From Pseudonocardiales bacterium (GTDB lineage: Bacteria > Actinomycetota > Actinomycetes > Mycobacteriales > Pseudonocardiaceae), in the NCBI GenBank assembly GCA_019241525.1, contig JAFAWY010000052.1:1-64000 (forward strand): DNA of 64,000 bases, given 5' to 3'. A model generated the notes under the pieces. It ran no database searches. It had not been told where the DNA came from and saw only the letters and a program-made list of their open reading frames with translations. Position numbers and translations under genes: made by a program. How positions within the stretch are numbered: the first letter of the stretch is position 1; every line of letters begins with the position of its first letter. Of this stretch, positions 1-64,000 are shown piece after piece.

Positions 1-1143
1 ACGCGCAACGCCTTCGACGTAGGCACCGCGCTGGCCGACTCCCTACTCGAACGCCACCGCGCCGACACCGGTGACTGGCCCACCTCGGTGGGTCTCACCA
101 TCTGGGGTACCAGTGCTATGCGCACCCAGGGCGATGACATCGCTGAGGTGCTGGCGCTGCTGGGTGTGCGCCCGATCTGGGACGATGCCTCCCGCCGGGT
201 CACCGGCCTGGAGGTGATCGGGCTCGCTGAGCTCGGCCGGCCCCGCATCGACGTGGTGCTGCGCATCTCCGGCTTCTTTCGGGACGCCTTCCCGCACGTG
301 GTCGCGCTGCTCGACGATGCGATCACCGCCGTCGCGATGCTGGACGAGCCGGCGGAGCAGAATTTCCTCGCCGCGCACTACCGGGCTGATCTCGCCGCAC
401 ACGGCGACGACCGGCGAGCCCGCACGCGGATCTTCGGGTCCAAACCCGGCGCGTACGGCGCCGGACTGCTGCCGCTGATCGACAGCCGGGACTGGCGCAC
501 CGACGCTGACCTCGCCGAGGTCTACGCCACCTGGGGTGGTTACGCCTACGGGCGGGGACTCGACGGCATCGCGGCGCGCCAAGACATGGAACACGCCTTC
601 CGACGCGTCACGGTAGCCGCGAAGAATGTCGACACCCGCGAGCACGACATCGCCGATTCTGATGACTACTTCCAGTACCACGGCGGGATGGTGGCCATGG
701 TCCGGTCCCTGACTGGACACAGTCCGGGCGCCTATATCGGTGACTCCGCGGTGCCGCACGCGGTCAAGACCCGCTCCCTCGCTGAAGAGACCCGCCGGGT
801 CTTCCGCTCCCGTGTGGTCAACCCGCGCTGGATCGCCGCTATGCAGCGGCACGGGTACAAGGGCGCTTTCGAGCTGGCCGCCACTGTGGATTATCTCTTC
901 GGCTTCGACGCCACCGCCGGCGTGGTTGAGGACTGGATGTATCACCAGCTGGCGGAGTCCTACATCCTTGATCCCGGCGTGCAGCAGTTCCTGCGGCGGT
1001 CCAATCCCTGGGCGCTGCGTGGGATGACCGAACGGCTCCTCGAGGCGGCCGACCGGGGCTTGTGGGCACAGCCTGACCCGGCTGACCTCGACGCGCTGAG
1101 AACGGTTTATCTGGATCTTGAGGGTGACCTAGAAGGGCCGTGA
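1..1143 (+). CDS. cobN: Cobaltochelatase subunit CobN, C-terminal part (5' end outside window)
   Basis: The reading frame is open from base 1 and ends at TGA 1141-1143, giving the last 380 residues of a protein whose family is about 1200 residues. Recognisable CobN/BchH segments are [20 protein letters not shown] near residue 32 and [14 protein letters not shown] near residue 84, then [14 protein letters not shown]. CobN is the large subunit of the ATP-dependent chelatase that inserts cobalt into hydrogenobyrinic acid a,c-diamide in the late-cobalt route. Its partner motor is probably the chlI/chlD fusion at 2552. The gene is convergent with the M15-like gene 20 bases downstream. Confidence 0.93.
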
Positions 1144-1162
1144 CCGCGCGGTCAGTGCTGCG

Positions 1163-2044
1163 TCAGCGCCCATCGACGCTGAAATGGCCGAAGTTCACCG
1201 GTCCTGGCCAGCGGCCGCCCCATTTCCACTTCGCTGCCTCGAATGCCCGCACTACCGGCCCGCCGTCAAGGATCATGCCCGAGCGGACGCGGTCGCGACT
1301 GAGGTAGGACGACGCCAGCTCAGGTACCACCAGGTCGCCATTGACGTACGGGTTGTGGAACGGGTTGATGTCGATGGCCAACCCGAAAGCCTGTGCCGGC
1401 CATTGGGTCTGACCGCGTCCTGCGTGGCAGATGAATCCCTCGGTGTTGTTCCGGTCGCCGGTCGGCGGCAGGTTCAGCTCGGCTTCCGGTGAGATGTGCA
1501 TCTGCTCCAACGGGAAACCGGCGTTGAACAACTTCCGGAACACGTCGATGACCGCTTGCGCCGCTGAGGCGTTAACCAGCATCTCGCCGGTATGTGCGCG
1601 GGCGTCGAAACCCCGAAATGACATGGTGAGGTAGCGCAGCTGTTCCGGTTTCACCGGGCAGATCGGTTTCCAGCTGCTGCGGGCCAGTACCTCCGGGGAT
1701 ACCGGATTTATCGCCGACTGGAAGGTATTTGAGGTCGGTGGGGGAAGCCGGTCGGCGGTGGGGAACCGGCGGTCGATCAGCGCCGGGGGCGTCGATCGCA
1801 CCACGCCGTACCCGTCTTTACGCCGGGGCAACGGAGTCGCGCCCACGATCCAAGTTTGCGCCTGCCCGGGCGGGGTCTTCGGCTGTGCGGCAGACCCTGC
1901 CGGCGTCCTCAAGGCGGACGCAGGGATCTGCTGCGCAGTAGGAATCTGGTGGTAGGCAGCACCATGACCGCTCATCAGGATTGCACCAGCGAGCAACCCG
2001 CTCAGGTACCTCCTGACGATGAGTCGCCGGCCTCGGTGCTGCAT
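1163..2044 (-). CDS. Secreted M15C-type D,D-carboxypeptidase-like protein, probably inactive
   Basis: The N terminus has basic residues then a hydrophobic stretch (YLSGLLAGAILMSG), so it is probably exported. The C-terminal half follows the M15C peptidase family: GFDARAHTGEMLVNA, then NNTEGFICHAG, AFGLAIDINPFHNPYVNGD and WKWGGRWPGPVNFGHF. In active members the zinc ligands are His in an HAYG..D motif, that Asp, and a late His, with an acidic catalyst three residues before the late His. Here the first His reads Gln (QAFG) and the acidic residue reads Asn (NFGH). The start is ATG 2044; a GTG one codon upstream is possible, and no clear ribosome site is visible. It is divergent from the GNAT gene. 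Confidence 0.75.
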   Translation of the reverse strand: MQHRGRRLIVRRYLSGLLAGAILMSGHGAAYHQIPTAQQIPASALRTPAGSAAQPKTPPGQAQTWIVGATPLPRRKDGYGVVRSTPPALIDRRFPTADRLPPPTSNTFQSAINPVSPEVLARSSWKPICPVKPEQLRYLTMSFRGFDARAHTGEMLVNASAAQAVIDVFRKLFNAGFPLEQMHISPEAELNLPPTGDRNNTEGFICHAGRGQTQWPAQAFGLAIDINPFHNPYVNGDLVVPELASSYLSRDRVRSGMILDGGPVVRAFEAAKWKWGGRWPGPVNFGHFSVDGR

Positions 2045-2084
2045 CACCGCGCCACGATGTCAGATGGTCTGGTAGGCAGGAGCG

Positions 2085-2549
2085 GTGGACCACACCGTGC
2101 TACACCGCAGACTCGCCGCTGACCTGTCGACGTCCATGGTTTATGCCCTCCTGCGGTTGCGGGTCGAGGTGTTAGTCGTCGAGCAGGGCCGCCCTTACCA
2201 AGAACTCGATGGCCTTGACCTGCACCGGACGACCCGGCATTACTGGCTTGCGCCACCCGACGCGATCGAGGACCCGCAAGCCACCCTGCGCCTGGAGGAG
2301 CCGGCTCACTGTCAGTTCCGTATCGGGAGGATCTGCGCCGTGTCGCAGGCTCGGTGCCACGGTGCGGTGGAGCGGTTGATCGAGGCTGCGCTGGGGGAGA
2401 TCGGCGATGCGCCTTGCCTGTTCGACGCGCAGCCCGACCACATCGAGATGTTCGCTGCTTTCGGCTTCGTGGTCGAAGAAGCACAGTTCACTGACGACGA
2501 CGTTCCGCGGGTGCCGATGCGCCGCGACGCGTCGGCGCGGAATCGCTGA
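2085..2549 (+). CDS. GNAT-family (ElaA-like) N-acetyltransferase
   Basis: A 154-residue protein. The middle has the GNAT pattern [20 protein letters not shown] followed by [16 protein letters not shown], which resembles ElaA-type acetyltransferases (family knowledge). The acetyl-CoA loop is degenerate relative to the usual Q/RxxGxG/A. It lies 2 bases before the chelatase fusion gene, so it is probably co-transcribed with it. The same pairing is known in mycobacteria (Rv2851c-Rv2850c). The substrate is unknown, and a role in cobalamin synthesis is only suggested by position. Confidence 0.75.
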
Positions 2550-2551
2550 CC

Positions 2552-4495
2552 ATGACGACGGCCCGCTACCCGTTCTCGGCAATTGTTGGGCATGACGAAC
2601 TCCGGCTCGCACTGCTGCTGACCGCGGTGCACCCGGGAATCGGTGGGGTGCTCATCCGTGGGGAGAAGGGCACCGCGAAGTCGACGGTCGTACGCGCACT
2701 GTCTGCATTGCTGCCTGCGGTGACCGCGGTGGCGGGATGCCGCTTCAGTTGCGACCCGCAGTTCCCCGATGTCTTCTGCCCAGACGGGCCGCACACCGCC
2801 GCGAGCGGACCGGACCTCCGTCCTGCGAAGCTGGTCGAACTGCCGGTCGGGGCCACCGAGGACCGCCTGGTGGGGTCGCTTGATCTGCAGCGCGCGCTCA
2901 ACGAAGGCGTGTCGGCCTACCAGCCCGGGCTGCTCGCCGCGGCGCACCGCGGCGTGCTGTACGTCGATGAGGTCAACTTGCTGGCCGATCACCTCGTCGA
3001 TGTGCTGCTCGATGCCGCCGCGATGGGCCGCGCCCACGTCGAGCGCGATGGCGTGTCGGTCTCGCACGCTGCTTCTTTCCTCCTGGTCGGCACCATGAAC
3101 CCGGAGGAGGGGGAGCTGCGCCCGCAGTTGCTGGACCGGTTCGGGCTGACCGTGGAGGTGGCCGCCTCCCGCGATGTCCAGACGCGGGCCGAGGTAGTCC
3201 GCCGCCGGTTGAGCTACGAGGCGGATCCGGCCGGTTTCGCGGCAAGCTGGCAAGCTCACGACGCTGCTCTGGCCGGCCGGATCGTGGCGGCCCGCAGCGC
3301 GTTGCCGCAGGTGGCACTGCCGGATAGCGAGCTACGCCAGATCGCCTCGGTATGCGCCGCGTTCGACGTCGACGGGATGCGCGCTGACCTGGTCCTGGCC
3401 CGCACCGCGCTGGCGCATGCGGCCTGGCGTGGAGCTAGCGCGGTAGCGGAGGAGGACATCAGAGTCGCCGCGGTTCTCGCGTTGCCGCACCGCCGCCGCC
3501 GTGACCCGTTCGACGAACCCGGTCTGGACCGCGAGCAACTAGAAGATGCCTTGCGCAACACCGATCACTCGCCCGACGATCCCCCCGACAAGCCGCCCTC
3601 CGGTGGCGTTCCCCCTGACAGCGCCAAACCCGACGGCGCCCGCCCTGATGGTGCCTGTCCCGACATTTCTCCAGGTCTGTCGGAGCGGGTGGACAGGCCG
3701 AGGGAGGCGTTCCGGCCGCGGGTGCTGGTGGTACCGGGAGTGGGCGCCGGGGCTCCGGGACGACGATCGACCGCCCGGACCAGCACCGGACGCACGGTCC
3801 GCGCCGCGCAGTCGGAGGGCAGCGGGTTGCACGTGCTGGCGACCCTGGCTGCGGCTGCGCCGCATCAGCGTGATCGGGGACGCCGGGGTTCCGGTCTGGT
3901 AGTGCAGCCCGGCGACATCCGCTTGGCAGTGCGCGAGGGCCGGGAATCCAACCTGGTGCTGTTCGCCGTTGACGCGTCCGGCTCCATGGCGGCCCGGTCC
4001 CGGATGTCCGCGGTCAGCGGCGCGGTGCTGTCCCTGCTCCTGGATGCCTACCAGCGGCGGGACAAGGTGGGTCTGATCAGCTTCCGGGGTGCGCAGGCGC
4101 AGCTAGTGCTGCCACCGACGTCAGCAGTGGACGCAGCTGCCGCCCGGCTGCGCTCCCTGCGTACCGGTGGACGCACGCCGCTGGCGGCGGGCCTGCTGTG
4201 CGCGGGTCGCGTGCTGGCCGCAGAGCGGTTGCGCGATCCCGCTCGCCGGGCGTTGCTCGTGGTGCTCACCGACGGCCGGGCTACCTGCGGGGGGATGGAC
4301 ACCGCGCTAGCCGCGGCAGGCCTGCTGCGCCGCGATGGGGTGGCCTCGATCGTGGTGGACTGCGAGTCCGGGCCGATCCGGCTCGGGCTACCCGACCGGA
4401 TCGCGATCGCGATGGGCGGTGGGTGTGTCCGATTGGAACAGCTGTCGGCCGACGCGGTAGCCGGTGTAGTCCGGACCGCCCGGGAAGCTGCGTAA
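2552..4495 (+). CDS. Magnesium/cobalt chelatase motor subunit, ChlI-ChlD fusion
   Basis: 647 residues. The N-terminal AAA+ domain has Walker [10 protein letters not shown] near residue 36 and a Walker B region YVDEVNLL near residue 134, followed by [20 protein letters not shown] (sensor region). A Pro/Asp-rich linker spans about 340-420. The C-terminal VWA domain has the MIDAS motif DASGSM near residue 473 and VLTDGRAT near residue 573. Such fusions combine the ChlI and ChlD subunits of magnesium chelatase. No chlorophyll genes are present and cobN is adjacent, so I infer that it powers CobN in the role of CobS/CobT. Confidence 0.9.
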
Positions 4496-4522
4496 ACACC
4501 ACGCCTGCCCGAAGGAGTGCCC

Positions 4523-5137
4523 ATGCCCCACGGCGTACCGGTGACTGTCCCGGATGATGGGCTGTCCACCCGGCAGCGGCGGAACCGGCCGCTGCTGATC
4601 GTCCATACCGGAGCGATGAAGGGCAAGTCCACGGCTGCCTTCGGCCTGGCGTTGCGGGGCTGGAGCGCAGGCTGGTCGACCGGAGTGTTCCAGTTCGTCA
4701 AGTCGGCGAAGTGGAAGGTGGGGGAGGAGGCCGCATTCCGGGCTCTGCACGACGTCCACCAGCGCACCGGGCAGGGCGGGCCGGTCGAGTGGCACAAAAT
4801 GGGCCAGGGCTGGTCCTGGGCGCGCAAGCAGGGCACTCCCGACGATCACGCTGCCGCCGCAGCGCAGGGTTGGGCGGAGATCGCCCGCCGGTTGGCCGCG
4901 CAGGTGCACGACCTGTACGTGCTCGACGAATTCACCTATTGCCTGCACTGGGATTGGGTGGACACCACCGAGGTGCTGACCACCCTTGCTGATCGGCCCG
5001 GCAGGCAGCACGTCGTGATCACTGGCCGCAACGCGCCGCAGGCGCTGCTCGACGCGGCCGACCTGGTGGTAGAGATGACCAAGATCAAACACCCGATGGA
5101 TGTCGGCCAGAAAGGCCAACGGGGTATTGAGTGGTGA
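4523..5137 (+). CDS. cobO: Corrinoid adenosyltransferase CobO (BtuR/CobA-type)
   Basis: 204 residues. It transfers the adenosyl group from ATP to the cobalt of cob(I)yrinic acid a,c-diamide. The phosphate-binding loop GAMKGKSTAAFG lies near residue 30. Family segments FQFVKSAKWKVGEE, LYVLDEFTYCLHW and VITGRNAPQALLDAADLVVEM follow. ATG 4523 is chosen because GAAGGAG (4511-4517) lies 5 bases upstream; an in-frame GTG at 4517 overlaps that site and is less likely. The end overlaps cobB by a GTGA junction. Confidence 0.94.
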   Translation: MPHGVPVTVPDDGLSTRQRRNRPLLIVHTGAMKGKSTAAFGLALRGWSAGWSTGVFQFVKSAKWKVGEEAAFRALHDVHQRTGQGGPVEWHKMGQGWSWARKQGTPDDHAAAAAQGWAEIARRLAAQVHDLYVLDEFTYCLHWDWVDTTEVLTTLADRPGRQHVVITGRNAPQALLDAADLVVEMTKIKHPMDVGQKGQRGIEW

Positions 5138-6474
5138 CGCGGCACTCACGGGTACTCATCTCCGCCCCGGCTTCCGGCTCCGGCAAGACCACCGTCGCCA
5201 CCGGGTTGATGGCTGCGCTGCGCCGCCGGGGCACCACCGTGGCTGCGTTCAAAGTTGGCCCGGATTACATCGATCCGGGCTACCATGCGCTGGCTACCGG
5301 GCGCCCGGGCCGCAACCTCGACCCCGTGCTGGTGGGCGCCCAGCGCATCGCGCCGCTGGCCGCCCACGGCGCAACCGCGGCACAGGTCGCGGTCGTCGAG
5401 GGCGTGATGGGGCTGTTCGACGGCCGCGCCGGCACTGCTGGTCACGGATCCACCGCGCACGTCGCAGCCCTCCTGGCGGCTCCCGTCCTGCTGGTCGTTG
5501 ACGTGCGCGGGCAGGGCCGCAGCCTCGCGGCGCTGCTGCACGGGTTCCGATCGTTCGACGCGAGCGTCTGGATCGCCGGGGTGGTGCTCAACCAGGTCGG
5601 CTCAGCACGCCACGAGCAAACTTGCCGGGACGCGTGCGCGGAGGTGGGTCTACCGGTGCTGGGTGCACTGCGGCGCGACGACGCGCTCGCAGTGCCGTCA
5701 CGGCATCTGGGACTGGTCACCGCTGCCGAGCACGCCGCAGCAGCGGGTGTGGTAGCACGCTGGGCCGACGCGGTGGCCGCACAGGTGGATCTGGACGCTG
5801 TGCTGTCCCTCGCCGCGCCCGCGCCGTCAACGCCGCGCTGGGAGGCCGAGGCTGAGGTCACCCGGACAGCCGGGGAACCGGTCGTGGCGATGGCCGGGGG
5901 ACCAGCATTCACTTTCGGCTACGCCGAGCACGCTGATCTCCTCGCCGCCGCCGGTGCCACCATCGCGGTCTTCGACCCGCTACGTGACGAGTCGTTGCCA
6001 CCCGGTGCGGCGGGCATGGTGTTACCTGGCGGGTTCCCGGAGTGTCACACCGAGGAGCTGTCGGCCAATGTGGCGCTGCGCGCCGAAATTCACGCTCTGG
6101 TTCGCTGTGGCGCCCCGGTGCACGCCGAATGCGGTGGGCTGCTGTATCTATGCCGCTCGGTGGATGGTGCCCCGATGTGCGGGGTGCTCGACGCTCAGGC
6201 GTCGATGACAGGGCAGCTGGTACTTGGCTACCGCGACGCCGTCGCGTTGCGCGGCTCGGTGCTGCACCGTGAGGGTGACCGGGTCAGCGGCCACGAATTC
6301 CACCGCACCACCGTCACGCCCCGCGCTGGCGAACCGGCCTGGGGGTGGAGGGGTGCGCCGCCCGAAGGCTTCGTTAAAGGCGGGGTGCACGCGTCGTTCC
6401 TGCACACCCACCCAGCAGCGCATCCGGCTGCGGTGGCACGCTTCGTAGCAAGCTGCGCGAAGGGCACGCCGTGA
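5134..6474 (+). CDS. cobB: Cobyrinate/hydrogenobyrinate a,c-diamide synthase
   Basis: 446 residues. The N-terminal domain begins with ISAPASGSGKTTVATG, the dethiobiotin-synthetase-like ATP-binding loop, followed by FKVGPDYIDPGYH. The C-terminal glutaminase-like domain has LPGGFPECH and HAECGGLLYL, whose Cys near residue 332 is the expected amidotransferase nucleophile. It amidates the a and c carboxylates using glutamine and ATP. GTG 5134 forms a GTGA overlap with the cobO stop; GTG 5131 is an alternative. The usual length matches. Confidence 0.94.
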   Translation: MTRHSRVLISAPASGSGKTTVATGLMAALRRRGTTVAAFKVGPDYIDPGYHALATGRPGRNLDPVLVGAQRIAPLAAHGATAAQVAVVEGVMGLFDGRAGTAGHGSTAHVAALLAAPVLLVVDVRGQGRSLAALLHGFRSFDASVWIAGVVLNQVGSARHEQTCRDACAEVGLPVLGALRRDDALAVPSRHLGLVTAAEHAAAAGVVARWADAVAAQVDLDAVLSLAAPAPSTPRWEAEAEVTRTAGEPVVAMAGGPAFTFGYAEHADLLAAAGATIAVFDPLRDESLPPGAAGMVLPGGFPECHTEELSANVALRAEIHALVRCGAPVHAECGGLLYLCRSVDGAPMCGVLDAQASMTGQLVLGYRDAVALRGSVLHREGDRVSGHEFHRTTVTPRAGEPAWGWRGAPPEGFVKGGVHASFLHTHPAAHPAAVARFVASCAKGTP

Positions 6475-7202
6475 CGGTGGAGCTGATCGGTATCGGGGTA
6501 GGTCCCGGGGATCCGGACCTGCTGACCGTCGCGGCCGTGCGCGAGCTGTCCGCCGCGGGGCGGGTGTTCGTGCCGGTGATGGCGCCCGACACGCCGGGCC
6601 GGGCGGAAGCCGTGGTACGGGCGCACCTGACGCATGACCGTATCGAACGGTTGGTGTTCGCCCTCAACGACGGCGTCGACGGTCCGCAGCGCCGGCGCCA
6701 CGACTGCTGGGATGCGGCGGCCACCCGCCTGGTGGCATACCTGCGCGAGCACGCCGGGAGCGCCGCCTTCGCCACGCTCGGTGACCCGTCGATGTACTCC
6801 ACCTTCGGCTACCTCGCCCAGACCGTCCGCGAGCTGCTGCCCGGTGTGCAGATCCGCACCGTCCCGGGCATCACCGCGATGCAAGCTGCCGCCAGCGCCG
6901 TTGGCCTCACCCTGGTCGAGGGTGCCGAACCGCTGACCCTGCTGCCGCTGACTCGGGACCTCGAGACGTTGGATGACGCGCTGGCCCGCGGTGGGGCAGT
7001 CATCGCCTACAAGGGCGGGCGCCGGCTGGCGCAGCTGCGGGAGCGAGTCGCTGCTGCCGGTGCGCTGGACCGCGCCTGGTGCGCCGAGCACCTGGGCACC
7101 CCCCACGAGCGGATCACCCCGCTGGCGCACACCCACACCGCGGGTTACCTGTCGACGGTGGTGGTCCTGCCGCCGCGCGGCGGCCGGGGAGCGCAGCTGT
7201 GA
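6471..7202 (+). CDS. cobI: Precorrin-2 C20-methyltransferase
   Basis: 243 residues of the tetrapyrrole (corrin) methylase fold. GIGVGPGDPDLLT near the N terminus is the first SAM/substrate loop, FATLGDPSMYSTFGYL near residue 102 and VPGITAMQAAASA near residue 129 are characteristic of the CobI/CbiL subgroup. It methylates C20 of precorrin-2, or of cobalt-factor II in early-cobalt organisms. GTG 6471 overlaps the cobB stop by four bases, and cbiD follows with the same overlap. Confidence 0.92.
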   Translation: MTVELIGIGVGPGDPDLLTVAAVRELSAAGRVFVPVMAPDTPGRAEAVVRAHLTHDRIERLVFALNDGVDGPQRRRHDCWDAAATRLVAYLREHAGSAAFATLGDPSMYSTFGYLAQTVRELLPGVQIRTVPGITAMQAAASAVGLTLVEGAEPLTLLPLTRDLETLDDALARGGAVIAYKGGRRLAQLRERVAAAGALDRAWCAEHLGTPHERITPLAHTHTAGYLSTVVVLPPRGGRGAQL

Positions 7203-8338
7203 CCGGGCCACCGCTGCGCGAGCCGGATCTGCCGCGTACGGCGAAGATGCGGCCGAAGGCGCTGCGTACCGGGTTTAGCACCGGTGCCTGCTCAGCTGCT
7301 GCGGCCAAGGCTGCCGTGGCGGCTCTGAGTGGCACCCTGGTGCGGGTCGTGAGCATTCCCTTCCCTTCGGGCGAGCGGTACGAATTTCCCGTGCACTCAC
7401 TACGTCGCCAGGGCCGGACCACCACCGCGGTGGTGGTCAAAGATGCTGGCGACGACCCGGATGTGACCCATGGCGCGCACCTGACTGTCACCGCCAGCTG
7501 GCGCGACGACAGCGAGGTCGTGCTGCACCGTGGCGAGGGAGTGGGGGTGGTGACCCTGCCCGGACTGGGGCTGCCGGTGGGCGAACCGGCGATCAACCCG
7601 GTGCCCCGCCAGATGATCACTGATGCGGTGTACGAGGCGTCCGGCGGGCGGGGCGTCGACGTCACGATCAGCGTGCCTGGCGGGGAGCGGATGGCCCGCA
7701 AGACCACCAACCGCCGCCTGGGCATCGAGGGCGGCATCTCGATTCTGGGCACCACGGGGATTGTCCGCCCCTTCTCCACCGCTTCCTGGCGCGCCTCGGT
7801 GGAGCAAGCGGTTGCGGTGATGGCCGCGCAGAACGTCACCACCCTGGTTTTGGCGACCGGTGGGCGCACCGAGCGGGGTGCGATGGCCCTGCTGCCGCGC
7901 CTGCCCGAAGTGGCCTTCGTAGAGGTCGGTGACTTCACCGGAGCCGCGCTGCGCCGCGCGGTCGAGCATGGATTGGCCGAGGTCGTGTTCGTCGGCATGA
8001 TCGGCAAGCTGACCAAGCTGGCCTCCGGGGTCTTGATGACCCACTACACCCGGTCCAAGGTGGATACCGGTCTGCTGGCCGAGATCACTGCCGCGCACGG
8101 CGGGTGCTCCGAAGACGTAGCGGAGATCCGGAGCGCTCCCACCGCCCGGCGCGCCTACGAGATCTGGGAGGCTGCTGGGTTGCTGCGGTCCTGCGGGGAT
8201 GACATCTGTGCCCGGGTCGCTGACACGCTGCACCGGTTCACCGCCGAGGTCGGTACCGAGCTGCCTGCGAAGGTGGCCATGGTCGACTTCACCGGGCTGC
8301 GCGTGGTCGCCGCGACCGAGCCGGACTGGGTGCAGTGA
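7199..8338 (+). CDS. cbiD: Cobalt-precorrin-5B C1-methyltransferase CbiD
   Basis: 379 residues. It has the CbiD hallmark LRTGFSTGACSAAAAKAA near residue 21, and FPSGERYEFPV, KDAGDDPDVTHGAH and EGGISILGTTGIVRPFS. CbiD methylates C1 in the early-cobalt (anaerobic) route, where CobF acts in the aerobic route. The start is GTG 7199, a GTGA overlap with cobI; upstream in-frame starts would lie deep inside cobI. Its place beside cobN is part of the mixed-pathway signature. I am sure of the family, but not of whether cobalt is already in the ring at this step. Confidence 0.94.
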   Translation: MTGPPLREPDLPRTAKMRPKALRTGFSTGACSAAAAKAAVAALSGTLVRVVSIPFPSGERYEFPVHSLRRQGRTTTAVVVKDAGDDPDVTHGAHLTVTASWRDDSEVVLHRGEGVGVVTLPGLGLPVGEPAINPVPRQMITDAVYEASGGRGVDVTISVPGGERMARKTTNRRLGIEGGISILGTTGIVRPFSTASWRASVEQAVAVMAAQNVTTLVLATGGRTERGAMALLPRLPEVAFVEVGDFTGAALRRAVEHGLAEVVFVGMIGKLTKLASGVLMTHYTRSKVDTGLLAEITAAHGGCSEDVAEIRSAPTARRAYEIWEAAGLLRSCGDDICARVADTLHRFTAEVGTELPAKVAMVDFTGLRVVAATEPDWVQ

Positions 8339-9492
8339 CCATTACCGTCGTCGGCCTGGACGGCGGGGCGCTGCCGCCCGGTGCGGCTCAGGCGCTGGCC
8401 GGTGCGACAGTCGTGGTCGGCGCACCGCACCAGCTCGCCGCCGTGCCGGTGCCGGCGGTGGCCCAGGTACTGGGCCCGACCCAGCTAGACGAGCTGCCCA
8501 GCACGTCCCCGGCCGTGGTGCTGGCCAGCGGCGATCCGGGGTTCTTTGGCATCGTGCGGCTGCTGCGGTCGCGCGGCCTGCGACCCGTGGTGCTACCGGC
8601 CCGATCCACCGTTGCCCAGGCATTCGCGCTGCTGGGCCGGTCGTGGGATGACGCCGCTGTCGTCTCGGCGCACGGGCGATTACTGCGCCGGGCGCTCAAC
8701 GTCTGCCGGGCACGCCCAGCGGTCGCGGTGCTGACCGGGCCGAAGGCGGGTGCCGCCCAGATCAGGGCCGGATTAGCCGGCTGGCGGCGGACCGTGCTGG
8801 TCGCCGAGGACCTCGGTGGCCCCGATGAACGGGTGCGCCCTTACCACGGCGGCCCAGTGCGCGATCCGCATCTGGTGTTGTGCCTGGCTGATGACAACGC
8901 GGTACCGCCGCGGAGCTGGATTGCCGGCGGTGAACCGGTGCCCCCCGCGACCGGTTGGGCGCTGGCCGAGGCAGAGTTTTCCCACCGGGCGGGGCTGATC
9001 ACCAAATCCGAGGTCCGGGCGTTGGCCCTGGCCCGGCTGGCGCCAGGACCGGGACGGTTGGTGTGGGATGTAGGCGCCGGCTGCGGCTCGGTGGGGGTGG
9101 AATGCGCCCGGCTCGGGGCAGCCGTCATCGCCGTCGAGCGCGATCCCGGCCAGTGCGCGCGGCTGGCCGCCAACGCGCACACGCATGGCGTGGACATCCG
9201 GGTGGTCGAAGGCCACGCACCAGCGGTCCTCGACCAGCTTCCGGAACCTGACGCGGTGTTCGTCGGAGGGGGAGGACCGGACGTCGTGCGGGCCGCGGCG
9301 CAAGCTGCGCCGCGCGTCGTCGTCGCAGTGGTCGGACTGGATCGGGTCGCACCGTGCCGGGCAGCGCTGCGGGAGGCAGGTCATCTCGTCGACGGTGTGC
9401 AGCTGGCCGCGTCCAGGTTTGCCGAGCTGCCCGACGGTTCAGTGCGACTGTCGGCCACAAACCCGGTGATCGTGCTCTGGGGCAGCCGATGA
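8335..9492 (+). CDS. cobL: Bifunctional precorrin-6Y methyltransferase/decarboxylase CobL (CbiE-CbiT)
   Basis: 385 residues in two parts. Residues 1 to about 185 are a CbiE-type corrin methylase (VVGLDGG, VVVGAPHQL, LASGDPGFFGIV, STVAQAFALLG). Residues about 200-385 are a CbiT-type Rossmann methyltransferase (GLITKSEVRALALARL, then VWDVGAGCGSVGVE near residue 242 and VFVGGGGPDV). Together they methylate C5 and C15 and remove the ring-C acetate carboxylate. GTG 8335 overlaps cbiD by four bases. The fused arrangement is common in actinobacteria and proteobacteria. Confidence 0.93.
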   Translation: MTITVVGLDGGALPPGAAQALAGATVVVGAPHQLAAVPVPAVAQVLGPTQLDELPSTSPAVVLASGDPGFFGIVRLLRSRGLRPVVLPARSTVAQAFALLGRSWDDAAVVSAHGRLLRRALNVCRARPAVAVLTGPKAGAAQIRAGLAGWRRTVLVAEDLGGPDERVRPYHGGPVRDPHLVLCLADDNAVPPRSWIAGGEPVPPATGWALAEAEFSHRAGLITKSEVRALALARLAPGPGRLVWDVGAGCGSVGVECARLGAAVIAVERDPGQCARLAANAHTHGVDIRVVEGHAPAVLDQLPEPDAVFVGGGGPDVVRAAAQAAPRVVVAVVGLDRVAPCRAALREAGHLVDGVQLAASRFAELPDGSVRLSATNPVIVLWGSR

Positions 9493-10061
9493 AGCGCCAG
9501 AGCTGCTCGCAAGGTCGAGCCATTGCTCTGGTGGTGGGATTCGGATCATCCCGCGGGGTGCATGCAGCGGCGGTGTGGTCGGCGCTGCGGCACGCGGTGC
9601 CGGACCTGGCGGCGATCACCGCGTTCGCCACTGTCGACCGTCGCCGTGATGAGCCCGGGTTGCTCACGGTGATCCGGACACACGGTGCGCCGCTGCACTG
9701 CTATCCCGCCGATGAGCTCGACACCGTCGAGGTGCCACACCCCAGCGACTCCGTCCGGCACCACGTCGGCACCCGCAGCGTCGCCGAAGCTGCTGCCCTG
9801 CTTGCCGCCCGCGACTTGGGCGGTGGTTCGCTCATCGTGCCCAAACAGCGAGGTGATCAGGTCACCGTCGCAGTCGCCGCGCTGCATCCGCTGTGGATCA
9901 GCTCGACGTGCACCGCATGCGGCGCTTGCCTGCGCACCTGCCCAGAGCACGCCCTGCGCGCCGCCCCGCAGCGCCCAGCAGTGATCGCGGTCCGCTGCAC
10001 CTCCTGCGGGGAGTGCGTCGAGATCTGCCCCACCGACGCGATCACCCTGCGCGACCTCTAA
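9489..10061 (+). CDS. CobE/CbiG-C domain fused to a 2[4Fe-4S] ferredoxin
   Basis: 190 residues. Residues about 10-125 match the CobE/CbiG C-terminal fold (VGFGSSRGVHAAAV, AITAFATVDRRRDEPGL, VAEAAALLAARDLGGGSLIV). Residues about 135-190 are a bacterial ferredoxin with two clusters, CTACGACLRTCP (Cys 141, 144, 147, 151) and CTSCGECVEICP (Cys 170, 173, 176, 180). ATG 9489 makes an ATGA overlap with cobL. It is the last gene of the cobN operon and is followed by a strong palindrome. CbiG opens the ring-A lactone in the early-cobalt path, and CobE has no settled role. I infer an electron-transfer function for the ferredoxin part. Confidence 0.85.
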   Translation: MKRQSCSQGRAIALVVGFGSSRGVHAAAVWSALRHAVPDLAAITAFATVDRRRDEPGLLTVIRTHGAPLHCYPADELDTVEVPHPSDSVRHHVGTRSVAEAAALLAARDLGGGSLIVPKQRGDQVTVAVAALHPLWISSTCTACGACLRTCPEHALRAAPQRPAVIAVRCTSCGECVEICPTDAITLRDL

Positions 10062-10070
10062 CCCCCCACG

Positions 10071-10146
10071 CGCAGTCTGGATGCAGACTGCTGTTACAGA
10101 GCCCGAAATAACACCCGAAATAACAGCAGTCTGCATCCAGACTGCG
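10071..10146. repeat. Repeat family A, copy 1: 26-bp perfect inverted repeat, likely bidirectional terminator
   Basis: Arms 10071-10096 and 10121-10146 are exact reverse complements around a 24-base loop that itself holds two copies of CCCGAAATAACA. Each arm contains CAGTCTG-GATG-CAGACTG, so it could also fold alone. It separates the convergent cobE-ferredoxin and SARP genes and lies 15 bases past the SARP stop. A second copy is at 14264-14326. A terminator is the simplest role. Confidence 0.85.
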
Positions 10147-10160
10147 GCCGGGGAGAGCCG

Positions 10161-13067
10161 TTATCTCAGACATCGGGCGATCTCGGTTGCGGCGAAGGCC
10201 ACCGCAGCGTCGTCTGTCATCGCCGCACCCCGGGCGTAGCAGCGCCGGTACTGCGGATCACCCAGGCGGTCGCGCAACGTCGCTTTGGTACTGGTTAACC
10301 GCTGTGCGTCGGCGCCGAACAGACCCGGTGCAGTGCGGCTGACATCCAAGGCACCGCACAGAACAGCCGCTGCCTCATCGACACTCATGCGGGCAAACAG
10401 CTCGATCAGGTTCCGGATTGTGATCCACTGTTGAGTCCAGTTACCAGCGCGCTGCCAGTGTTCGATGACCTGGCCGAACAGCGGTAGCGCGGCGAGTGCA
10501 TCCCCGTGGCGCGCCCGCATCGAGGCGGCAGAGACCAGCGCGACACCGGCCAAGAATCGGTTACGGGTGGCCCTGGACCTGGCCAGAGCGGCATCAATGG
10601 CGATGATCGCTTCATCTGGATTGACACCGGCCAGTGCCTCACCGAGGGTGTAGTCAGCCCACCCCATGACATAGGGATTGGCTGTGGTCATCGCGGCGGA
10701 GCGCGCTCGCCGGGCGGCTTCCACTGCGCTTGCGCGGTCGGATCGGTACGCCAGCGGTAGCGCGCCGGCCACCATGGCAAAAGCGCTGAAGTAGGAGTCC
10801 CCGGCGGCTTCGGCCAAGCGGACGACCTCGTGATAGAACCCGCTGGCCTCATCGAGACGGCCCTGGAACAGTGCGACGTCACCGAGGACATACACCGCAT
10901 ACCGGCGGATCGGGTCTGTCTCCGCGCTGGCGGCTAGTGCGCGGTTGGCAAGCTCGATGGCTCCCGACAGGTCACCTCGTTTGCTGGCCCCCAGTGCAGC
11001 CACCCCGAGCACCTGGGGCACGAGTGGATGCGACGCCCCGGCCTCGGCAGCCGCCGCTTGCGCCCACAACGCGATCTCGGAGGACGAACCAGGCTCGACG
11101 TACCAGTACAGCGCCGCCGCCAACCGCATCGCCAGGTCAGGCTCATGCCGCAACGACCAACGGTAGGCGGCGCGCAGGTCATCAAGGTGGCTGTCGATCG
11201 CCTGGCTCCAGGTCCCCGGGTCGGGACCCGTCAGGCCGGTGGATGCGGCCTCGGCCAGCTCCACGTGGTAGCGGGCGTGGTCCAGCCTGGCGGACATCGC
11301 ACAGCCGGTTTCGTCCAGCCGCTCCCGCCCGTAGTGGCGCAGGGTGTCCAACATGGTGTACCGCGTCGGTGGTTCATCGATCTGCGCGCTGAGCATGGAA
11401 CGGTCCACGAGTCCGGCGACGATCTCGGCGACGTCATCCGGGTCGAGGCCCCCGCCGGCCACCCGCTGCGCGGCCGCGATGGTGAACGACCCGGCGAACA
11501 CGCTGAGCCGGTCGAAAACCTGCCGGTGCTGCGCGTCCAGCAGCTGGTATGACCAGTCCACGACGGCCCGCAATGTGCGGTGGCGCTGATCCCGGATCCG
11601 GCCAGCGGTCCGGACGAAATGCAGCCTGCGGTCAAGCCTCGTCACGATGTCCCGGGCCGACAGCGACCGGACCTTGGGTGCCACCAGCTCTAGGGCGAGA
11701 GGCAGGCCGTCGAGCCGGCGGCAGACCTCGGCGACGTCCACCGCGTTCGCCTCGGTCAAGGCGAATGACGGCGACGCTGCGGTGGCGCGCTGGACAAACA
11801 AGGTGATCGCGTCACTGGTTTGCAATGGCGCGACCGGCAGCACGTGCTCGCCGTCAATGCCCAGCGGTTCCCTGCTGGTGGCCAGGATCCGCACCGCGGG
11901 GCAGCCGCGGAGCAGCGACTCGGACAGCTCGGCCGCTGCGGCGGCAACGTGCTCGCAATTGTCGAGCATGATCAGCAGTTGCTTAGTCCGTAAGTAGTCC
12001 ACCAGCGCGGGGATGACGGAAACCGCCTGACGCTGAATCACGCCGAGCACGCCGGCCAGCACATCGGGCACCGCCTCGGCTGTGGCCGGAGCCAGTTCAC
12101 ACAACCAAACGCCGTCGGGATAACTGCCGGAGAGTTCCGCGGCGACATGCAAAGCCAGCCGTGTCTTACCCACCCCTCCGACTCCGGTCAGCGTGACGAG
12201 CCGGGCTTGCTGGATGGCCTCGGCAACCCGCTTCGTATCGGTGAACCGGCCAATAAGCTCGGTGAGCTGGTGGGGAAGGTTGGTTGGCCGGCGTAGCGGC
12301 TCGACCGTGGCGACAGCTTGGTCCTGGCGCAGGATCGCCGCTTCAAGGTCGCGCAGCTCGTCAGGAGGATCGAGCCCGAGCTCGTCGGCAAGCATGTCGC
12401 GGTAGTGGCGGAAGGACTCCAGAGCTTCGGCCGCCCGTCCTGCCTGGTGCAAGGCGAGCATGTGCAGGCTGCGGGGGCGATGGCCGATGGGCTGCGCGGC
12501 CAGCAACGGCTCGAGCAGGCCGATCGCCTCGTCGGGGCGGCCCAGCGCCAGTGCCGCGTCGACGCGATCTGCCGTGGCGCCCATCTTGAGCTCCTCGAGC
12601 CGGCACGCCTGCGCGCGGGCGAACTCCTCGTCGGCGAACTCCGCGTAGGCAGGTCCTCGCCACAGCGCCAACGCTTCGTCCAGCAATGCGGCGGCGACCG
12701 CGGGCGCCGCGCCGAGGTGCTCTCGAGCTTGATCGACAAGCCGAGTGAATTCGGCGCTGTCGAGCTGGCCGTCGGCCACCTCCACCAGGTAGCCAGGTGG
12801 GCGGGTGACGATCCCGACGGCCTGTTCACAGCCGGCGGACCGGATCATGCCACGCAGCCGGGATACCAGGTTGTGCACGGCACTTGTCGGGTCGGCCGGC
12901 TGCTGGGTGCCCCACAGGACATCAGCGAGCCGGTCGACCGACACGACGTTGCCTGCCTCGACCACGAGCAACGCGAGCAGCCGCCGGATCCTGGGCGAAT
13001 GCCGCAGCGTGAGCTGCCCGCCGCAGCAGGCGAGTTCCACGGTACCCAGGATCCGGATGTGCATCAC
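10161..13067 (-). CDS. SARP/AfsR-type regulator (winged helix, BTAD, NB-ARC ATPase, TPR-like)
   Basis: 968 residues. It begins with the OmpR-like DNA-binding domain of SARP regulators (residues 1-95; HSPRIRRLLALLVVEAGNVVSVDRLADVLWG) and a bacterial transcriptional activation domain to about residue 245 (ALWRGPAYAEF, ADELGLDPPDELRDLE). An NB-ARC-like ATPase follows, with Walker A GVGGVGKTRL near residue 295, LIMLDNCEHV as Walker B and LDGLPLALEL. The C terminus is helical, probably TPR-like. Proteins like this activate secondary-metabolite or stress genes. It starts at GTG 13067 (or ATG 13064), 9 bases after the methyltransferase stop, so the two probably form one operon. The target genes are unknown. 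Confidence 0.9.
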   Translation of the reverse strand: MMHIRILGTVELACCGGQLTLRHSPRIRRLLALLVVEAGNVVSVDRLADVLWGTQQPADPTSAVHNLVSRLRGMIRSAGCEQAVGIVTRPPGYLVEVADGQLDSAEFTRLVDQAREHLGAAPAVAAALLDEALALWRGPAYAEFADEEFARAQACRLEELKMGATADRVDAALALGRPDEAIGLLEPLLAAQPIGHRPRSLHMLALHQAGRAAEALESFRHYRDMLADELGLDPPDELRDLEAAILRQDQAVATVEPLRRPTNLPHQLTELIGRFTDTKRVAEAIQQARLVTLTGVGGVGKTRLALHVAAELSGSYPDGVWLCELAPATAEAVPDVLAGVLGVIQRQAVSVIPALVDYLRTKQLLIMLDNCEHVAAAAAELSESLLRGCPAVRILATSREPLGIDGEHVLPVAPLQTSDAITLFVQRATAASPSFALTEANAVDVAEVCRRLDGLPLALELVAPKVRSLSARDIVTRLDRRLHFVRTAGRIRDQRHRTLRAVVDWSYQLLDAQHRQVFDRLSVFAGSFTIAAAQRVAGGGLDPDDVAEIVAGLVDRSMLSAQIDEPPTRYTMLDTLRHYGRERLDETGCAMSARLDHARYHVELAEAASTGLTGPDPGTWSQAIDSHLDDLRAAYRWSLRHEPDLAMRLAAALYWYVEPGSSSEIALWAQAAAAEAGASHPLVPQVLGVAALGASKRGDLSGAIELANRALAASAETDPIRRYAVYVLGDVALFQGRLDEASGFYHEVVRLAEAAGDSYFSAFAMVAGALPLAYRSDRASAVEAARRARSAAMTTANPYVMGWADYTLGEALAGVNPDEAIIAIDAALARSRATRNRFLAGVALVSAASMRARHGDALAALPLFGQVIEHWQRAGNWTQQWITIRNLIELFARMSVDEAAAVLCGALDVSRTAPGLFGADAQRLTSTKATLRDRLGDPQYRRCYARGAAMTDDAAVAFAATEIARCLR

Positions 13068-13076
13068 GCGGGCCGG

Positions 13077-14177
13077 TCAGTCCTCCAACCGGTAGAAACG
13101 CCAGAAGTCGTTCGCGATCGGCAGCTCCTCGACGCGCGAGAAGCCGGCTTCACCTGCCCACTGTCGCACCGTCGGTGAGCGCAGCACAGTGCCGTTGGCA
13201 ATCACCGGTGATGTGGCACGGGTCGCCGGCAGGCAGTGCAACACGCTCCATGCGTAGTTCAGGCGCTCCACCTCGTCACCAGGAGCGGTGAAGGTATCGG
13301 CAACCCGCTCATCAGCCACGAGCAGTGGGGCGCCCCCAGCCAGCGCCGAACGCACCTGGCGCAACACGCCGACCGGATCACCCATGTCGTGGAGTGCCTC
13401 GAACAGCATGGCCAGGTGATAGCCGCCCTCGGTGACCGCCGTAATCGCATCAGCGGTCTCGAACCGGACGCGGTCTGCCACCCCCGACTCCGCGGCGTTG
13501 CACCGGGCCTGGTCAATCGAGGCGGTGTCGAGGTCGATGCCGGTCACGGTCACCTGCGGGTAAGCGCGGGCGAATGAGATCGCCGACCAGCCGGTGCCGC
13601 AGGCGACGTCCAGCACTCGCGCCGGTGTGCCGGCCAGCAGGCGCGCCTGCAGATCTGGCAGGCAGGCCAGCCATTCCTTCGCGAGATCGTTGGCGAACAT
13701 CGGCCGGTTAAGCCCGGCAATGCAGTCCCGGACTTCCGCGCCATACCGCTCGTACGCCACCCCCGCCCCCGTACGGTAGGCCGCGGCGACCGCGTCCAGC
13801 GTCTTGGCCAATCCGACTAGCCCAGGCGCCATGGCTGCGGCATAGCCCGGGCTGTCCGGATCGAGCAGAGCCTCTGCGTGGCCGGTGGGCAAGGCGTAGG
13901 CGCGCTCGGCGGGGTCGTCACACTCCACGGCGACTTCGAGTATCCCGGTCACCGCATGCTGCTCGAGCCATTCCTGCGCATACCGCTGGTCAATACCCGC
14001 TGTCACCGCCAGCGCGCCGGCCGTTGTGGCGCCGTTGTCACGGAGCGCGGTGTACAGGCCTAACCGGATACCGAGCTGAACAGCCAGCAGCTCCATCCCG
14101 CCTAGCAGGCTTGCGAATAGCCGCTCACCCAGCGCGTCACGCCGTGACGTAGCGGACTCTGTCGCGATGGTCATCAT
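13077..14177 (-). CDS. Class I SAM-dependent methyltransferase with N-terminal winged-helix region
   Basis: 366 residues. The N-terminal third (GMELLAVQLGIRLGLYTALR, then AGIDQRYAQEWLEQHAVTGIL) resembles the dimerisation/winged-helix part of small-molecule methyltransferases. The Rossmann SAM motif VLDVACGTGW lies near residue 189, and an acidic second strand, TGIDLDTASIDQARCNA, follows. It resembles the Rv2258c type. GGAGG lies 3 bases before ATG 14177 and 6 bases before ATG 14174, so the second ATG may be the true start. It probably heads the operon with the SARP gene. The substrate is unknown. Confidence 0.85.
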   Translation of the reverse strand: MMTIATESATSRRDALGERLFASLLGGMELLAVQLGIRLGLYTALRDNGATTAGALAVTAGIDQRYAQEWLEQHAVTGILEVAVECDDPAERAYALPTGHAEALLDPDSPGYAAAMAPGLVGLAKTLDAVAAAYRTGAGVAYERYGAEVRDCIAGLNRPMFANDLAKEWLACLPDLQARLLAGTPARVLDVACGTGWSAISFARAYPQVTVTGIDLDTASIDQARCNAAESGVADRVRFETADAITAVTEGGYHLAMLFEALHDMGDPVGVLRQVRSALAGGAPLLVADERVADTFTAPGDEVERLNYAWSVLHCLPATRATSPVIANGTVLRSPTVRQWAGEAGFSRVEELPIANDFWRFYRLED

Positions 14178-14263
14178 CCACCTCCGAAAACTCAGGTGGG
14201 CTCACGGTGCCGCAGGCCGCTCTCAGCGCGCTGTCAGATCGCTACCACCACGCCCTCACCGGC

Positions 14264-14326
14264 TACCAGCAGTCTGGATGCAGACTGCTGGTATCGGCCC
14301 GAAAAAACAGCAGTCTGCATCCAGAC
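14264..14326. repeat. Repeat family A, copy 2: nested palindromes, likely terminator
   Basis: TACCAGCAGTCTG (14264-14276) and CAGACTGCTGGTA (14281-14293) form a perfect 13-bp hairpin with loop GATG. A competing 19-bp perfect stem pairs 14272-14290 with 14308-14326 around a loop that includes GGCCCGAAAAAA. It lies shortly after the cbiX-cbiO stop and upstream of the methyltransferase start. It shares its core with the copy at 10071, and the flank after the right arm (GAGAG) is also similar. Confidence 0.85.
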
Positions 14327-14344
14327 GGCGGTAGGAGAGAGCGT

Positions 14345-16039
14345 TCAGGTGCCCAGGGGGTTGAAGCCGGCGGGGAGTTCCAGACGGTGGGCGCTCATGA
14401 AGCCCGGGTCGGCGAGCACTTCCCGAGTGGGCCCGTCAGCGACGATCTGACCGTGGTCGATGACCAGCGCGCGCGGGCACAGTTCCAGCGCGTATGGCAG
14501 ATCATGAGTGACCAGCAGGGTTGTCATGCCCAAGCGCTTGATCAGATCGGCGAACTCCCGCCGCGCGGCCGGATCGAGGTTGGCGGTGGGCTCGTCGAGT
14601 ACGAGTACCTCAGGATGCATGGCCAGCACCGTGGCCACCGCGGCCCGCCGTCGCTCGCCCACAGACAGCCGGTGTGGTGCACGATCGGCGGCGTCGACCA
14701 GACCGACGTACGACAGCGCCTCGGTGACCCGGGACTGCAACTCATCACCCGATAACCCCAGATGGGCAGGTCCGAATGCCACGTCACGTCCCACCGTCGG
14801 CGTGAACAGCTGATCATCGGGGTCCTGGAACACGACGCCTACCCGCCTGCGCACCTCAGTCAACGTGCCCCGCTGGACTTGAAGACCGCCGATGAAAACC
14901 GAGCCGGCTGACGGCGTGAGCACTCCGTTGAGCTGCAGCACCAGGGACGTCTTGCCAGCACCGTTCGGGCCGAGCAAGGCGACCCGCTCACCGGGTTCCA
15001 CCCGCAGCGAGACCCCGGACAGCGCTTGGCGGCCATCCGGGTAGCTGAAGTCGATGTCACGCATTTCGATTGCGGCGTGGTCACCTGCCCGGCGGGAGGC
15101 CGTGGACGAGCCGATGAACCGGCCACGCCGGATCGGCTGTGCCGGAGTGGGCACCCGGGTGGCCCGGCGAGCCCGCCGGGAGCCAGTGGCCGGGCCATCA
15201 CCGTGCGGGGTCAGGGAGACCGGAGTGCCGACCTTGGACTCGTAGCCCGGCAGCTGCACGCGGTAAGCGCACAAGTCGCAATTCATCCGCACGTCGCCGG
15301 TACGCGCTTCCCGGTAGCGCTCCAGCACAATCCGGGCCAGCCGCGGATCCGGGCCGAAATGCTCGGCGGTCCGGACCTCTATCTCGGGATGGTCACGAGC
15401 CCAGGCGCCGGCCTGGGTATAGATCCGGTTCAACAGCACACCCGGGAACAGGAAGAAGGGCGCGACCACGACCGTTGCGGCGCCGAGCAGCCGCAGCCGT
15501 TCCAGCGTCTCAGGCACCGATGGGGTGGCCACGGAGACGAACCCGGGCTCAATGGTGCCCAACCCGCGGCTATCGGCGAGCAACCGGCTGATCTTCCACA
15601 GGTCGGCACAGGCGTCCGGGTCGCTGCACCCTCGGCCGATCAGTGCCACTCCCAGCTTCTCCGAATCGGCGTCACCGGCCGCATCCCGGATCCGGTCCGC
15701 AGCGACCTCCAGGACGTACGGTTCGATGCCCAAGTCGCGGGCCAGGCCGAACTGCACGTGTGGATGCCGGGCACGGGCCCGGGCCAGCGCGGCCGGACCG
15801 TCGTTTTTCAAATGCCCAGCGGCCAGCAGTACCAGCGGCACGCTGACGATGTCCGTGGCGCCGCGAGTTACCAGGTCATCGATGGCCTCATCGACGGTAG
15901 GTGAGGCTAGCTCGATAAACCCGAATCCGGTGAGCAGCTCCCCTGCTGCGGCCCGGATCGTCGCAGCCAACGCCCAGAACTCATCCACGCCGTCCGCATC
16001 CCGGCTGCCGTGTCCCACCACCAGCATGGCTCGGTTCAC
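14345..16039 (-). CDS. Fused sirohydrochlorin (cobalto)chelatase CbiX and ECF-type ATPase CbiO
   Basis: 564 residues in one frame. Residues about 5-300 are CbiX: LVVGHGSRDADGVDEF, VPLVLLAAGHLKNDGP (chelating His), then ALIGRGCSDPDA, VVVAPFFLFPGVL and the C-terminal MNCDLCAYR. After a basic linker, residues about 323-564 are a CbiO ATPase: Walker A GPNGAGKTS near residue 352, Q-loop FQDPDDQLF, signature LSVGERRRAAVA and Walker B VLVLDEPTANLDP. The start is GTG 16039, a GTGA overlap with cbiQ. The fusion couples ATP-driven cobalt uptake to metal insertion into sirohydrochlorin. Iron insertion for siroheme is an alternative chelatase role. Confidence 0.9.
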   Translation of the reverse strand: MNRAMLVVGHGSRDADGVDEFWALAATIRAAAGELLTGFGFIELASPTVDEAIDDLVTRGATDIVSVPLVLLAAGHLKNDGPAALARARARHPHVQFGLARDLGIEPYVLEVAADRIRDAAGDADSEKLGVALIGRGCSDPDACADLWKISRLLADSRGLGTIEPGFVSVATPSVPETLERLRLLGAATVVVAPFFLFPGVLLNRIYTQAGAWARDHPEIEVRTAEHFGPDPRLARIVLERYREARTGDVRMNCDLCAYRVQLPGYESKVGTPVSLTPHGDGPATGSRRARRATRVPTPAQPIRRGRFIGSSTASRRAGDHAAIEMRDIDFSYPDGRQALSGVSLRVEPGERVALLGPNGAGKTSLVLQLNGVLTPSAGSVFIGGLQVQRGTLTEVRRRVGVVFQDPDDQLFTPTVGRDVAFGPAHLGLSGDELQSRVTEALSYVGLVDAADRAPHRLSVGERRRAAVATVLAMHPEVLVLDEPTANLDPAARREFADLIKRLGMTTLLVTHDLPYALELCPRALVIDHGQIVADGPTREVLADPGFMSAHRLELPAGFNPLGT

Positions 16040-16788
16040 GCCAACGCCAACCCGATCGCAGCAAGCGCTGGCACGGCCAACGCACCTACCCACGCGCGGC
16101 GCGGCGCAGCAGCACTGATCAGCGCACTCGGCAATGTTCCGGTGTACCCGCGGGACGCCATCGCGAGATACACCCGTTCGCCGCGCTGGAAGGAGCGGGC
16201 GAGGAGCGCACCCAGCCCGGCTGTCACCTCGCGGACTTGCCATAACCCGCGTGGCTGGGCACCCCGGCACAGCGCCGCGGTACGCATCCGCGCCAGCTCT
16301 GCAGCCAGCACCTCGAGATAGCGGACCATGAACGCGGCCACCGCGGTGAACACCCGCGGTACCCGCAGCCGCTCCAGCCCGGTGACGATGTCCGGCAGCG
16401 GCGTGGTCGCGGCCAGGATCGACGTGGCGAGTAGCCCGAAGGTCGCCTTGAGCGCGATAGTCGCCGCCGCCTGCAGCCCCGGCACAGACAAGGCGATCCC
16501 GAGCATCGTCAGCCGTGGTGGCCCGCCGAGGACCGGCAGTGCCACCACGAACAGCAGGAACGGCACCTCCACCAGCATTCGACGCATCATGATCAACGGT
16601 GACAGCCGGGCTAGTGCGGCAACCGCGGCAAGGAGCAGCAGATCCCACAGATACGGCCGGTACACGCCAGCCGGTGTACACGCCACGGCCAGCACGAACA
16701 GCGTGCTGGCCGCCACCTTGCACTGTGGCGCCAACCGGTGCACCGGCGTGTCGGCAGGGATGAGCAACCCTTGGTGTGTCGTGCTCAT
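16036..16788 (-). CDS. cbiQ: Cobalt ECF transporter transmembrane subunit CbiQ
   Basis: 250 residues with several hydrophobic segments (VAASTLFVLAVACTP, DLLLLAAVAALA, VPFLLFVVALPVL, AWVGALAVPALAAIGLALA). The family's cytoplasmic coupling helices follow, with an ARS-like motif (LLARSFQRGERVYLAMASRGYTG). CbiQ is the T component that pairs with CbiO and the substrate-binding CbiM/CbiN. No cbiM or cbiN lies in the window, so that component must be encoded elsewhere. It is co-transcribed with cbiX-cbiO (4-base overlap) and follows the SUMT gene by 18 bases. Confidence 0.9.
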   Translation of the reverse strand: MSTTHQGLLIPADTPVHRLAPQCKVAASTLFVLAVACTPAGVYRPYLWDLLLLAAVAALARLSPLIMMRRMLVEVPFLLFVVALPVLGGPPRLTMLGIALSVPGLQAAATIALKATFGLLATSILAATTPLPDIVTGLERLRVPRVFTAVAAFMVRYLEVLAAELARMRTAALCRGAQPRGLWQVREVTAGLGALLARSFQRGERVYLAMASRGYTGTLPSALISAAAPRRAWVGALAVPALAAIGLALA

Positions 16789-16806
16789 GATGCCGGTTGG
16801 ACGTGG

Positions 16807-17535
16807 TCAGGAATGCGCACAGCGCACCTCAGCCGTCAAGGCGGCGACGTCCAACGCTGCAACGTCGCCGATCACGATGGTCAACGGCGCGGGCAGCCGA
16901 GCCGAGGGGGGCTGGGCCAGGGTGCCGCGGGCAGTGCGCTGCCGCGGGCGGGTGGCGGCGCTGATTGCGGCCACCGGGGTGGTGGGTGACATCCCGCCTG
17001 CTCGCAGGGCTGCGATCACCCGGTGCAGCGCTGCGCGCCCGGTCAACAGCACCACCGTGCCACCCAGGCGCGCCACCGCCGTCCAGTCCACCTCGTCGAC
17101 GCCGTCGTTACCGGCGACCACCGTCAGCGTACGGACGTGCTGGCGCACCATCACCGGAATCCCTGCCGCGGCCGGCGCGGCTATCGCGGCGGACACCCCT
17201 GGCACCACGTCGACGGCCACCCCGGCGTCGGCCAAGGCCACCGCCTCCTCGCCGCCGCGGGACACCACGAACGGGTCGCCGGATTTCAACCGCACCACGC
17301 AGGCGCCGGTCTTACCGAGTTCGATGAGCAGGGCGTTGATCTCGTCCTGTGATGGTGCGGGGGTGGTGCCTTGCTTGCCAACGCAGTGCTTGGTAGCGCC
17401 AGGGGCAAGCGCCAGAATCTCCGCCATGGAAGCGCGGTCGTACACCACGTGCTCGGCGGCGGCCAGCAATGCGGCACCCCGGCGGGTGAGCAGCTGCGGA
17501 TCCCCGGGCCCGGCCCCGACCAAATGCACGGTCAC
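16807..17535 (-). CDS. cobA: Uroporphyrinogen-III C-methyltransferase-like protein (divergent SUMT)
   Basis: 242 residues of the corrin-methylase fold: VHLVGAGPGDPQLLT, VRLKSGDPFVVSRGGEEA, VPGVSAAIAAPAAAGIPV. The usual SUMT segments RLKGGDPF(V/I)FGRGGEE and THRG...TGH are altered here to RLKSGDPFVVS and MVRQ..VVAGN. A canonical SUMT is present in cysG (21169), so this copy may be the B12-specific paralogue or have a shifted role. GTG 17535 overlaps the stop of a 13-codon micro-ORF by GTGA. The expected reaction is two methylations, at C2 and C7, to precorrin-2. Confidence 0.8.
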   Translation of the reverse strand: MTVHLVGAGPGDPQLLTRRGAALLAAAEHVVYDRASMAEILALAPGATKHCVGKQGTTPAPSQDEINALLIELGKTGACVVRLKSGDPFVVSRGGEEAVALADAGVAVDVVPGVSAAIAAPAAAGIPVMVRQHVRTLTVVAGNDGVDEVDWTAVARLGGTVVLLTGRAALHRVIAALRAGGMSPTTPVAAISAATRPRQRTARGTLAQPPSARLPAPLTIVIGDVAALDVAALTAEVRCAHS

Positions 17536-17595
17536 AATGCCGCCTCCGCGGGACCAAGTACGTCGGCGGTCACAATGCCGCCTCCGCGGGACCAA
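17529..17595. repeat. 29-bp direct repeat, period 38, spanning the SUMT translation start
   Basis: Bases 17529-17557 and 17567-17595 are identical (29 bp) with an offset of 38. Each copy encodes the tail GPAEAAL plus a stop/start overlap. The 38-base period equals 14 codons minus the four-base overlap, so each unit keeps translational coupling intact. Confidence 0.9.
17532..17573 (-). CDS. Coupled 13-codon micro-ORF 2 ahead of SUMT gene
   Basis: GTG 17573 opens a frame reading MTADVLGPAEAAL and stops at TGA 17534-17532. Its start overlaps the stop of micro-ORF 1, and its stop overlaps the GTG of the SUMT gene. It shares its last seven residues with micro-ORF 1. Translation is inferred only from the stop/start overlaps. 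A chance result of the 38-bp duplication is possible. Confidence 0.4.
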   Translation of the reverse strand: MTADVLGPAEAAL

Positions 17596-17611
17596 CCACT
17601 TCGGTCCTCAT
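17570..17611 (-). CDS. Coupled 13-codon micro-ORF 1 after cobJ
   Basis: ATG 17611 overlaps the cobJ stop as ATGA and opens a frame reading MRTEVVGPAEAAL, stopping at TGA 17572-17570. That stop overlaps the GTG of micro-ORF 2. A ribosome finishing cobJ could reinitiate through both micro-ORFs to reach the SUMT gene. No ribosome site of its own is visible. Confidence 0.4.
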   Translation of the reverse strand: MRTEVVGPAEAAL

Positions 17612-18354
17612 AAGGCTCCGAGAGACCGTGCCGTCACCAGCCAGTCGCCAAGCCGGTTGGTGCTTGTGCCGCCGACGATCACGACGGTGTGCATCCCGGC
17701 TTGGGCCGGGTCCAGCGTGGCCAGCGTGGTCAGCTCCACCTGTGTACTGTCTCGCCCCGCGTCGGTGACCAGCCCGACCGGGGTGTCACCCGGCCGGTAT
17801 TCGACCAGCACCTCGCGTGCCCGGCCTAGCTGCCACGAACGTCCCCGGGAGCGGGGGTTGTACAAGGCCAGTACCAGGTCAGCGGCAGCCACCGCGCGCA
17901 GCCGCGCTTCGACCGCCTCCCAAGGCGCGAGCGCATCGGACAGGGTCAAGCAGGCGAAATCGCGGGCCAAGGGCGCGCCGAGCAGCGCTGCGGCCGCAAC
18001 AGCCGCCGTGATACCAGGCACGACCTGAACTGCGGGTCGCTGCGCCGGCGGCAGCGCGGCAACCGTCGTCAGCGCCAACGAAGCCATGCCGTAGATCCCG
18101 GCGTCACCGGAAGACACCAATGCCACCCGAGCTCCGCCGGCTGCGGCACGTACGGCATCCTCGGCGCGTTGCTGCTCTGCGCCGATACCGCTGGATAGCA
18201 CGCATTGGTGTGGGCCGGTGAGATCCGCGCAGGCCATCAGGTAAGCCTGGTATCCCAGGACAACCTGGGCGTCCCGGACGGCGTCCTCAGCGGCTCGGGT
18301 GCGATGGGCAGCACCGCCTGGCCCCAGACCGACGACAGCAAGCGTGCCCGTCAC
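17608..18354 (-). CDS. cobJ: Precorrin-3B C17-methyltransferase
   Basis: 248 residues. The corrin-methylase landmarks are VVGLGPGG at the N terminus, VVLGYQAYL, VLSSGIGAEQQRAEDAV, VALVSSGDAGIYGMASL near residue 78, VPGITAAVAAAALLGAPLARDFACLTLSD and LALYNPRSRGR. These match CobJ/CbiH, which methylates C17 with ring contraction. GTG 18354 is used as the start. Its frame ends in an ATGA overlap with a micro-ORF that leads to the SUMT gene. A 285-base AT-richer gap separates it from cobM. Confidence 0.93.
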   Translation of the reverse strand: MTGTLAVVGLGPGGAAHRTRAAEDAVRDAQVVLGYQAYLMACADLTGPHQCVLSSGIGAEQQRAEDAVRAAAGGARVALVSSGDAGIYGMASLALTTVAALPPAQRPAVQVVPGITAAVAAAALLGAPLARDFACLTLSDALAPWEAVEARLRAVAAADLVLALYNPRSRGRSWQLGRAREVLVEYRPGDTPVGLVTDAGRDSTQVELTTLATLDPAQAGMHTVVIVGGTSTNRLGDWLVTARSLGAL

Positions 18355-18639
18355 GGTAGCCGCACGACCGCTGCGTCACACGGGGTCGCGGAGCTCCCCG
18401 GCACCTGATCCAGCAAGCCAACCATTGCGCAAAGTCTAGTCACGAACTTCCCATGCGTGTGAATTTGCGGCAGAGCGCATATACGGGAACGCTAAAACGA
18501 AGCGTGAGAGAACTGAAATCGGTAAGGGAAAATTGACGCACGGTGGTACATGATTGTGCAGAGAGCTTCTCGTGAGACTGTTGAATCGTGCCGCTAGTCG
18601 CAATTCACGGCACTTCCGTCGGTCGGGCAACAGGTTTGG

Positions 18640-19464
18640 TTACGGTGACTTGCGCCTTTCTGGGGGGATGGGCCGTCCTACGGTACTGCCCGGGCTTGAC
18701 CGGCGGCGGCAGCCGTGCGAGTAGGTGGGATCGTAGAGCCGGCTTCGGCATCCAGCGCTGGCCAGGGCCGGACCCACAAGCACCAACGCAGCAGTGCGGA
18801 TGCCGGAGGCGCCCAGTGCTTCGGCGAGCCCGTCGACCGTCGTGCTCATGACGATCTCGTCCGGCCAGCTGGCCTTCGCGATGATGATGGCGGGAGTCTG
18901 CGGTGGGTAGCCGGCCAGCAGTTCCTGGCGTAAAGGACCTGGGCGCCCCGCGGACAGATAGATGGCCATGGTCGTGGCGTGGCGTGCGAAGCCGGCGACA
19001 CTTTCCCCGGGAGGCATTGATGCCGCGGCCCGGCCGCCACCGAGCCGGGTGAGGACAACACTTTGCACTACGCCGGGCACCGTGAGCTCTACCTCCGCAC
19101 TCGCCGCGGCGGCGGCCAGCGAGCCGACGCCGGGCACGATCTCGAAGCTGCGGTGATGTTCGCGGCACCAGGACAGCTGCTCGGTCAGCGCCGAGTACAG
19201 CGAGACATCACCCGAATGCAGCCGGACAATCCTGGCGTCTGGGTGCGCCGCGTACACCGCGAGCACGTCCTCGAGCGTCATGCCCGCCGAGTCATGAACT
19301 TCGGCACCATCGCGGCAGTGCTGCAACACCTCGGCGGGTACGAGCGACGACGCCCAGATCACCACATCCGCCTCGGCTAGCCGGTTCGCGCCGCGGATGG
19401 TGATGAGGTCCGGCGCGCCGGGTCCGGCGCCTACGAACGAGATCAATCCGGTGGCCGGCTGCAT
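18640..19464 (-). CDS. cobM: Precorrin-4 C11-methyltransferase
   Basis: 274 residues. The landmarks are ISFVGAGPGAPDLITIRGA, VVIWASSLVPAEVL, VRLHSGDVSLYSALTEQ and VPGVGSLAAAAASAEVELTVPGVVQSVVLTR, all characteristic of CobM/CbiF. It methylates C11 of precorrin-4. The family usually ends near residue 250; here a basic, serine-rich tail (SHGCRRRSSPGS) extends it. ATG 19464 is chosen because the methylase fold begins eight residues later. The following 285 bases (18355-18639) are unusually AT-rich. I could not identify a riboswitch or a convincing promoter there. Confidence 0.93.
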   Translation of the reverse strand: MQPATGLISFVGAGPGAPDLITIRGANRLAEADVVIWASSLVPAEVLQHCRDGAEVHDSAGMTLEDVLAVYAAHPDARIVRLHSGDVSLYSALTEQLSWCREHHRSFEIVPGVGSLAAAAASAEVELTVPGVVQSVVLTRLGGGRAAASMPPGESVAGFARHATTMAIYLSAGRPGPLRQELLAGYPPQTPAIIIAKASWPDEIVMSTTVDGLAEALGASGIRTAALVLVGPALASAGCRSRLYDPTYSHGCRRRSSPGSTVGRPIPPERRKSP

Positions 19465-19532
19465 CAGGCCATCACCTCTCGCAGCGTGGGGTGCGCCCAC
19501 TGCTTGGGGTTGGGATGGGTCAACGGCGTCCG

Positions 19533-20177
19533 TCACCGCCGGGATAGCGTGAGGCAAGCGATGCGGGCACCGAGGTTTCCTGCCTGCGCGGCATTTTCCG
19601 GGGTGTGCGTCTGGTCGTGTACCACGATCGAACCTGGCACCCGGTCGGTCAGGACGAACGGGACGGTGGTGGCTCCGGTGCCCGCTCCGGAGGCGTCGGT
19701 CCGAACATCGAGCCAGATCTCGTTGTCCGGATTGGCGTAACGCGGATTGATCGATGGCGCTGACGGCGTCGCAGCCGGATCGGGGTGATTCTGGAAACGT
19801 ACGCCGGATGCACCCGCGGTGGGCCCGCACCGATTGTTGTACGCGGCTACCGCGTAGCTGCGGTTGGGCAGCAGGCCGAGCACGGTGAGCTGCGCCCTGG
19901 ATCCTTCCGAGGTCGGGATGATGGTGGCTGTCATCGCGGCTCCGATCGGCGCCAGATCGGGGTCGTACGTGATGGCCCTCGAGGTGGAGTTCGGCATGGT
20001 GAGCGTGCCGCTGCCGAATACCACCACGGGTTTCGAGCTGCCGTACCAGGCGACCGGCATAGGGATGCGAAGCTCCCGGGACGGCTGGCCGACCGGCATA
20101 AGAACTAAGGCGGCGCCTAACCCGACCAGCGTTGGCCACCGCCAACCAGTATGAAACCGGTCACTCCCAGGCTGCAT
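19533..20177 (-). CDS. Exported Cu/Zn-superoxide-dismutase-fold protein lacking metal ligands
   Basis: 214 residues. An N-terminal hydrophobic stretch (WPTLVGLGAALVLMPVG) suggests export or anchoring. The rest follows an actinobacterial SOD-like family: LTVLGLLPNRSYAV, a conserved Cys-Gly, then YANPDNEIWLDVRTDASG and SIVVHDQTHT with LACLTL at the end. In active Cu/Zn SODs the strand after NRxYGA carries HVH. Here the same place reads AAYNNRCG, and the later GPHFQH-type site reads GVRFQNH. A catalytic dismutase role is therefore unlikely. ATG 20177 is preferred over upstream in-frame starts because it places the hydrophobic segment near the N terminus. Confidence 0.7.
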   Translation of the reverse strand: MQPGSDRFHTGWRWPTLVGLGAALVLMPVGQPSRELRIPMPVAWYGSSKPVVVFGSGTLTMPNSTSRAITYDPDLAPIGAAMTATIIPTSEGSRAQLTVLGLLPNRSYAVAAYNNRCGPTAGASGVRFQNHPDPAATPSAPSINPRYANPDNEIWLDVRTDASGAGTGATTVPFVLTDRVPGSIVVHDQTHTPENAAQAGNLGARIACLTLSRR

Positions 20178-20217
20178 AACCGTATCGTGCCACTTGCGAT
20201 GTGGAGGGGAGCAAAGA

Positions 20218-20463
20218 TTACTCGCCGTCTGGGTCGCTCTCCATAGCGAGTACAAAATTTTGTACGTAGCGCAGCGCTAATTCTCGGCGATCGGTCGGGT
20301 GCGGCGCCCAGGGTAGTGCGTCTTCGGCCAGGTCCAGCAGCTGATCGTCGTCGAGTCGGGACACGATCAGGCGGGCGAGCTCCTCGCCTTCGAGGTCCGG
20401 TCGCAGTCGTCGGGCCAGCACGTACTGGGTGGCAAGATCATCATCGTGATCATCGATGTTCAT
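20218..20463 (-). CDS. Small acidic hypothetical protein
   Basis: 81 residues from ATG 20463, rich in Asp and Glu (MNIDDHDDDLATQYVLAR, then RLDDDQLLDLAEDALPWAP). I do not recognise the family. The frame extends upstream to 20625, but the upstream residues are Cys/Ser-rich and look non-coding. It ends 41 bases before the start of the SOD-like gene on the same strand, and is divergent from cobH. Confidence 0.55.
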   Translation of the reverse strand: MNIDDHDDDLATQYVLARRLRPDLEGEELARLIVSRLDDDQLLDLAEDALPWAPHPTDRRELALRYVQNFVLAMESDPDGE

Positions 20464-20581
20464 TCGGGTCTCCGTTCGGACCGCCACCGGCATGCAGCAC
20501 CATTGTGACTGGTGATGGAGCAAGGTGTACGCCATCCCAAGGGTCTCCAGACAACTGTGACAGGAGGGGACAGCAGACGAC

Positions 20582-21172
20582 ATGGTGCGGGCCGTGCACC
20601 CGATTGAGGCGGAGTCATACCGCATTCTGCGTTCTCACGTGGATACCTCGCGGCTACCGCCGATCACCCGTGCAGTGACCGAGCGAGTGATTCACGCGAG
20701 CGCGGACATTTCCTATGCGACGGATCTGTGCTGCGACGAGGACGCCTTGCGCGCCGGGCAGCAGGCGCTGGCCATGGGGGCACCGTTGGTGGTTGATGTC
20801 CGGATGCTTGCCGCCGGTATCAGCTCACGGGAATCGGTGATCGCGCTCGATCTGGCACCGACACCCATGCCAGGCCTGACGCGTTCTGCGGCCGGCATCC
20901 GCGTCGCCGCGTCACATCACGGCCATGGCGCGGTGTGGGCGATCGGCAATGCGCCGACCGCACTGCGCGAATTGATCCGCCTCGCTGCGCAGGGATCGCT
21001 GCGGCCTGTGTTGGTCATCGGGCTGCCGGTCGGGTTCGTGGACGCGGCCGCGGCGAAGGAAGCGCTGCGCGGCTCGGGGTTGCCGACATTGTCCAATCGC
21101 AGCGCCAAGGGCGGCACGGCAGTCACTGCGGCAGCCGTCAACGCGCTGCTGTGCCCGCAACTCGTGCCGTGA
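20582..21172 (+). CDS. cobH: Precorrin-8X methylmutase
   Basis: 196 residues. The family landmarks are HPIEAESYRILR, ERVIHASADISYA with the catalytic His, ALRAGQQALAMGAPLVVDVRML, AIGNAPTALREL and GLPVGFVDAAAAKEAL. CobH/CbiC moves the methyl group from C11 to C12, giving hydrogenobyrinate (or cobyrinate). It starts at ATG 20582, and its end overlaps cysG by GTGA, so the two form an operon. Confidence 0.93.
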   Translation: MVRAVHPIEAESYRILRSHVDTSRLPPITRAVTERVIHASADISYATDLCCDEDALRAGQQALAMGAPLVVDVRMLAAGISSRESVIALDLAPTPMPGLTRSAAGIRVAASHHGHGAVWAIGNAPTALRELIRLAAQGSLRPVLVIGLPVGFVDAAAAKEALRGSGLPTLSNRSAKGGTAVTAAAVNALLCPQLVP

Positions 21173-22386
21173 CCCCATACCTGGTCGGGCTGGATCTCAC
21201 CGGGCGCAGGGTGGTCGTAGTGGGTGCTGGCACGGTCGCGCAGCGGCGGCTGCCGCGGCTGATCGCTGCTGGTGCCGACGTGCTGCTCATCGCCCCAGAG
21301 GCCACCCCGGCCGTGGAGGCAATGGCCGCGGCGGGAGAGCTTCGCTGGGACATCCGACGTTACGCCGACGGGGACCTGGAGGGCGCCTGGTACGCCCTGG
21401 CGTGCAGTTCTGAGCCTGCGGTCAACGCTGCAGTGGCCGCCGAGGCGCAGCGACAGCGGGTGTTCTGCGTGCGCGCGGATGATGCGACCGGAGGTAGTGC
21501 GGTTACCGCTGCCACGGCAGAACATGATGGGTTGCTCATCGGTGTGCTGGCCAGGCGCCGCCCGCGCCGCTCCGCCGCTGTCCGGGACGCGCTGGTTGAC
21601 GCCCTGCGCGCCGGGACGGTTGACGACGCGCCGGATGCCGAGGATCGCGTCACCACACCAGGGGTGGCCCTGGTCGGGGCTGGACCCGGCGATCCGGATC
21701 TGATCACGGTACGGGGCCGCCGGCTGCTGGCCAGAGCCGAGGTGGTCCTGGCGGACCGGCTGGCGCCCCGGGAGTTGCTCGACGAACTCGGCCCGCATGT
21801 CACGGTGATCGACGCAGCGAAAGTGCCTTACGGCCGCGCGATGGCCCAGGACCAGATCAACACGCTGCTTGTCGAGCACGCCAGAGCCGGCCGTTTCGTC
21901 GTGCGCCTTAAAGGCGGTGACCCCTACGTCTTCGGGCGCGGCTTCGAGGAAGTGCAGGCCTGCGCGGCCGCCGGGGTGCCGGTCACTGTGGTACCCGGCG
22001 TCACCAGCGCGATCTCGGTGCCGGCAGCGGCTGGGATCCCGGTGACGCATCGCGGACTGGCCCACGAGTTCGTGGTCGTGTCCGGGCACATAGCCCCGGA
22101 CGATCCCGGCTCCCTGGTGGACTGGCCGGCTGTTGGGCGGCTGCGCGGCACCGTGGTGTTGCTCATGGCGGTGGAGCGGATCGGCGTATTCGCCGAGGCG
22201 CTCATCACCCACGGCCGGCCGCCGGACACCCCGGTCGCCGTCATCGCCAACGGCACCCTACGCGCCCAGCGCGTGGTGCGCTGCGTGCTGCGTGACGTGG
22301 CTGACCGCGTCGCCACCGCCGGAGTTCGCCCGCCCGCGGTCGCGGTGATCGGCCCGGTGGCCGGTCTCTTGAGCGGCGAACACTAG
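21169..22386 (+). CDS. cysG: Siroheme synthase-like precorrin-2 dehydrogenase/SUMT fusion
   Basis: 405 residues. The N-terminal NAD-binding domain (VVVVGAGTVAQRRLPRL, VFCVRADDATGGSAVTAA, RPRRSAAVRDAL) is the precorrin-2 dehydrogenase/ferrochelatase part. The C-terminal SUMT domain is canonical: VGAGPGDPDLITVRG, RLKGGDPYVFGRGFEE, VPGVTSAISVPAAAGIPVTHRG, FVVVSGH. It makes precorrin-2 for both B12 and siroheme. GTG 21169 gives a four-base overlap with cobH. The same gene follows cobB in mycobacteria (Rv2847c). Confidence 0.92.
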   Translation: MTPYLVGLDLTGRRVVVVGAGTVAQRRLPRLIAAGADVLLIAPEATPAVEAMAAAGELRWDIRRYADGDLEGAWYALACSSEPAVNAAVAAEAQRQRVFCVRADDATGGSAVTAATAEHDGLLIGVLARRRPRRSAAVRDALVDALRAGTVDDAPDAEDRVTTPGVALVGAGPGDPDLITVRGRRLLARAEVVLADRLAPRELLDELGPHVTVIDAAKVPYGRAMAQDQINTLLVEHARAGRFVVRLKGGDPYVFGRGFEEVQACAAAGVPVTVVPGVTSAISVPAAAGIPVTHRGLAHEFVVVSGHIAPDDPGSLVDWPAVGRLRGTVVLLMAVERIGVFAEALITHGRPPDTPVAVIANGTLRAQRVVRCVLRDVADRVATAGVRPPAVAVIGPVAGLLSGEH

Positions 22387-22398
22387 ATACGGCACCAG

Positions 22399-23352
22399 CT
22401 ATGGCACCGGCGGCCAGTCACGAATGATCTGCAGGCGGGATAGCCCCGCATTGGCGATCTGGGCAGGCAAACCGTGACCGGTGAACCAGTCGGTGACGAT
22501 CTGGATGTCTCGGGCGAGGAACGCGTGCCCTTGCGGGTTGGCCACCAGATCCACCACTTGTGGTAGATCGATGAGCATCAGCCGGCCGCGATGCACCAGC
22601 AGGTTGAACGGGGATAGGTCACCGTGTGCCAGGCCCTCGTCGATGAGGATCATCAGGGCGTCGATGAGCTGATCCCACAATTCGCACAACCGCGCTGGCG
22701 CCGGACGCAGCTGGGCTAGGCGAGGCGCTGCCTGACCATCCGGCTCATCCAGGTATTCCAGCAACAACTCCGTGCCGTGGAGCTGCACCGGGTACGGCAC
22801 TGGGGCACCGAGCCGCCACAGCCGGCTTAGTGCGGTGAACTCAGCTGTTGCCCACTGCCCAGCCAGCAGGTCGCGACCGAAGGCGGTGCGCCGGGCCATC
22901 GCCCGGGTTTCCCGGGATCGGCGCACCCGCCGGCCTTCCAGGTAAGCAGCGTCACGGTGGAACAACCGGTGCTCGGCGGCGCGGTAGCGCTTGGCGGCGA
23001 GCAGACAGCTTTGCGACGTGCCGGGCACGGCCCGCTGCACCAGGTGCACGTCGGCTTCCTTACCGGTCTTGACCACGCCGAGCTCGGCATCGACCGCAGC
23101 GAGGTCAGTCACCAACCACTTCGGGTAGGGCGCGGGGCCGTGCTGAGCGATGTCCCAGGTGGACCACCGGTCGCCGGTAACCGGAACGTCATCGAGTGGT
23201 GCTGGGAGTGGTGCCGGCTGGGGTCTGCGCCCGCGGGTTACCGACCGGTCGTCGATGTTCTCGACGTCGTCGTCGAAGTGGGACCGTCGCCGCCGCGGGC
23301 GGGCGTCGTCAAAGCGGCTGCGCCGAACGGGCAGCCGGTCGTTGTGCGACAC
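22399..23352 (-). CDS. RIO-type protein kinase
   Basis: 317 residues. A basic, Asp-rich N terminus (residues 1-60) precedes the RIO kinase core: LGVVKTGKEADVHLVQ in place of the glycine loop, LLAAKRYRA with the ATP-binding Lys, LLLEYLD, then LAHGDLSPFNLLVHRGRLMLIDLPQ, which holds the catalytic Asp and the metal-binding Asp. Bacterial RIO kinases are of unknown target. The start is GTG 23352 with AGGAG upstream. It is convergent with cysG, leaving 12 bases between. Confidence 0.85.
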   Translation of the reverse strand: MSHNDRLPVRRSRFDDARPRRRRSHFDDDVENIDDRSVTRGRRPQPAPLPAPLDDVPVTGDRWSTWDIAQHGPAPYPKWLVTDLAAVDAELGVVKTGKEADVHLVQRAVPGTSQSCLLAAKRYRAAEHRLFHRDAAYLEGRRVRRSRETRAMARRTAFGRDLLAGQWATAEFTALSRLWRLGAPVPYPVQLHGTELLLEYLDEPDGQAAPRLAQLRPAPARLCELWDQLIDALMILIDEGLAHGDLSPFNLLVHRGRLMLIDLPQVVDLVANPQGHAFLARDIQIVTDWFTGHGLPAQIANAGLSRLQIIRDWPPVP

Positions 23353-23594
23353 GGGAGGATCTCCTGGGGTAGCGCCCCCGGGAATCAGCCGGAAGGGCGG
23401 TGGGAGGGCAAGACCTGAACATGCGCTACCTCGTGGACAGCCATGTCTGGTCACCTCCTCCCGCACCCAGGTGCCCGAGGGTGGCCTGGCACTCTCGGTC
23501 GTCCAGCGCAGCATTGCCCCGTACCCGGGTATCGGGCAAGCGAATATTTCGGCCTGCGGTGGTGCTCACCGCCTCCTGCGGGTAGGTACAGCAG

Positions 23595-24743
23595 GTGGGA
23601 TTAGACGCACTCGATCTCGATGTGCTGCGCACGCGCCGGACGATGAAGTGGTCCCGTTACCCACCCGATGTGCTGCCTGCGTGGGTTGCGGAGCTGGATT
23701 TCCCGCTTGCCCCCGCGGTCCTTGAGGCGGTTCGTGGGGTGCTCGACGCTCAAGACTTGGGTTACGCCGAACCGGGGGGTCTGGCCGAGGCATTCGCCGG
23801 CTGGGCAGCGGGACACCAGGGGTGGCGGCCTGATCCTGCGCTTGCCTGCCCGGTAGCCGACGTGATGGCTGGCCTGGAGGCAGCGCTGCGGGTGCTGACC
23901 GAACCGGGCGACGGCATCGTGCTGCTCACTCCCGCTTACCCACCGTTTTTTGCTCTGCTCAAGCACTTGCGCCGCATCGCCGTTTCCTGGGCGCTGCTCG
24001 ACCGACCGCAGGGCTGGTCATTGGACCTGCAACGGCTCGATGACGCGCTACGTGAGGGCGCCCGCGCGGTACTGCTGTGCCATCCACACAACCCCACCGG
24101 ACGGGTGTTGCGCCCCGACGAGTTGGCGGCCATTTCGGAGATCGTTGACTCGCGAGGCGCTTACGTGATCTCTGACGAGGTGCACGCCCCCTTGCTCGCC
24201 AGTGATCTCACCTTCACTCCGTACGCCGCCGGCTCAGCATCAGCGGCAGCTCACTGCGTGACCGTCACCAGCATCTCCAAGGGTTGGAATGTGCCCGGCT
24301 TGAAGTGCGCGCTGCTGCAGGCGCAGCCGGCCACCGCGCAGGTCATCACCGCGGTCCCGCAGTACGAGCGGCTGCGAGCGTCCGTACCCGGGGTTGCCGC
24401 CAGCATCGCAGCATGGACCGACGACGGTGGCTGGCTCGACGAGTTGCGGCAGCACCTCGATCAAACCCGCGCCGAGCTCGCTGGCTGGGTGCAGCGGAGC
24501 CCTGCGGTGAGGGCGCATCCCGGACAGGCGGGTTATCTGGCCTGGTTGGACCTGCGCGGCGCCGGGCTGGGTGACGATCCGGCACGGTTGCTGCTGGAAC
24601 GGGGCCGCCTTGCGGTGAACCCGGGACATACCTTCGCCTTGCCTGCCGAGCAGGGCCACGGACGAGTCCGGTTCAACCACGGCACGTCGTTACCTCTGCT
24701 GCAAGAGGCGCTGCGGCGAATCGAGCGCACGATCGAAGGTTAG
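23595..24743 (+). CDS. MalY/PatB-type PLP-dependent aminotransferase (putative cystathionine beta-lyase)
   Basis: 382 residues. The fold-type I aminotransferase landmarks are WVAELDFPLAPAVLEAV, LTPAYPPFFALL, LLCHPHNPTGRVL, VISDEVHAPLL and the PLP Lys in SISKGWNVPGLKCA. The opening RTMKWSRYPPDVLPAWVAELDF is typical of the MalY/PatB subgroup, which cleaves C-S bonds in cystathionine. The GTG start at 23595 has no strong ribosome site. The 242 bases upstream, back to the RIO kinase gene, show nothing recognisable. Confidence 0.87.
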   Translation: MGLDALDLDVLRTRRTMKWSRYPPDVLPAWVAELDFPLAPAVLEAVRGVLDAQDLGYAEPGGLAEAFAGWAAGHQGWRPDPALACPVADVMAGLEAALRVLTEPGDGIVLLTPAYPPFFALLKHLRRIAVSWALLDRPQGWSLDLQRLDDALREGARAVLLCHPHNPTGRVLRPDELAAISEIVDSRGAYVISDEVHAPLLASDLTFTPYAAGSASAAAHCVTVTSISKGWNVPGLKCALLQAQPATAQVITAVPQYERLRASVPGVAASIAAWTDDGGWLDELRQHLDQTRAELAGWVQRSPAVRAHPGQAGYLAWLDLRGAGLGDDPARLLLERGRLAVNPGHTFALPAEQGHGRVRFNHGTSLPLLQEALRRIERTIEG

Positions 24744-24843
24744 TTGTAGCGTCGCACGGCTAGCCGGTGCACTACGCGGGCTGGGTGTCATGCCCGGCGA
24801 CCGGGTGGCAGACCTTGGCCGCGGTGCAATGGCACCATGTGGC

Positions 24844-25362
24844 ATGGACCGTCAGCAGCTACGGGCTCTTCAGGACCCGCTCAAGCAGCAGTACCGGGAC
24901 GACGCCGCGGCTGCACTGGTCACCCTGCAGGCGCAGGCAAGTCTCGGTGAGGGCATCACGTGCTCGGTCCAGACCGGACAGGCGCTGGCTGATGCCGGGC
25001 TGCACCCCGCCACCGGTGGCGATGGATTGTCGCTGTGCTCGGGGGACATGCTGCTGCAGGCACTGGCTGCCTGTGCTGGCGTCACGCTGCAGGCGGTGGC
25101 CACCTCGCTGGACATCCCGCTCACTGGTGGCACCATCGAGGTCGAGGGCGATCTCGACTTCCGGGGCACGTTGGCGGTCTCCCGGGAAGCGCCCGTGGGC
25201 TTCCGGGCCATCCGCCTGCGGTACATCCTCGACACGTCCGCGACGACTGAGCAGCTCGATACTCTCCTGCGCCTGACCGAGCGCTACTGTGTCGTGTACC
25301 AGACTCTCGCCGGCGCGCCCGAGCTTTCTTCGAAATGGGAAACGGTATCGGTGGACGGCTAG
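24844..25362 (+). CDS. OsmC-family protein
   Basis: 172 residues. The OsmC-like pattern is visible: GGDGLSLCSGDMLLQALAACAGVTLQAVATSLDIPL with the resolving Cys, a central beta region (IEVEGDLDFRGTL), and LLRLTERYCVVYQTLAG with the second Cys. Such proteins often reduce organic hydroperoxides. ATG 24844 is preferred, although ATG 24829 and 24790 are in frame. It stands alone between the aminotransferase and proS. Confidence 0.82.
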   Translation: MDRQQLRALQDPLKQQYRDDAAAALVTLQAQASLGEGITCSVQTGQALADAGLHPATGGDGLSLCSGDMLLQALAACAGVTLQAVATSLDIPLTGGTIEVEGDLDFRGTLAVSREAPVGFRAIRLRYILDTSATTEQLDTLLRLTERYCVVYQTLAGAPELSSKWETVSVDG

Positions 25363-25493
25363 CCGCGGCTGCGGCCGGCGGTGTTACGCGTAGCCTGGAA
25401 TCACCTGCCGGACGCCAACCGGAATGACGGCTTGTCTTGCGGCGAGATACGCTCCGGTCTCCGTGATCCGCCTGTCCAAGGAGTCCCCGAAGC

Positions 25494-27242
25494 ATGATCA
25501 CCAGGTTGTCGACGCTGTTCCTGCGCACCCTGCGCGAGGATCCGGCGGACGCCGAGGTGCCCAGCCACAGGCTGCTGGTACGTGCCGGGTACGTCCGCCG
25601 GGTCGCTCCCGGGGTCTACTCCTGGCTACCGCTGGGCTTGCGGGTGCTGCGCAATATCGAGGCCGTGGTACGCCGGGAGATGGATGCGATCGGTGCCCAG
25701 GAAATCCTGTTTCCTGCGTTACTGCCCCGGGAGCCGTACCAGGCCACCGGCCGTTGGACGGAATACGGCGCGAACCTGTTCCGGTTGCGCGACCGTAAGG
25801 GCGCTGACTACCTGCTCGGCCCCACCCACGAGGAACTGTTCACCCTCACAGTCAAGGGCGAATTGAGTTCCTACAAGGACTACCCAGTAATCCTGTACCA
25901 GATCCAGACGAAGTACCGGGACGAGGAACGCCCCCGCGCCGGCATCCTGCGCGGCCGGGAATTTCTGATGAAGGACTCGTACTCTTTCGACCTGTCCGAC
26001 CAGGGTCTGCGGCACTCCTACCAGCTGCACCGCGATGCCTATGTCAAGATCTTCAACCGGCTCGGGCTGCGCTACGTGATCGTGTCCGCGGTGTCCGGTG
26101 CGATGGGCGGCTCGGCCAGTGAGGAGTTCCTCGCCGAGGTGGAGACCGGCGAGGACACCTTCGTGCGCAGCACAGAGTCGGGTTATGCGGCCAACGTGGA
26201 AGCGGTGATCACGCCGGCCCCCCCTGCGCGGCCCGTCGAGGACTTGCCACCTGCCCAGGTGCTGCATACTCCGCGCACCCCGACCATCGACACGCTAGTT
26301 GATCACCTCAACAAGGCGGGTCTAGGCCGGACCTTCACGGCTGCGGACACCTTGAAGAACGTCATGGTCAAGATTCGGCAACCCGGCGCGCAGGATTGGC
26401 AATTGCTCGGCGTCGGAATACCAGGAGACCGCGAGGTGGACCCGAAACGGCTGGCGGCTTCGCTGGATCCGGCCGACGTGGCGCTGCTTGACGACGCCGA
26501 CTTCGCCGCGCATGCGTTCCTGGTCAAGGGGTACATCGGGCCAGGCGCGCTGGCCGCGCACGGGGTGCGTTACCTCGTCGATCCCCGCGTGGTTCCGGGC
26601 ACCGCGTGGGTCACCGGCGCCGACCGCTCTGACCACCACGTCGTCGACCTGGTCTGCGGCCGTGACTTCATTCCCGATGGCACGATCGAGGCCGCTGAGG
26701 TACGTGCCGGCGACCCGTCGCCTGATGGGGCTGGCACCTTGGTTGCTGCCCGCGGGATTGAGATCGGGCACATCTTCCAGCTCGGTCGCAAGTACACCGA
26801 TGCCTTCGCCTTGGATGCGTTAGGACCTGACGGCAAGCCGATCCGCATCACCATGGGCTGTTACGGCATCGGGGTCTCCCGGTTGGTCGCCGCGATAGCG
26901 GAGCAAAGCCATGATCAGCACGGGCTGGTGTGGCCCCGCGAGGTCGCCCCGGCTGACGTACACATCGTGGTGGCGGGTAAGGATGAGACGGTCCGCGCCA
27001 CCGGTGAGCAGCTGGCGGTCGACCTGGACTCTGCCGGGGTGCGGGTCATCCTTGATGATCGCACGGCCACCCCGGGCGTGAAGTTCGCCGACGCTGAGCT
27101 GATCGGTGTGCCCACCATCGTGGTGGTTGGCCGTGGACTTGCGTCCGGTGTCGTGGAGGTCAAAGACCGTGCCACTGCGGAGCGCACCGAGGTGCCGGTG
27201 GACGGTGCGGTCGCGCATCTGCAGGAGTTATGTCGCAAGTAG
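25494..27242 (+). CDS. proS: Prolyl-tRNA synthetase (bacterial type)
   Basis: 582 residues. Class II synthetase features are [29 protein letters not shown] (split by other residues), motif 2 around [25 protein letters not shown], an editing (INS) insertion between about residues 225 and 400, motif 3 [17 protein letters not shown], and a C-terminal anticodon domain ([28 protein letters not shown]). It charges tRNA-Pro. The ATG start follows CAAGGAGT at 25478-25485. It is convergent with the YjbQ gene. Confidence 0.96.
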
Positions 27243-27255
27243 CTAGGTCAGAAAC

Positions 27256-27666
27256 TCAGCCGGACAGGAAGCTCAACCGCACGGTGCGCGTCGGGTTGTC
27301 GACGTTGACGTCTACCAAGCAGATTGACTGCCAGGTCCCCAGCGCGAGGTGCCCGCCAAACACTGGGACGCTGGCGTAGGGCGGCAGCAGGGCTGGCAGC
27401 ACGTGGGTTCGGCCGTGCCCGGGAGAGCCATGCTGGTGACGCCACCGATCGTCGGCTGGGAGCAATTCGCGGAGGGCAGCGAGCAGGTCAGCCTCACTGC
27501 CGGAGCCAGTCTCGATCACAGCGAGGCCCGCCGTGGCGTGCGGAACCCATATGTGTAGCAGGCCATCGCTAGCGTGAATCCGGTCGAGAAAGGCGCGGCA
27601 TTGGTTCGTCAGGTCGGACACCTGTTCCCGGGATCCGGTTTGGATGCGAATTTGCTCGGTTTGCAC
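27256..27666 (-). CDS. YjbQ/UPF0047 family protein
   Basis: 136 residues. The family pattern is clear: LLHIWVPHATAGLAVIETGSGSEADLL, HQHGSPGHGRTHVLPALL, VPVFGGHLALGTWQSICLVDVN. Conserved His and Glu residues probably bind metal. Some members show weak thiamine-phosphate synthase activity, but the true role is unsettled. GTG 27666 is the start, with AAGGAAGG 11 bases upstream. It lies 17 bases after the DUF4439 gene. Confidence 0.85.
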   Translation of the reverse strand: MQTEQIRIQTGSREQVSDLTNQCRAFLDRIHASDGLLHIWVPHATAGLAVIETGSGSEADLLAALRELLPADDRWRHQHGSPGHGRTHVLPALLPPYASVPVFGGHLALGTWQSICLVDVNVDNPTRTVRLSFLSG

Positions 27667-27683
27667 GCCTCGACGTTCCTTCC

Positions 27684-28232
27684 TTACGGCGTTCCGGGAA
27701 ACGGCACTGTCAGCGGGACGCTTCCCGCGGTTTGCCGCCAGCGGGTGGCTCGCACGGCCGCTGCGGTCAGCGCCTCCAAGGCGGCTCCGCGCACATCTGG
27801 GTCAGCCGGGCTGCGTTCTACCACTGACCGCCACGCCGCAGCTGCGTCCGTCTCGGCGGTGATCACCAGGCGGAGGGCCGACGCGGCATCGGTGACCGGC
27901 TCGGGAGTGAGATAACCCGGTTCCGGGGGGACCGGGGGCACGCCTGCGTCGATGAGCATCCGCTCGGTGGCATCCCGCCGGGCCTGATGTGCGGTCGCCG
28001 CCTCGTCAAGCCGGCGCGCCAACGTGCTGGACATGAACGCCCCCGCCACCCCGTAAACCCACACCGCGGCATGCTCGGCGGCCAGCGCCCCTTGCAGCGC
28101 CGCCACCGGTACCTGCCGGCCCGCTCCACCTGGCGCCCGATCTCGATATGGAGGCATACCGGACCTGAAGCCGCCCCACTGACCCCGATATGTCTCCATG
28201 CCGGGGTGGGGACTGGAAGGGCGACGAGTCAT
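27684..28232 (-). CDS. DUF4439 ferritin-like protein with a repeat-encoded N-terminal insert
   Basis: 182 residues. The DUF4439 core starts near residue 43 (VAALQGALAAEHAAVWVYGVAGA) and is a four-helix ferritin-like fold with conserved Glu and His. ATGA at 28232 overlaps the lipoprotein stop, which fixes the start. Codons about 10-30 (GMETYRGQWGGFRSGMPPYR region) are encoded by a copy of repeat family B, so the N terminus appears to have been extended by an element insertion that kept the frame. Its function is unknown; the family neighbours rimP in mycobacteria (Rv2844). Confidence 0.8.
   Translation of the reverse strand: MTRRPSSPHPGMETYRGQWGGFRSGMPPYRDRAPGGAGRQVPVAALQGALAAEHAAVWVYGVAGAFMSSTLARRLDEAATAHQARRDATERMLIDAGVPPVPPEPGYLTPEPVTDAASALRLVITAETDAAAAWRSVVERSPADPDVRGAALEALTAAAVRATRWRQTAGSVPLTVPFPGTP
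28142..28206. repeat. Repeat family B, copy 1, inside a coding frame
   Basis: An imperfect palindrome about 65 bp long. The left arm near 28144-28162 carries ATGGAGGCATACCGG, and the right arm near 28185-28204 carries CCGATATGTCTCCATGCCGG. The arms differ mainly by transitions, so G-U pairs could keep an RNA stem. It aligns along its whole length, in reverse complement, with the copy at 35995-36057. It lies in the 5' part of the DUF4439 gene. Confidence 0.75.
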
Positions 28233-28729
28233 GCGAGGACGGCGGTGTGGGTGGCGCAGCACGCCGCGATCGACGCCAGCAGGGCTGCTCGATAGCCCGG
28301 CAGGGTGGTCGCCAGTTCGGCTGCTTCGTCCTGCGCCGCGCGCATCGCCTCGGTCAGAGCTGCCTGGGCAGCCGCGGGATCAGAGCTCACCGCTGGTGCG
28401 ACGGCCGGCGGCGATTTGGCGGTGCTGGAGGGCATTTGATCAGGGTGCACTCGATGTAGCTCGGCGCGTAGTGCTCTGGCATGTGCCGCCCGGTCGGCGC
28501 TCAGTGCATTGGCGGCGGTGGCCAACGTTGAGTGGGCGCCAGCCACGGCGGCTGCCAGCACCACGTCAGCCTCGGCCCGCCGGGCGGGTGCATCCAGCGG
28601 ATCGGGTCCCTCCGAGCCGGGCGCCGATGCAGTGCATCCGGCTAGCGCCGCCGGACCGGCCAGCAACAGTGCTGCAGTGGTTGCCCCGGCAGCCAGCGCT
28701 TGGCGGCGGCTGGGACGGGCCTGGAACAC
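28229..28729 (-). CDS. Tat-type lipoprotein of unknown function (Rv2843-like position)
   Basis: 166 residues. The N terminus has a twin-arginine motif (PSRRQALAAG), a hydrophobic core (TTAALLLAGPAALAG) and a lipobox Cys (LAGC near residue 32), which predict export and lipid anchoring. The mature part is Ala-rich and helical (ADVVLAAAVAGAHSTLATAANAL, AALTEAMRAAQDEAAELATTL). I do not recognise a catalytic motif. It is coupled to the ferritin-like DUF4439 gene by ATGA and divergent from rimP. Confidence 0.75.
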   Translation of the reverse strand: MFQARPSRRQALAAGATTAALLLAGPAALAGCTASAPGSEGPDPLDAPARRAEADVVLAAAVAGAHSTLATAANALSADRAAHARALRAELHRVHPDQMPSSTAKSPPAVAPAVSSDPAAAQAALTEAMRAAQDEAAELATTLPGYRAALLASIAACCATHTAVLA

Positions 28730-28936
28730 GGTTGCTCATCTTGCCAGGCCGCCATTTGCCGTGGGCCTGCGCACCGTGATCCACTTGGCGCGGGCCGGTC
28801 CCGCAACGCGATACCCTAGGTGATCCCGACCGGGACGCGTCGATACCGGCGCCACCCGCATCGCCACATCGTCAGTAAGCAGGACTTCGCCACACGACAC
28901 TTCGGGACACGAGGACAGCGAACCCAGGAGGCCACG

Positions 28937-29461
28937 GTGAGCGCGCACCCAGCGAATCCCGACTCCGCAATCGAGTCGGTGGTGCGCGATGTGGTGGCCG
29001 GCACCGGGTTCGAGTTGGAGGACCTGGAGGAGGTGCGTGCGGGCCAGCGCCGATTGATCCGGGTGATCATCGATTCGGACGCCGGTGTGGGCCTCGACGA
29101 CATCGCTACGGTCAGCCGCGCGGTATCGCATGCGTTGGACCAGCACGATGAGTTGATCGCCGGGCCCTACCAGCTCGAGGTGACCTCACCCGGGGTGGAC
29201 CGACCGCTCACCGCACCACGGCATTGGCGGCGCAACCGGCAACGGCTGGTCCGCGCTTCGCTGGTCGACGGTGGGGAACTGCTCGGCCGCATCGGTGACT
29301 GCGATGACGACGGAGTCATCCTGCTGGCGTCGGGAACCCTTCGCCGAGTGCGATATGCGCAGCTGCGCCGGGCGGTGGTGGAAGTGGAATTCCGGCCACC
29401 ACCTGCCGCTGAACTCGCTGCACTCGACGGCGCACGACGGCATGATTTGGAGGAAAGGTGA
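28937..29461 (+). CDS. rimP: Ribosome maturation factor RimP
   Basis: 174 residues. The RimP pattern is seen in the N-terminal domain ([43 protein letters not shown]) and in [15 protein letters not shown]. It assists 30S subunit assembly. GTG 28937 is chosen because AGGAGG (28926-28931) lies just upstream; the frame is open further upstream without a better site. The stop overlaps nusA by GTGA, as in the common rimP-nusA-infB operon. Confidence 0.92.
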
Positions 29462-30516
29462 ACGTCGATATTGCCGCGCTGCGCGCCATTGAACGCGACA
29501 AGGACGTCTCTTTTGAAACAGTGCTCGAGGCTATCGAGACGGCGCTGCTCACCGCGTACAAGCACACCGACGGCCATCAACCGAACGTCCGCATCGAGGT
29601 TGACCGCAAGACCGGCCTGGTCCGGGTTCTCGCGCAGGAGCTCGACGCGGCCGGCAACGTCATCCAGGAATGGGACGACACCCCCGAAGGGTTCGGCCGG
29701 ATCGCGGCGACCACGGCCCGGCAAGTCATCCTGCAACGCCTGCGTGACGCCGAGCACGAGCGGACCTTCGGCGAGTTCTCGGCCAAGGAAGGCGAGATCG
29801 TGGCCGGTGTGGTGCAACGCGATGCCAGGGCGAACGCCCGGGGCGTGGTGGTGGTCAAGATCGGCGAGACAGAGGGCGTCATCCCGCCGGTAGAGCAGGC
29901 ACCGCGGGAGACTTACCGGCACGGCGAGCGAATCAAGTGCTACGTGGTGGGCGTGTCCCGGGGATTGCGCGGACCGCAGATCACGCTGTCCCGCACGCAC
30001 CCCAACTTGGTCCGCCGGCTGTTCGCCTTGGAGGTTCCCGAGATCGCTGACGGCACCGTAGAGATCCCGGCGGTGGCCAGGGAGGCGGGGCATCGATCCA
30101 AGATTGCGGTCAGATCTACCGTCCCGGGAGTCAACGCCAAGGGTGCCTGTATCGGGCCGATGGGCCAGCGGGTGCGCAATGTCATGAGTGAGCTGGGTGG
30201 GGAGAAGATCGACATCATTGATTACTCCGACGACCCCGCGACGTTCGTGGGGAATGCACTGTCTCCGTCGAAGGTTGTATCAGTGCAGGTGATTGACGCC
30301 CGCGCCAAGGTGGCGCGGGTTATTGTCCCTGACTTCCAGCTCTCGCTGGCGATCGGTAAAGAGGGGCAGAATGCCAGATTGGCTGCCCGCCTCACCGGAT
30401 GGAAGATTGATATCCGAAGCGATGCGGATCCCGCGGCGGCTGCGCCCGCGGGCGCTTCGCGCGCCGAGATACCAGTGACCAATGCCGGTTCTCCGCCGGC
30501 CGCACCGACACGCTAG
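29458..30516 (+). CDS. nusA: Transcription termination/antitermination factor NusA
   Basis: 352 residues. The N-terminal domain ([25 protein letters not shown]) is followed by an S1 domain ([37 protein letters not shown]) and two KH domains ([37 protein letters not shown]). The actinobacterial form lacks the C-terminal acidic repeats of E. coli NusA. It binds RNA polymerase and nascent RNA. GTG 29458 gives a four-base overlap with rimP. Confidence 0.95.
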
Positions 30517-30520
30517 AATC

Positions 30521-30835
30521 GTGACGGCTCGCCGTCGGGGGACGGTCTACGCCTGCCCGGACAATGTTCGGCACTGCCGCCAACAGCGGCCCGCCGAGCC
30601 AGTCCGGACTTGTGTGGGTTGCCGGACCAGGGCGGCGGCTTCCGGATTGCTGCGTGTGGTGGCGGTGGAGGGGATCGTGGTCCCCGACCCGCGGCGACGG
30701 CATCCCGGCCGGGGCGCATGGCTGCATCCCGATCTCGGGTGTCTGCGTCTGGCCGAGCGGCGCCGGGCCTTCCCGCGGGCGTTGCGTTCCCGGGTTGAGC
30801 TCGACACCGCTGCGGTCCACGCCTTTCTCACGTAA
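30521..30835 (+). CDS. ylxR: YlxR/DUF448 RNA-binding protein
   Basis: About 104 residues. The DUF448 pattern is RTCVGCRTRAAASGLLRVV, then RRRHPGRGAWLHPDLGCLRLAERRRAFPRALR, which matches the GRGA(Y/W)(L/I)C loop, though the usual Cys is replaced by His-Pro. It is a small nucleic-acid-binding protein between nusA and infB, as in other Gram-positives. The start is uncertain: GTG 30521 lies 4 bases after the nusA stop without a clear ribosome site. Confidence 0.8.
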   Translation: MTARRRGTVYACPDNVRHCRQQRPAEPVRTCVGCRTRAAASGLLRVVAVEGIVVPDPRRRHPGRGAWLHPDLGCLRLAERRRAFPRALRSRVELDTAAVHAFLT

Positions 30836-31032
30836 GCCGTTCGGAGACGCTAGTAGGTCCCCGGCTCGCCGGCGGACATGCCCCGTCCGGGATCGCCCCG
30901 GGCGCGTGGTTAGACGCAGAGAGCAGGTCGATTCCGAAATGTACCCGCAGTCGTGAAGCTCTGACGGCGATGGACATGGACTAGTAACGGAGTCGAGCGG
31001 GATTGCCGCCGGCTCCACCAGTGAGGAGAGCA

Positions 31033-34026
<2,994 letters not shown>

Positions 34027-34028
34027 GT

Positions 34029-34075
34029 GCGCCGCTGAGGTTGGTGGCCCTTCAAGGGCCACCAACCTCCGGCGC
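34029..34075. terminator. Strong hairpin after infB
   Basis: GAGGTTGGTGGCCCTT (34037-34052) and AAGGGCCACCAACCTC (34054-34069) are exact reverse complements around one base. An outer GCGCC/GGCGC pair (34029-34033 with 34071-34075) extends the stem. There is no U-tract, as is common for actinobacterial terminators. Part of the right arm recurs at 34082-34099 as CTTCAAGGGCTACCAACC. Confidence 0.8.
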
Positions 34076-34107
34076 AGGAGTCTTCAAGGGCTACCAACCG
34101 GTGGTGA

Positions 34108-34458
34108 GTGGTGTACGTCGGTGCTCTGGAGTTGGACGTGGTGTTCGGCGATGTGCATTCGCTGAAGCAGAAGCGCTCACTTGTCCGACCAGTGATCGCG
34201 GAACTGCGCCGCCGCTTCGATGTCGCGGCGGCTGAGGCCGGGTATGTCGATCTCCACCGCCGGGCGCTCATCGGCGTGGCCGCGGTGGCCATCGACGGCG
34301 GTCATGTGCGTGAGGTGCTTCAGGCCTGTGAACGCCTCGTGGCCAGGCGCCCGGAACTAGAGTTGCTCGCCGTCAGGCACCGGATGCTGGGTCCAGAAGA
34401 CGACCCGGAAGGCAACATGCCTGGCGACAGCCCAGAACGCAACGCAGACGACGACTAG
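34108..34458 (+). CDS. DUF503 family protein
   Basis: 116 residues. The DUF503 pattern is VYVGALELDVVFGDVHSLKQKRSLVRPVIAELRRRFDVAAAEAG (in segments), then GVAAVAIDGGHVREVLQACERLV. This is a small ferredoxin-like-fold protein that typically lies between infB and rbfA, with unknown function. An acidic tail (PERNADDD) ends the protein. It starts at GTG 34108 or the next GTG, 34111. Confidence 0.85.
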   Translation: MVYVGALELDVVFGDVHSLKQKRSLVRPVIAELRRRFDVAAAEAGYVDLHRRALIGVAAVAIDGGHVREVLQACERLVARRPELELLAVRHRMLGPEDDPEGNMPGDSPERNADDD

Positions 34459-34558
34459 CGTGGGTACTCCAGCGGTGGACCACCGAGAACGTCGGTGACG
34501 TGTCGTAGACAACCGTAAAACGCTGATCATGCTTAGCAATGCTGAGGAGAACGCTGCG

Positions 34559-34990
34559 ATGGCCGACCCCCCACGCGCTCGCCGGCTCGCCAAAAGGATC
34601 GCTCAGATCGTCGCGTCCAGCCTGGAGTACGAGGTCAAAGACCCCCGGCTGGCAATGGTGACGATCACCGATGCGAGGGTGACCGCGGATCTTCGGGATG
34701 CGACGGTCTACTACACCGTGCTCGGACCCACCGTCGACACGCCACCAGACATCGATGGAGCGGCTGCCGCGCTGGCCAGTGCCACGGGCATCTTACGTTC
34801 CCGGGTGGGCAGGGAAACCGGTGTCCGGTTCACTCCCACCCTGACTTTCCGCTGTGACGAAGTACCAGAGGGCGTCCGCAAGATCGATGAACTGCTCGCC
34901 CGGGCGCATGACGCCGACGCCGAGGTCGCCCGCATCGCGGCACAGGCCTCGCCCGCGGGTGATCCCGACCCGTACCGGAGCCGTGAGTGA
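34559..34990 (+). CDS. rbfA: Ribosome-binding factor A
   Basis: 143 residues. The RbfA pattern is [51 protein letters not shown] (in segments) and the KH-like end [25 protein letters not shown]. It acts in 16S rRNA maturation. ATG 34559 has GAGGAGA (34544-34550) upstream. The stop overlaps the DHH gene by GTGA. Confidence 0.93.
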
Positions 34991-36033
34991 GGAACACGGG
35001 TATCGCTCCCACCCTCACCCTTGCCGCCGACGAGGCAGCCTCGCTGCTTGCGGGCGCCCAGGACGTGACCCTGGTGGCCCACGTACAGCCCGACGCTGAC
35101 GCGCTGGGTAGCGCGCTGGCATTGGGGCTGGCACTGCATCAGCGCGGCGCGACGGTGCGGGTGAGCTTTGGTGCCCCAGAGCAGACCCCAGAGTCGTTGC
35201 GCGGGCTGGATGTCGCCGGTCTGATCGTGGGGCCGGAGGACGTACCTGCCCAGCCGGACCTGCTGGTAGCGCTGGACACCGCGAGCCGGGACCGGCTGGG
35301 CTGCCTTGCCGACCGGGTCGATACCGCCAGTGCCGTGCTGGTGATCGACCATCACGCCACCAATGAACGGTTCGGCACCCATCACCTGGTCGACGTCGAG
35401 GCTGATGCCACCGCGGTGCTCGTGCTGGAATTGCTCGACGCGTTGGAGGTGCCGCTCGACGAGCCGATCGCACGCTGCCTGTACGCCGGGCTGGTGACCG
35501 ACACCAGCTGCTTTCGCCGGGCTGACCCGAACACCCATGCCGTTGCCGCGCGGCTGCTGGCCACCGGAGTGGATTCCGAAGCCGTCACTCGCGAGCTGCT
35601 CGACACCCACCCGTTCGGCTGGCTGCCCATGCTGGCCACGGTGCTCGGTCGGGCCCAGCTGGAGCCCGCCTCGGTGCAAGGCCTGGGGCTGGTGCACACC
35701 ACGGTCCGGCTGGCTGACATGGCGGGCGTGCGCAGTGAGGAGATCGAAAGCGTGGTTGACCTCGTGCGGACCACCTCAGAAGCCGAGGTCGCCGCGGTGC
35801 TCAAGGAAATGCAACCGGATCGGTGGTCGGTGTCGCTGCGCGCGAAGCAGTGCATCGACGTCTCGGCTGCCGCGGCTGAATTCGGCGGCGGGGGCCACCG
35901 TCTCGCTGCCGGATTCACCGCCGACGGCACCGCCGATCACGTCCTCCACAGGCTTCGTACTGCCTTGCACCACGCCCCCCGCCACCAAGCCCAACCCCGA
36001 CATGGAGACATTTCGGGGTCCAGCGGGCTGTAG
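34987..36033 (+). CDS. DHH-family oligoribonuclease/pAp phosphatase (NrnA-like)
   Basis: 348 residues. The DHH motifs are [32 protein letters not shown] and [12 protein letters not shown]; the DHHA1 part ends in [16 protein letters not shown]. Such enzymes degrade short RNA and 3'-phosphoadenosine 5'-phosphate. The usual end comes soon after LHRLRTAL. Here about 20 further residues ([21 protein letters not shown]) are encoded partly by repeat family B copy 2. GTG 34987 overlaps rbfA by four bases. Confidence 0.9.
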
Positions 36034-36057
36034 AAAGCGCCGGTATGTCTTCATGCC
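35995..36057. repeat. Repeat family B, copy 2, spanning nrnA end and truB start
   Basis: The left arm CGACATGGAGACATTTCGGG (35998-36017) pairs imperfectly with the right arm CCGGTATGTCTTCATGCC (36040-36057). The element encodes the tail and stop of the DHH gene and contains the only plausible in-frame start codon of truB (ATG 36045). In reverse complement it aligns with the copy at 28142-28206 throughout. Confidence 0.75.
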
Positions 36058-36950
36058 ATGGCCAGGTCGACACACCTGCTGGGTTGGTGGTGGTGGATAA
36101 GCCGGCCGGGATGACGTCACACGATGTGGTGTCCCGGCTGCGCCGGCTGCTGGGCACTCGCCGCATCGGCCATGCCGGCACTCTCGACCCGATGGCCACC
36201 GGGGTACTGGTCTGCGGGGTGCAACGCGCCACCAAGCTACTCGGGCATCTGCCGCTGGAACCCAAGGTCTACCGGGCTACGGTGCGGCTGGGCATGTCCA
36301 CCACGACCGACGATGCCCAGGGACAGCCCACCGGCGGCGCTGATGCGGCCACGGTGGGGGAGCCGCAAATCCATGCTGCTGTCGCAGCATTGCGCGGAGC
36401 CATCGAGCAGGTGCCCAGCACGGTGAGCGCGGTGAAGGTCGACGGTAAGCGGGCCTACGCGCTGGCTCGTGCCGGTGCGCAGGTGCTGTTAGCCCCCCGC
36501 GCGGTGACCGTATCGCGGTTCGAGCTTGTCGCGCTGCGCCGTGGTGAGGCCGTGACCGACCTCGACGTGCTGGTGGAGTGCAGCGGCGGCACCTATGTTC
36601 GGGCGCTGGCCCGGGACCTCGGTGCCGCCTTGGGAGTGGGGGGTCACCTCACCGCTTTGCGTCGTACTCACGTAGGCCGGTACGGGGTGGACGACGCCCG
36701 CACCCTCGATGAACTGGCCAGCGCGCCGGTGCTGTCGGCAAAACTCGACGAGGTGGTGATGGAGGCCTTCCCGCACCGACTCGTCGACGCCCAGCAGGCC
36801 ACGGCCTTGGCTCACGGCGCATCTTTGCCGGCCATCGGGTTGACCGGAACACACGCCGCCGTCGGTCCTGACGGCGTGGCCGTGGCGCTGCTCGCCGAGC
36901 GTGACGGTCAGGCCCGCCCGGTTTTCGTGCTGCATCCTGCTGGTGAGTAA
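36045..36950 (+). CDS. truB: tRNA pseudouridine-55 synthase
   Basis: 301 residues. TruB motifs are GLVVVDKPAGMTSHDVVSRL, RRIGHAGTLDPMATGVLV with the catalytic Asp, TYVRALARDLGAALGVGGHLTALRRT, and a C-terminal PUA-like part. It forms pseudouridine in the T-loop of tRNA. ATG 36045 is 12 residues before the conserved GLVVVDKPAG and lies in repeat family B. No other ATG is in frame nearby, so the element seems to have supplied the start. Confidence 0.94.
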   Translation: MSSCHGQVDTPAGLVVVDKPAGMTSHDVVSRLRRLLGTRRIGHAGTLDPMATGVLVCGVQRATKLLGHLPLEPKVYRATVRLGMSTTTDDAQGQPTGGADAATVGEPQIHAAVAALRGAIEQVPSTVSAVKVDGKRAYALARAGAQVLLAPRAVTVSRFELVALRRGEAVTDLDVLVECSGGTYVRALARDLGAALGVGGHLTALRRTHVGRYGVDDARTLDELASAPVLSAKLDEVVMEAFPHRLVDAQQATALAHGASLPAIGLTGTHAAVGPDGVAVALLAERDGQARPVFVLHPAGE

Positions 36951-37003
36951 TCAGGGCCGGTGACGGATGAGGCCTGACCGATGACCGGTTAGCCTCCTGG
37001 TCT

Positions 37004-37936
37004 GTGCAGCGCTGGCGTGGACTTGAGGCCATCCCGAATGGATGGGGCCGCAGTGTGGTCACCATCGGCGTCTTCGACGGCCTGCATCGCGGGCACGCCC
37101 GGTTGGTCAGTCACGCCGTATGTCGTGCCCGGGAGATGGGCCTTCCCAGCGTGCTGATGACCTTCGACCCGCATCCTTCGGAAGTGCTCCGCCCGGGAAG
37201 CCATCCGGCCCAGCTCACGAGCCTGCGCCGGCGGGCGGAGCTGGTCGAACAGCTCGGTGTCGAGGTTTTTTTCGTGCTGCCATTTACGGTGGAACTGTCC
37301 CGGATGCCGGCCGACGAATTTGTCCACACCGTGCTCATCGAGCACCTGCACGTGGCGGACGTCGTGGTGGGCGACAACTTCACTTTCGGGCATAAGGCCG
37401 CGGGGAACATCGGCCTGCTGCGCGAGCTGGGCCGGCGCTTCGGCTTCTCTGCCGAGGGCGTGGGGCTACTGTCCGAGGGCGAGCTGACCTTCTCGTCCAC
37501 CTACATCCGTTCCTGTGTCGCTGCCGGAGACGTGGCAGCCGCGGCGACCGCATTGGGCCGACCACACCGGCTGGAAGGCATTGTGGTCCGCGGGGATCAG
37601 CGTGGCCGCAGCCTGGGGTACCCGACGGCGAATCTGTCGACCCCCCGGCATGCCGCGATCCCCGCTGATGGCGTCTATGCGTGCCGGTTCCTGCACCGGG
37701 GCCGGGACCTGGCGGCAGCAGTCTCGATCGGGACGAATCCCACATTCTCCGGTCAGGAACGCCGAGTGGAGGCGTTCGTGCTGGATCTGGACGAGGACTT
37801 CTACGGCGAGCGGGTGGCGCTGGACTTCATCGCACGCCTGCGTGGCATGTTCCGGTTCGACACTCCCGAGCAGCTTGTGGCGCAGATCGGCGACGATGTG
37901 GCACGCACCCGAGCGGTGTTCGAGCAGACGAGGTGA
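37004..37936 (+). CDS. ribF: Bifunctional riboflavin kinase/FAD synthetase
   Basis: 310 residues. The N-terminal nucleotidyltransferase has VTIGVFDGLHRGHARLVSHA, LMTFDPHPSEVL and VVVGDNFTFGHKAAGN, with STYIRSCVAAGDVA. The C-terminal flavokinase has LGYPTANLSTP, VYACRFLHRG and GTNPTFSGQERRVEAFVLDLDEDFYG. It makes FMN and then FAD from riboflavin. GTG 37004 begins QRWRGLEAIP. It follows truB as in many bacteria. Confidence 0.94.
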   Translation: MQRWRGLEAIPNGWGRSVVTIGVFDGLHRGHARLVSHAVCRAREMGLPSVLMTFDPHPSEVLRPGSHPAQLTSLRRRAELVEQLGVEVFFVLPFTVELSRMPADEFVHTVLIEHLHVADVVVGDNFTFGHKAAGNIGLLRELGRRFGFSAEGVGLLSEGELTFSSTYIRSCVAAGDVAAAATALGRPHRLEGIVVRGDQRGRSLGYPTANLSTPRHAAIPADGVYACRFLHRGRDLAAAVSIGTNPTFSGQERRVEAFVLDLDEDFYGERVALDFIARLRGMFRFDTPEQLVAQIGDDVARTRAVFEQTR

Positions 37937-38003
37937 GCGATCGCCGCCCCCAGCGGCTGCTCCGGCTGGCAGGATGCCAGTACGGGCACGGAAGGGGAGT
38001 CCG

Positions 38004-38534
38004 GTGGACGAGCAGCTCGCCGTCGCGCGCAATCTCGCCCTCCAGCGTGAGTGGTACGGGGAATCGCTCGGCGATCGGGTGCGGCGACTCGTGGTCGCTT
38101 TCGATTGCTCCCAGGCGCAGTTGGCCGAGGTGCTCGGCCTGAGCGCGCCGATGCTGAGCCAGCTGATGAGTGGTCGTCGAGCAAAAATCGGCAATCCCGC
38201 GGTGCTGGCCCGGATGGTGATGCTGGAGCGGCGGGTACTCACGCCTGAGGTCGCATCCGGTGATCCGGATGCGATCCGGGCTGCGCTGGAGCAGGTCCGA
38301 GATTCACGACCGACGGTCAGCCGGCCCACAGAGGGGGGCCAGGCGCTGCCGATAGAGCAGCGTGATGACCTACTCGTCGAGGCGCTACGCGCGGTGGCCG
38401 CACCGGCCGAGCTGGCCATCGCAGCTGACCTGCTCCGGGAACAGTGCCCACAGCTGGCCCGCGTGCTGCAGCACGCCGCCGGCGCCGAGCAAGGTGGATC
38501 GACCCCCGATGTGGCGACCGGATGGCTCCCGTAG
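38004..38534 (+). CDS. Helix-turn-helix DNA-binding protein
   Basis: 176 residues. An XRE-like helix-turn-helix lies near residues 18-60 (RVRRLVVAFDCSQAQLAEVLGLSAPMLSQLMSGRRAKIGNPAVLARM in segments). The C-terminal half is helical and without a known motif (DDLLVEALRAVAAPAELAIAADLLREQCP). GTG 38004 is preferred because GGGGAG lies a few bases upstream. It sits between ribF and rpsO. The regulated genes are unknown. Confidence 0.75.
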   Translation: MDEQLAVARNLALQREWYGESLGDRVRRLVVAFDCSQAQLAEVLGLSAPMLSQLMSGRRAKIGNPAVLARMVMLERRVLTPEVASGDPDAIRAALEQVRDSRPTVSRPTEGGQALPIEQRDDLLVEALRAVAAPAELAIAADLLREQCPQLARVLQHAAGAEQGGSTPDVATGWLP

Positions 38535-38695
38535 CGCTGGGGCGACGTTCGTGATTCAGGGCGGCGCCTGGCGTAGGCAAGTCGGCTGGTAATGTCGCCA
38601 GAGATCCGACTGCGGTCCGTGGCGGTCGGCTGAGATCAGTACTTGCCGCGTTATTCGCGGACGCACGGTACACGACGACAGGAGAAGATCTACCC

Positions 38696-38965
38696 GTGGC
38701 GCTGTCCACCGCACAGAAGAGCGAGATCCTTGCCGAGTACGGGCTGAGCAAGGGGGACACCGGCTCCCCCGAAGCGCAGGTAGCCCTGCTGACCAAGCGG
38801 ATCTCAGACCTTACGGAACACCTCAAGCACCACAAGCACGACCATCACTCCCGGCGAGGGCTGCTGCTGATGGTCGGCCGCCGCCGGAACTTGCTGAACT
38901 ATCTCGCCAAGGTCGACATCAACCGTTATCGATCCCTGATCGAGCGCCTTGGCCTGCGTCGTTGA
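38696..38965 (+). CDS. rpsO: 30S ribosomal protein S15
   Basis: 89 residues, full length. The S15 pattern is [43 protein letters not shown] (in segments) and [29 protein letters not shown]. It binds the central domain of 16S rRNA. GTG 38696 is preceded by AGGAGA (38680-38685). It is followed by a hairpin and then pnp, the classic rpsO-pnp arrangement. Confidence 0.95.
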
Positions 38966-38974
38966 TCCGACCCC

Positions 38975-38992
38975 GCTGACCGGAGGGTCAGC
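38975..38992. terminator. Short hairpin between rpsO and pnp
   Basis: GCTGACC (38975-38981) and GGTCAGC (38986-38992) form a 7-bp stem with loop GGAG. It lies 9 bases after the rpsO stop. It could be a terminator, an attenuator or an RNA-processing site. Nothing else stands out in the 215-base gap before pnp. Confidence 0.55.
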
Positions 38993-39180
38993 TTGATACA
39001 CAACCACATATCGCTGCACGAGCCGCGTTGTCACCGTCGTCGGGACCGTCGTCCGCCGGTCCTCGGTAGTGGCTGCCGAGAGCACGACATGCTCCGGGAG
39101 CTTCGATCGAAGACCGGCCTGTCGCCCTCACTCCCGCGCGCTGGTGTCACCGCTTGGCTGGTGTCGCGAGGAGGGAAACG

Positions 39181-41456
39181 ATGACCAACTCAACAATGAC
39201 GAACGCCTCCAACACGCCAGTACACGAAACTGCCGCCGTACTGGACAACGGCGCTTTCGGCACCCGCACCGTACGATTTGAGACCGGCCGGCTGGCCCGG
39301 CAGGCCGCAGGATCCGTCGTCGCTTACCTCGACGACGACACGATGCTCCTCGCCGCCACCACGGCGTCCAAAGCTCCCAAGGACCAGTTCGACTTCTTCC
39401 CGCTCACGGTCGATGTCGAGGAGCGAATGTATGCCGCCGGTCGCATTCCCGGCTCCTTCTTTCGCCGCGAAGGCCGCCCCTCCACCGACGCGATCCTCAC
39501 CTGCCGGCTGATCGACCGCCCGCTGCGTCCGTGCTTCGTCGACGGCCTGCGCAATGAGGTGCAGGTCGTGGTCACGGTGCTCAGCCTTGACCCGGCTGAC
39601 CCGTACGACGTGTTGGCGATCAATGCGGCGTCGGCGTCCACCCAGCTGTCCGGCCTGCCGTTCGACGGTCCGGTCGGCGCCACCCGGATGGCTCTGGTCC
39701 GAGACGGGGATACCACCCAGTGGATCGCGTTCCCGACCTACGAGCAACTCGGCCAGGCAGTGTTCGACATGGTGGTCGCCGGCCGGGTGGTCGGTGAGGA
39801 CAGCAGCGACGTGGCGATCATGATGGTCGAAGCCGAAGCCACCGAAGCCACCATCGAATTGATTGCTGGTGGTGCTCCGGCCCCCACCGAGGAGGTGGTG
39901 GCCACCGGGCTGGAGGCCGCCAAACCGTTCATCCGCGTCCTGTGTGACGCGCAGCGGCAGCTTGCTGACCTGAGCGGCAAGGCGGAGCTGGATTTCCCCA
40001 CCTTCCCCGCCTACCAGCCGGATGTCGTCGAGGCCGTGCGTGAACTGGTGGCCGGTGACCTGGCCGAGGTCCTGGCTGTGGCTGGCAAGCAGGATCGGGA
40101 GAATCGGCTCGACGGTCTGAAGGCCAGAGCGCTAGAAGAGCTGGGCGAGCGTTTCGAAGGCCGGGAAAAGGAGATCAGCGCCGCGTTCCGGGCGGTGACC
40201 AAGTCGGCGGTTCGCCAGCGCATCTTGCGTGAGAAGGTGCGCATCGACGGCCGCGGTATCACCGACATCCGGCCGCTGTCAGCGGAGGTGGACCTGATCC
40301 CGCGGGCACACGGCTCGGCACTGTTTGAGCGGGGTGAGACCCAGATCTTGGGCGTCACCACGTTGAACATGCTGCGCATGGAGCAGTCGATCGACTCGTT
40401 GTCCCCGGAAACCACCAAGCGTTACCTGCATCACTACAACTTCCCGCCGTACTCCACGGGTGAGACCGGACGGGTGGGGTCACCCAAGCGCCGCGAGATC
40501 GGTCATGGTGCGCTGGCTGAGCGGGCGCTGGTTCCTGTGCTGCCCAGCCGGGAGGAATTCCCCTACGCCATCCGCCAGGTCTCCGAGGCGCTGGGCTCTA
40601 ACGGCTCCACGTCAATGGGATCGGTCTGCGCGTCGACGATGTCGCTTTTCAACGCCGGGGTACCGCTGAAGGCACCAGTAGCGGGTATTGCAATGGGACT
40701 GGTGTCCGGCGAGGTCGACGGCAAGGAGACCTTCGTCGCGCTGACCGATATCCTCGGCGCCGAGGATGCCTTTGGTGACATGGACTTCAAGGTGGCCGGC
40801 ACCAGCACGTTCGTCACCGCGTTGCAGTTGGACACCAAGCTGGCCGGAATCCCGTCCGAGGTCCTGGCCGCCGCACTGTCCCAAGCTCGCGATGCTCGGC
40901 TGACCATCCTTGGGGTGATGGCGCAGGCCATCGACGGGCCGGATGAGATGAGCCCGTACGCGCCGCGGGTCACCGCGATCAAGATCCCGGTTGACAAGAT
41001 CGGTGAGGTGATCGGCCCGAAGGGCAAGATGATCAATTCGATCACCGACGAGACCGGTGCGGACATCTCCATCGAGGACGACGGCACGATCTACGTCGGT
41101 GCCAACGATGGCCCGTCCGCCGAAGCTGCCATCGACCGGATCAATGCCATCGCCAACCCGCAGTTACCCAAGGTCGGGGAGCGCTTCTTGGGCACCGTGG
41201 TGAAAACCGCTGCCTTCGGGGCATTTGTCTCGCTGGTACCCGGCAAGGATGGCCTGGTGCACATCTCCAAGCTGGGCAACGGCAAGCGCATCGGCAAGGT
41301 CGAAGATGTGGTCAAGGTCGGCGACAAGTTGCGCGTCGAGGTGGCTGACATCGACAACCGCGGCAAGATCAGCCTGGTACCGGTACGCGACGAGGATACT
41401 GCCGACAGCTCGGCTGGCAGCCCGGCTACAGACTCCACCGAGGTGTCGGCCGGCAC

Positions 41457-41460
<4 letters not shown>
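39181..41460 (+). CDS. pnp: Polynucleotide phosphorylase
   Basis: 759 residues. Two RNase-PH domains ([22 protein letters not shown], then [20 protein letters not shown] and [20 protein letters not shown]) flank a helical linker. A KH domain ([20 protein letters not shown]) and an S1 domain ([30 protein letters not shown]) follow. It degrades RNA 3'-5' using phosphate. ATG 39181 is chosen because GAGGAGGGAA lies immediately upstream. The stop overlaps the M16 gene by GTGA. Confidence 0.96.
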
Positions 41461-43549
<2,089 letters not shown>

Positions 43550-43552
43550 TCG

Positions 43553-44113
43553 CTACTTCTCAGCCAGCACCAGGTCGAGCGGGCCAGTCAAACGTATCTC
43601 GCGAAGTGCACGTCCGTTGGCGTCGAGAGTGCGTACGACGCCATCCGGCGCCCAGCCGGCATGCCGGTAGAAGTTCAGGGAAGCTGGGTCTTCAGCAGGA
43701 ACCCACGCGATACCACGAGTCGCGCCGGCCTCGCGGAGCGCTGCGGCGGCCGCAGCGAGCAGCCGCCCACCGTGCCCGCGGCGCGCCCACCGTGGTTCTA
43801 CCAGCAGGGTGCTCACCAGCACGGTGCGCGCCGCGTCGGGGGGCATCGTGCCGTCGGCAGCCGCTACGTCCTCCTCGGGTGCCGCCCCGGCCACCACGAA
43901 CCCGACCGGATCGGCGCCTTCGGTGGCGATCAGCACCGTGGCACCGCCTTCGATAGTGGCAGCCCAGGCCTGCTGCAGCTGGGGTGTGTCCAGCTCATCA
44001 AGCGTCCCCGGCGGCAACAGTCCGGAATAGGCCGCCCGCCAGGTCACCCGGTGCAGCGCTGCCAGCGTCGATGCATCCTGCACCGTTGCCTGCCGTACAC
44101 CAGCCACTCCCAT
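43553..44113 (-). CDS. GNAT-family N-acetyltransferase
   Basis: 186 residues. The GNAT fold is seen as VRQATVQDASTLAALHRVTWRAAYSGLLPPGTLDEL (in segments), then LVSTLLVEPRWARRGHGGRLLAAAAAALREAGA with the acetyl-CoA loop RRGHGG, and NFYRHAGWAPDG. The substrate is unknown. ATG 44113 is chosen because the fold begins eight residues later; the frame upstream looks non-coding. It is divergent from the YcaQ-like gene. Confidence 0.85.
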   Translation of the reverse strand: MGVAGVRQATVQDASTLAALHRVTWRAAYSGLLPPGTLDELDTPQLQQAWAATIEGGATVLIATEGADPVGFVVAGAAPEEDVAAADGTMPPDAARTVLVSTLLVEPRWARRGHGGRLLAAAAAALREAGATRGIAWVPAEDPASLNFYRHAGWAPDGVVRTLDANGRALREIRLTGPLDLVLAEK

Positions 44114-44243
44114 GGCGTGCACGTTATGCCGCCCCGCACCTGAAGACACCTCGGCCCTAGCCGTTCGGCCTCCAACCCCCGGCATGAGGACGGGAGAGGG
44201 AGATTGTCGGGGGTGGATGGCAGCATCGGGTGCTGTGCGGACC

Positions 44244-45488
44244 ATGGGCATCGACGTTGCGCGGCGGACTGCGCTGGCCGCGCAAGGTTTCGCCGACCCA
44301 CGGCCGGCCGGGCCGGTGACCCAGCGGCATCTCCTCCGGGTGTTGGATCGGATCGGATTGCTGCAGCTGGACTCGGTCTCGGTACTGGCCCGGGCGCACT
44401 ACCTGCCGGTATTCAGCCGGCTGGGCCCGTACCCAAGGGAGCTGCTTGACGCCGCCGCATGGGCGCATCCCGTGCGCCGTCCCCGCCCGCTGGTGGAGTA
44501 CTGGGCCCATGAGGCCAGCCTGGTTCCGGTGCGGGACTGGCCACTGCTGCGGTCAGGTGCCAAGAAAGCAGGTTGGTGGCAAAGGTACGGCGCGCTGGCG
44601 GCCCGAGCGCCAGAACTCGTCTCGGCCGTACTGGACGCGGTGAAAGCCCATGGCCCGATCGGCGCCGCCACCTTGGAGCGGGAGCTGGGCGGGGCGCCGA
44701 GGGCTGCCTCCGGATCGTGGTGGAACCGCACTGACATGAAACGGATCTGCGAGTGGCTCTTCGGCATCGGTGAGCTCACCACCGGCACGAGACGCGGCTT
44801 CGAACGGCTTTACGACCTGCCTGAACGAGTATTGCCAGCCGACGTGCTAACCAGCCGGGTAAGCGCCGAAGACGCAGCCCGCGAACTGGTTGCCCGTGCC
44901 GGCGCCGCGCTTGGCGTGGCCACCGAGCCCGATCTTCGCGATTACTACCGGCTACGACCAGAACGCAGCAAGCAGGCGGTCACCGAACTTGTCGAAGCCG
45001 GAGTGTTGGAACCCGTGCGAGTCGAAGGCTGGCAGACACCGGCTTATCTGCACCGCGCAGCGCGTATGCCGCGGCGGATCACCGGCGCATCCTTGGTATG
45101 CCCGTTCGACCCGCTGATCTGGGACCGGGCACGCACCCAGCGACTGTTCGGCTTCCACTACCGGATCGAGATTTATGTCCCGGAACACCGGCGCAGCCAC
45201 GGCTATTACGTGTTGCCGTTTCTGCTCGATGGTCAGCTTGTCGCCCGGCTAGATCTCAAAGCTGACCGTAGCGCCGGACTGTTACGCGTACCCAGCGCGT
45301 TCGCCGAACCAGGGATTGCCGATCGGTCGAAGGTGGTGATTGAGCTTGCCCGAGCGCTGCATGAGTTGGCCGGGTGGCTAGAGCTCGACGGGATCGCACC
45401 GGGGGAACGGGGTGACCTCGTGGCGGAGTTGGCCGCGGCGAGCGGCCGTGGTGCCGGATCCCGGCTGGTCAGCACGGTGCCGCGGTGA
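44244..45488 (+). CDS. YcaQ-like winged-helix protein (DNA interstrand crosslink glycosylase family)
   Basis: 414 residues. The family landmarks are ARRTALAAQGFADPRP, LLQLDSVSVLARAHYLPVFSRLG, VEYWAHEASLVP and CPFDPLIWDRARTQRLFGFHYRIEIYVP. YcaQ of E. coli (AlkX) unhooks interstrand crosslinks; the QLD-type active-site segment is present here. ATG 44244 fits the family start, while upstream in-frame starts add unlike residues. Its 3' end overlaps the DUF4097 gene by 20 bases. Confidence 0.82.
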   Translation: MGIDVARRTALAAQGFADPRPAGPVTQRHLLRVLDRIGLLQLDSVSVLARAHYLPVFSRLGPYPRELLDAAAWAHPVRRPRPLVEYWAHEASLVPVRDWPLLRSGAKKAGWWQRYGALAARAPELVSAVLDAVKAHGPIGAATLERELGGAPRAASGSWWNRTDMKRICEWLFGIGELTTGTRRGFERLYDLPERVLPADVLTSRVSAEDAARELVARAGAALGVATEPDLRDYYRLRPERSKQAVTELVEAGVLEPVRVEGWQTPAYLHRAARMPRRITGASLVCPFDPLIWDRARTQRLFGFHYRIEIYVPEHRRSHGYYVLPFLLDGQLVARLDLKADRSAGLLRVPSAFAEPGIADRSKVVIELARALHELAGWLELDGIAPGERGDLVAELAAASGRGAGSRLVSTVPR

Positions 45489-46443
45489 TCAGCGCGTCGC
45501 CCGACCCGGTGCGAGCACGCACCCGCAGCGTGGCGTTGCCTTCGGCAGGCGGGCCACCGACAGGTAGGTCGCTGCGAGCTTGCCCGAATCCGGAGCTGAC
45601 ATCCAGTTCAGCAAGAACGCCTTGGTGGATCCCTATCCGCAACTGTCCTGAACCGGTTGTCAGCTCAAGACCGCCGGCGCACGCATCAACCACGGTGAGA
45701 TCACCGGTGCCGGAGCGGGCGGTCACATCGTGGTTGACAGCGCCCAGCCGGACGTCCCCCGAGCCGGTTTCCACTGTTCCAGCACCGTCAGCACCCTCAA
45801 GGCTGGTCACGTCGACCACACCAGAACCAGTACGCACCCGCAGGCGGCCCAGCACCGCCCCCAACCGCACGTCTCCGGAGCCGGTGCGGACTTCCGCCGC
45901 GCCGGTGCAGTGCTGCGCCCGGACCTCTCCGGAGCCAGTAGCAGCGTCCAGCTTGGTGGCCACGCCGGTGACGGCAATGTCCGCTGAGCCACTGCGGGCA
46001 ATGATCGACGCTCCCGCTGGAGCACTGATCGTGATGGACAGGGGCACCGTGCGTAGCGGGAACTCTCGAGGGCTGCGCACCGTCAGCCGCTGCTCAGTGA
46101 AGTCGATCACTGTCTGGCGCACCGCCTCGGCCGTCAGCTGCTTCAGCGGTGCTGCTCCGGCCTGCCCACCCAGCCAGCTCAGCAGGTTGGTGATCCCCAC
46201 ATTCAGCAGTGGCTGGTTGGTCGGATCCGCGCGGACCTGTACGACTACCTCACCGGAGCCGGAAGTGTCTTCCGCGTCTTCCGCGCCGTATCGGGTGTCT
46301 ACAGTGTCCCCGCCGCCTTCGCCCAGAGCGATGTCCAGCTGCCCGCCATCGAGCGCGGCTCTGATGTCAACCGGTCCGGAGCAATCAAAGCACTCTTGCC
46401 GGACCACCGCTGCATCAGTGTCGTCGCGGTCGTTGCGTTCCAC
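45469..46443 (-). CDS. DUF4097 beta-solenoid-like protein
   Basis: 324 residues. The C-terminal two-thirds is a string of short beta repeats with the recurring unit TGSGDVRL/RTGSG (ARSGSADIAV, ATGSGEVRA, RTGSGDVRLGAV, RTGSGVVDV, ETGSGDVRLGAV, RSGTGDLTV, TTGSGQLRIG). This is typical of DUF4097 adhesin-like proteins. No signal peptide is visible; it begins with an acidic segment and two Cys (CFDC). GTG 46443 follows GGAGGAG at good spacing. It lies 40 bases after the ribbon-helix-helix gene, so the two form an operon. The function is unknown. Confidence 0.82.
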   Translation of the reverse strand: MERNDRDDTDAAVVRQECFDCSGPVDIRAALDGGQLDIALGEGGGDTVDTRYGAEDAEDTSGSGEVVVQVRADPTNQPLLNVGITNLLSWLGGQAGAAPLKQLTAEAVRQTVIDFTEQRLTVRSPREFPLRTVPLSITISAPAGASIIARSGSADIAVTGVATKLDAATGSGEVRAQHCTGAAEVRTGSGDVRLGAVLGRLRVRTGSGVVDVTSLEGADGAGTVETGSGDVRLGAVNHDVTARSGTGDLTVVDACAGGLELTTGSGQLRIGIHQGVLAELDVSSGFGQARSDLPVGGPPAEGNATLRVRARTGSGDALITAAPC

Positions 46444-46483
46444 GATTTCTCCTCCACGAGATCCTTACGGCCTGCGGGGTTAT

Positions 46484-47044
46484 TCAGCCCTGAACCCATC
46501 CCTGCACCCGATTGCGGCCGCGGCGATCCTTGGGACCACGCCGCGGGTCATTCCACGGCTCCCCGCGCAGCGCGCTGGCTACCGCCTGCGACACCCAGGT
46601 GTTCAGCGACACGCCTTGCTCGGCGGCAGCCCGCTCAGCCTGAGTCTTCATCTGGTCGATCAATCGCAAAGTCATCCGTCTGATGTCACCGCCGGCGTCA
46701 CCAAACGGGCCGGCACCGGGCTCAAAGGACAGCGGCTCCTCGTCTCCAGATCCGCTCGGCCCGGGTTCAGTGGTGTGGCTTCCGGCATGGCCACCGTTGC
46801 CGGAAGGCGAGCTCACCGCGATCCGTACATCCCTGCCGTCGAGACGGACCTCCACCACTCGGTCATCCAGCGCCGCAGTGACTTCCGCAGCGAGCTCCGA
46901 CAAGGCGTTCATGATGGCCAGGCGTGCGGCCGGTTCCAGCGCTACTCCCAGCACGGCGGCGGTATGCCGAGTCTGCTCGTCACCTGCGGAGGCTGCCGTG
47001 GTGAGGTCTTCCCGCAGCTGGTTGACATAAGGCGTGAGGTCCAT
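46484..47044 (-). CDS. Ribbon-helix-helix (HicB/Arc-like) regulator
   Basis: 186 residues. The N-terminal half is helical and acidic (VNQLREDLTTAASAGDEQTRHTAA, LNALSELAAEVTAALDDRVVEVRLDG in segments). A low-complexity Gly/Ser linker follows. Residues about 120-160 give an RHH domain: beta strand RRMTLRL, then helices DQMKTQAERAAAEQG and SLNTWVSQAVASALRG. It is annotated in relatives as an antitoxin-like HicB protein but is paired here with a DUF4097 gene rather than a toxin. A candidate promoter with three palindromes overlaps the start, which suggests autoregulation. Confidence 0.8.
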   Translation of the reverse strand: MDLTPYVNQLREDLTTAASAGDEQTRHTAAVLGVALEPAARLAIMNALSELAAEVTAALDDRVVEVRLDGRDVRIAVSSPSGNGGHAGSHTTEPGPSGSGDEEPLSFEPGAGPFGDAGGDIRRMTLRLIDQMKTQAERAAAEQGVSLNTWVSQAVASALRGEPWNDPRRGPKDRRGRNRVQGWVQG

Positions 47045-47079
47045 GACGTCAATATGACGTCACATTCGACGTCAGTCAA
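47044..47079 (-). promoter_or_regulatory. Leaderless promoter with three tandem TGACGTCA-like operators
   Basis: TGACGTCA occurs at 47044-47051 and 47055-47062, and CGACGTCA at 47067-47074, so the centres are 11 and 12 bases apart. On the minus strand TTGACT (47079-47074) and CATATT (47056-47051) are 17 bases apart and fit -35 and -10 boxes, putting +1 at about the ATG at 47044. Ribbon-helix-helix proteins of the MetJ/Arc group bind tandem 8-bp palindromes at such spacing. Confidence 0.6.
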
Positions 47080-47149
47080 GGTGTCATTGCTGTCGCAGTA
47101 GGCTGCTGGCGCTTGAGGCCGGGGCCCGTATCGAGAGAAGAGGTGCGCC

Positions 47150-47974
47150 GTGAGCCAACGTGACGGAGTCCCAGCGGACGCCAATGGTGCCGCCGGGCAT
47201 GAGCCAGCCGTAAGCGAGACGGGCGTGGCAACCGTGCCATTGCGAGTGCAACTGGTAGCGAAAACAGAGTTCTTCCCGCCCGATGATGTTCCGTGGTCCA
47301 CCGATGCCGACGGTGGGGAAGCTCTCGCTGAGTTCGCCGGCCGCGCGTGCTACCAGTCCTGGCGCAAGCCGAACCCGGCGACCGCTACCAATGCCGGCTA
47401 CCTGAGGCACATTCTCGAGGTCGGTCACCTGTCAGTGCTCGAGCACGGCACAGTAAGCTTCTACCTCACCGGAGTGTCGCGGTCGCTGACTCATGAGCTG
47501 ATCCGGCACCGACATTTTTCCTATTCACAGCTATCTCAGCGCTACGTTCCCGAGCGGACCGCCGCCATGGTCGAGCCCGCAGTAATCGCCAACGATCCTG
47601 AACTCCACCAGCGCTTCCACGCCGCAGCCAGGGCTAGCCAGCAGGCTTACAACGAGTTGCTGGCCGGGTTGGAAAAGCACTTTGCGGACGAGCCCAATGC
47701 CACGCTGCGCCGCAAGCAGGCGCGCCAGGCGGCTCGGTCGGTGCTGCCGAACGCCACCGAGACGCGCATCGTGGTGACCGGTAACTACCGGGCTTGGCGC
47801 CACTTCATCGCGATGCGCGCCACCGAACATGCTGACGTGGAAATCCGCGCGCTGGCGGTGGAGTGCCTGCGCCAGCTGCAAAAGGCAGTACCCAACGTGT
47901 TCAGCGATTTCGAGATCAGCGCGCTGGCGGACGGTAGCGAGATCGCATCCAGCCCATTCGTGGCCGAGTGCTGA
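47150..47974 (+). CDS. thyX: FAD-dependent thymidylate synthase ThyX
   Basis: 274 residues. The ThyX signature [14 protein letters not shown] lies near residue 120, and [29 protein letters not shown] is the second conserved segment. It converts dUMP to dTMP using methylenetetrahydrofolate, FAD and NADPH. The N terminus is about 30 residues longer than in most ThyX, so an internal start is possible, but GTG 47150 follows GAGAAGAGG. It is divergent from the ribbon-helix-helix gene and shares its regulatory gap. Confidence 0.95.
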
Positions 47975-47987
47975 GTAGTGTGCCGGT

Positions 47988-49636
<1,649 letters not shown>

Positions 49637-49733
49637 GCGCGCGAGGTGACCACAAGACCTGCTCGCAGGGTCAGGCCATGGGTTCTGTGAGCTACGTGCA
49701 GGGTCAGGTCATGCTTACCGGCAGAGTCAGCGC

Positions 49734-51452
49734 ATGAGTGCTGTCCCTCCAGGTATCCCGCTGCCCGCGCCAGGCGTGCCCACCACACCGCCGCCGCCGT
49801 TGCCCGAAGGTGGCTTGCGCGTGGTCGCGCTCGGCGGAATCGGCGAGATCGGCCGCAACATGACCGTCTTCGCCTACGCAGACCGGCTGCTGGTGGTGGA
49901 TTGCGGGGTGCTGTTCCCCGAGGACGACGCGCCGGGGGTGGATCTGATCCTGCCCGACTTCCGGGCGATCGAGCACCGGCTGGATGACATCGAGGCGCTG
50001 GTCCTTACCCACGGTCACGAAGACCACATCGGAGCAGTACCGTTCCTGCTCAAACTGCGTCCGGATTTGCCTGTGGTGGGCTCTGAGTTCACCCTTGCGC
50101 TGGTCGCGGAGAAGTGCCGCGAGCACCACCAGAAGCCACGGCTGGTGCAGGTGGCAGCAAACGCCCGGCACCGCTGCGGTCCGTTCGACTGCGAATTTTT
50201 CGCGGTTAATCACTCCATCCCCGATTCGCTCGCAGTGGCCATTCGCACCCCGGCTGGGCTGGTGTTGCACACCGGTGACGTCAAGCTGGACCAACTACCG
50301 TTGGATGGCCGGTTGACTGATCTCGCTGGTTTCTCCCGGCTCGGCGATGAAGGTGTCGACCTCCTCCTCATCGATTCCACCAACGCTGAGATTCCTGGTT
50401 TCGTCACCCCGGAACGGGATATCGGCCCGGTGCTGGATTCGGTGATCGGCAAGGCCACTCAGCGGGTTATCGTGGCCTGCTTCGCCAGCCATGTGCACCG
50501 GGTACAGCAGGTACTGGATGTTGCCGCCATGCACCGGCGAAATGTGGCATTCGTGGGTAGGTCGATGGTGCGCAACATGGGCGTCGCTGTCGATTTGGGG
50601 TTGCTCCGGGTGCCTCCCGGCCTGCTGGTAGATCTCGATGATGCGCTGGCGATGCCGGAGCACCGGGTGTTGTTCGTCTCCACCGGTTCGCAGGGTGAAC
50701 CGCTGTCAGCCCTGTCCCGGATGGCTCGCGGTGAACATCGGCAGATCCGGATCCGCCCTGGGGATACGGTCATACTGGCCAGCTCGCTGATTCCGGGCAA
50801 CGAGACCTCGGTGTTCCGGGTCGTCAACGGGTTGACTCGGCTGGGTGCCAGCGTGGTTCACCAGGGGAATGCCAAGGTGCACGTGTCCGGGCACGCGCCA
50901 GCTGGAGAATTGCTGTTTCTCTACAACGCCATCCGGCCCTCCAATGTCATGCCGGTGCACGGCGAGTGGCGGCACCTGCGGGCCAACGCTGCCTTGGCGG
51001 TCCGTACCGGGGTTGCGCCGGAGGGCGTAGTGATCGCTGAGGACGGCGTAGTCGTAGATCTCGTCGACGGCCGGGCTGAGATCACCGGCCGGGTCGAGGT
51101 GGGGCAGGTGTACGTGGACGGCTTGTCGGTGGGCGACGTAGGGGAGTCGACGCTGTCTGACCGGCTCATCCTGGGCGAGGGTGGGTTCATCGCGATTACC
51201 GTGGTGGTCACCTCCGCGACGGGCCGGGCAGTGGTCCCACCGACGATCTCTGGCCGGGGATTCTCGGACGACCCCAAGGCACTCGATGGCGTGGTGCCGC
51301 TGGTCGAAATGGAACTGGCGCGCACCGAAGTCGAGGGGATTACCGATCCGCATCGGATCGCCCAGGCTGTGCGCCGCGTGGTCGGTCGCTGGGTGGCGGA
51401 CACCTACCGCCGCCGCCCGATGATCGTGCCCACCGTGCTCCCCGTCGGCTGA
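49734..51452 (+). CDS. rnj: Ribonuclease J
   Basis: 572 residues. The metallo-beta-lactamase motif LTHGHEDHIGAVPFLL lies near residue 90. Other landmarks are VVALGGIGEIGRNMTVF, HSIPDSLAVAIRTPAGLVLHTGDVKLD, the beta-CASP part (FASHVHRVQQVLDVA, STGSQGEPLSALSRMARGEH) and HVSGHAPAGELLFLYNAIRPSNVMPVHGEWRHL (in segments). It is an endo- and 5'-exoribonuclease. It follows dapA as in mycobacteria. ATG 49734 begins a Pro-rich leader. Confidence 0.95.
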   Translation: MSAVPPGIPLPAPGVPTTPPPPLPEGGLRVVALGGIGEIGRNMTVFAYADRLLVVDCGVLFPEDDAPGVDLILPDFRAIEHRLDDIEALVLTHGHEDHIGAVPFLLKLRPDLPVVGSEFTLALVAEKCREHHQKPRLVQVAANARHRCGPFDCEFFAVNHSIPDSLAVAIRTPAGLVLHTGDVKLDQLPLDGRLTDLAGFSRLGDEGVDLLLIDSTNAEIPGFVTPERDIGPVLDSVIGKATQRVIVACFASHVHRVQQVLDVAAMHRRNVAFVGRSMVRNMGVAVDLGLLRVPPGLLVDLDDALAMPEHRVLFVSTGSQGEPLSALSRMARGEHRQIRIRPGDTVILASSLIPGNETSVFRVVNGLTRLGASVVHQGNAKVHVSGHAPAGELLFLYNAIRPSNVMPVHGEWRHLRANAALAVRTGVAPEGVVIAEDGVVVDLVDGRAEITGRVEVGQVYVDGLSVGDVGESTLSDRLILGEGGFIAITVVVTSATGRAVVPPTISGRGFSDDPKALDGVVPLVEMELARTEVEGITDPHRIAQAVRRVVGRWVADTYRRRPMIVPTVLPVG

Positions 51453-51642
51453 CCCAGTTGGCCGCCCTTCACGTACTGCCAACCCCGGTTGCCGCTGCTC
51501 TTTTCAGCTACCAACCCACCGGGAACACGCAGATCGGCGTGTCGTGGACATCGTCATCGCCTGGCACGCAACCATGGGGAGGCAGTAGGGGTGTCGGAAG
51601 TGTTGCGGCGCAGAAGGGTCCGGGCGGGCAAGCGTGTGGAAG

Positions 51643-54084
51643 ATGGCTAGGCAGACGCCCGCACGGGCGACCGGTGGGTCCCGTAATTCGGGGAGGAAAC
51701 CGAGCCAACGGACGAAGCCCCGGACCACCACGCGACGCCCAGGGGGTCCTACTGCGCGAGCCAGGACTACCGGACTGGGACTGGCCGCGACCCGATCTGT
51801 GCTGGCCCGCGGCGTCGGGGGACTGGCCCGGACCCTGGGCCGAACCCGGCAGCTCGAGCCCGCGCACCGGCGGGACGGCCTCGCGCTCAGCCTGATCGCG
51901 ATTGCAGTGGTTACCGCAGCAGCAGTGTGGTGGACTGCTGGTGGACCGGTCGGCGCTGGACTCCAGCAGGCGCTGAGTGCCCTGTTCGGAGCCGCGTCGG
52001 CGGCGATACCGGTGTTGCTTGCTGGAGTCGGCGTAGTTGTGATGCGTACCGAGCCTGATCCGGCAGCGCGGCCACGCCGCATCATCGGCACGCTGCTGCT
52101 GACCTTGGGCACGCTCGGCCTGTGGCATCTCGCGGCCGGCGCACCCACCGATGGCGCGGGAAGGGCGCGAGCTGCCGGTGCGGTGGGATTCCTGGCGGCA
52201 GAGCCACTAGTCGACGGGTTCACCGCCTGGGTGGCGGCGCCGTTGCTGGCCCTGCTGGCCGGTTACGGGCTGCTGGTGTTGACCGGTACCCCGGTGAAAG
52301 CGGTACCCGAGCGGATCCGCCGGCTGCGGGCAGGGACACCGGCCCAGGACACCGATTCCGGCATGTCCCCGGACCATTCCGCAGCTGATGCCCCGGTCAC
52401 CGAGGTTGATCCCGCCAGTGCTCGGTTGCGCCGACCCGCGCGGCGCAGGCAGGCCGCCGACGCGGACGATCCTGACTCCGGGCAGCAAACCGGGCAGGAC
52501 GCTGCTGCTGAGTCCGTGTCAGCGTCGGCAGCAACGCCGAAGCCTCCGACGCCGGAGACCACCGCGGCCCCGTCGATGTCCGTACATCGGGTGGTCGAGG
52601 GTGACTACCAGCTGCCGCCGCTGGACCTCCTGGTCAAGGGGGATCCGCCGAAGGCCCGGAGTAGGGCCAATGATGCGATGATCGAGGCGATCACCGGTGT
52701 TCTCGATCAATTCTCGGTCGACGCCCAGGTCACCGGGTTCTCCCGAGGACCCACCGTCACCCGATATGAGGTGGAGGTCGGTCCAGGCGTCAAGGTCGAA
52801 AAGATCACTCAGCTGACCCGCAACATTGCCTACGCAGTAGCCACCGACAACGTGCGGTTGCTGGCCCCGATCCCGGGCAAGTCCGCAGTGGGTATCGAGG
52901 TGCCGAACAGCGACCGGGAGATGGTCCGGCTTGGTGACGTGCTGCGCTCGCCAACGTCGAACCGGGACCACCATCCGATGGTGATCGGGCTGGGCAAGGA
53001 TATTGAGGGCAATTTCCTCACCGCCAACCTGACCAAGATGCCGCACCTGCTGGTGGCCGGCTCCACCGGTTCGGGCAAGTCCAGCTTCGTCAACTCGATG
53101 CTGGTCTCGTTGCTCGCCCGGGCCACCCCCGACGAGGTCAGGATGATCCTCATCGACCCCAAGATGGTGGAGCTCACCCCGTACGAAGGCATCCCGCATC
53201 TGATCACGCCCATCATCACCCAGCCCAAGAAGGCGGCCGCGGCGCTGGCTTGGCTGGTCGAGGAGATGGAGCAGCGCTACCAGGACATGCAAGCTGCGCG
53301 GGTCCGCCACGTCGACGACTTCAACAGCAAGGTGCGCAGCGGTGAGATCACCGCACCGCCGGGCTCCCAGCGAGAATACCGTCCCTACCCGTACATCATG
53401 GCCATCGTCGACGAGCTGGCGGATCTGATGATGACGGCGCCGCGCGACGTCGAGGACGCAGTTGTCCGCATCACGCAGAAGGCCCGCGCCGCCGGCATCC
53501 ATCTCGTGCTGGCCACCCAGCGGCCCAGCGTCGATGTGGTCACCGGGCTGATCAAAACCAACGTGCCGTCCCGGCTTGCGTTTGCCACGTCATCACTGAC
53601 GGATAGCCGGGTGATTTTGGACCAGCCGGGAGCAGAGAAGCTCATCGGCATGGGCGATGGCCTGTACTTGCCGATGGGTGCCGCCAAGCCCGTCCGCATC
53701 CAGGGTGCATACGTGGCGGACGCCGAGATCGCCAAGATCGTTTCTTTCACCAAGGAGCAAGCCAGCCCGGAGTACACCGACGGCGTCACCGCGGCGAAGC
53801 CCGGTGAGCACAAGGAGATCGACCCGGACATCGGCGATGATCTCGATGTGCTGCTACAGGCCGCCGAACTCGTGGTGACCTCGCAGTTCGGCTCGACCTC
53901 AATGCTGCAGCGCAAACTGCGAGTCGGCTTCGCCAAAGCGGGCCGTCTGATGGACCTGCTGGAAACTCGCGGTGTGGTGGGTCCCTCCGAAGGCTCCAAG
54001 GCCCGCGATGTCCTGGTCAAACCCGAAGACCTCGACGGCGTGCTGTACTCCATCCGCGGTGGTCCGAGTGACGGCGGGGACTGA
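51643..54084 (+). CDS. ftsK: FtsK/SpoIIIE DNA translocase
   Basis: 813 residues. A basic N terminus is followed by membrane segments (LSLIAIAVVTAAAVWWTAG, AASAAIPVLLAGVGVVVM, TLLLTLGTLGLWHLAAG, APLLALLAGYGLLVL). A Pro/Asp-rich linker leads to the motor: GPTVTRYEVEVGPGVKVEKI, Walker A LVAGSTGSGKSSFVN near residue 470, Walker B YIMAIVDELADLMM, then a gamma winged helix (LQRKLRVGFAKAGRLMDLLETRGVVGPSEGSKARDVL in segments). It moves DNA through the division septum. ATG 51643 has GGAAG just upstream. Confidence 0.95.
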   Translation: MARQTPARATGGSRNSGRKPSQRTKPRTTTRRPGGPTARARTTGLGLAATRSVLARGVGGLARTLGRTRQLEPAHRRDGLALSLIAIAVVTAAAVWWTAGGPVGAGLQQALSALFGAASAAIPVLLAGVGVVVMRTEPDPAARPRRIIGTLLLTLGTLGLWHLAAGAPTDGAGRARAAGAVGFLAAEPLVDGFTAWVAAPLLALLAGYGLLVLTGTPVKAVPERIRRLRAGTPAQDTDSGMSPDHSAADAPVTEVDPASARLRRPARRRQAADADDPDSGQQTGQDAAAESVSASAATPKPPTPETTAAPSMSVHRVVEGDYQLPPLDLLVKGDPPKARSRANDAMIEAITGVLDQFSVDAQVTGFSRGPTVTRYEVEVGPGVKVEKITQLTRNIAYAVATDNVRLLAPIPGKSAVGIEVPNSDREMVRLGDVLRSPTSNRDHHPMVIGLGKDIEGNFLTANLTKMPHLLVAGSTGSGKSSFVNSMLVSLLARATPDEVRMILIDPKMVELTPYEGIPHLITPIITQPKKAAAALAWLVEEMEQRYQDMQAARVRHVDDFNSKVRSGEITAPPGSQREYRPYPYIMAIVDELADLMMTAPRDVEDAVVRITQKARAAGIHLVLATQRPSVDVVTGLIKTNVPSRLAFATSSLTDSRVILDQPGAEKLIGMGDGLYLPMGAAKPVRIQGAYVADAEIAKIVSFTKEQASPEYTDGVTAAKPGEHKEIDPDIGDDLDVLLQAAELVVTSQFGSTSMLQRKLRVGFAKAGRLMDLLETRGVVGPSEGSKARDVLVKPEDLDGVLYSIRGGPSDGGD

Positions 54085-54092
54085 CGGAATGC

Positions 54093-54599
54093 TCACAGTT
54101 CCAGGAGCATGCGGGTGTTACCCAGGGTATTGGGCTTGACGTAGGGCAGATCCAGGAACTCGGCAACACCCTCGTCGTGCGAGCGGCGCATCTCGTCGTA
54201 CACCTCTGCGGTCACCGGGGTTCCTTCGATCGTCCGGAACCCATACCGGGAAAAGAAGCGTTCCTCGAAGGTCAGCACGAACAAGCGGCGCAACCCTAAC
54301 GACCGGCCGTGCTCGATCAACCGCTCAACCAGCGCATGCCCCACTCCGCGGCTGACGGCGTCGGGATGCACGGCCACGGTGCGGATCTCGGCAAGGTCCT
54401 CCCAGAGCACGTGCAGCGCGCCGCAGCCCACCACTACGCCATCCTGCTCGGCCACCCAGAACTCCTGGACATCCTCGTAGAGCGTGACAAGCGGCTTGGC
54501 CAGCAGCACCGCACCGGCGTAGCAGTCCACCAGGCATTTGATCTTGCGGACGTCTCCCACCCGGGCCCGGCGCACAATGACCTTGACGGCAGTTCGCAT
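54093..54599 (-). CDS. argA: Amino-acid N-acetyltransferase (N-acetylglutamate synthase, short form)
   Basis: 168 residues. The GNAT core is [72 protein letters not shown] (in segments; acetyl-CoA loop SRGVGH), and [16 protein letters not shown]. It matches the mycobacterial Rv2747 enzyme, which acetylates L-glutamine or glutamate to begin arginine synthesis. The gene position between ftsK and pgsA supports this. It is convergent with ftsK. Confidence 0.87.
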
Positions 54600-54663
54600 T
54601 CGGACAAGCCTACGAGAACTGATCTACCGGCCGGTGCCCACCACGGCCCGATACCCTTACTCG

Positions 54664-56106
54664 GTGTCCACCCCAGCGAAGTCTCCCCGCGCTGCGCTGC
54701 TGACCTTAGGGTGCGCCCGCAACGAGGTCGACTCCGAGGAACTGGCCGGCCGGCTGACCGACGACGGTTGGCGGCTGGTGGATGCCGAAGACGGATCCGC
54801 CGACGTGGTCGTGGTCAACACCTGTGGTTTCGTCGCGGCCGCCAAGAAGGACTCCATCGACACTCTGCTCGCCGCCGCCGACACGGGCGCCAAGGTGGTT
54901 GCCGTGGGTTGCTTAGCCGAGCGCTACGGCGCTGAACTGGCAGCCAACTTGCCCGAAGCGGATGCGGTCCTCGGTTTCGACGCCTATCCCGAGCTGGGTA
55001 AGCGGTTGCGCGATGTGCTGGCCGGCCGAGCAGTGCCGCCGCACCGCCCGGTGGATCGCCGCACGCTGCTCCCGATCACCCCGGCGTCTCGACCGGCCGC
55101 CCTTGCTGCCGGGCCGGTGCTGCCCGGACACGGCTGGGGCCCCCGAGTCCCGCGCCGGCGGCTGGATGATGCACCGGTCGCTCCGCTCAAGATCGCTTCT
55201 GGTTGCGACCGGCGCTGCGCATTTTGCGCCATCCCCAGCTTCCGCGGTGCATTTATCTCGCGTCCGGTTGACGAAGTGCTGGCCGAGGCGGTGTGGCTGG
55301 CCGGGACGGGAGTACGGGAATTGGTACTGGTCAGCGAGAATTCCACGTCCTACGGCAAGGACCTAGGCCGACCCGGCGCTCTGGAGGAGCTGCTGCGTGC
55401 GCTGGCCGCAATTCCCCGCATCTTGCGTATCCGGGTTTCGTACCTGCAGCCAGCCGAGACCCGGCCCGCGCTGGTGACGACGATCGCCGCCACGCCCGGT
55501 GTGGCGGCCTATTTCGATCTGTCTTTCCAGCATGCCAGCGAGCCGGTGCTCCGCCGGATGCGCCGGTTCGGCTCGCGCGAAGCCTTCCTGGCCCTGCTCG
55601 ACCAGATCCGCGGGTATGCACCGCTGGCCGGCGTGCGCAGCAACGTGATCGTCGGGTTCCCCGGGGAAACCGAGGACGACCTGGCGGAGCTGGAGCGGTT
55701 CCTGACCGAGGCGCGGTTGGATGCGGTCGGTGTGTTCGGCTACTCCGACGAGGACGGCACCGAGGCAGCTGGCCTGCCCGGCCAGCACAGCGAGGACGTC
55801 ATCGCCGAGCGTGTCGCCTGGATCAGCGGGGTAGTCGAGCAGCTCACCGCCCAGCGCGCTGAGGAGCGAGTCGGGGACACCGTCGATGTTCTCGTTGACG
55901 GCAGCAGTGACGGGAACACAGGCGAGATGCTCGGACGAGCTGAGCACCAGGGGCCAGAGGTCGACGGTGAGTGTATGTTCACCGATCCCGCAGCGGCCTC
56001 GTTCACCCTCGGTGACCTGGTGCGCTGCCGGGTGATCGCCGCTGAGGGCGTGGACCTAGTCGTCGAACCGATGGAGCTGATCGCCCCAGCCGGCGGCGAG
56101 CGGTGA
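54664..56106 (+). CDS. rimO: Ribosomal protein S12 methylthiotransferase RimO
   Basis: 480 residues. The N-terminal UPF0004 domain has [38 protein letters not shown] and [11 protein letters not shown] with three cluster Cys. The radical-SAM motif is [20 protein letters not shown]. The TRAM domain ends the protein ([30 protein letters not shown] in segments). It adds a methylthio group to Asp of S12. GTG 54664 is chosen because the domain begins at once. The stop overlaps pgsA by GTGA. Confidence 0.94.
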
Positions 56107-56696
56107 GCCCGCCGCGACACCCGGCCAGGGTCCCGCTGTGGAATCTGGCCAACCTGCTGACCATGTCACGGCTGGTACTGGTACCGGTCTTCGTGATTGC
56201 CCTGTTCATCAGGGGCGGCGCCGACCCTGCGTGGCGGATAACTGCCGCAGTGATCCTGGGGGTCGCTCTGCTCACCGACCGCTTCGATGGTGACCTGGCG
56301 CGGCGGCGTGGCCAGGTCACCAGGTTCGGCACGATCGCCGACCCGATCGCGGACAAAGCGCTTATCGGTTCAGCGTTAGTGGGGTTGAGCCTGCTAGGGG
56401 AGTTGGCATGGTGGGTCACCGTGCTGATCACGGTCCGGGAGCTGGCCGTCACTGCGCTGCGCTTGTGGGTTTTGCGTTATGGAGTGATCCCGGCCAGCCG
56501 CGGCGGGAAGATCAAGACGTTCACCCAAGCGGTGGCGATTGGGCTCTACGTCCTGCCGCTTCCGTCACCTTCCCATCCTGTGCGCTGGACCGTCATGGGG
56601 ATTGCCGTGGCATTGACAGTCGTCACCGGTGTCGATTACGTGGTGCGGGCGTTACGGTTACGCGCTTCCGGCCGCCGAGCCATCGCGTTGCCTTAG
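56103..56696 (+). CDS. pgsA: CDP-alcohol phosphatidyltransferase (PgsA-like)
   Basis: 197 residues. The family motif is [24 protein letters not shown], given here in the short form DG..AR...G...D...D, near residues 60-85. About four hydrophobic segments ([61 protein letters not shown]) place it in the membrane. It makes phosphatidylglycerol phosphate, or a related lipid (PgsA3 in mycobacteria). It is coupled to rimO and lies upstream of clgR. Confidence 0.9.
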
Positions 56697-56711
56697 CCCC
56701 GTCAGCGGGTA

Positions 56712-56742
56712 GGCGAACTGCTAATGTCGTTCGCCCACGGCG
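56712..56742 (+). promoter_or_regulatory. Candidate ClgR operator upstream of clgR
   Basis: GTTCGCCCACGGCG (56729-56742) fits the GTTCGC-N5-GCG pattern that I recall for ClgR sites in actinobacteria. The same GTTCGCC also forms a 7-bp inverted repeat with GGCGAAC at 56712-56718. The site lies about 90 bases before clgR. Autoregulation is inferred. Confidence 0.5.
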
Positions 56743-56827
56743 GACGCCGGGCTGGCGCAGTGGTGAGTACGGTAGAGAACGAGCAAGCTGGTTCGGAGTA
56801 GGGCCGGCCGACACCTGGAGGGAACGC

Positions 56828-57109
56828 ATGATGTTGCTGCGGGAGGCCATCGGCGACCGGTTGCGCCGGACGCGGACCTCGCAGCACCGCACGCTGCGCG
56901 AGGTTTCCAGGGTGGCTCGGGTGAGCCTGGGGTATCTCTCCGAGGTTGAACGAGGTCGCAAGGAGCCGTCCAGCGAACTGCTCGCCTCGATCTGTGATGC
57001 GCTTGATCTGCCGCTCGATGAGTTGTTGCGACGGGTAGCCGACGATCTCGGCCCCGTGTACCTGCCTGAGGTGCCCGACACTCTTGCGGCTGAGCTGGTG
57101 GCGGCCTGA
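56828..57109 (+). CDS. clgR: ClgR-type XRE transcriptional regulator
   Basis: 93 residues. The helix-turn-helix is [60 protein letters not shown] (in segments), very close to ClgR, which activates clp protease and psp genes. The end [11 protein letters not shown] resembles the Ala-rich ClpP-degradable C terminus of ClgR. GGAGGG precedes ATG 56828 at about six bases. The pspA gene follows, as in mycobacteria. Confidence 0.9.
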
Positions 57110-57139
57110 GCTGGTCAGGCCTGGCTCTGGATCAGTGAC

Positions 57140-57162
57140 AATCCCCGGTTCTGCCGGGGGTT
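57140..57162. terminator. Hairpin between clgR and pspA
   Basis: AATCCCCGG (57140-57148) and CCGGGGGTT (57154-57162) pair with one G-U around loop TTCTG. It may end the clgR transcript or tune read-through into pspA. The 187-base gap otherwise shows nothing clear. Confidence 0.5.
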
Positions 57163-57296
57163 GGTGGAAGCGCCGCCACGCAGCTGACACCATGGAGCCA
57201 GCACGGCGCTTGGTCTGATGTGGCTTGGTCGGGTGGGGCCCTGGCTGGGCGTGAGGCGCTGGGCCCGATTGGTCACGAAGAAAGGCAGCGCAAGAG

Positions 57297-58121
57297 ATGG
57301 CCAACCCCTTTACGAAGGCTTGGAAGTACCTGATGGCGGCGTTCTCATCCAAGATCGACGAGTACGCCGATCCCAAGGTGCAGATCCAGCAGGCCATCGA
57401 GGAGGCGCAACGCCAGCACCAGGCACTGTCCCAGCAAGCTGCCGCCGTGATCGGCAACCAGCGGCAGCTGGAGGTCAAGCTCAGCCGGCAACTTGGCGAG
57501 ATCGAGAAGTTGCAATCGTCAGCCCGACAAGCATTGGTGCTTGCCGATGAGGCTCGGCACCAAGGCGATCAGGCCAAAGCACAGCAATACGAGCAGGCCG
57601 CGGAGTCGTTTGCCACCCAGCTGGTGACCGCCGAGCAGTCCGTGGAGGATCTCAAGACCCTGCACGACCAATCCCTGCAGGCGGCAGCGCAGGCCAAGCA
57701 GGCAGTCGAGCGCAACGCGATGGTGCTGCAGCAGAAGCTTGCTGAACGCACCAAGCTGCTGTCCCAGCTTGAGCAGGCGAAGATGCAGGAGCAGGTTTCC
57801 GCCTCGTTGCAGTCGATGTCGGAGCTGGCCGCACCGGGTAGCACACCGTCTCTTGACGAGGTCCGGGACAAGATCGAACGCCGCTACGCCAATGCCCTCG
57901 GTGCCGCTGAGCTGGCGCAGAACTCGGTGCAGGGCCGCATGCTGGAAGTGCAGCAATCAACGCTGGATATGGCCGGCCGGTCCCGGTTGGAGCAGATTCG
58001 CGCGTCTATCCGGGGGGCGCCGATCGCGGGTGAAGTCACTGCCGGCGAGGCCGCAACCCAGCCTGCCGCGCCGCCTCAGGCCATTCCCCCGCGCACCCAG
58101 GCTCAGCCCGGTCAGGGTTGA
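57297..58121 (+). CDS. pspA: Phage-shock protein A / 35-kDa antigen homologue
   Basis: 274 residues. The PspA/IM30 pattern starts with [45 protein letters not shown] (in segments). A long coiled coil rich in Gln, Ala and Glu follows to about residue 190, then a flexible Pro/Ala-rich tail. It protects the membrane under envelope stress. GAAAGG (57279-57284) lies upstream of ATG 57297. It ends exactly where the convergent sigma-factor gene ends. Confidence 0.93.
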
Positions 58122-59027
58122 TCAGCCGCCGCTGCGGCGGCCGATCGGTGACAGTGGCCCGAGGTGGCGAAGCTTGTCCGGGTTCACAATTGAGCGGATG
58201 GTCTGCACTGCGCCGTCGGTGATGTCGAGGCTGAGAACGTTGATCAGGCCACCAGCGGCGTCAAAGCATTGAGCACCCGGCTGGCCATTGACCTCGACCG
58301 CCCGCAACTGCACTCCCAACCGGCGGGCGTGACGAAACAACCCGAGCATGAGCTTCGCCACATCTCGCCGACCATGCACTGGACGTGGCACGCCGGTGCC
58401 CTTCGTGCCGCCGTCACCGTAAAACGCGGCGCTGTCGGCGAGCAATGCGACGAGCCCGTCCACGTCGCCGTCGGAGCAGGCAGCGAAAAATTGCTCGGCG
58501 AGTTTGGCCTGTTCCGCGTGGGAGGCTTGGAAGCGTGGCTTGCCGCTTTCGATCCTGTGCCGGGCCCGTTTGGCGAGCTGCCGGCAGTTTGTTTGGCTTT
58601 TGCCGACGATGCGAGCGATGTAATCGTAGTCATAGTCGAATACGTCGCGCATCAGGAAAACGGCGCGCTCGACAGGTGAAAGCTTCTCGAGCAGGACGAG
58701 AAAAGCCATGGTCAACGACTCCGCGGTCTCCGCAATGTCGATGACGTCCGTGCATTCCTTGACCAAAGGCTCCGGCAACCAGGGACCAAAGTAGGTTTCG
58801 CGTTGGGCGCGAGCCGCCCGCAGCGCATCGATCGCCAGACGCGTTGTGACGGTGGCAAGGTAGGCTTTGGGGTTATCGATTTCATCGGGCTTGCTGCGGC
58901 TCAGCCGCACGAAAGCTTCCTGCACCACATCCTCGGCCTCGCTGACGCTACCGAGCATCCGGTAGGCGATGGCGAAACTGTAGGGCCGCAAGTCGCGGTA
59001 AAGACTCTCAAGATTGGGTGGGTTCAC
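58122..59027 (-). CDS. ECF41-type sigma factor with SnoaL-like C-terminal domain
   Basis: 301 residues. The sigma-2 region (AIAYRMLGSVSEAEDVVQEAFVRLSR) and sigma-4 region (LEKLSPVERAVFLMRDVFDYDYDYIARIVGKSQTNCRQLAKRARHRI in segments) are joined by a linker with WLPEP. The C-terminal NTF2/SnoaL-like domain has DGDVDGLVALLADSAAFYGDGGTKG and ends with NPDKL. WLPEP and NPDKL are hallmarks of the ECF41 group, whose extension tunes activity in place of an anti-sigma factor. GTG 59027 is the start. It is probably linked to the DoxX gene upstream. Confidence 0.9.
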   Translation of the reverse strand: MNPPNLESLYRDLRPYSFAIAYRMLGSVSEAEDVVQEAFVRLSRSKPDEIDNPKAYLATVTTRLAIDALRAARAQRETYFGPWLPEPLVKECTDVIDIAETAESLTMAFLVLLEKLSPVERAVFLMRDVFDYDYDYIARIVGKSQTNCRQLAKRARHRIESGKPRFQASHAEQAKLAEQFFAACSDGDVDGLVALLADSAAFYGDGGTKGTGVPRPVHGRRDVAKLMLGLFRHARRLGVQLRAVEVNGQPGAQCFDAAGGLINVLSLDITDGAVQTIRSIVNPDKLRHLGPLSPIGRRSGG

Positions 59028-59075
59028 CGGCTTGCCTTACCCGTCGTGGTTTACCAACAAGTCGTCAATGCCGCC

Positions 59076-59456
59076 TTATAGGCCAGTAAACCGAGCCGCA
59101 GCGACAAAGACGCACACCGCCAGGATGAGCAAGTTCACCGCAGCGGTGCGCGGCTCACGAAGGTGTAGGTGAGAGGCTGCCGCGCCGCCCATCACCGCAG
59201 CCAATCCCACTGCGGCAAGAGGTGTCAACACCGGCAGGACACCACTGGGCGCCGGCATGATCAAAGGTATAACCAAGCAAACGGCCGCGAGTAGCTCGGC
59301 AGCAGCGGTCACCCGGATCACCGGCATGGGAAACGGCGCTATCCCGGTTTGGCCAGTTGCCAGCAATCGGTCGCGCGACATGCTGATCTTCGCCGTGCCG
59401 GATATCAGAAAGAGAACCGCCAAGAAAATCTGGCAAATCCACACCACGGTATTCAC
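59076..59456 (-). CDS. DoxX-family membrane protein
   Basis: 126 residues with four hydrophobic segments (WICQIFLAVLFLISGTAKI, VTAAAELLAAVCLVIPLIM, LTPLAAVGLAAVMGGAA, AVNLLILAVCVFVAAARF). FLISGTAKIS and FPMPVIRVTAAAELL fit the DoxX family. GTG 59456 is chosen because it places the first membrane helix near the N terminus. It lies 48 bases before the ECF41 gene. ECF41 sigma factors often control an adjacent small oxidoreductase-like or DoxX gene, so it is a likely target. Confidence 0.8.
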   Translation of the reverse strand: MNTVVWICQIFLAVLFLISGTAKISMSRDRLLATGQTGIAPFPMPVIRVTAAAELLAAVCLVIPLIMPAPSGVLPVLTPLAAVGLAAVMGGAAASHLHLREPRTAAVNLLILAVCVFVAAARFTGL

Positions 59457-59665
59457 TCCGGGTCGCCCCTCGAGATTGGCTCGTGCGGTTGGTGCCATAC
59501 AGGAGACGGGCAAGCCGGTGCCGTTGTGACAACCCGCCATCGCAGTACGCCGATGGGCAGCACATCAAGCCACGACACACCGGTCAGCAGACGGCGACAC
59601 ACCTGGCACGGGGTGACGGCATGGCATGCACAGGGGCACGACACGCCGGGTGGGGTGGGCGGCGG

Positions 59666-60481
59666 TTAGGTTTGGGGCTGGTCGGTGAGAGTGCCGCGGC
59701 GCGGCTGGCTGGTGCGCAGCATGCGCGCCAGCAGTACATCGAGGGCCACTGACACTTCCCGCGCCCCAGGAGTGGCCCAGCGCTGGATCGGTGCTCCGGC
59801 GCCTTGGGCCTGCTGTACCGCCGAGCGGTCCGGTAGCACGGTAGACAGGACCAACGGGCCGAAGATCTCGCGCAGTTCGTTGATGCGGTACTGGTGTTCG
59901 CTGGAACGCACCCGGACGCGATTGACTACCACGCCGAGCGGTTGCAGCTCCCGGTTGTGCTTGCGTTCAGCTTGCACGGCTTCGAAGGCGCGCTGCACGC
60001 CGGCAACGGCATAAATAGTGGGCTCGGTGACCAGCAGCGCACGGTCCGCGGCCACGAGCGCCGAACGGGTGAGCTGGCCGAGGGAGGGTGGGCAGTCCAG
60101 CAGGACCAGCCGGTATGGCGGATCGTCGGTGATGGCGTCCAGGTGCGACAGCGCACGGCCGAGGCGGCGCAAGCCACTACGGTCGGGGTCCGGCCGGTTT
60201 TGCGTCTCCGTCTGCTCTCCGCCGACCAATACGTCCAGGCCCGGGCCCCACACGCTGGGTGCGATCGCGTCCTTGACGACCGAGCGCCGAGGATCGGCCA
60301 GCACATCGGCCAAGGTGAATTTCGTCGCACCGGGATCCAGGGTGGCGGTGCAGTTGCCCTGCGGGTCGAGGTCCACCACCAATGTCCGGATGTTCCGCGT
60401 CAGGGCAGCTCCGGCTAACCCCAGCACGAGGGAGGTCTTGCCCACCCCGCCTTTGAGGCTCAGCACGGCGACGGTTCGCAC
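59666..60481 (-). CDS. ParA/MinD-family ATPase (orphan)
   Basis: 271 residues. The deviant Walker A is VAVLSLKGGVGKTSLVLGLAGAAL; other landmarks are LVVDLDPQGNCTATLDPG and LVLLDCPPSLGQLTRSALVAADRALLVTEPT (in segments). ParA proteins position DNA or protein complexes with a ParB-type partner. No parB-like gene is adjacent, so it is an orphan here. The start is GTG 60481. It is divergent from the methyltransferase gene. The downstream gap 59457-59665 holds nothing recognisable. Confidence 0.88.
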   Translation of the reverse strand: MRTVAVLSLKGGVGKTSLVLGLAGAALTRNIRTLVVDLDPQGNCTATLDPGATKFTLADVLADPRRSVVKDAIAPSVWGPGLDVLVGGEQTETQNRPDPDRSGLRRLGRALSHLDAITDDPPYRLVLLDCPPSLGQLTRSALVAADRALLVTEPTIYAVAGVQRAFEAVQAERKHNRELQPLGVVVNRVRVRSSEHQYRINELREIFGPLVLSTVLPDRSAVQQAQGAGAPIQRWATPGAREVSVALDVLLARMLRTSQPRRGTLTDQPQT

Positions 60482-60575
60482 CAGTGCAGCTTATGGTGCC
60501 CGGTTCTCGCCGCTCCTTGCCCTGCCCTCCCTGCCGCTGCGCCCTCCCCGTTCTGGGCCCTTTACAGTGCTGCGC

Positions 60576-61304
60576 ATGCGAGCCTGCGCCGTGCACCGAG
60601 CGCTCGAGGCTGAGGTCGCCGCAGCTCGGCTGCGCCTGGGGGCTGCTCCCCGGGTGCTGGACGTGGGTGGTGGCAGCGGTGTCTGGGCCGTGCCACTGGC
60701 CCGCTCGGGCTGTCTGGTCACGGTGGTGGAACCGAGCCCCAATGCGCTGGCCACCTTGCATCGCCGGACCACCGATGCCGGGGTGCAGGAATCGGTGCGG
60801 CCGGTACAGGGTGATGCCGATTCGCTGTCCGATGTGGTGGCGCCGGCGAGTGCCGATCTGGTGCTCGGACATGGCGTGCTTGAGGTGGTCGAAGACCCCG
60901 CCACAGCTGTCCAGGCGCTGGCCAATGCCGCTGCACCCGGCGGTGCAGTGTCAGTGCTGGTGGCCAACCGGTACGCCGCCGTGCTGGTCCGCGCGCTGGC
61001 CGGGCGGTTGGCCGAGGCGCACCGATTGCTCAACGATCCGGATGGTCGGCTTGAGGCCTCGGATCCAGTGTTGCGCCGCTTCGACATCGATGGTCTTGTC
61101 ACGCTGCTTGCGGCCAGCCGGCTGGCGGTGGAGCTGGTGCAGGGCGATGGGGTGGTTACTGACCTGGTGCCCGGCAGCGTGCTGGAGGCTCATCGGGGAG
61201 CTGCCGAAGCGTTGGCCGAGCTGGAACTGACTGCCGCCGGCCGCCCCCCGCTTCGCGACATCGCCACCCGGCTGCATGCGCTGGCTCGGCGCCCTGCCGT
61301 ATGA
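60576..61304 (+). CDS. SAM-dependent methyltransferase
   Basis: 242 residues. Class I motifs are RVLDVGGGSGVWAVPLARSG near residue 27, VTVVEPSPNALATL, and ADLVLGHGVLEVVEDPATAVQALANAAAPGGAVSVLVANR (in segments). It resembles CmoA/UbiE-like actinobacterial enzymes found beside dinB. The substrate is unknown. ATG 60576 or GTG 60567 could be the start. The end lies 12 bases before the LexA box of dinB. Confidence 0.85.
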   Translation: MRACAVHRALEAEVAAARLRLGAAPRVLDVGGGSGVWAVPLARSGCLVTVVEPSPNALATLHRRTTDAGVQESVRPVQGDADSLSDVVAPASADLVLGHGVLEVVEDPATAVQALANAAAPGGAVSVLVANRYAAVLVRALAGRLAEAHRLLNDPDGRLEASDPVLRRFDIDGLVTLLAASRLAVELVQGDGVVTDLVPGSVLEAHRGAAEALAELELTAAGRPPLRDIATRLHALARRPAV

Positions 61305-61315
61305 TGACACAGTAA

Positions 61316-61331
61316 TCGAACATGAGTTCGA
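61316..61331 (+). promoter_or_regulatory. LexA (SOS) box for dinB
   Basis: TCGAACATGAGTTCGA is a perfect palindrome of the Gram-positive/actinobacterial SOS box type TCGAAC-N4-GTTCGA. It lies 31 bases upstream of the dinB start at GTG 61363. LexA control of this polymerase is therefore likely. Confidence 0.85.
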
Positions 61332-61362
61332 TAACCTCAGGGTAGGCCGATGGCGAGGATAC

Positions 61363-62694
61363 GTGGGACGTAGTGCCGACCTTCCACGGAGCGCAAGGGC
61401 ACTGCGGGACACCCGCACCCGGGCTGGCGATTACGCCAACGACGCCGGATGCTCGGTCCTGCATATCGACATGGATGCCTTCTACGCCTCCGTGGAGGTT
61501 CGGGAACGCCCTGAGCTCGCCGGGCTACCCGTGGTCGTCGCGGGTGGCAGCTCCCCGGCCGGGGACCGCGGCGTGGTGCTGTCTGCGACCTATCAGGCGC
61601 GCGCGTTCGGGATCCGCGCGGCGATGCCGGTGGCGCGTGCTCGCCGGCTGTGCCCGCAGGCACGATTCGTGCCACCGGATTTTGCCCGCTACGCCGAGGT
61701 TTCTCGGGGCGTCATGGCGCTGTTTCACGAGATCACTCCCTTGGTGGAGCCGCTGAGCCTGGACGAGGCTTTCCTTGACGTCGGCGGGTCGGTGCGCAGG
61801 TTGGGCATGAGCCCAGCTGGCATAGGGGAGTGGATCCGTGGGCAGGTCTACGACGCGCACCGGGTGACGTGCTCGGTAGGGGTGGCGCCGAGCAAGTTCG
61901 TCGCCAAGCTTGCCTCCGGGCTGTCCAAGCCAGACGGGCTGCTGGTCGTGCCCGCCGATGCCGTCCTCGAGTTCCTGCACCCGTTGCCGTTGTCGGCGTT
62001 GTGGGGCGTCGGCCAGCGCACTGCACAGGTGTTGAGCCGGCTGGGATGCACCACGGTAGCGGACGTGGCGAGCTTGCCCCTGCCCGCGCTGCGGCACGCT
62101 GTGGGAGCCGCCAGCGCCCGTCACCTTCATGAGCTCGCCAACGGCCGAGACGACCGGCGGGTGGTGCCGGACCTGCCGGAAAAGTCGGTGGGCGCCGAGC
62201 GGACCTTCGCCCGGGATGAAGCTGATCGAACGGTACTGCGGCGGGAATTGCTACGGCTGGTCGAACGGACCACGGCCGGACTACGCCGTCGGGGCTTGCG
62301 CGGGCGGACCATCGCGCTGAAGCTTCGTCACCCTGACTTCACCACGATCAGCCGGTCGCGCACCCTGACTGGCCCGACGGACTCAACACCGACGGTCTAC
62401 GCGGTGGCAGCCGAGCTGCTGGATGCTCACTTACCTCCCGGGATGCTGGTCCGGTTGTTGGGCGTGCGGGTTGACCAGTTGAGCCGGGGTGTTGCAGGCG
62501 AGCAGCTCACCCTCGACGGGTCAGGCGGCGCCAGGTTGAGTACTCACTGGTCGGACGCGGAACGTGCCGCAGACGCTGCTCGATCACGGTTCGGCAGCGC
62601 CGCTGTGCGGCCGGCCACTTTGCTGGACAGTCCCGGCCCCGCCAGTGGCCGGCGATCCCAGCTCTCCCCTGAATCGGGTAATGAGATCCGCTAG
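61363..62694 (+). CDS. dinB: DNA polymerase IV (Y-family)
   Basis: 443 residues. The Y-family motifs are VLHIDMDAFYASVEVRERPEL with the metal-binding Asp residues, YQARAFGIRAAMPVARARRLCP, PLSLDEAFLDVGGS and CSVGVAPSKFVAKLASGLSKPDGL, with the little-finger domain after about residue 270. It performs translesion synthesis. The frame is open upstream to 61276, but the SOS box at 61316-61331 lies inside that stretch, so GTG 61363 (GAGGA just upstream) is the likely start. Confidence 0.93.
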   Translation: MGRSADLPRSARALRDTRTRAGDYANDAGCSVLHIDMDAFYASVEVRERPELAGLPVVVAGGSSPAGDRGVVLSATYQARAFGIRAAMPVARARRLCPQARFVPPDFARYAEVSRGVMALFHEITPLVEPLSLDEAFLDVGGSVRRLGMSPAGIGEWIRGQVYDAHRVTCSVGVAPSKFVAKLASGLSKPDGLLVVPADAVLEFLHPLPLSALWGVGQRTAQVLSRLGCTTVADVASLPLPALRHAVGAASARHLHELANGRDDRRVVPDLPEKSVGAERTFARDEADRTVLRRELLRLVERTTAGLRRRGLRGRTIALKLRHPDFTTISRSRTLTGPTDSTPTVYAVAAELLDAHLPPGMLVRLLGVRVDQLSRGVAGEQLTLDGSGGARLSTHWSDAERAADAARSRFGSAAVRPATLLDSPGPASGRRSQLSPESGNEIR

Positions 62695-62825
62695 TCGACA
62701 CCGCCGCAGCCTCGTATCCTCAAAGCAGGAGCCCACGGTGGCTGTCCAGTAGCTACAGGTACCGTCGGGGTTCGCCTACTATGTCGACAACCCCATATTT
62801 ACGGCGGAGTGCCGGAGGAGGAGCA

Positions 62826-63218
62826 ATGCCACTCTCCGAGCACGAGCAGCGTCTGCTCGACCAGATCGAGCGCGCGCTCTATGCAGAGGACCCCAAGTTC
62901 GCGTCCAACGTCCGAGGCGCCCGGATGCGCAGCCTTCCCCAACGCCGCCGGATCCAGGGTATCGCGTTGTTTGCGTTGGGCTTACTCCTCCTCATCGCTG
63001 GCGTCGTGCTTCCGTACCGCCTGGTCGGTATACCGGTGATCAGCGTTGTCGGGTTCTTGGTGATGTTCGCCGGAGCCATCCTGGCAATCTTTTCTCGACG
63101 GCCGGGAGACGGGGGCAGGCGTTCAGCATCGGTGGATCGTTCGCCTGGCGCGCAGAACCGCAGCACGCTCGCTCAGCGGATGGAGCAACGGTTCCGTCGC
63201 CGCTTCGAAGACCACTAG
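62826..63218 (+). CDS. DUF3040 membrane protein
   Basis: 130 residues. MPLSEHEQRLLDQIERALYAEDPKFASNVRG is the DUF3040 signature (read in segments). Two membrane helices follow (GIALFALGLLLLIAGVVLPY, IPVISVVGFLVMFAGAILAIF), then a basic tail. It has GGAGGAGGAG just before ATG 62826. In actinobacteria this gene usually precedes mraZ and the division cluster, which would fit the region after this window. Its function is unknown. Confidence 0.85.
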   Translation: MPLSEHEQRLLDQIERALYAEDPKFASNVRGARMRSLPQRRRIQGIALFALGLLLLIAGVVLPYRLVGIPVISVVGFLVMFAGAILAIFSRRPGDGGRRSASVDRSPGAQNRSTLAQRMEQRFRRRFEDH

Positions 63219-64000
63219 CTCGCATTTCGATACCCAGCTCGGGGTCGCCACAGCACCGAGCGGGGTAGTAGCCGCGCTGTCCGCTTTAACGGCGCAGATC
63301 GCATCATGCTGGCGAGCACCGCATGCATGGCGATGTGTAGTTCCGGATCGATCTCGTCCGGATTGATCGCACGGAGTCCGCGGCCGTCGTGGCGGCGATG
63401 CGCGACGGGACCGGCGCCGGCATACCACGACCGCTCGACCGCATCCACCAGGATGCCCAGGCCGGCTTGGCCTGGCTCATCTAGGCCGTGCTCATGGACC
63501 AATCGGTGGGCTGCTGCGCGCACGGTCTCGCCAACCGGGGGCACCACCCTGCGGTCTGCGGACTCGGCCAGCACTTCCGCCCACGCTGCCGACACTGCCC
63601 GCGGGCCGCCGGCGCGCACCAGGTGCATCCGCCATCGGCGGCGAACCTCCCGCACGCCCAAAGGGGTGAGCACCAGCAGCACGCCGAGCCCCGATAGCGC
63701 GATCACGGTCAGGGCGAACGTGAAGGTGGCAGCCGGCGTGGCGCGGGCGGCACCGGAGTGCGGCGCCGCGGCGAGCGGGTGGGTTTGCGCTGGCGTGGCG
63801 GCGGTCACCGCGGGCGGTCTGCCAGGCGACACCACTCCACCAGCTGGAGTGGGGCCAGCGGCATAGATGGGTGGAACGGTCCGCTCACCGGACAATGGAG
63901 TCGGATCGAACGGTAACCATCCGGCACCCGGAAACCATGCTTCAACCCAGGCGTGTGCATCTTCGGTGGTGATCAACCGGGAGTCGCCGGTCACGGTACC
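63215..64000 (-). CDS. TgpA-like transglutaminase, C-terminal part (5' end outside window)
   Basis: The frame is open to the window edge. The visible 261 residues begin with TVTGDSRLITTEDAHAWVEAWFPGAGWLPFDPTPL (segments), the His/Asp end of a transglutaminase-like catalytic domain. A Pro/Ala linker, one membrane helix (FTFALTVIALSGLGVLLVLTPLG) and a cytoplasmic C-terminal domain follow. This matches the DUF3488/TgpA family near actinobacterial DUF3040 and DUF58 genes. Its catalytic Cys lies outside the window. The stop overlaps DUF3040 by four bases, convergent. Confidence 0.85.
   Translation of the reverse strand, partial: GTVTGDSRLITTEDAHAWVEAWFPGAGWLPFDPTPLSGERTVPPIYAAGPTPAGGVVSPGRPPAVTAATPAQTHPLAAAPHSGAARATPAATFTFALTVIALSGLGVLLVLTPLGVREVRRRWRMHLVRAGGPRAVSAAWAEVLAESADRRVVPPVGETVRAAAHRLVHEHGLDEPGQAGLGILVDAVERSWYAGAGPVAHRRHDGRGLRAINPDEIDPELHIAMHAVLASMMRSAPLKRTARLLPRSVLWRPRAGYRNAS

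Follow-up and report, generated by a model that had tools for sequence, protein, structure and literature searches.

A 38-bp repeat between cobJ and the SUMT gene is very probably a MIRU-like element occupying stop/start overlaps in soil actinobacteria

MIRUs are used worldwide in tuberculosis typing. Among other families of small repeats, REP/RAYT and IS200/IS605-type elements are short non-autonomous repeats dispersed in intergenic DNA, and Rickettsia palindromic elements are small mobile sequences that are tolerated since reading frames stay open. The MIRU model, due to Supply et al. (1997), includes tandem copy-number variation, as far as it is summarised in PMC12548453, and the length of MIRUs ranges from 40 to 100 bp (PMC2734929). 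Their mode of movement is settled in no accessible source. In the literature searched, which left most subscription journals outside its scope, there was no earlier description of such an element outside mycobacteria, and the term "MIRU-like" occurred in one unrelated cyanobacterial paper.

We describe here a repeat found between two genes in the window, that is, the whole 64-kb stretch of DNA that was analysed. The gap between cobJ and the SUMT gene, read directly on the minus strand from 17611 to 17529, is ATGAGGACCGAAGTGGTTGGTCCCGCGGAGGCGGCATTGTGACCGCCGACGTACTTGGTCCCGCGGAGGCGGCATTGTGACCG. The features of this junction are the following:

17608..18354, minus strand: cobJ, precorrin-3B C17-methyltransferase, upstream gene (NCBIfam TIGR01466, 265.7 bits, cut-off 246.35)
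17570..17611, minus strand: micro-ORF 1, ATG...TGA, 13 codons, MRTEVVGPAEAAL (from the sequence)
17573..17610, minus strand: element copy 1, 38 bp, TGAGGACC...GGCATTG, bounded by the cobJ TGA and the first base of the following start (profile R1 match 17568-17609, E 2.5e-10)
17581..17585, minus strand: Shine-Dalgarno-like GGAGG of copy 1, 7 nt before GTG 17573
17532..17573, minus strand: micro-ORF 2, GTG...TGA, 13 codons, VTADVLGPAEAAL (from the sequence)
17535..17572, minus strand: element copy 2, 38 bp, TGACCGCC...GGCATTG (R1 match 17530-17567, E 2.4e-12)
17543..17547, minus strand: Shine-Dalgarno-like GGAGG of copy 2, 7 nt before the SUMT GTG 17535
16807..17535, minus strand: SUMT gene, uroporphyrinogen-III C-methyltransferase, downstream gene (NCBIfam TIGR01469, 216.6 bits, cut-off 185)

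The gap consists of two direct 38-bp units in tandem, identical at 35 of 38 positions with 29 bp of contiguous identity, which bears out the duplication proposed in the initial annotation. Four ORFs (cobJ, micro-ORF 1, micro-ORF 2 and SUMT) are chained by 4-nt overlaps: the ATG of micro-ORF 1 (17611) overlaps the cobJ stop (17610-17608) as ATGA, the GTG of micro-ORF 2 (17573) overlaps the stop of micro-ORF 1 as GTGA, and the SUMT GTG (17535) overlaps the stop of micro-ORF 2, again as GTGA. The chain of coupled-looking micro-ORFs that had been described can thus be read directly in the sequence, and the accompanying arithmetic holds, since 14 codons less a 4-nt overlap make 38 bp and duplication keeps the overlaps. 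All descriptive details of the initial annotation that were examined proved correct. In both units, GGAGG is present 7 nt ahead of the next start. When identity at an offset of 38 was monitored across the 64 kb, the maximum of 35/38 was reached at 17529 only, while the 99.9th percentile was 20/38; the doubling of the unit is therefore not a matter of chance.

Two long open frames in the window should also be mentioned. A 566-codon frame on the plus strand (16328-18028) covers cobJ, the units and SUMT in antisense and is probably an effect of high G+C rather than a gene. On the minus strand (14345-16723), one unbroken 792-codon frame carries sequences that were judged by eye to be CbiX-like and cobalt ABC-ATPase-like (CbiO), and is either a fusion or a chance read-through.

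We propose that the 38-bp unit is, with high probability, a copy of a MIRU-like short interspersed repeat, which has no transposase of its own and occupies DTGA overlaps within operons. The repeat is present in many soil actinobacteria. Beyond what the initial annotation had seen, the unit is dispersed in the same genome. A genome pattern search revealed two units at purN/purH, with a near-identical 13-codon ORF ahead of purH, and the N-terminus of purH is itself a further copy; the junction between sufD and a Rieske-type ferredoxin gene also carries two units. At this last junction (L109, G000:C16:85777-85858), one extra base (ATGGACC) lies between the two units and opens the frame from the start of the second unit into the Rieske gene, which could add 13 residues N-terminally.

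To follow the unit further, we used a sequence-only profile (R1) of 43 nt, built from 17 copies, whose E-values are only roughly calibrated. Matches were obtained in all 11 members of the genus, with 7 in the window's genome. Weak R1 matches (E above 1e-3) and single ones in families f3, f4 and f16 of the wider order are possibly due to chance and were left out. The sites in congeners include argJ/argB, ruvX/mltG and the region upstream of zwf, and further sites, whose genes were named by eye, are comEA/comEC, acpP/fabF and hopanoid genes. Family searches confirmed the identities of purN, purH, sufD, argJ, zwf, nadB and ruvX; the Rieske-type protein gave a family match below the cut-off only, and mltG matched no model in these searches. 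Some units lie within proteins: two are in frame at the N-terminus of the L-aspartate oxidase NadB (L114, G009:C227:18727-18800), and a 39-bp in-frame array is found at a protein N-terminus in L158. These N-terminal units add TADVL-PAEAA-type repeats to the protein.

The comparison of relatives showed empty and filled alleles of the same junctions. At cobJ/SUMT, two units are found in the window's genome (G000) and in the relative G009, and one in G010 and G003, that of G003 being decayed. A different insert is present in G006, and a plain GTGA overlap with no unit in G002, G004, G005, G007 and G008 as well as in the outgroups G015 and G028. Similarly, purN/purH is a plain DTGA overlap in 8 congeners, and sufD/Rieske is one in 9 congeners, while G000 and G009 carry there a two-unit array between ATGA and ATGA. 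The empty alleles are DTGA overlaps at all three sites (cobJ/SUMT, purN/purH and sufD/Rieske), and the target is therefore the stop/start overlap, with insertion recreating one at each end.

These alleles bear on the role first attributed to the unit, namely that the micro-ORFs evolved at cobJ/SUMT as a local regulatory device setting the ratio of the two enzymes and tuned by copy number. The chained overlaps with their good SD motifs, located between genes of the same pathway, speak for such a device, and the variation in copy number among relatives that was to be looked for does exist (0, 1 or 2 units at this junction). However, near-identical units occupy unrelated junctions in the same genome and family, the unit being present at dozens of such junctions, and five congeners and two outgroups do without the unit at cobJ/SUMT. 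As to what had been said to speak against the idea, relatives lacking the micro-ORF while cobA is expressed equally well, the first half is found in these seven genomes. We therefore do not retain the tuning of SUMT relative to cobJ as the reason for the unit, and a local device appears very unlikely, while a mobile element that secondarily affects expression is possible.

What the copies of the unit conserve was examined as well. Intact 13-codon ORFs with both overlaps were found in 90 of 161 profile matches; the other 71 are 39-bp in-frame arrays, N-terminal fusions or decayed copies, so that not all copies behave as described. Among 67 intact copies, 56 have GGAGG at 7-nt spacing, and 11 have no exact GGAGG. 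Over 67 loci, the mean entropy was 0.51, 0.60 and 0.57 bits for codon positions 1, 2 and 3, respectively (0.59, 0.66 and 0.56 for codons 2-8 only), without any third-position excess. Since the codon positions vary equally, there is no sign of selection on the peptide. The frame and the overlaps are kept and the peptide is not.

The ruvX/mltG junction offers an example of old copies. The unit is present there in 8 congeners, and the 7 fully readable copies are open over 13 or 14 codons and all end in DTGA on mltG, with a diverged peptide (MTADVLGPAEAAP, VITANPHRRAEAAV and MTADIRPRVQAAS among others). Two further loci, L293 (G000:C131) and L295 (G009:C6), have no unit at this place and carry another ORF of 40 codons, which contains repeated GTGTCGT motifs and overlaps mltG via ATGA.

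It had also been suggested that the peptides themselves are the purpose of the micro-ORFs; in that case, selection on functional 13-residue peptides would keep the copies alike. The core TADVL-PAEAA is indeed recognisable in many copies, but common descent accounts for this likeness, the flat entropy profile argues against such selection, and old copies at ruvX/mltG tolerate divergent peptides while keeping the frame. We consider this explanation highly improbable and abandon it. To a similarly slight degree, we credit an RNA-structured element, that is, an SD-hiding hairpin or an attenuator. A CCGCC close to the 5' end is a potential pairing partner for GGCGG in the SD region, but fold z-scores were -0.4 to -1.2, the consensus folding energy was -0.6 kcal/mol with a 4-bp stem, and pairing of the SD was lower (0.61) than when the 5' sequence was shuffled (0.76). 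An Rfam search of the unit gave no match.

The MIRU-like repeat is not confined to one genus. In the family, R1 matched 170 of 390 genomes and 20 of 46 genera at E<=1e-4. Of 397 genomes sampled evenly across the order, 31 were matched, nearly all of the same family. The two clear outliers of that sample are G047 (f12), with 22 matches, and G049 (f14), with 6 matches at E<=1e-3; the many copies in these genomes suggest that the repeat arose earlier or passed from one family to another. With fuller scoring of 17 genomes, 4 to 54 matches per genome were counted at E<=0.01 (54, 44, 39, 27 and 26 in the richest ones). Some of the copy numbers are from metagenome bins, where tandem arrays may have been collapsed. 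Arrays comprise 2-5 units with a spacing of mostly 38 bp, at times 37 or 39 bp.

To assess site specificity, a census was made of 60 sites in 11 genomes, drawn from strong matches and hence not a random sample; long ORFs were those of at least 60 codons, and background rates were taken from the same DNA. The 3' end of the unit coincides with a long-ORF start codon at 50 of 60 sites (background 1.9%), its 5' TGA closes a long ORF at 38 of 60 (0.27%), and both ends coincide with a long-ORF stop and start at 35 of 60 (0.12%). The orientation is that of the flanking genes, 50 of the 60 units ending at a start on the same strand and several others having an ATGA 3 nt earlier. Moreover, copies of one genome resemble each other somewhat more closely, with 6.5 differences per 35 nt as against 7.7 for copies from different genomes (permutation p 0.0065), which is consistent with spread inside genomes.

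Convergence, by which strong ribosome-binding sites and common first codons (ATG ACC GCC) would look alike by chance with no element at all, can practically be dismissed: part of the conservation is indeed SD and start (GGAGGCGG...RTGACC), but the likeness spans 43 nt with E down to 7.5e-15, a reversed pattern gave 1 match in the 11 genomes against 32 with the true pattern, and there are tandem arrays with a 38-bp period and precise empty alleles. For strong copies this idea is refuted, while it is possible for weak matches (E above about 1e-3).

Given the anatomy of the unit, we picture the behaviour of the MIRU-like element as follows. Each unit provides first a TGA, then a 13-codon micro-ORF with GGAGG at 7 nt, and last a new DTG start overlapping the TGA of the micro-ORF. 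Insertion therefore swaps one gene-gene 4-nt overlap for two, the micro-ORF now standing between the genes, and each tandem duplication, at 38 bp or 14 codons less 4 nt, adds one more link. Most likely, a ribosome finishing the upstream gene would re-initiate at the micro-ORF with the aid of the nearby SD, and then at the downstream gene. Insertion would be tolerated because the operon keeps its coupling, and the unit could be freely duplicated. The unit would then be near-neutral for the operon and persist for that reason, the peptide being a by-product.

We infer the movement of the element from its distribution; no transposition event or enzyme was seen. Spread by recombination via the shared RTGACC(GCC) and SD-start sequence is one possibility. 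We are evenly divided on whether this is a separately evolved class of mobile micro-cistron, sequence-unrelated to MIRUs, which targets stop/start overlaps in Pseudonocardiaceae and in a small number of further families of the order. If it is, insertion into DTGA overlaps would be a recurrent way of life for small repeats, and the spreading machinery would be something other than a Y1 transposase.

The unit represents a probable second, sequence-unrelated family following the MIRU insertion rule, present in many genera, some with near-complete genomes. Its clean empty and filled alleles provide a comparative system for studying the spread of such elements and their influence on the translation of operons. 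For annotators, it is also a warning that chained overlapping micro-ORFs in these bacteria are repeat copies, not necessarily regulators or peptide genes.

Compared with other known systems, the unit resembles translationally coupled leader or micro-ORFs in that the stop-start overlap and the SD would pass the ribosome to the next gene, but those are fixed parts of one operon, whereas the unit is dispersed over unrelated genes. As with Rickettsia palindromic elements, reading frames stay open, certain copies forming in-frame fusions at the N-terminus of proteins (nadB, purH); unlike them, the main form is a separate micro-ORF between genes, not inside them, and there is no palindrome. The unit also differs from REP/RAYT and IS200/IS605-type elements, having no conserved (subterminal) hairpin. 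Of 20 genomes that bear the element, 18 have no Y1 transposase (PF01797), some of these being near-complete in one to three contigs, and Y1/RAYT mobilisation was rejected as a general driver.

With MIRUs, the differences are that the unit belongs to another family of bacteria and measures 38 bp, as against 40-100 bp. A 53-bp MIRU-type unit was recovered at senX3-regX3 of several mycobacteria (ATGACC...SD...DTGA, 18 codons), with the anatomy of the 38-bp unit, using a RegX3 query whose matches reached up to 99% identity; the junction is filled in L258, L261, L263, L264 and L266 and empty in L254-L256. Inside the shared ends, the 38-bp and 53-bp units showed no likeness (local score 10.0, shuffled mean 11.7, p 0.91), and R1 had no match at E<=1e-3 in family f8, which holds the senX3-regX3 units. 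This sequence comparison, and with it the test of homology to MIRUs, covered the 53-bp unit alone among the MIRU classes. In its organisation, the unit is nevertheless like a MIRU: it is interspersed at many loci of one genome (7 matches here, up to 54 elsewhere), encloses a small ORF joined by DTGA to the gene on either side, its start overlapping the stop of the preceding gene and its stop the start of the following one, sits in pre-existing stop/start overlaps for which relatives have empty alleles (three sites), is oriented as the flanking genes, and varies in tandem copy number (0, 1 or 2 at cobJ/SUMT, arrays of up to 5). The 38-bp unit thus appears to work as MIRUs do, and "MIRU-like element" is the most fitting name for it.
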